Shown piece after piece: positions 1-24,719 of a stretch of 24,719 bases of DNA. This DNA is from a virus, in the IMG/VR virus record IMGVR_UViG_3300025012_000276, positions 1-24,719 of that record; one strand, 5' to 3'. The notes under the pieces were generated by a model. That model ran no database searches and had not been told where the DNA came from. It was given only the letters and a program-made list of their open reading frames with translations. The position numbers and the translations under genes are program-made. Position 1 is the stretch's first letter; every line of letters begins with the position of its first letter.

Positions 1-17
1 TACAAGCCTATGTAAAA

Positions 18-236
18 ATGGCAACCTGGGCGGACGTTCCACGAACCGAGGCAAAAGCGAAACTGCTCAGCTGCCTAAGCTGTGGAGGAGTGAAACCCGA
101 GGAGCGATTCAAAATCTGTGAGCAATGCGGCGTCCCCATCTGTCTTGACTGCACCACCAATCCCTGCTGGTATTGCGGAGAAGAACGTCGGGGACGAAGT
201 AGAGCGGATCAAGAAACGGGCCGGGGCAATACTTAG
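18..236 (+). CDS. Small eight-cysteine zinc-finger protein
   Basis: A 72-aa protein with four CxxC pairs: C19/C22, C34/C37, C42/C45 and C50/C53. The even spacing suggests two zinc ions held in a RING-like cross-brace or a double zinc ribbon. The family is not recognised. It sits where a small terminase subunit often lies, but nothing else suggests that role. There is no clear Shine-Dalgarno sequence before the ATG. The last 16 residues after C53-G54 are Arg-rich and low in information, while the terminase frame begins to look natural at about that point. The true C-terminus is therefore doubtful: the gene may overlap the terminase by over 100 nt, or the two may be joined by a frameshift. The Cys pattern makes the reading frame itself convincing up to about position 180. 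Confidence 0.65.
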   Translation: MATWADVPRTEAKAKLLSCLSCGGVKPEERFKICEQCGVPICLDCTTNPCWYCGEERRGRSRADQETGRGNT

Positions 237-1902
237 CTTCTTAGAGGCGAGGGAGGAGAAGGCGCAGGCAAAGGTCTGGAGGGCCGCGTTGCGCGTATTG
301 AATGGAGAGTTGGGGGAAGTGAAGGAGGAAGAGGTCATACAGGCGTGGCAGGAGGAACTGCTGCCCGCCTTCGTTCAGTTGAACGATAACCCGATGGGGT
401 ATTCGGGGTACTACGAGTTGGTGTGGGGCGAGGAGTGGCCGGAGCACTGCTGGGATTGGGCGAACCTTTATTACGAGGCACACGAGGAGGGGATGTACTC
501 GCTCATCGAAGCCTTTCGAGGCAGCATCAAGTCCACGTTCAATTCATTGTTCGTCAGCTTTCGCGTGGGCCATGAACCGGCCAAAATCAACCTTATAATC
601 TCGTCCAGCGACGACAAGGTGAAAGAGATCGGGGAACTGATCGCCAACGTGATCAAATACAACAAGGCGTGGCAGCGCATCTTCCCTCACGTGGTGCCGG
701 ACGAACAGGGGCATTGGAGCGTGGAGGCAGGATACAGCGTCTGGGACAATCGAGTGCCTTACCCGGAGTGGACGCAAAAGACGATGGTGGAGGGAGGGCG
801 CGCGCCCACGGTGAAGGTGGCGAGCTACAACAGCCAGTACCTGCCGGGGCCGCACCCGACAGGCGTGCTGATGATCGACGACATCCACACCGAAAAGAAC
901 TCGGAGTCGCAGCGGGAACTGCTGAGGGTGAAAAGTGTGGTAACGAGGATCCTCGTGCCTGTGATTGAACCGGAGACCTGGTTCTTGATAAACGGAACGC
1001 CCTTCAACTTTGCTGACGTCGTGGCCTGGGCCAAGATCAACAAGAGATTCAAGAGCATGAGCACGCCGGTGAGGAAAGAGGATGGGACACCGGCGTGGCC
1101 GCAGAAGTGGAACGAGGGCGCCATCGAGAGGCAGAGGGAAACGATGAACGATGACGTGGCCTTCGCACAGATGTACGAACTCAACCTAGAAAAGGCGAAG
1201 GGGCAGGTGCTAAAAAAGGTGTGGCTCGAACCCTACTTCCCCGCGGCCGAGACCAAACCGAAGGACTGGCTCGCCTTTGGCTTTATTGACTACACCTCGA
1301 CCTCGCGGCCTGATAAGCAACAGTCGGATTACTTTTCACTCGCTATCGGATTGCTGCCGCCGAGGTCACGATTTCTCTTGCTCGTGGACGGCATCTACGC
1401 CAGGCTGGACCAGGACGACGCCCAGGAACTGGCGGTGGCGAAGATACTGGAATACCCGAAGATGATGGTGGTGGGGGTGGAGGCGCTTTTCTCGGGGAAG
1501 GAATATCAAAACACGCTGGCCCAGAACCAATACCTGCTTTCAGCCGGCATCGTGCCGAGGGCGTGCCGGGGAGGGCCGTGGGCGAAATCGAAGGGCTACC
1601 GCTTCGAGAAGATTTTGGCTCCACGCTTCAAGAGTGGCATGGTCAGGATCACAGACGAGGAGAACGAATATCTGAACGCCCTCAAAAGCGAATGGGTGGG
1701 CTGGCAAGGGGACGCGCTGGCCGCGCTTGGACATGACGACGCCCTCGACACGGCCTTTGGCGCGTTGTGGATGGCAATGCCCTACCTGCCCGTGGACGAG
1801 TATTCGATCAACACCGTGGCCGAGACCTTGAATTTGGAGGCGGGCGGCGGGGAGCAGAAAGTGAAACCTGATGCTATGCTTCAAGCTTATGCGAGGAAAT
1901 GA
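118..1902 (+). CDS. terL: Terminase large subunit (DNA-packaging ATPase/nuclease)
   Basis: TerL pumps DNA into the prohead through the portal and cuts the concatemer. Numbered from the GTG at 118, an RGSIKST P-loop lies at R134-T140, in the RGxxKS form I recall from T7 gp19. The Walker B MIDD is at 252-255 with the acidic pair D254/D255, and the coupling motif NGTP is at 292-295. The RNase H-like nuclease domain follows: D391 (FIDY), D404 (QSDYF), E455 (VGVEA) and the HDDALD motif at 539-544. The 594-aa length is normal for TerL. The start is uncertain: GTG 118 has only a distant GAGGAG and lies deep inside the zinc-finger gene. TTG 145 and ATG 394 are in-frame alternatives, the last placing the P-loop near residue 48. 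The stop is next to the portal start, so the two are coupled. Confidence 0.93.
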   Translation: MSNAASPSVLTAPPIPAGIAEKNVGDEVERIKKRAGAILSFLEAREEKAQAKVWRAALRVLNGELGEVKEEEVIQAWQEELLPAFVQLNDNPMGYSGYYELVWGEEWPEHCWDWANLYYEAHEEGMYSLIEAFRGSIKSTFNSLFVSFRVGHEPAKINLIISSSDDKVKEIGELIANVIKYNKAWQRIFPHVVPDEQGHWSVEAGYSVWDNRVPYPEWTQKTMVEGGRAPTVKVASYNSQYLPGPHPTGVLMIDDIHTEKNSESQRELLRVKSVVTRILVPVIEPETWFLINGTPFNFADVVAWAKINKRFKSMSTPVRKEDGTPAWPQKWNEGAIERQRETMNDDVAFAQMYELNLEKAKGQVLKKVWLEPYFPAAETKPKDWLAFGFIDYTSTSRPDKQQSDYFSLAIGLLPPRSRFLLLVDGIYARLDQDDAQELAVAKILEYPKMMVVGVEALFSGKEYQNTLAQNQYLLSAGIVPRACRGGPWAKSKGYRFEKILAPRFKSGMVRITDEENEYLNALKSEWVGWQGDALAALGHDDALDTAFGALWMAMPYLPVDEYSINTVAETLNLEAGGGEQKVKPDAMLQAYARK

Positions 1903-1904
1903 CC

Positions 1905-3836
1905 ATGCCTGAGACCAAAGACTACTATCTCGGCCTCATCCGAGAAATGATCGACGATGACAAGGACAGGGACAAACTCGTTCAGAAGGTGGACGAAATC
2001 TTCTACATGGATTGGAAGATCGACGAGGACTTCCGCAAACTGGGAGTGAGAGAAATGATTGACTCCAGTGGCCACGACGTCGTCAACCAGGCCGCTGCCA
2101 TCTACTCCAAGTCCATGCCGATGATAACTATCTCGCCGCTTTCGAGCGCCAAGCTGACGCCGGAGCGGATCAACGACATCGAGACCTGGCTGAGGGCTAC
2201 GCTCGAACTGGCCTGGATGCGGCAAAACAACAACGGCTTACGGTCGCTGGTGCAATCCGTATTCCTGTACGACGAGATCATCACCCAGGTGAACTTTCTG
2301 CCCTGGCAGATAGAGGCGTGGAAGAGTTTTGGGCGTGACGTCCGCTCCATGCAGGAGACCCTGCGCTACGGGAACTTCTCGCTGCCCGTGCTGCATCCGG
2401 CTAATGTGCACGCGAGATATTCGGATAATATGGCCGAACGCCTCGTAACCGTGAGAGTGGACAAGATCGACAACTTGGTTGCGCGCTACGGGGAAACGCT
2501 GATGAAGCCATTGACCGACAGCGTGGGTTGGCAGAAGAGGCCAGCTAACAATAAGCTGAACGCGGGCATGCGCTATGCCACGCTTTATGATTACATTGAC
2601 CGTGAGGCGCACGTGATGCTCGCCACGCCATCGTCTACGTTCTCGGCAGCCAACGTCAACTCCGGCCTGGTGCTGATGAACCAGAAAAGAAAGGAGCCGT
2701 TCTTGCCCTATGCATCCAGGATTGGGGGAGGCCCGCCGATGCGCTCCGGCAAAGTGCAGCGGCTGCCCATGCTTTACCCCATTGTGGAGACGGGCATGTG
2801 GGAGGACGTGAACCTGCTCGATTCGCTCAACTTCTGGGACGCGACGAAGCGCATGGGAGCGCAGAGGTATTGGTACGAGGGCGTCGGCGGCGAGAAAGTC
2901 TTCATCAAGTATTTCACCCACGAAGACATTCTACGTATGCCTCCTGGTACTGTGCTTAACGAACTGCCCGTACCCCCGATTGACCAGAACATCGAATACT
3001 TGATCTCGAAACTGAGGGCGCGCATGGAAGCCAGCTCGATGTCCAATGTGCTGCGAGGCTACGAGCCACAATCCGGCGTGGCCTACGCAAGCATCAATCT
3101 GGCGGCGGCATCGGCCGTGAAACGGATCGGGCCGATGGTGAGGCTGGCGGAGAACGCCATCGCTGACATCTGCCGCGTGATGCTGGAATGGCACGCATTC
3201 ACCGGCACGCCTCTTTGGATGCCCGGCATGGAAGAAGTTATCCTGGCCCAAGACATTCCGGTGCAGACCCTCTACATCGACGTGAAGCTGGCCGAGGAAG
3301 ACGCGCTGGATAAGACCAGCAAGATGAACCAGGCGCTCATGGCTTACCGCGAGGGCCTGGTGGACCGGCGCGGGGCCATCGAACTGAGCGGCGAGACGAA
3401 CCCGGATAGTGTTGTCAATAAGGTCAGAAGCGACAGCTTCGAGAACGCGGCGATGGAGGCTGAGGTGGCTTCGTTCGCCGCCAACCAGCAGCTTATCAAC
3501 CAGATGAAGGCCGGGGGCTTCCCGATCATGGCGCAGAGATTGGCGGCGGGGGACCCGGTGGCGATGCAGATATTCCAGATGATGGAGCAGGTGGCGGCGC
3601 AGGCGACGCAGCAACCCGAGCTCGCGGGACAGCAAAATGGGCGAGGGCCTGTGGAACAGGGAACGCCCGCCAACCCAGAGAACGAATTGCAGGATATGAG
3701 AGGCGCGATGATGGAGGGCAGGGAGGGGCCGCTGTTCAACCGCGCCGAAGGCGGGATAACCAGCGAGGGTTCGGATGGCTTGGACACCTTCGAGGGCCGT
3801 ACCGGAACCGACCGCGCCGGCAATGAAATCCTATGA
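1905..3836 (+). CDS. Portal protein
   Basis: The portal is a dodecameric ring at one capsid vertex. It carries the terminase motor, admits DNA and anchors the tail. About 643 aa, rich in alternating helices and strands, placed directly after TerL, with a Gln/Asn/Gly-rich C-terminal tail after about residue 565 as in many portals. The call rests on position, size and general sequence character rather than on a single diagnostic motif. An ATG at 1899 also opens this frame, but GAGGA at 1893-1897 lies only 1 nt from it. That site is 7 nt from the ATG at 1905, so 1905 is preferred. The stop overlaps the next gene by 4 nt (ATGA), implying translational coupling. Packaging motor and portal are thus made from one message. 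Confidence 0.88.
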   Translation: MPETKDYYLGLIREMIDDDKDRDKLVQKVDEIFYMDWKIDEDFRKLGVREMIDSSGHDVVNQAAAIYSKSMPMITISPLSSAKLTPERINDIETWLRATLELAWMRQNNNGLRSLVQSVFLYDEIITQVNFLPWQIEAWKSFGRDVRSMQETLRYGNFSLPVLHPANVHARYSDNMAERLVTVRVDKIDNLVARYGETLMKPLTDSVGWQKRPANNKLNAGMRYATLYDYIDREAHVMLATPSSTFSAANVNSGLVLMNQKRKEPFLPYASRIGGGPPMRSGKVQRLPMLYPIVETGMWEDVNLLDSLNFWDATKRMGAQRYWYEGVGGEKVFIKYFTHEDILRMPPGTVLNELPVPPIDQNIEYLISKLRARMEASSMSNVLRGYEPQSGVAYASINLAAASAVKRIGPMVRLAENAIADICRVMLEWHAFTGTPLWMPGMEEVILAQDIPVQTLYIDVKLAEEDALDKTSKMNQALMAYREGLVDRRGAIELSGETNPDSVVNKVRSDSFENAAMEAEVASFAANQQLINQMKAGGFPIMAQRLAAGDPVAMQIFQMMEQVAAQATQQPELAGQQNGRGPVEQGTPANPENELQDMRGAMMEGREGPLFNRAEGGITSEGSDGLDTFEGRTGTDRAGNEIL

Positions 3837-4057
3837 GCGTGAGAGAGGATGAGGTCTTTCTTATTTCCGCACGCCTGGAGGCGCGCAAGGCGCACGCCGA
3901 GTTCCTCGCACGCCATTTCGAGGGCCGAGGAACACCCGCCCCGCACGGCCTCGACCCTTTCGCGCCGGAGATCACCGCGGCTTTGAAGTCGCTTCTCGCA
4001 CAACTACAGGCAAAGGTACAGGAACAGGTCGATGGGACAGAAGGTAGATTACCTTAG
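3833..4057 (+). CDS. Small helical protein, unknown function
   Basis: A 74-aa protein not recognised as a family. The ATG overlaps the portal stop in an ATGA junction and the end overlaps the next gene by 26 nt, so it is expressed by coupling within the packaging/portal group. Two predicted helices are apparent: a charged one at about residues 5-28 (many Arg, Glu and Ala) and an amphipathic one at about 44-65 (Leu/Ala/Gln), joined by a Pro/Gly linker. There is no signal peptide or cysteine. No good ribosome site precedes it, which fits coupling. Genes of this size beside the portal are often virion accessory or assembly factors, but nothing here proves that. Confidence 0.6.
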   Translation: MSVREDEVFLISARLEARKAHAEFLARHFEGRGTPAPHGLDPFAPEITAALKSLLAQLQAKVQEQVDGTEGRLP

Positions 4058-5390
4058 GTCGCTCCCGAAGTCGCTGCAACCCGAGGCGCAGAAACTTTTC
4101 GCGCAGGGGAAATCGGTTGACTTCGTAAGTAAGCAGCTTGGCTACTACGACGTGCCAAAAACCGTCACGGTGGGGGGCGGCCTCAGCACGCCATCTGACA
4201 TTGCAAACTATTATTATGGGGACCCACGCGCCTATGGCGCGATCCTGAATGACCCCCGCAATGCCCAGTTCATCAGTTACGACAGCGCCGGAAATATGTT
4301 CTTTAACTTGCAGCCGGGAGACCAGCTTTACCTGCCCTCGAGCTTCAGCGGCTACGTAAGCCCACGGACGGCGGGAGCGCAGCCCGTGCCTGGCGCGGCC
4401 ACCTACGCGGAGTTGCAAGCGGCCAAGGAAGCAGAGGAGGCAGCGGCAGCGGCAGCGGCAGCCCCAAGTTCCGGGGTGATGGGTTCGGGTTTGGAGAATG
4501 CCAACCTCCAGGCCCAATTAGGCATTGGAGTGGCATACCAAACCGCACCTTCGGGCAGACATGGGGTTGGCGCAAGGCCTCCGTGGGAAACCATGTCGGG
4601 CGGGGCCACAACTACAAGCACGGGCCTAAAATCAGAGGATTTACCCAAATACCAGCCGCCGCCTAAACTCGGAGCGGCTTACCAGACCTCGCCCTCGGGA
4701 CGCAGCGGTGTGGGCGCGCGGCCAGCGGGAGAGACAAACCAGGCTTACAACCAGGTCTACATCGAGACCTACAAGACATTCGTGGGCCAGGGCTTCGAGC
4801 CAGGCTACGCTGCTTATCGAGCCAAGATTGCCGCCAACTCTGCTAGTGGCGTTTCGGCTGTGGGAACAGCGCCCACTTCTCAGACGCCGCCCAAGACCGC
4901 CGCCGAATCCGTGGGACAGGTCACGGAGAGCTACGACGCCTTTGCTAATCAAAAGCAGGTCGAGGGAGACCTGACCAGACAAATCACAGAGGACGCCCGC
5001 CGTGTTGTCCAGGCTATTGAGTATGCTTTGCAAATTGGTGATCGCAACCAGATGCCTGTCACCATCGGGGAGGCGGTGACAAAGGTTCTTAGGGATTTCT
5101 ACGGGTACGCAACGGTAGAGGAGGCGATGAAACTGCTCGGTTATATTCAAGTGGCCAAAAATATCTGGTGGCGTCTTGATCCAACCGCGCCGGACAATGA
5201 CCTCAGCCTCTATTCCGCGGGCATCTCCTACGGCGGCGGGTCTGGCTTCAACTACTACGGCGGAGGCGGTGGAGGCTATGGTGGAGGCGGTGGTGGAGGT
5301 GGCTATGGTGGAGGTGGGCATGGCTCCGGATACTCCAACTATGGGAACGCGATCATGTGGGAGGCCTCCGCGCTCTTCGGGGGCAGGTAG
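4032..5390 (+). CDS. Probable virion protein with LysM-like module and Gly-rich tail
   Basis: 452 aa. Residues about 49-104 resemble a LysM peptidoglycan-binding module: an SDIANYYYGDP stretch, then AILND, and finally LQPGDQLYLP, matching the family's IA..YYG...ai...N...l.pGq.L.iP layout, although the first strand is weak. An Ala-rich segment (about 133-144) is encoded by a CAGCGG hexanucleotide run at 4441-4462. Two 20-residue repeats occur at 168-187 and 216-235. A helical region (about 300-380) precedes a Gly/Tyr-rich end (about 395-440) with runs of up to eight glycines. It sits between the portal and the giant ejection-type protein, which suggests a virion part that touches the cell wall at infection. 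Function is inferred only from LysM likeness and position. It could instead be an assembly protein with a degenerate module. Confidence 0.6.
   Translation: MGQKVDYLRSLPKSLQPEAQKLFAQGKSVDFVSKQLGYYDVPKTVTVGGGLSTPSDIANYYYGDPRAYGAILNDPRNAQFISYDSAGNMFFNLQPGDQLYLPSSFSGYVSPRTAGAQPVPGAATYAELQAAKEAEEAAAAAAAAPSSGVMGSGLENANLQAQLGIGVAYQTAPSGRHGVGARPPWETMSGGATTTSTGLKSEDLPKYQPPPKLGAAYQTSPSGRSGVGARPAGETNQAYNQVYIETYKTFVGQGFEPGYAAYRAKIAANSASGVSAVGTAPTSQTPPKTAAESVGQVTESYDAFANQKQVEGDLTRQITEDARRVVQAIEYALQIGDRNQMPVTIGEAVTKVLRDFYGYATVEEAMKLLGYIQVAKNIWWRLDPTAPDNDLSLYSAGISYGGGSGFNYYGGGGGGYGGGGGGGGYGGGGHGSGYSNYGNAIMWEASALFGGR
4533..4736 (+). repeat. Two-copy in-frame protein repeat
   Basis: Copies at 4533-4592 and 4677-4736 encode 20-residue units of the form AYQT(A/S)PSGR(H/S)GVGARP..ET, 144 nt apart. 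The unit is Gly/Arg/Pro-rich and likely extended. Fifteen or more of the 20 residues match, so this is an internal duplication rather than chance composition. Confidence 0.8.
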
Positions 5391-8300
5391 ATGGTAAGCT
5401 CCTATCAGCAACAGCAGCAAAGAAAGATAAAGGGCCTTTACGATGACACGCTTTACGGACAGCGGCTGTCTTTGTCGGGCGCAGCTGGCAGAACGTCCGA
5501 AACCCCCACGCTTTCCGCGGCCTCCAAGGCTAAACTTTCATCTGCGGTTGCCGGGACCGTCTCTCAGCCCAAACGACCTCCTCCTGGCTACGACAAGCTA
5601 ACCCCGCTCGAACAATCGTTCTCTGAGATATTTCCGGGTATTGCTCCCTGGATTTTGCGTGGGACCGGCGCGGTGGGCGGAGGGGTACTTGGCTTTGCCG
5701 TGGGAGGCCCGGTTGGGGCTGTCGTGGGAGGAGCGGCGGGCGCAACATTCATCGAGTCCATTCTGGACACGAAGGTTGGTGATTGGCTATTCAAGGGGTT
5801 GGATTACGGGGCAGAAGTTACAGAAAAAGCCATAGGGACGGCCTACCTCATCGCCAACGACGACCAGTTGGAGGCGCTGAGGGGGACACAAATGAAGGGC
5901 ACAAGCTCGCTGGCCTGGCTTGACATCGCTACAGATCCAAAAAAGCGAGCACTTTTCCTTTCGGCCTGGCGAGCCTCCAGCATGTTCTACGAGAGCATCG
6001 CCCCGAAGGACGTTGGGGGATTGCTCAAAGTCAGTCAGGCGCTTGGCGGCTTCGAGCAGTTCTCCCCCTTCGCCTCGGAAGAAGAAAAAGAACAAGTCCG
6101 TATAGAGCAGCAGGAGATATGGGGTGAGTGGGACACGTATTGGGGCGAACAGAAAGAGCACTGGCGGAAGGTGTTTGCCGGTGAACCGCTGCCTGACATC
6201 GGCGGCCTGCCGCAGCTTATCGCCATGCGTGAGCAGATATTCAGCGGGCGCGACCCCGATGAGGTATTGACGGAATACCAGCAATCCCTCGGCATGCTCG
6301 CCTTCCGCGGGCAAATGTTCGACAGCCTGGGCCATATCGTCGCCGATCCCATAAACTTCATTATGCCCAAACTAAAGCCGGTCGAGAAAGGCAAGGCTCT
6401 CACCGAATACGTGCTCGCCGCCAGGAAGGCGCCGCAGGTGACGCAGGCGGTGGATGACATCAAGCGGGCCCAGAAACTCTTCCTCGCCGCCGAGGACGTG
6501 GCCGAGAAATCGCGCCTGGCCGATGACATGGTGAGAATTGCCGATAGCCTGGAGACAGCCACCTTCAGCAAGATCGACGAACTCTCGGACATCACCCTGG
6601 GGCTAAAGAAAGCGGTGGAGAGCGGCGAGGGCTTGGACAAAGCGATTGGCAGGCTGGACGACATCATGCGCCGCTTCGACGAGGTGAAGGACGCCTCGCT
6701 GATGGAGCGCAAGGTGGCGGCGCTGTTTGGTGGAGACCCGCTCAACCCCCCGGATTACTACTTCAAGCTCACCAATGCCACAAAGAACATTCCTCTTGGG
6801 TCCCGCCTCGTGGGCGGCGTGCTGCGCTTTTTCACTCTCACCTCCGAATCGAGAGCGCGCATTTTCGTGAACAACATCTCGGACACGCTGCGCATCATCA
6901 CCGCCGAGGGCAACATTGCAGACCCCAGGACGCCGTACCTGTGGGTGCAGAATTTCGCCAAAGGCGCGGCAGGGGCATTTGGAGACAGGCTGGGGCATAT
7001 GTTCATCACCCCCGTGGGCAGGCACGTGCAGGCGGTTCTCAAAGCCTCGATGACCAAATTTGCCGAGGCCCTCACCGCCTACGACGCCCTCAAGACGCAG
7101 CGGGAAATGGCTTACACCATCGCCCGCTTGCTGGACGACAGCCCCGGCAACATTGTCAAGATGCTGCAAGCGGGCGAGTCCAACGCCGTGTTCCAGAGGC
7201 TGACGAAACTGGTGGGCACGCAGCCGGGCGTGAAGCTGCTGGACGACATCGGAGCGGGGCTGGTCAAGCAGCAAGACTTGGTGAAGCTGGGCGAGATACT
7301 GCGCTCGACAAAGAACAACATCATTCCCTGGACGCCAGAACTGCTGCGCGGCAAGATGCTCTCGGACATGCTGGAAGTGGCGGCAAAACTGGCGGAGACG
7401 CAGTTTGGGGTGAAAGAGATAGGCATATTCAGGAAAGCAACCGAGGCCATGAAGTCGGTCGAGAGCCTGCTGCTGCTGGGCTTGAACGGGCTTTACCCGG
7501 TCAACAACTTCTTCAACGGCGAACTGACCATGATCGCCCGCGGACTGTTCAACATGATGACCACCGATCAGGCACTGAAATATTGGGATGAGGCAGTTGG
7601 CTTCCGGCCCTCCAATCTGATGAAAGGCTTCGGTATCTCTGGCGAGGAAGCCATAGCAGGGGTATCGGACATCGAAAAGGCTGCCATGAAAATCCTGGAT
7701 GACGCACGCTGGGGAGATAACCAGAAGTTCCTCAAGACCGTCAGGGATGCGGCCAGGAAACCCAAGCTGGCTCGATCTATAGCGGCAATAACGGAGTCGA
7801 GGCAACGCCTGCGCGCCACCACCTCCGCACACATGAAAGTCTTTCCGCAGATCAAGAAGGGGATGATCTCGGGGATGGACGTGGCTGAACCGGGTTTGCG
7901 GGAGGCGCTGAACATCGGCGACCCCAATCTGGCGCGGGCCTTCGAGGAGGCCGTGCAGTCCTCGCTTTCCGTGAACGACATCGGCAAACTCCGCCAGACG
8001 AAGAACCTGAACTGGAACGTGGAGAGCATCATCCGGCAGGCGGGAGAGCAGTTGGGGATGCCGACCGAGACCCTGCGAATGTTCCTGGGCGAGGAGGTGC
8101 TGGAGGGATTGCGGCGTGTGGTGGACGACATCAAGTTGAACCCCACCGCCGAACGCATTTCCTCCGGCATCAGCGACATGAAGCGCACCTTTCAGGATGG
8201 ACTGGAGGCGGCTTACGTCAGGGAACTCGAATACCGCGCCGCCGAGTACGCGGCCAAGATCGAGACCGAAGGCATTCACGGCGTGGCGATGGTGTATGGC

Positions 8301-11300
8301 GAGGTGGCCGATTCCATCTTCGCCCGCCAGGTGGCGCACACCATGCGCCTCGACGAGCAGGTGCCGAAAATCCTGGACATCGAGAACGCGGCCCTGCGCA
8401 ACAGCGCGTGGAAGGGCATCCTGGGGGACAGCGACATCGCCTGGCGTAGAACCTGGCAATTCCAGGAAGCGGCGTTCAAGGGCATTGCCGATGGCTTGAA
8501 GGGGCGCGGGGCAAAGCTCACTCAGGACTTCACCGACGGTTTTCGCTCGCTGAAAAAGACCACCGGCGATTTCATCACCAAGCGCAACAAACTGTGGGAC
8601 GACTTCTTCGAGGACATCGTAGCCAAAAAATTCCCCGATGACTTTTCGAGGTTTGCCCGCGGGGACGAGATCCGCGAGATTTTGACGAAGGAATACCAGA
8701 ACCTCATCGAGACAACCGAGCGCGCCTACCTGAAGATGGACACGGTGGTGGTGAACAGCTTCCGTGACCCGCGCCTGCGCTCGCAGGTGAGCATGTGGCG
8801 CAGCACCATCCGGCGCATGCGCATCGCAGACATGGAGAGCATGGCCGATTTCCGCGGCGTGCTTGCGGGCGTTCCGAGAGCGGAGCAGGCGGCGATGTGG
8901 AGGGACTACAACTTCGCACGCCGCCGCGTGTGGGCCAACATCAACCTGCTCGAAAACGCGGGCCGGCGCATGGTGGCCGGAGACCCCGAGGCGCTGCGCA
9001 TGTTCTCACAGGTTCAGGACTTGCCTCTGTTTCAGGCCAGGGCTGCCGAAGCCGTGGAGCAGGCCGAGAGATTGTCCCTGCGTAAGCTTGACCCCGTGCA
9101 GCAGAGCGACATCTTCCGGCAGGCCGAACTCGGGTTTGCCGATACGCCTGTCTCCGAACTGCCGCCCGATTTGAGAACAGCCTTGCAATTCCAGATCGAA
9201 GAAATGATGAGTGATATGACCATCGCCAAGCCAGGGCGGAGGATCATGGATTACGACGTGGCTGGACGGGGTGGCTTGTCGGAGGTAAGTGGCATCTCGT
9301 CTAGCTACCCGTATTGGTACAGCGAACTCAACCCCTACCTGCGATTGGCGGACGGGACTGTGCTGCGCGGCAAGGCCGCCGTGGAAGAGGCGCTGAACAT
9401 ACTCGTGCGCGGCGAGGGAGATACGGGCTACTCGATATTCGGGGAGCTGCGCAGGATCGCCTTCCGCGAACTGGCGGACGGCGGGTTGCCCGAGGATTTC
9501 TGGAAGGTGATGGACGAGATTGGTGAGGAGGGCGTTTCCCTGGTGCCGCTTTCTAGGGCGGGGGAAATGGATAACTTTGTTGATGCCATAAAACAAGCTG
9601 ATATTCAGATTGCTCGTAAGGGCATTGAGAGTTTGAAGGGAGAAGAATTTCGTCGAGCCTCCGAATTACTATTAGAACATGGCTTACCGAGTGAAAATGA
9701 ACGCCTCAATCAACTAATCAACAATCTTAGTGAAACTCTTGCGAAGCTCAACAAGGCTGGGGCAGACCCCCAACTACTTAAATTAGCCTCACAACAGATT
9801 TCTGATATTCGTAGCCATTTTCAAACAGTTTTGGATCGTGTTCAACGCAGAAAATTTTTGGGGAAGGCGACAGACATGGGAGCGCGCAAGCCACCCGTGC
9901 AGCCTATCAAAGACACAGAACCTTTCATGGCCGATTTCGACAGCCTGGTGGGGCGCATCGAGGCGCGGCAGGCGGGAATAGACGAGGTGTGGTTCGAGTT
10001 CACCGCGCCGATGGTGGACGAGGTCGAGCGCCGCCTACTGGCAATGCTGGACGAGAAGCCAACCAGCATTGCAAAATTGCCCGCCGCTACACAAGCGCAG
10101 CTTGACCGCTACCTCAACCGCGCCACCGGAGAACTGCGCAACGCCCAACTCGTTTCCTCCAGGTTGTCCGAGAAGATGGCGGATGGCGTGATGCTCAACT
10201 ACAGCAGGCAATACGGCTTCGACGTGGCGATGGGCTATGCCGCTCCCTTCCCCTACTGGTGGACACACTCGATTGCCTCCTGGCTGGTCAATTCGGTGGA
10301 CAGACCGGCGATGCTTTCCACCTATTTCAAGATGGAAAGGTTTCTCAACGAGGTCGTGGGAGACAAAGAGAATTTCCCCAGCCGCCTGCGGGGGCGGGTA
10401 AAGATCAGCCTGCCCTTCGTACCCGAGGAATTCGGGGAAATCTGGTTGGACCCGGGGCGCATGTTCGGCCTGCCGTTTGAGCAATTCTTCGACCCCTACG
10501 TGAACCTGATGCGGGAGAACGAGAGCATGCAGTACCGCATCGGGGTCACGCTGGGGCAGATGGTCGAGTCCGGTGCAATCACCCAGCAGCAATACGCCAA
10601 CGCACTATCTGGGAATGACCCCGCGCTCTACGACCGCGCCAAAGGCATCGTACTCGACCAGGACAGCACGCAGCAATACGACGTCATGGACTTTATGAGC
10701 ATGAGCACCAGCGCGCACCTGCCCTATCAGATCGCCTGGAACATCCTCAAAGGCAGGCCGGAGCGCATTGGCCCATTGCCGTTTACGCGCACGCTAAAAG
10801 GGGTGGCCGGACTGTTGGGAATCAAGGTGGGAGCGGAGGGAGTGGACAAATGGGGCAACATGCGCGAGAGCATCGGACTGCCATACTTTGACGAGTTTGA
10901 ACGTTACCGTGTGCGCCGCGAATTGTCCAACATGACCGCCGAGGGCATCATTGACTCCGACACCGCCATACGCGCCATGATCGAGGAGGAGGGCGAGTGG
11001 TATCTGTATGCGCTCGACCGCGTGAACAAGCAGCAGGGCTTCTCCACGCTGCTGCGCATGGTGGGCTTGCCCACGCTTCCTTACCCTGAAGGTGAGAAGG
11101 CATTGAGGGCGAAGAAGGACGAGTTCGAGGCCGCCATGCGAGCCTGGGATGCGGGCAACGTGGATGCCGCCACAACCTTCTTCGATGAGAACCCGGACTA
11201 CCTCACGCGGCTGGCAATCGGGAAAGAACCCGAGGAGCAGATGCAGAGGTTCACCGTTGACCTGCTGTGGGATGCCTATAATAATCTCTCATCGGTGGAC

Positions 11301-12119
11301 AAGAGGATTGCCCGCGAGGCCCTGGGCGAGGAGTTCCAGACCAAGTTCCTCGATAAGGATACGCGCAACACCGACTCCATCCCCGTCGAGAAACTGTCGG
11401 GCTGGCTGAAGATGCTGGGAGGACAGCCTATTGGCAGCCTGGGCGAGGACGCCGTCCCCATCGAACTCGCGCCGCCTGAGATTGCGAACCTCACGCAGGC
11501 TTTCTACGACCGCCGCAGCCTTGATTTCCCCGACTGGTTCCAATTGCAGCAGGATTACTTCGCCCTCCCCGAAGGCGAGAAGAGGGACGAATTCCTACAG
11601 GAAAACCCGGCCCTGAAAGATTATTGGGCGTGGCGCGACGATTTCATGCGCCGCAACCCGAAGACGATTCCCTATCTCAACGACGACCCGGATAAGGAGA
11701 TACGCGACCTCACGGTTGGCTCGATATGGGACATCTATATGAACCTCTCCTCGGTGGACAAACGCAGCGTGAGGGAGGCTTTCGGGGATGAGTTCGTGAG
11801 CAAGTTCCTCGACCGCGACACCAGGAACTACAACGCCATAGACATCGAAACCCTCTCCGGTTGGTTGGAGGAGCTTGGCGGGCAGTCACTCACCGGCGCT
11901 TCCGCGGAATCGCTTGCGCCCTCCCTCTCCACCGAGGAAATCCTGTCTCGCCTCTACTTTGTCGGAGGCTATGAACTGGTCAATCAGGTCACGGATTACG
12001 TCCAGGGAGGCAGGCTTGCGCCCCAGGTTTTGGAGGCTTTGCAGGAGATTGCGGAGGCCCTCGGGATTGACATCGACAGCTTGCTAGAAGAATTGAGCAT
12101 GGTGCTGGTATTGCAATGA
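5391..12119 (+). CDS. Giant virion protein (2242 aa), probable internal/ejection protein
   Basis: The ATG follows the previous stop TAG directly, with AGG just before it. Visible parts: a Gln-rich N-terminus; a glycine-zipper hydrophobic segment at about 85-124 that could insert in a membrane; long charged helical regions; a hydrophobic stretch at about 690-725 (LLLLGLNGLYPVNNF); an AT-rich in-frame segment at about 1393-1492; an aromatic segment at about 1614-1640 (PFPYWWTHS); and a duplicated 59-aa domain at 1954-2012 and 2107-2165. I see no lysozyme, transglycosylase, protease or RNA polymerase motif. Size, helical content and membrane-active-looking segments fit internal virion proteins that leave the capsid with the DNA, such as T7 gp15/gp16 or the large proteins of N4-like phages. 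Its place between portal and scaffold differs from T7, where such genes follow the nozzle. Role inferred, coding certain. Confidence 0.75.
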   Translation: MVSSYQQQQQRKIKGLYDDTLYGQRLSLSGAAGRTSETPTLSAASKAKLSSAVAGTVSQPKRPPPGYDKLTPLEQSFSEIFPGIAPWILRGTGAVGGGVLGFAVGGPVGAVVGGAAGATFIESILDTKVGDWLFKGLDYGAEVTEKAIGTAYLIANDDQLEALRGTQMKGTSSLAWLDIATDPKKRALFLSAWRASSMFYESIAPKDVGGLLKVSQALGGFEQFSPFASEEEKEQVRIEQQEIWGEWDTYWGEQKEHWRKVFAGEPLPDIGGLPQLIAMREQIFSGRDPDEVLTEYQQSLGMLAFRGQMFDSLGHIVADPINFIMPKLKPVEKGKALTEYVLAARKAPQVTQAVDDIKRAQKLFLAAEDVAEKSRLADDMVRIADSLETATFSKIDELSDITLGLKKAVESGEGLDKAIGRLDDIMRRFDEVKDASLMERKVAALFGGDPLNPPDYYFKLTNATKNIPLGSRLVGGVLRFFTLTSESRARIFVNNISDTLRIITAEGNIADPRTPYLWVQNFAKGAAGAFGDRLGHMFITPVGRHVQAVLKASMTKFAEALTAYDALKTQREMAYTIARLLDDSPGNIVKMLQAGESNAVFQRLTKLVGTQPGVKLLDDIGAGLVKQQDLVKLGEILRSTKNNIIPWTPELLRGKMLSDMLEVAAKLAETQFGVKEIGIFRKATEAMKSVESLLLLGLNGLYPVNNFFNGELTMIARGLFNMMTTDQALKYWDEAVGFRPSNLMKGFGISGEEAIAGVSDIEKAAMKILDDARWGDNQKFLKTVRDAARKPKLARSIAAITESRQRLRATTSAHMKVFPQIKKGMISGMDVAEPGLREALNIGDPNLARAFEEAVQSSLSVNDIGKLRQTKNLNWNVESIIRQAGEQLGMPTETLRMFLGEEVLEGLRRVVDDIKLNPTAERISSGISDMKRTFQDGLEAAYVRELEYRAAEYAAKIETEGIHGVAMVYGEVADSIFARQVAHTMRLDEQVPKILDIENAALRNSAWKGILGDSDIAWRRTWQFQEAAFKGIADGLKGRGAKLTQDFTDGFRSLKKTTGDFITKRNKLWDDFFEDIVAKKFPDDFSRFARGDEIREILTKEYQNLIETTERAYLKMDTVVVNSFRDPRLRSQVSMWRSTIRRMRIADMESMADFRGVLAGVPRAEQAAMWRDYNFARRRVWANINLLENAGRRMVAGDPEALRMFSQVQDLPLFQARAAEAVEQAERLSLRKLDPVQQSDIFRQAELGFADTPVSELPPDLRTALQFQIEEMMSDMTIAKPGRRIMDYDVAGRGGLSEVSGISSSYPYWYSELNPYLRLADGTVLRGKAAVEEALNILVRGEGDTGYSIFGELRRIAFRELADGGLPEDFWKVMDEIGEEGVSLVPLSRAGEMDNFVDAIKQADIQIARKGIESLKGEEFRRASELLLEHGLPSENERLNQLINNLSETLAKLNKAGADPQLLKLASQQISDIRSHFQTVLDRVQRRKFLGKATDMGARKPPVQPIKDTEPFMADFDSLVGRIEARQAGIDEVWFEFTAPMVDEVERRLLAMLDEKPTSIAKLPAATQAQLDRYLNRATGELRNAQLVSSRLSEKMADGVMLNYSRQYGFDVAMGYAAPFPYWWTHSIASWLVNSVDRPAMLSTYFKMERFLNEVVGDKENFPSRLRGRVKISLPFVPEEFGEIWLDPGRMFGLPFEQFFDPYVNLMRENESMQYRIGVTLGQMVESGAITQQQYANALSGNDPALYDRAKGIVLDQDSTQQYDVMDFMSMSTSAHLPYQIAWNILKGRPERIGPLPFTRTLKGVAGLLGIKVGAEGVDKWGNMRESIGLPYFDEFERYRVRRELSNMTAEGIIDSDTAIRAMIEEEGEWYLYALDRVNKQQGFSTLLRMVGLPTLPYPEGEKALRAKKDEFEAAMRAWDAGNVDAATTFFDENPDYLTRLAIGKEPEEQMQRFTVDLLWDAYNNLSSVDKRIAREALGEEFQTKFLDKDTRNTDSIPVEKLSGWLKMLGGQPIGSLGEDAVPIELAPPEIANLTQAFYDRRSLDFPDWFQLQQDYFALPEGEKRDEFLQENPALKDYWAWRDDFMRRNPKTIPYLNDDPDKEIRDLTVGSIWDIYMNLSSVDKRSVREAFGDEFVSKFLDRDTRNYNAIDIETLSGWLEELGGQSLTGASAESLAPSLSTEEILSRLYFVGGYELVNQVTDYVQGGRLAPQVLEALQEIAEALGIDIDSLLEELSMVLVLQ
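9567..9866 (+). other. AT-rich in-frame insert in the giant protein gene
   Basis: Hand counts give about 42% GC over 9601-9840, against 63% at 9421-9480 and 67% at 9961-10020. The frame stays open and encodes about 100 residues (about 1393-1492) of a Leu/Lys/Glu/Asn-rich helical, probably coiled-coil, segment. Codon choice shifts to A/T third bases. This looks like a segment acquired separately from the rest of the gene. Confidence 0.7.
11250..11885 (+). repeat. Duplicated 59-residue C-terminal domain
   Basis: Copies at 11250-11426 and 11709-11885 both run from a (F/L)TV...W motif to LGGQ. They share NLSSVDKR, an RE(A/F)xG(D/E)EF stretch, KFLD(K/R)DTRN and LSGWL. The stretch before each copy also looks related (xxFxxENPxL and DFM/YLN-type segments), so the duplicated unit may be nearer 150 residues. 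Confidence 0.85.
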
Positions 12120-12139
12120 AACTTACTTTGTGCTATGCT
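12111..12139 (+). promoter_or_regulatory. Candidate promoter for scaffold and capsid genes
   Basis: A TTGCAA -35 box (12111-12116) and TATGCT -10 box (12134-12139) are separated by 17 nt, with TGC directly before the -10 (extended -10). It lies across the end of the giant gene and in the only sizeable gap before the capsid genes. Each box matches the sigma-70 consensus at four of six positions. The start of transcription would be near 12146, followed by AGGAG at 12156-12160. Confidence 0.5.
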
Positions 12140-12167
12140 AAATCCACAATTGAATAGGAGATAAAGG

Positions 12168-12836
12168 ATGAGCGAGCAAACGGAGAGCGCCGCCAGGCCT
12201 GGTTCGGAGGGAACGCCAACCCCTCAGTCTCAGGAGCAGGGCGGGACCAGCTCGACTTCGCAGCCGCTTACAGAGGATCGTTTGACCGAAATCCTCGAGG
12301 CGCAAGTTGAGAAGCTGGTGCAGAAACACAGCAATAAAGAAACCAGCAGGATCAAGAAAGACGTCGAACGTCTTGACCAGCGCCTCAATGAGGTATCGGT
12401 CATCGAGCAGTACGACAAGCTGATCGCCGAAGGTTTGAAGCCTGAGCAGGCGAAGCGCGAGATCATGCGCGACGCCGAGATTGCGAGGCTAAAAGGCGGA
12501 CACGAACAGCCTGACGTTGCTGAATCCGACTGGATTGACAGTGGCATGTTGACCGGCGAGGATGCCCTGAAAGTGGCGAGTTCTGTCCTCTCCAAACTGC
12601 CGGAAGAAACCCGTGCGAAGGTGGCCGCCGAGATCAAAAAAGGCGTCTTCAAAGACGCAAGCGAGGTCATTCCTTTTGCGGGGCAGAAGCTGGCAGAGGT
12701 CTTGACCAAGCCCAGCCCCGACGCGGCCAGCATCGGCCAGAATCCGGGAGGCGGTGGAGGCGAGACCAACCAAATCGAGAACATCACTGATCCGCATACG
12801 CTGGGCAAGATGGCCTTCTCTCAGGAGAAAAAATAG
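12168..12836 (+). CDS. Capsid scaffolding protein
   Basis: The scaffold guides assembly of the major capsid protein into a prohead and leaves before or during packaging. 222 aa, very polar, with an unstructured Ser/Thr/Gln/Pro-rich start (1-33), a charged coiled coil at about 35-78, further helices, a Gly-rich linker at about 192-200 and a short end finishing in Lys-Lys. Directly upstream of the capsid gene, the classic scaffold position, and with no homology needed beyond this build. The start is secured by AGGAG at 12156-12160, 7 nt from the ATG. No maturation protease gene is seen nearby, so a T7-like, protease-free assembly is likely. The call is by architecture and position. Confidence 0.82.
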   Translation: MSEQTESAARPGSEGTPTPQSQEQGGTSSTSQPLTEDRLTEILEAQVEKLVQKHSNKETSRIKKDVERLDQRLNEVSVIEQYDKLIAEGLKPEQAKREIMRDAEIARLKGGHEQPDVAESDWIDSGMLTGEDALKVASSVLSKLPEETRAKVAAEIKKGVFKDASEVIPFAGQKLAEVLTKPSPDAASIGQNPGGGGGETNQIENITDPHTLGKMAFSQEKK

Positions 12837-12859
12837 CGTAGCGGCAAGGAGAAGACAAC

Positions 12860-13840
12860 ATGCCATTCAGTTTGGCAGACTACGCAAAAATCCAAACTGA
12901 TCCAAAGCGCAAGATGGTGATCACCAACATGCTGCGCGAGTCCGCAATTATGGAACTCATGCAGTATGAGAACACCGACACCCTCTCCACGGTACAGGTG
13001 CGCTGGAACACGCTGCCATCGGCGGCCTTCCGCAAGCTGGGAGCCACATACACAGCGAGTGAAGGTTCGTACGACGAGGTGTGGGAAAGCCTGTATGCCC
13101 TGGGCGGCCTGATCGAAATCGACCGCGTGTACGAGAAAGTGCGCAATCCCATCGTCGATCCCCGCGTTGACCAGGTCTTGCAAAAGACCAAGAGCATCAT
13201 GCTCACGTTCAACGACTACTTCATCAACGGCGACCTGGCCGTGGATGAGGACGGGTTCGAGGGGTTGAAGAAACGCATCTCGAACATGCCCAGCCGCCAG
13301 ACCGTGAGCGCCTCTGGATCAACCGACATCCTCGACCCGACCGCCTCGGCAGCCAACGCCCGCAAGTTCCTGGATAAGTGGGAGGAAGCGGCCTACGCCG
13401 CCAACGACAACGACTTCCAGATGATCATCTGCAACGAGAAGATGATGTGGGGCTATGGCCGCGTGCTCCGCTACCTGGGAGCCAGTGGTGGCCCTCTGTT
13501 CGATACCGCAACGGATTTCTTCGAGCGCGAGGTGCTCACCTACAAAGGCGCGAGGATCGTGGACATCGGCCTCAAGAAAGACCAGACCACCGAGATCATC
13601 ACACTGACCGAAGACCCCGGCGACGGGGGCAACGACGCCACCAGCGTCTACTTCGTCCCCGTCAATCTGGAGGACGGCGTGTTCGGAATCCAGCTTGCGG
13701 AGCCGGACATCGAGGAGGGATACAAGGACGGCCTGGTGCTTCGGCAGATCCTCGTGGACTGGTTCGTTGGGTTGGCGACGTTCGGAAGCTATGGCCCCAC
13801 TCGGCTGAAGAACATCGAAACCCCCGCCAGCTGGACGTAA
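12860..13840 (+). CDS. Major capsid protein (HK97 fold)
   Basis: Forms the icosahedral shell. 326 aa, the usual size for an HK97-fold capsid protein without an N-terminal delta domain. Visible features: helical N-terminus (1-38), beta-rich E-loop region (about 40-90), a long spine-like helix (about 101-120) ending in NDYFINGD, A-domain helices at about 162-205, and the C-terminal strand region VYFVPVNLEDGVFGIQL (263-279) followed by a hydrophobic VDWFVGLATFG stretch (299-309) and a final basic RLKNI. A strong site, AAGGAG at 12846-12851, lies 8 nt before the ATG, in keeping with high expression. Scaffold before and candidate cement protein after support the call. Confidence 0.9.
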   Translation: MPFSLADYAKIQTDPKRKMVITNMLRESAIMELMQYENTDTLSTVQVRWNTLPSAAFRKLGATYTASEGSYDEVWESLYALGGLIEIDRVYEKVRNPIVDPRVDQVLQKTKSIMLTFNDYFINGDLAVDEDGFEGLKKRISNMPSRQTVSASGSTDILDPTASAANARKFLDKWEEAAYAANDNDFQMIICNEKMMWGYGRVLRYLGASGGPLFDTATDFFEREVLTYKGARIVDIGLKKDQTTEIITLTEDPGDGGNDATSVYFVPVNLEDGVFGIQLAEPDIEEGYKDGLVLRQILVDWFVGLATFGSYGPTRLKNIETPASWT

Positions 13841-13852
13841 AGGAGAAATAAC

Positions 13853-14269
13853 ATGATTTCCGATAATGCTCTTGTTTTGCGCTCCAGTTCGGTGGCTGTT
13901 CTGACGGCTGACGCAACGATAAGCGCAAAGCTGATCCCTGGCGGGACGCCCCTGCGCGGGCTTGCCCTGAAGGTGGTCGTGCCTTCCGTGACCGCGCATG
14001 GTGGAACTGGCGTGGATAAGCTGGACATCACGGTAAGAGCCAGCAGTTCGAGCAACCCAGACTCCAGCGAACGCGTCTCTGCTCACGAGCAGATTACTGC
14101 GGCGGGGGCGCATTTCGTCCCCTTTGTGTTCTTGCCGCCTAAGAAGTACGTGGAGGTCCTCCTCGACGTTACTGCTGGAGAGACGTCGTCCGCACCGAAC
14201 TTCGGTCGCGTCACTGTTGAAATCGTTGACGCTGCCTACGACTGGTCCCGCAAACCCAACTGGGGCTAA
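13853..14269 (+). CDS. Candidate capsid cement/decoration protein
   Basis: 138 aa, nearly all beta strand, no cysteine. It follows the capsid gene by 12 nt and has a full AAAGGAG at 13839-13845, 7 nt from the ATG, so it should be made in amounts similar to the capsid protein. The layout (short N-terminal strand with ALVLRSSSVAVL, then LRGLALKVVVP, DKLDITVRAS, FVPF, YVEVLLDVTA and FGRVTVEIVD) resembles the Bbp16-type capsid cement proteins that bind the outside of short-tailed phage heads. That likeness is from memory and not aligned. A head-fibre or other decoration protein is possible. The gene is closed by a GC-rich hairpin. Confidence 0.6.
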   Translation: MISDNALVLRSSSVAVLTADATISAKLIPGGTPLRGLALKVVVPSVTAHGGTGVDKLDITVRASSSSNPDSSERVSAHEQITAAGAHFVPFVFLPPKKYVEVLLDVTAGETSSAPNFGRVTVEIVDAAYDWSRKPNWG

Positions 14270-14278
14270 TAACCACTG

Positions 14279-14306
14279 AGGGCGGGGCGCGAAATCACCC
14301 CGCCCT
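14279..14306 (+). terminator. GC-rich hairpin, possible terminator after the capsid genes
   Basis: AGGGCGGGG (14279-14287) pairs perfectly over 9 bp with CCCCGCCCT (14298-14306), with a 10-nt loop. It stands 10 nt after the cement-gene stop and 12 nt before the next start. The downstream tract (TCTGG) is poor in T, so it may act as a partial terminator, a 3'-end stabiliser of the capsid mRNA, or both. Confidence 0.6.
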
Positions 14307-14318
14307 TCTGGAATCATT

Positions 14319-15440
14319 ATGAGATTGCCGCTAATCATCAGACGGATGATAAACCGAGGCCGCGCCGTTGCTCTTGTGGGCTTTGCCAACAGCACTTTCC
14401 CCGATGCGAAATATTCCAAGGCGGACGAGTTCTGGACGATGAACCAGGGCGCGATGCCTCACAATCCACTAAATCTACCGGGGGTGGACAGACTCTTTGA
14501 AATGCACAGCTACGAGGAGCACCTTCTTTCTCAGAACGTGAGAGACAACGAGAAGTACAGAGATTGGCTGGGCGAGGAACATCCTTTCCCCATTTACGTG
14601 CTGGAGGAGCGAAAGGAAATTCCCTCCGGCGTGCACTATCCCATCGAGGAAATCCTAAAAGACATCTTCAGGCATTGCTGGCGCGGTGCGGAAAGAAATA
14701 AATTCCTCACCAGCACAGCAGAACAGATGGTGGCGCTTGCAATACACGAGGGATTTGGTCAAATTGAAATTTATGGAATCGAGATGGCTTCTGGCTCGGA
14801 ATATCGGTATCAGCGCGAGGGCATGAGCCACATGCTCGGCGTTGCCGAGGGACGCGGAATAGATGTTGTTTTGCACAAGCGCTCCGCGCTGCTGCGGGCG
14901 AAACTGTATGGCTACGAAGCCGGGCAAATGCTCCCTCACAGCCAGATGCAGCCTCTACTGGAAGCCTTTAGCAAGTACGAGGCGAAGGCCCGAGTGAATG
15001 CAGTGGCAAAAGACGGGATTGCCCAAGTGAATGCCCTGGCCTGGCAGAACTTATACGGCGGGGCGCGGCAAGCCTGCGAGAAACTCATGAGCCTGGGGAA
15101 ACTGACCACTCGGCAAACGGCGGAGACATACTATCGAGCCTACGCCATGCAAAAGGCCACCTGGCTGGGCGAGGCCAATGTTCTGTTTGGGACATACGAA
15201 GGTAAACTGGACAAGAAAAGTTATCAAAAGGCCGTGGAAGCTCTCAACCTGATGTATTCCTACGACGGCGCGATGCAGGCTTGTGAGCAAGTCATCGCCT
15301 TGTGCGACCTTCAGGAGGCGAGGTTGGAACTTGAAATGACGGTCGTTCCTGTGGACTTGGAGCACGAACTAATAGAGCCTGTGAATGGCAAATTGGATGA
15401 AGTAACTGTCAGAAGAATGGAGAAAGATGCCGCAGTATAG
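14319..15440 (+). CDS. Rossmann-like phage protein, unknown function
   Basis: 373 aa. The N-terminal strand-loop AVALVGFANS (16-25) is followed by FWTMNQ (38-43), RLFEMH (58-63), IYGIEM (151-156), EYRYQRE (161-167) and GVAEGRG (174-180). This pattern (LVG..., W.xN, FE.H, YGxxM, EYxYQR, G.A.GrGi) is one I know from uncharacterised phage proteins of probable Rossmann fold. Its ligand is not known to me. The remainder (about 215-345) is helical and may be a separate module. It follows the hairpin with only a weak ribosome site, and its end overlaps the FmdB-like gene by 14 nt. The position between head and tail genes, together with a zinc-ribbon partner, suggests an accessory or enzymatic role rather than a virion shell part, but this is not shown. 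Confidence 0.6.
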   Translation: MRLPLIIRRMINRGRAVALVGFANSTFPDAKYSKADEFWTMNQGAMPHNPLNLPGVDRLFEMHSYEEHLLSQNVRDNEKYRDWLGEEHPFPIYVLEERKEIPSGVHYPIEEILKDIFRHCWRGAERNKFLTSTAEQMVALAIHEGFGQIEIYGIEMASGSEYRYQREGMSHMLGVAEGRGIDVVLHKRSALLRAKLYGYEAGQMLPHSQMQPLLEAFSKYEAKARVNAVAKDGIAQVNALAWQNLYGGARQACEKLMSLGKLTTRQTAETYYRAYAMQKATWLGEANVLFGTYEGKLDKKSYQKAVEALNLMYSYDGAMQACEQVIALCDLQEARLELEMTVVPVDLEHELIEPVNGKLDEVTVRRMEKDAAV

Positions 15441-15753
15441 CTTCGCCTGTGACTGTGGGAACTCTCTCGACACCGTCCGGTCTATCAAGACCGGCCCTCC
15501 TCAGCATTTGAAGTGCGCGCTGTGTGGGCGCTTGATGCAACGCATTTACCGGGTGGCTCCCAACGTACCGAAGGTAACGCGCAATCCCTGGGACGTGATG
15601 TATGAAACCATCATAGAACCCGGCTGGCAAAAGAGCATGGAGAAATACGAACGCAGCGGCCAGCGGAGGCGAGACGACCAATATCGCCTGAGCCAGGCTG
15701 AGAAAAGAAAGACCGAGAAGGAAAACCAAAAACGAACCGTCCTAGGAGCGTGA
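15427..15753 (+). CDS. FmdB-like zinc-ribbon protein
   Basis: 108 aa. The N-terminus MPQYSFACDCG with C8/C10 and then C30/C33 (CALCG) matches the FmdB-type putative regulatory zinc ribbon (MPxYxFxCxxCG), except that the first pair is CxC rather than CxxC. Residues about 60-105 form a highly charged, basic helix (many Arg, Lys, Glu, Gln), a plausible nucleic-acid or protein contact. It overlaps the upstream gene by 14 nt and has GGAGAAAG just before its ATG. Small FmdB-like ribbons are common in phage structural clusters, but their role there is not established. A structural zinc module or a late regulator are both possible. Confidence 0.75.
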   Translation: MPQYSFACDCGNSLDTVRSIKTGPPQHLKCALCGRLMQRIYRVAPNVPKVTRNPWDVMYETIIEPGWQKSMEKYERSGQRRRDDQYRLSQAEKRKTEKENQKRTVLGA

Positions 15754-15754
15754 A

Positions 15755-16246
15755 ATGACTAAACTCACCGATCTCACAAAAGCACAACTGGCAGAGGAAA
15801 ACGAGCGCCTGCAGCAACTGCTCATCCAGAAGGAAAAGGAACTGAACGATGCGCAGGATGCTTTGAAAGCACAGCTTGGCGGGACGATGCAGGAGGGCTA
15901 CCTGGTGCTCACGCCAAACCCCGTCACAACTGTGACCTCCGGCGTGCGCATCTACGCCGGACGCGCCTTCCTTCCAATTGTGCGTCCGCCCAAAGGCGCG
16001 CGCCCTACCCTTGCTCCTATGACCAAGGAGGAATCAAATGAACAGTACATGGCGCGCAAGGACAAGTTCCACGCGGCGCTTCAGGAGTGGGAGGGCTACG
16101 ACGCCCAACAGCAGCTTCTACGCACCCTGGTCGCCGATTTCGGCTACGACGTGAGGGAGTTGAAAGCCTCCGACCTGGCGCAGCTGCGGGAAGACCCGCT
16201 GGCCGCCGAACAGGTTGGGCTGAGCCTTGCGGAAGTGCTGGGCTAA
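15755..16246 (+). CDS. Coiled-coil protein, unknown function
   Basis: 163 aa, family not recognised. An N-terminal coiled coil (about 5-40, rich in Leu/Glu/Gln/Lys) leads to a short beta-like stretch (about 48-75), then a second helical region with many Leu and Glu (about 88-160) that ends in an acidic LREDP...LAEVLG segment. There are no cysteines and no signal peptide. AGGAG sits 7 nt before the ATG, and the stop of the zinc-ribbon gene is 1 nt upstream, so the two are co-transcribed. The gene precedes the tail adaptor directly. A virion accessory or head-completion role is plausible from place alone. Confidence 0.6.
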   Translation: MTKLTDLTKAQLAEENERLQQLLIQKEKELNDAQDALKAQLGGTMQEGYLVLTPNPVTTVTSGVRIYAGRAFLPIVRPPKGARPTLAPMTKEESNEQYMARKDKFHAALQEWEGYDAQQQLLRTLVADFGYDVRELKASDLAQLREDPLAAEQVGLSLAEVLG

Positions 16247-16249
16247 CTT

Positions 16250-17116
16250 GTGGCGACGCTTTTCAACGTTGTTCACAACGTCCTCTTGGAACTTGGGGAA
16301 GCCATCGAGGGAAAAGCCACGGGCGGCTCGACTTCGACCATCGTGGACACCGGCGCGACCGGCAACAAGGAATTTGCCAGCAAGGAGGACGATTACTACA
16401 ACGGCGGCACGGCGGGCATCCTCTACGACGCTGGCGGCGCTGCCGCTGCGCCCGAGGGAGAATACTCCGAGGTATCCGACTTCGACCAGGACAGCAAGAC
16501 CATCACGGTAAGCCCATTACTCACCATTGCAGTGGCGGCCAACGACCGCTACTTCGTGGCAAGTGACCGCTTTGCTTTGCAGGAGATCATCGCCCAGGCA
16601 AATAAGGCGCGGCAGGAATACAAGATCGTCAAGACCGACACATCCTTGAGCACAAGCACCAACACGAAAAACTACACCATCCCTACTGGAGTTGTTGATA
16701 TTCGGCAGATTGTTTTGCAAGACACGAGCGGGGGAGGCAAGACGCCCTGGCCTTATTGGGAGGAGACGCCCACAGAAATCATTTTCCGGCAATACCCGCC
16801 AGCCAGCAGGACTATCGAACTCATTCACGTGGCGAACCAGGCTGCAATGTATAACGCCAGCGACACGCTTGACGACCAGATAGCCCTAGAACTTTTCTCC
16901 GTGGACGTGGCGCTCAGACTGCTGCGAAGCCGCAAGCAGCGCGGGCAGCAGAACATCTACGAGGACCTGATCGAGGACTTGCAAATCCGCTATGATAGAC
17001 TGCGGTTGGAATTCGAGAAGTACGTGCTCGAACAGCCTCAGCGTGATCCCAGCCGCATGATGCTGCCCGAACGAGGCGGGCAACTGCCTCCCGACCCGCA
17101 CAACATTCGCTGGTGA
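16250..17116 (+). CDS. Candidate head-tail adaptor (T7 gp11-like role)
   Basis: 288 aa starting with GTG 4 nt after the previous stop; the ribosome site is weak. An N-terminal helix (VVHNVLLELGEA) is followed by a beta module of about 85 residues (TSTIVDTG...DYYNGGTAGIL...TITVSP), a type of insert I recognise from phage tail-region proteins. Then comes the common adaptor build: helix ALQEIIAQANKARQEY, strand YTIPTGVVDIRQIVL, a FRQYPP...TIELIHV strand pair, then DDQIALELFSVDVALRLLRS and a charged C-terminal helix. This helix-beta-helix plan fits adaptor proteins that join portal to tail tube. It lies directly before a nozzle-like protein, the T7 gp11-gp12 order. The homology is inferred by plan, not by alignment. 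Confidence 0.65.
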   Translation: MATLFNVVHNVLLELGEAIEGKATGGSTSTIVDTGATGNKEFASKEDDYYNGGTAGILYDAGGAAAAPEGEYSEVSDFDQDSKTITVSPLLTIAVAANDRYFVASDRFALQEIIAQANKARQEYKIVKTDTSLSTSTNTKNYTIPTGVVDIRQIVLQDTSGGGKTPWPYWEETPTEIIFRQYPPASRTIELIHVANQAAMYNASDTLDDQIALELFSVDVALRLLRSRKQRGQQNIYEDLIEDLQIRYDRLRLEFEKYVLEQPQRDPSRMMLPERGGQLPPDPHNIRW

Positions 17117-17117
17117 C

Positions 17118-19778
17118 ATGCCTCTTTCCCTCAACGCCCAAGGACACATCAGGCTTTCAGACGGCGACAGCTCGCTGTGGTTCAACTACATAAACTCGAG
17201 GGCGCGGATCGACCCGCTTGCCATTTCCATTTCCCCCATCCCTGAAACGGCAGTACAAATCACCTCAGGCCAGAGCCGCTACGACGACCGCGAACCTCCC
17301 TTCGGCGCGACGGCCAGGGATGAATTCGCCGGTGGACGGGCGCTCAAATACGCCGAGGATGACCGCACCCGCTTCGCGGACAGCTTCCGCCTGAACACCT
17401 GGCAGGGGGGCAAACTCTTCCCCGCGCCGCAGGAGCACTACTGCACGGGCTACCGGAACGGCAATCAGCTTATGCCGGGCAACGTGAACTGGAAGCCCAT
17501 TCACGACACCAGCCCGCACACGCGCTTCTTCGCCATGCCTTTCACGCCCTCGGCCAACTACACCGCCGAGCAAATCTGGCTGTGGCTCAGGTTCAGAGGA
17601 GACCCCAGCGACCTGACCGTGGCTCTGAGGGCGGACAGCGCCGGAAGCCCAACGGGGGCGGACATCGACGCCGAGACGCTGGCGGCCAGCAGCTACGAAG
17701 AACTGGTGAGCGTGCTGCACATTTTCACCACGCTTTCCGAGGCGCTCGTAAGTGGTACAAAATACTGGATCGTCATCACCGCAGACGCCAACGACAGCCC
17801 CGAGAACTGCTGGGAAGTAGGGGTGGACACCACGGGTACGACGGCCAAGACCTCGCCGGACGGCAGCGCTTGGAGCACATCGGCCTACGACATCTACTAC
17901 CGCGTGCTGGACGCGGACGACGACTTCGTAGCGCAGTTCTTCAAGACCATTGGAGGCTTCTACTTCGCCACGAAGCCGGACGATGACGGCGCGGGCAAGC
18001 TGTATCGCAACGGCTATCAGGGCGTGGCCGACGCCAACACCGGCGCGCTGACCAAGCTCAAGGACAGCACGCAAACGGGCTGGGCGGCGGACGCCATCCT
18101 GGGCGCGATAGCCGAGCTTTACTTTGGGCCCGGCTCGACCGAAGACCCGCCGTGGCGCGAGATCACCGCCAGCGCGTCGGGGGAGGCTACCGTTGATCCG
18201 GCTTGGAAGATCGAGCATACGACGGGCACGATCTACAACATCCTGGGGACGGACGTTTTCGTGGAGGTGAGTACTACGGGTTTGGCCAAGCCTGTGACCT
18301 CGGTACTGCCGGTGATGAACTTCGTCTACATGGCACAGGGGGACGAGACCGTCATCAGGAAGGCGCGGTTTTATAACAACGCCGGGACTTACACCGAGGC
18401 TTTCGATGCCGAAACCGCCAAGGCGCTCTTCTTAGCCAACCAACTCGATACCTATGGGAACTTGGAGAAAGTTGTACGCATACGCAATCTGAATGACAGC
18501 GGAGTCCAGAATCCGGCAGTCAGTTACGCTGATGTGACCGACACTTTTGCCACCGACCTCAGCTTCGGAACAGACATCAAGATCGGGCACAGCGATCCCC
18601 GCATCACCGGCTTCCAGTTCTGGGGGGTCCCGGAGCAGCTCATCGTTTTCAAAGAGAACCGGCCATATACCATCGTAGACGAGAAGGCCAAGCCGATGGC
18701 GATCCCGGAACTGGACGTGGTAGCCAGCCCGAAGAACGGGCGGGCAAGCGCGGCCTGGAAGACCTATCTCTGGTTCTCGCTCTTGAACGACCTGGCGCGC
18801 TACTACAGCGACAACCTGGATCAGCGCGGGCCGATGGGAGGAGAGGGCCTGCCCAGCGACCGACAGGGGCCAATCGTGAAACTGCTGGGCTACCCCGAAC
18901 TGCTGATTGCGGCAGTGGACGGGGGAGTGGACAACTACTCCTCGATACTCATCTACAATCAGGGGGGCTGGCACGAACTCTACCGCGCCCCGCAGCCGGG
19001 TCTGCGCATAAGGAATTTGTACTACCAAGCCATTCCGGGTCCTACACCGGACAGACTGTGGATTTCGCAGGGCAGCGATGTGCTCTATCTGCACATGCCC
19101 TCCGAGACCCTGAACATGCTGGAGGACGCCGAGCTTCGCTTCACCCACGAAAGCCACCTCATCACCGGAAAGTTCTCGACCAACCTATTCGACGTTCCTA
19201 AGTTGTGGAACGAGATGAAACTGTACTCCGAGAGCCTGAGCAGCGGAGCACAGGAGGTCTTCCTGGACTACCGCCTGGATGAGGACACGGATTGGGAGAA
19301 CATCGAGCAGCCCTTCGACGAAGGCCCGATACAAGACAAATTCATCGGCGAGGCGGGCAGGACGATTTCGAGACAGATCCAATTTCGGCTGCGCCTGCTG
19401 ACCAACGACGCCAGCGTTGCGCCGGTGGTGCGCGCCTACGTGATGGAGAGCATTGGCAAGAGTCCGGTGAAACACCTGTTGTCCTTCACCGGCCAACTCG
19501 TGACCGACCGCATGGACTTGCAGGGAGACTTCGACATCCAATCCATCGCCGAGGAGCTTGCTACTCTGAAGAGGTGGGAGAGCAACAAGGGACGCTGGGT
19601 GGTGGGGAGCAAGGCGCAAAACCCGCTGGTGGACGAGAAGCTGTACATCATAGACGGCGTGGCCTACCAGCCCATGCTGCTCGAACCCAAGAGCGGGGAC
19701 ACGGATGTGAGCCAGAGACCGGAGAGGGAGGGCTACTACGTGCAATTAACCCTGATCGAGGTGGGCGATGCCCCCTAG
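17118..19778 (+). CDS. Candidate tail nozzle/tubular protein with jelly-roll insert
   Basis: 886 aa, predominantly beta. It begins 1 nt after the adaptor stop. Residues about 137-266 form a compact insert (PFTPSANYTAEQIWLWLRF, then a SGSPTG turn and GTKYWIVI), resembling the carbohydrate-binding-like jelly-roll modules found in phage tail proteins. The central part has repeated blades, with FWGVPEQLIVFKENRPYTI (about 497-515), AAWKTYLWFSLLNDL and LLIAAVDG, as in a propeller. The C-terminal third contains further strands and ends at residue 886. Length and place match T7 gp12-type nozzles (about 800 aa), which have propeller folds. The jelly-roll could bind host surface sugar. A different large tail-hub or appendage protein cannot be excluded. 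The next gene overlaps it by 11 nt. Confidence 0.7.
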   Translation: MPLSLNAQGHIRLSDGDSSLWFNYINSRARIDPLAISISPIPETAVQITSGQSRYDDREPPFGATARDEFAGGRALKYAEDDRTRFADSFRLNTWQGGKLFPAPQEHYCTGYRNGNQLMPGNVNWKPIHDTSPHTRFFAMPFTPSANYTAEQIWLWLRFRGDPSDLTVALRADSAGSPTGADIDAETLAASSYEELVSVLHIFTTLSEALVSGTKYWIVITADANDSPENCWEVGVDTTGTTAKTSPDGSAWSTSAYDIYYRVLDADDDFVAQFFKTIGGFYFATKPDDDGAGKLYRNGYQGVADANTGALTKLKDSTQTGWAADAILGAIAELYFGPGSTEDPPWREITASASGEATVDPAWKIEHTTGTIYNILGTDVFVEVSTTGLAKPVTSVLPVMNFVYMAQGDETVIRKARFYNNAGTYTEAFDAETAKALFLANQLDTYGNLEKVVRIRNLNDSGVQNPAVSYADVTDTFATDLSFGTDIKIGHSDPRITGFQFWGVPEQLIVFKENRPYTIVDEKAKPMAIPELDVVASPKNGRASAAWKTYLWFSLLNDLARYYSDNLDQRGPMGGEGLPSDRQGPIVKLLGYPELLIAAVDGGVDNYSSILIYNQGGWHELYRAPQPGLRIRNLYYQAIPGPTPDRLWISQGSDVLYLHMPSETLNMLEDAELRFTHESHLITGKFSTNLFDVPKLWNEMKLYSESLSSGAQEVFLDYRLDEDTDWENIEQPFDEGPIQDKFIGEAGRTISRQIQFRLRLLTNDASVAPVVRAYVMESIGKSPVKHLLSFTGQLVTDRMDLQGDFDIQSIAEELATLKRWESNKGRWVVGSKAQNPLVDEKLYIIDGVAYQPMLLEPKSGDTDVSQRPEREGYYVQLTLIEVGDAP

Positions 19779-20235
19779 CATTGGCAGCTATCCCATGCGC
19801 TTGAAACGAACGGCGATGCCGAGGGTGGAGAGCGGCGAGAAAGAGCCTCTGGGCTTCATCAACGGCATCCAGGCCGACAGCCGCGAGGAATGGTTTTGGG
19901 CTAACTCGGCCTGGTCTCTGGGCTGGGCGGGGCGCTTCCATTACCAGCTCCCACTCGGCGGCGGAAGCCAGCGCAGGGGCGGGCAGATATTGGACTTTCT
20001 TTTTATGGCTCGGCCTGTGGCGCTCTGGACGCACATCGACGGGGTATACTGGCATGACCCGAACCGGGACGCCTTCGAGCGAAGGCAGACCGCCTACCTG
20101 CTGCTGAGAGAATACGGCATCGTGGCGGAACCCGCCGAGGTTCCGCAAAGAAGCCCTGGCAGCGTGACCACCGACCTGCTGTCCACGCAGGAGGCCTCCG
20201 ACAGGCTGTTCCTGCAAGTGATTGGAAGATACTAG
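19768..20235 (+). CDS. PD-(D/E)XK/Vsr-like fold protein, catalytic set incomplete
   Basis: 155 aa. It starts inside the end of the nozzle gene (11-nt overlap) with GAGGTGGGCG before the ATG. The core GRFHYQLPLGGG (about 55-66), GGQILDFLF (71-79), WTHIDGVYWH (87-96) and a later LLLREYGIVA helix resembles the Vsr/PD-(D/E)XK-like layout G..fhyQ.pl.GG...GG..iDF...P....i.G.yWH...D.....L...G. D76 and E40 may stand for active-site acids, but the usual (D/E)xK strand is replaced by a sequence around HID91, lacking the Lys. It may have another use, perhaps a structural or binding role in the tail. The call is by pattern memory only. Confidence 0.5.
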   Translation: MPPSIGSYPMRLKRTAMPRVESGEKEPLGFINGIQADSREEWFWANSAWSLGWAGRFHYQLPLGGGSQRRGGQILDFLFMARPVALWTHIDGVYWHDPNRDAFERRQTAYLLLREYGIVAEPAEVPQRSPGSVTTDLLSTQEASDRLFLQVIGRY

Positions 20236-20244
20236 GAGAACGAT

Positions 20245-20685
20245 ATGGTCGCAACGATTACCCACTACAACAGCTTCATCACCCGCCAACTGAACGGAAA
20301 TGCGATCGACCTGGACACCGACACCATCAAGGTCGCCCTGGTTACGTCTACTTACGTACCAAACCAGGACACTCACGACTTCTTCGACGACATCACCAAC
20401 GAACTGGCGGCTACGGGCAACTACACCGCGGGCGGCGCGGCGATTGGCTCGAAGACCGTGACCCAGGACGATGTGAACAACGGCGCGACCTTCGATGGCG
20501 CGGACGTGACCTGGACGGCGCTGACGCCCTCGGCGGCGTTTCGATACGGCATCATCTACAAGGACACCGGCGCAGCCGCGACCTCTCCGCTTATCGCCTA
20601 CATCGACTTTGGCGCAAACCAGAACCCGGGCGGGAACAATTTCACAATTCAATGGCACGCAGATGGGATTGCCTACATCCGTTAG
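20245..20685 (+). CDS. Small beta-rich tail or appendage protein
   Basis: 146 aa, beta-rich, no cysteine. AGGAG stands 7 nt before the ATG. Its layout, with IKVALVTSTYVPNQDTHDF, then GNYTAGG, VTWTAL and FRYGIIYKDT, is one I know from small proteins placed beside fibre genes in many phages; I know of no proven function. It is on the same message as the nozzle and fibre-like genes. A tail-tip adaptor or fibre-base protein is the likeliest role from position and size. Confidence 0.65.
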   Translation: MVATITHYNSFITRQLNGNAIDLDTDTIKVALVTSTYVPNQDTHDFFDDITNELAATGNYTAGGAAIGSKTVTQDDVNNGATFDGADVTWTALTPSAAFRYGIIYKDTGAAATSPLIAYIDFGANQNPGGNNFTIQWHADGIAYIR

Positions 20686-20693
20686 GTTGTTGA

Positions 20694-21644
20694 ATGGCTG
20701 ACGTAGTAAAAGGAACGGTCGTCAACAAAAAGGGGTCTGGCGCTTCCAGCGATTCGGTGAGCGTGACCTGCAACGGCACGAACCGCCTTCTGCTGGTGTT
20801 TTTCGCGCTCGTGGACGCTGCGAACCCTGCCGATATGAATATCACCGCCATCACCTACGCAGGAGCAGCCCTAACGCGCTACCAAGGCCGCCAGTTTGCG
20901 GGAAATGACGGCGAAACCGAAGTCTGGTATCTGGTAAACCCGGCCTCGGGCGCAAACACGCTTAGCTGGACCTTCCAGGGAGCGACCGACGACCACATCT
21001 GCGTCGCCATACCTCTGCAAAACGTGAACCAGACCTCGCCGATGAACACGGGCAACGGCTCGGCGGGGACGGGAACATCGAGGTCGGTCAGCGTCACCAC
21101 CACAGTAGACAGATGCCAGCTTTACAGCTTACTGGCTCTCTCTGCAGCAGCGACCAACGTTGCAGTGGGCAGCGGCCAGACCGCCATTTCATCGCAAACA
21201 CAAGGGAACGTAGAGGAAATGGCCGGGGAGAAGGACGCGGTGGTGACGCCAGCGGGGGCGGCCTCGATGAACTTCACCTGGACGGGGAGCGTGGTAAACT
21301 CGGAAGAGGTGGTCGCTATTGACTCTGAGGGCACAACGGCCAGCCCTCCCGCCCTTGCGCTGAACGCCAACGAGAACGCGCCCACCGTCCTGCACGAAGC
21401 CGGAGCGTCTGCAAAGAGCCTGGCGCTCACCTTCCCCGCGCCCACGTTGGTCGAGATCTTGGTAGCACTCCCGCCCGCGCTGGCGAAGACACTCACCTTC
21501 CCCGCGCCCAGCTTCTACTCACGACCCATTGATATAATGACAGCGCGTATGCCGCCTAGGAACATGCGCGCCCGCTCGCCGGAGACCGACATGACCGCCA
21601 AGACGCCGCCGCGCAGGATGCGGGCAAGGAGCCCTGATGGCTGA
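20694..21644 (+). CDS. Jelly-roll tail-fibre-like protein with basic repeat tail
   Basis: 316 aa. Residues about 5-212 are Ser/Thr/Val-rich and strand-dense (SVSVTCNGTNRLLLVFFAL, ITAITYAGAALTRY, TEVWYLVNP, NTLSWTF), the layout of a phage-associated jelly-roll adhesin domain. A Pro/Ala-rich linker follows (about 215-275) with a 22-residue-spaced repeat of LTFPAP. The last 35 residues are two copies of an 18-residue unit (MTA(R/K)xPPRxMRARSP), strongly basic. Such a cationic end on a fibre-like protein is unusual. It might bind a partner fibre, DNA or an acidic surface. The ribosome site is weak and the next gene overlaps by 8 nt. Confidence 0.65.
   Translation: MADVVKGTVVNKKGSGASSDSVSVTCNGTNRLLLVFFALVDAANPADMNITAITYAGAALTRYQGRQFAGNDGETEVWYLVNPASGANTLSWTFQGATDDHICVAIPLQNVNQTSPMNTGNGSAGTGTSRSVSVTTTVDRCQLYSLLALSAAATNVAVGSGQTAISSQTQGNVEEMAGEKDAVVTPAGAASMNFTWTGSVVNSEEVVAIDSEGTTASPPALALNANENAPTVLHEAGASAKSLALTFPAPTLVEILVALPPALAKTLTFPAPSFYSRPIDIMTARMPPRNMRARSPETDMTAKTPPRRMRARSPDG
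21426..21510 (+). repeat. Exact 19-nt direct repeat, 66 nt apart
   Basis: CTCACCTTCCCCGCGCCCA occurs at 21426-21444 and again at 21492-21510. The 66-nt spacing keeps the reading frame and gives two LTFPAP units in the fibre-like protein. Exact identity, with no silent changes, suggests a recent duplication. Confidence 0.85.
21530..21538 (+). promoter_or_regulatory. Possible extended -10 promoter inside the fibre gene
   Basis: TGATATAAT is an exact TGn-TATAAT extended -10, about 100 nt before the next gene. No -35 box is evident at a 16-18 nt spacing. It stands in coding DNA, so chance is a real alternative. It could give extra expression of the last tail genes. Confidence 0.3.
21537..21641 (+). 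repeat. Tandem 54-nt repeat encoding a basic 18-residue unit
   Basis: Unit 1 is 21537-21590 and unit 2 is 21591-21641, ending at the stop codon. The protein copies agree at M-T-A, P-P-R and M-R-A-R-S-P, while the DNA differs at many third positions, so selection seems to have kept the peptide. Confidence 0.8.
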
Positions 21645-21963
21645 ACTGGAATACATTTGGCTTGACCCGAGACGGATAAAGATCAGGGAGGGCGCGCAGG
21701 ACGTGGGGCGCACCGTCACCTTCGACGACACCGTGTCCAGCGTGACCGTGACCGCCTACCTGGGGACGAAGGACGTGACCGCCACCGTGTATTCGACCGG
21801 AACACAGAGCATAAGCGGGAAGGTGTTGACGCTGAAAACATTCTCCGCGTTCGCCCCTGGGAAGATTTACGTGGTGAAGATCCTGGGGACTGTGGCGGGG
21901 CTGGTGTGGGTGTGGGCGTTCGAGTACGAAACACAGCAATCGTACCAGAAGTGGAGCGGCTGA
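21637..21963 (+). CDS. Small Ig-like beta protein, tail region
   Basis: 108 aa. The ATG lies in the last codons of the fibre gene (8-nt overlap) and its TGA overlaps the next ATG by 1 nt, so three tail-tip genes are translationally coupled. The sequence GRTVTFDDTVSSVTVTAYL, then KDVTATV, SISGKVLTL and APGKIYVVKIL...WVWAFEYE reads as a bacterial Ig-like or fibronectin-like beta sandwich of about 85 residues. Such domains decorate phage tails and bind weakly to cell-surface sugars. No enzyme motif is present. Confidence 0.65.
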   Translation: MAELEYIWLDPRRIKIREGAQDVGRTVTFDDTVSSVTVTAYLGTKDVTATVYSTGTQSISGKVLTLKTFSAFAPGKIYVVKILGTVAGLVWVWAFEYETQQSYQKWSG

Positions 21964-22577
21964 TGCTGGGCGATTTGCTGTTGAAGGTGATCGAGGGGAC
22001 GGCGACGAAGCAGGAGGTGGAGCGGCTGGCCGAGCAGTTGAACGGCTGGGAGAGGACGCTGGGGAGGATTGGGGGGAAAGAGGCGAAGTTCGATAGTATT
22101 TTTGCGGAGGCGGGAGAGTTTCGGCGGCTGCCACATGAGGCGGCCATATTGAGTAGCTTGTCTGCTCCCCATGCGACGCTCACGAATAACACGGACACGA
22201 CGATTCAAGACATGTCGGGGACGGTGCAACGGCTTGGGTTGAGAGTAGACGAAACGAACTTCTCATACATTGAATTCGAGTCCGTGCCCAACGAAAGTCT
22301 GTACCTATGGAATTTCACTGTGGACTTTGCCGTGAGTTCAGTAGGGGATAGAGAGTTGAGATGGCAACTTTACAATAGAGATACCAGCACTTGGGAGGCC
22401 TCCTACTACACTGAGCGCCTGCGCGCAGAGAACAGTGGCAAAACTACTCTAAACTCCGCTCTCATCTATCATGTTGTGGATGATAAATATAGACGAGTGC
22501 GAGTACAGTTGAAGCAGACAAGCGGAGGAGACTTAGCTATTGACATCCCCCAATTTAGGGTTCTCAGGCTACGTTAA
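21963..22577 (+). CDS. Tail-tip/receptor-binding-like protein with helical base
   Basis: 204 aa from the ATG at 21963, which overlaps the previous TGA by 1 nt and follows GGAGCGG. The frame also opens at an upstream 21906 ATG, but that would run through the Ig-like gene and lacks a site. Residues 1-58 are helical and charged (VEGTATKQEVERLAEQL-type), possibly a trimer stalk. Residues about 72-204 are beta-rich (TIQDMSGTVQRLGLRV, YLWNFTVDFAV, YRRVRVQLKQ). DNA composition changes inside the gene from about 60% GC near the start to 38-45% in 22321-22500 (hand counts), a sign of exchange of the distal domain. Last + strand gene before the antisense gene; its stop shares TTAA with that gene's stop. 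Confidence 0.65.
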   Translation: MLGDLLLKVIEGTATKQEVERLAEQLNGWERTLGRIGGKEAKFDSIFAEAGEFRRLPHEAAILSSLSAPHATLTNNTDTTIQDMSGTVQRLGLRVDETNFSYIEFESVPNESLYLWNFTVDFAVSSVGDRELRWQLYNRDTSTWEASYYTERLRAENSGKTTLNSALIYHVVDDKYRRVRVQLKQTSGGDLAIDIPQFRVLRLR

Positions 22578-22816
22578 TACCCGCCAATCCACCAATCGGT
22601 AGGTTCATTTATGGCGCACGATTTCCAGGGCAAGCATCCGGCGAAGAACAGGAACATGAAACTGCCATCCTCTTCCGCGTATGCAACCTCCCAAGAAGGG
22701 AAGGTGGTCACTACGCAATCTACAGGACAGGTTTCGCTTTGCCGCGGGATGGGGGAAACCCGCAGCGAAACAGCCAAGATGAACATCGCAAGGATTATTC
22801 TGGTATATTTACTCAT
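22574..22816 (-). CDS. Antisense small membrane or secreted four-Cys protein
   Basis: 80 aa on the minus strand, not recognised as a family. The start has a full AAAGGAG (22826-22832), 9 nt from the ATG, and an extended -10 promoter upstream. The N-terminus is MSKYTR followed by a hydrophobic run IILAMFILAVSL (7-18), typical of a signal peptide or membrane anchor, with no clear AxA site and no lipobox. Then come C30/C34 and C61/C67, which could form two disulfides outside the cell. Around the second pair lies a short hydrophobic patch (SFMFLFFAGC), so a second membrane segment is possible. Many Trp/Glu and a TDWWIGGY end. It stands alone on the opposite strand between tail and lysis genes, a usual place for a moron, superinfection-exclusion, antiholin or spanin-like gene. 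Function unknown. Confidence 0.7.
   Translation of the reverse strand: MSKYTRIILAMFILAVSLRVSPIPRQSETCPVDCVVTTFPSWEVAYAEEDGSFMFLFFAGCLPWKSCAINEPTDWWIGGY
22731..22771. repeat. Bulged inverted repeat inside the antisense gene
   Basis: GTTTCGCT (22731-22738) pairs with AGCGAAAC (22764-22771), and GCGGG (22744-22748) with CCCGC (22759-22763); TTGCC (22739-22743) is bulged and the loop is 10 nt. It may fold in either transcript. No T tract follows on either strand, so terminator function is unlikely. Confidence 0.5.
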
Positions 22817-22825
22817 GCTCGACAT

Positions 22826-22832
22826 CTCCTTT
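22826..22832 (-). promoter_or_regulatory. Strong ribosome-binding site of the antisense gene
   Basis: AAAGGAG on the minus strand, 9 nt before the ATG of the small Cys protein. It is the main reason for choosing the MSKYT start over an in-frame ATG at 22825, which would abut the site with no spacer. Confidence 0.8.
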
Positions 22833-22874
22833 GTTGAGCCGTGTGGCGGGCGTCCAAAGCGCTGCGCCACTTCT

Positions 22875-22902
22875 ATTATAGCACAGGAGCGCAAACACAC
22901 AA
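22875..22902 (-). promoter_or_regulatory. Extended -10 promoter of the antisense gene
   Basis: On the minus strand, TATAAT (22875-22880) is an exact -10 preceded by TGC (extended -10). A weak TTGTGT (22897-22902) lies 16 nt upstream as -35. The transcript would begin near 22868, leaving a leader of about 50 nt. TGTGCTATAATA here matches TGTGCTATGCTA at 12129-12140 in 10 of 12 bases. The box region also holds the endolysin ribosome site on the other strand. Confidence 0.65.
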
Positions 22903-24423
22903 GTGTCTAAATACATTCGCATGGGCGTGGACGCGGGGAGGTTCAAGTGTAAGGATGGGACGGTCGTCAGCGTCTCGCGCCACCAATGCCCCGAATGGGC
23001 GCAGCGCTTCCCCGGCGGCGAGGGCTGGTCGGCCTACCCGCACACCTGGGAGCACACCTATGAAGCCGTAAGCGGCGGCAACGGCATCACGCTAACCCCC
23101 GCCTACTGGCAATGGATGTGGAACCCGCTCATCAACCGCTACGAGGCCATCTATGCGCTCTCGGAGGTGGGGGGCGGATACATAAACCTGGCCGCCAACC
23201 TCGACAAGGGCTGGTCATCCAAGTACCACGTGCCCAAAGACAGCGCGATAATGCCAAAGGTAGAGGGCATCACCAGCGCCTACAATATCCACAAGATCAT
23301 GCTGGACGCGAGCGGGAACCCGATACGGAAGAACGGCAGCACCAGGATAGAAGCCCTGCGCCTGAAAGACGGGCCGCCGGACCCGAACCTGGTCAATCCT
23401 CAGACCACGCCCTGGCTTTTCGTGCAGTTCCGCTCGATTGATAGGGACGGGAATATCGGCTACGCTCCCAAAGGAATAAAGGGCTGTTACTTCCCCATCT
23501 TAGTCAAAGAGCAAGCCTGGGTGAAGGACGAGTATATCGAGGCCTTTTTAGACGAATACCCCACAGCGGCAGCGCCGCCACCGGAGGAACCAATGCCAGA
23601 ACGAACCGCAGGAACAGCGATAGACATCAGCGCATTTCAGGGGCCGATTGATTGGAAGAATCTGACACGCGTTGACCTCGTCATCATGCGCGCCACCTAC
23701 GGCTTCGGCGGCGCAACCGAGGACGCCTGGTTCCAGGAGTATTGGAGGCAGGCCTGGTATTGGAGCTATCACCGGCAGGCCTATTCCTGGCACTACCCGA
23801 ACCTATCCCCGGAAAGCCAGCACAATGTGTTCGTGGACGTGATGGACAGGGCCGGGGGCTTGAAACCGGAGGATGGCGCACCGGACCTGGACTTCGAGGA
23901 TCTGCGAAGCGTGCCGATACAGGAGGCATTGGACAGCCTGGAACAACGACTGCTGATGACCGACCTGGCTTTCAACTGCATCACCGGCGTGTACAGCCGA
24001 GCCTCCCTTCTGAGCCAGGCCACGAAGAACCAACTGGAATTCCTGCGCGGACGCCCGCTGTGGCTGGCCGGGTATCCCTTCGCCAAGACCACGCCCATCC
24101 CCATTGATTACCTGCCGCCCGACCAAATCCCGGCGGGCTACCTCACCTTTGACCTGGGCTGGGAGAAGTGGCAGTGGGCGGAGACGCTGCCATACAACGG
24201 CCTGCCTGTGGGATTGGTGGGCGGTGCGACGTATTCAGGCAAGGGCGACGCCGACATCACCAGGGGCACGTTCGAGGCCTACTGGAAGCGGACGGGGCGC
24301 ACGCTCAGGACTGACCCGCGCTTCGTATACCGGCGCAAGCTGCACTCGCTAATGGCAGTGACCTTTCCGAACTCAATTGGGGAAAGATATGCAAAGCACC
24401 CGTTCCTGGACAGGAGAGCATAG
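22903..24423 (+). CDS. Endolysin: GH25 muramidase with unknown N-terminal domain
   Basis: 506 aa starting with GTG; AGGAG at 22885-22889 is 13 nt upstream, a rather long spacing. The next ATG is residue 7. The GH25 domain runs from about 239 to 465: AIDISAFQGPIDW (239-251) is the family's DxSxxQGxxDW opening with D241, and PDLDFED carries D328, D330 and E332, the expected catalytic DxDxE; WEKWQW follows later. It cuts the N-acetylmuramic acid to N-acetylglucosamine bond of peptidoglycan. A Pro/Ala/Glu-rich linker (about 221-236) separates it from a 220-aa N-terminal part, rich in aromatic residues, that I do not recognise; it may bind the wall. No signal peptide, so a holin is needed for release unless it is virion-bound. 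Overlaps the next gene by 1 nt. Confidence 0.88.
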   Translation: MSKYIRMGVDAGRFKCKDGTVVSVSRHQCPEWAQRFPGGEGWSAYPHTWEHTYEAVSGGNGITLTPAYWQWMWNPLINRYEAIYALSEVGGGYINLAANLDKGWSSKYHVPKDSAIMPKVEGITSAYNIHKIMLDASGNPIRKNGSTRIEALRLKDGPPDPNLVNPQTTPWLFVQFRSIDRDGNIGYAPKGIKGCYFPILVKEQAWVKDEYIEAFLDEYPTAAAPPPEEPMPERTAGTAIDISAFQGPIDWKNLTRVDLVIMRATYGFGGATEDAWFQEYWRQAWYWSYHRQAYSWHYPNLSPESQHNVFVDVMDRAGGLKPEDGAPDLDFEDLRSVPIQEALDSLEQRLLMTDLAFNCITGVYSRASLLSQATKNQLEFLRGRPLWLAGYPFAKTTPIPIDYLPPDQIPAGYLTFDLGWEKWQWAETLPYNGLPVGLVGGATYSGKGDADITRGTFEAYWKRTGRTLRTDPRFVYRRKLHSLMAVTFPNSIGERYAKHPFLDRRA

Positions 24424-24719
24424 TGCCGTCAAAGCCAAACATCACGGTAAGCGAAGAGCGCCTGAACCTGGCACTCGCCACCTTTGAACTCAAAGTCACT
24501 CGTGAGATCGCGGCCTCGGAGGACCGCACCCGCACCCGCATCGAGGAGGTAAAGACAGCAATCGCAGGCAACCCCGAAATGATCGCTGGGATGAGGGCCA
24601 GGATTGCGGACAACACAGAAGACATCGAGGCTTTGCAGGCGAGCGATAAACGCTGGACGACGATTGCGATCTTGGCCTCGAGCGTGATCTCCGGCGTGAT
24701 CTCCGGCATTTCGGCTCTT
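24423..24719 (+). CDS. XhlA/holin-like membrane protein, cut by window end
   Basis: The gene is open to the end of the window (99 codons seen, no stop). GTG overlaps the endolysin stop by 1 nt and AGGAG at 24412-24416 lies 6 nt before it. Residues 1-75 are polar and helical with coiled-coil character (RIEEVKTAI, ARIADNTEDIEALQASD). From about residue 76, RWTTIAILASSVISGVISG begins a transmembrane segment. A coiled coil followed by one C-terminal membrane helix is the plan of XhlA-type lysis proteins. These help a holin or endolysin open the membrane, and an adjacent endolysin fits. Other small membrane proteins of similar form cannot be excluded without the C-terminus. Confidence 0.75.
   Translation, partial: MPSKPNITVSEERLNLALATFELKVTREIAASEDRTRTRIEEVKTAIAGNPEMIAGMRARIADNTEDIEALQASDKRWTTIAILASSVISGVISGISAL
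24684..24707 (+). repeat. Perfect tandem 12-nt repeat in the membrane segment
   Basis: GTGATCTCCGGC occurs twice head to tail (24684-24695, 24696-24707), encoding VISG twice in the predicted transmembrane helix. It gives a small-residue face and could be a slippage site that changes helix length. Confidence 0.8.

What the first reader, a model, noticed from the sequence alone, without database searches (positions are those of the whole stretch)
22574..22816. Lone minus-strand membrane/secreted Cys protein between tail and lysis genes
Every other gene of the window is on the + strand. This one carries a 7-nt AAAGGAG at 9-nt spacing, an exact extended -10, a hydrophobic N-terminal segment and four cysteines (C30/C34, C61/C67). 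Independent expression units of this kind in phage late regions are typically morons, which act on the host or on competing phages. I cannot place it in a known family, so it is the best candidate here for an undescribed function.
Basis: partly seen in the sequence, partly recalled or inferred. Interest (0 to 1): 0.72.

Follow-up and report, generated by a model that had tools for sequence, protein, structure and literature searches.

The report
Orphan exported minus-strand phage accessory gene
A small secreted-looking protein gene sits backwards between the tail and lysis genes of an uncultured phage, with its own promoter and the same start leader as a homing-endonuclease gene elsewhere in that genome, so it is probably an added gene that acts on the infected cell's envelope.

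Summary
Length alone proves nothing (26% of random models have such an ORF), but the ORF with a strong SD is rare (0.16%), and adding the extended -10 was never seen in 40,000 models. The ORF fills the only large gap (325 nt) in the late operon. Four relatives have no minus-strand gene between tail and lysin. New evidence that it is a gene: 29 nt ending at its start recur, 27/29 identical, at the start of a GIY-YIG homing-endonuclease-like gene in another part of the same phage. Each copy follows a hairpin of unrelated sequence. Twenty other gene starts in the window reach at most 20/29. The protein has no detectable relative in any collection searched. Best reading: an independently transcribed accessory gene (moron) for an exported protein. 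The most likely job is superinfection exclusion at the envelope, like T5 Llp, because it lies against a putative receptor-binding tail gene and shares a low-GC island with its 3' part. It has no lipobox and no similarity to Llp, and no integrase was found, so the function is inference.

The parts
22574..22816 (-). 80-aa orphan gene: N-terminal signal/anchor (residues 4-18), then about 60 acidic residues with 4 Cys (pI about 4.1)
   Evidence: no family in Pfam, PHROGs, NCBIfam, PADLOC or PDB (7, 8, 78, 79, 24)
22812..22840 (-). 29-nt start leader (SD + ATG) repeated 27/29 before the GIY-YIG gene of the same phage (L035 8688-8716; G001)
   Evidence: predicted weak hairpin with the SD in its loop (59)
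22826..22832 (-). Shine-Dalgarno AAAGGAG, 9 nt from ATG
22843..22870 (-). hairpin at or near the predicted 5' end of the transcript; the GIY-YIG leader has a hairpin of different sequence at the same place
   Evidence: z -2.3 here, -5.2 in the GIY-YIG copy
22875..22883 (-). extended -10, TGCTATAAT, close to the SD and start of the lysin gene on the other strand
21963..22577 (+). 204-aa putative tail-tip/receptor-binding protein (helical N-terminus, beta-sandwich C-terminus); its stop overlaps the stop of the minus gene; 3' part is 48.7% GC against 61% for its 5' part
   Evidence: moderate-confidence model
22903..24423 (+). endolysin, GH25 domain
   Evidence: (PF01183 E=1.6e-11)
24423..24719 (+). 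start of a holin-associated protein (weak XhlA-like match); holin and terminator follow on L035

Best explanation
The ORF is a real, independently transcribed accessory gene (a moron) inserted flush against the end of the last tail gene. Its promoter makes a short minus-strand mRNA that begins near a hairpin and carries a start leader also used by a homing-endonuclease-like gene of the same phage. The product is exported by Sec: about 60 residues, cleaved or anchored, probably with disulfides. Most likely it acts at the envelope of the infected cell as a superinfection-exclusion or receptor-blocking factor, paired with the receptor-binding tail gene beside it, as T5 Llp is with Oad/pb5. Shown from sequence: ORF, SD, -10, hydrophobic N-terminus, repeated leader, absence from relatives, GC island. 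Inferred: transcription, export, disulfides, receptor blocking.
For: Joint rarity of ORF + SD + extended -10. Leader shared 27/29 with a second gene, against at most 20/29 for 20 other starts. Signal-like N-terminus. Only large gap in the late operon. No minus-strand gene between tail and lysin in four relatives. It shares a low-GC island with the 3' part of the adjacent putative receptor-binding gene, whose C-terminal beta-sandwich resembles CBM, TNF and phage tail or baseplate domains. Precedents: T5 llp, 77 aa, lies on the opposite strand next to oad with its own promoter; Llp blocks FhuA (PMC9586334), and BF23 Llp has no homology to it but does the same for BtuB (PMC4728585). Tab, an 83-aa minus-strand moron in a late operon, has its own promoter (PMC10884400).
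Against: No homologue, so no conservation test of the frame. No lipobox and no similarity to Llp. Host unknown, so its envelope type is unknown. The receptor-binding assignment of 21963-22577 rests on a model of mean pLDDT 54. The exclusion step is by analogy only.
Confidence: 0.38

Rival explanations
1. Exported moron with another envelope task: inhibitor of foreign muramidases, change of host surface, or a modulator of lysis timing.
For: Exported-looking Cys protein beside the GH25 lysin and holin genes.
Against: Not co-transcribed with the lysis genes; no match to lysis, inhibitor or defence families.
Confidence: 0.3
2. The repeated 29 bp is first of all a DNA site of the GIY-YIG nuclease (homing or operator site), as I-TevI binds an operator resembling its homing site; the minus gene is then a passenger or its target locus.
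For: One copy lies at the start of a GIY-YIG gene; T4 precedent of operator/homing-site similarity (PMC2988022).
Against: The repeat keeps exact register with SD and ATG in both copies, and the two mismatches both keep an SD (GGAG/GAGG); each copy is preceded by a hairpin of different sequence.
Confidence: 0.12
3. Cytoplasmic or inner-membrane moron (anti-phage factor such as Tab, or an anti-defence factor) whose N-terminus is an uncleaved anchor.
For: Tab has a similar size, strand and promoter layout (PMC10884400); the best cleavage site here is only moderate.
Against: Acidic ectodomain with four Cys fits an oxidising compartment; no PADLOC match.
Confidence: 0.12
4. Not a protein gene: the plus strand codes here (an extension of gene 21963-22577, or ORF 22611-22910) and the minus ORF is its mirror image.
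For: Plus frame open from 22578 to 22910; codon scores equal on the two strands.
Against: Requires reading through TAA; the plus product has no family; promoter, SD, signal segment and repeated leader all sit on the minus strand.
Confidence: 0.06

Closest known systems
T5 Llp and T1-type Cor superinfection-exclusion lipoproteins
   Same: About 80-aa exported precursor, opposite strand, own promoter, next to the (putative) receptor-binding gene; such proteins can lack sequence similarity to one another (BF23 and T5 Llp)
   Different: No lipobox, no sequence similarity, convergent instead of divergent to the tail gene, host and receptor unknown
Tab moron of Pseudomonas phage JBD26
   Same: 83-aa minus-strand gene with its own promoter inside the late operon (PMC10884400)
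   Different: Tab lies between the terminase genes and blocks virion assembly; here a signal-like N-terminus and an envelope target are inferred
Hairpin-controlled phage homing-endonuclease genes (I-TevI, segB, mobE, seg43)
   Same: Structured leader around the RBS; the matching leader here belongs to a GIY-YIG gene
   Different: The minus gene is no nuclease; the SD is predicted in a loop, not in a stem; sharing of one leader by a nuclease gene and another gene did not come up in the papers searched

Membership tests
Phage moron / accessory locus | Own promoter, opposite strand to surrounding late genes | tested here: met
   (sequence only, no transcript data)
Phage moron / accessory locus | Added: absent at the same place in relatives | tested here: met
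   (four distant relatives, none close)
Phage moron / accessory locus | Atypical base composition | tested here: met
   50.6% GC against 58.6% for the window; the island also includes the 3' part of the tail gene
Phage moron / accessory locus | Own terminator | tested here: not met
   none found on the minus strand after 22574 by simple scan
Phage moron / accessory locus | Expressed from a prophage and useful to the host | not testable with these tools
   no RNA data; no tyrosine or serine integrase in the tiling contigs
Llp/Cor superinfection-exclusion lipoprotein | Lipobox cysteine after the signal peptide | tested here: not met
   no Cys before residue 30
Llp/Cor superinfection-exclusion lipoprotein | Gene adjacent to the receptor-binding protein gene | tested here: inconclusive
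   adjacent to 21963-22577, whose role is inferred from a moderate model
Llp/Cor superinfection-exclusion lipoprotein | Sequence similarity | tested here: not met
Llp/Cor superinfection-exclusion lipoprotein | Blocks the phage receptor | not testable with these tools
   needs an experiment
Hairpin-regulated homing-endonuclease leader | Stable hairpin upstream of, or enclosing, the RBS | tested here: inconclusive
   upstream hairpin z -2.3 / -5.2; SD-loop hairpin only z about -1.5

The most novel reading that the evidence does not exclude
A portable start leader (5' hairpin plus SD-presenting loop) is shared by a homing endonuclease and an exported effector of one phage, so that the two selfish or accessory genes are switched on together, perhaps by binding of the nuclease or another factor to the leader.
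Probability: 0.15. Interest if true: 0.65.

Novelty: new member of a known kind. Interest (0 to 1): 0.42.

Why it matters
Independently promoted small genes next to receptor-binding genes are a productive source of superinfection-exclusion proteins, and this one has no relative in any collection searched. If it blocks the receptor it would be an Llp-like factor without a lipid anchor. The leader shared with a GIY-YIG gene is a concrete, testable hint that accessory genes in a phage can be spread or regulated through a common start cassette.

Tried and rejected
Homologue searches of the 80-aa product in IMG/VR, GTDB genomes, INPHARED, Pfam, PHROGs, NCBIfam, PADLOC and PDB: nothing. Rfam: nothing. 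Two leader-pattern scans of IMG/VR: beyond this phage only unrelated matches without the leader context. Leader against phage and plasmid records: none in phages, weak partial matches in plasmids. AlphaFold of the 80-mer: mean pLDDT 55, only the N-terminal helix confident, so no fold search was made. Host search: the capsid profile found no bacterial genome, and relatives cannot be drawn for a virus record. Considered and rejected: spanin or lipoprotein (no lipobox), plus-strand ORF 22611-22910, and a plus-strand terminator at the leader hairpin (z -0.3).

Full report
Observation. The ORF, SD, extended -10, hydrophobic N-terminus and four cysteines are all present at the stated coordinates. 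All other genes of the window are on the plus strand and tightly packed. The 325-nt gap holding this ORF is the only one above 49 nt. ORF length alone is not evidence (26% of Markov models), but the ORF with a 6-7 nt SD occurs in 0.16% of models, and with the extended -10 in none of 40,000. The plus strand is also open across the gap, and codon statistics are silent because the whole stretch is atypical for this phage.

A second copy of the start leader. Contig G001 (IMGVR_UViG_3300025009_001472) overlaps the window start by 10.1 kb; only 1 mismatch was seen over the 4.8 kb compared base by base. L035 (IMGVR_UViG_3300025012_001058) joins the window end to G001, at 94.7% identity over 114 nt at the window end. 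Together they tile about 40.7 kb of one phage. In the leftward region of that genome, GGCTCAACAAAGAGGATGTCGAGCATGAG overlaps the ATG of a 152-aa gene with a GIY-YIG domain (PF01541, PHROG homing endonuclease). It matches 27 of 29 bases of the leader of the minus ORF (GGCTCAACAAAGGAGATGTCGAGCATGAG), SD and ATG in the same register. For 20 other gene starts of the window the best off-site match is 17-20 of 29, and no weaker copy exists in the phage. Both leaders follow a hairpin of similar size and place but of different sequence (-14.3 and -22.4 kcal/mol, z -2.3 and -5.2). A second, weaker hairpin with the SD in its loop is predicted in the repeat itself (z about -1.5), which is not significant. 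This is the best evidence that the minus ORF is translated.

Relatives. Twelve IMG/VR contigs share the capsid (38-100% identity). In four of them with the tail-to-lysis region (L028-L030 and L007), the genes downstream of the tail follow on the plus strand without a minus gene before the lysin; L028 ends before any lysin was identified. L031 gene calls are uncertain. One relative carries a tyrosine integrase and another a resolvase-type recombinase, but neither was found in the contigs of this phage, although an RDF-like protein (PF18897) is present. The lifestyle is therefore open.

Product. Residues 4-18 form a charged plus hydrophobic segment (12-residue mean hydropathy 3.05), with a possible cleavage after AVS17. 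The remainder is acidic, about 60 residues, with CX3C and CX5C pairs. No family or homologue was found, and a single-sequence model is uninformative beyond the first helix.

Neighbour. Gene 21963-22577 ends tail-to-tail with the minus ORF (overlapping stops). Its 5' part has 61% GC and its 3' part 48.7%, like the minus ORF (50.6%). A model of moderate quality gives a C-terminal beta-sandwich whose best structural neighbours are CBMs, TNF-like folds and phage tail or baseplate proteins with low TM scores. A receptor-binding tip exchanged together with the minus gene is plausible but unproven.

Mechanism. The closest functional precedent is T5 Llp: 77 aa, opposite strand, own promoter, next to the receptor-binding gene; it jams the receptor FhuA against further T5 (PMC9586334). 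The BF23 counterpart is unrelated in sequence but does the same for BtuB (PMC4728585). Tab shows that minus-strand morons of this size inside late operons exist with other mechanisms (PMC10884400), and an antisense gene with its own promoter in a Salmonella prophage was read as a moron on the same grounds (PMC7067206). I therefore file the gene as a moron by layout. Export is likely, and envelope superinfection exclusion is the leading but uncertain function. It is not a member of the Llp/Cor lipoproteins, because the lipobox and sequence similarity fail.

The shared leader. T4-type homing endonucleases are often controlled by RNA hairpins at the RBS, and I-TevI also by operator sites resembling its homing site (PMC2988022). 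Whether the repeat here is an RNA leader copied with a start cassette or a DNA site of the GIY-YIG protein cannot be decided from two copies. The exact register with SD and ATG, and the change of GGAG to GAGG (still an SD), favour the first.

Noticed in passing
L035 8688-9170 (same phage, outside the window): GIY-YIG homing-endonuclease-like gene of low GC (36%) in a 52-55% GC neighbourhood, carrying the same leader as the window's minus gene.
   Followed up: yes
window 24606-24719 against L035 11562-11675: The three contigs close into a circle of about 40.7 kb; the last overlap is only 94.7% identical, suggesting strain variation. Beyond the window end lie a holin-like gene and a strong terminator-like hairpin (AAAGACCCTC-GAGGGTCTTT).
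   Followed up: partly
L003 1354-2037 and 7032-7445 (upstream of the terminase, same phage): A protein built of tandem A-Y-x-K-A/T-W/R-E repeats, and a minus-strand pentapeptide-repeat-like protein (ANLSGANLSGANL...).
   Followed up: no
window 5391-12119: 2242-aa protein between portal-like and scaffold-like genes, weakly conserved (about 25-30%) in relative L005; possibly a giant internal virion protein.
   Followed up: no
window 22150-22900: Low-GC island (about 48-52%) covering the 3' part of the last tail gene and the minus gene, in a 58-63% GC surround.
   Followed up: partly
L004 against window 15427-16246: Two small genes downstream of the capsid are only 89-96% identical in part between strains of the same phage, while their neighbours are 100% identical.
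   Followed up: no
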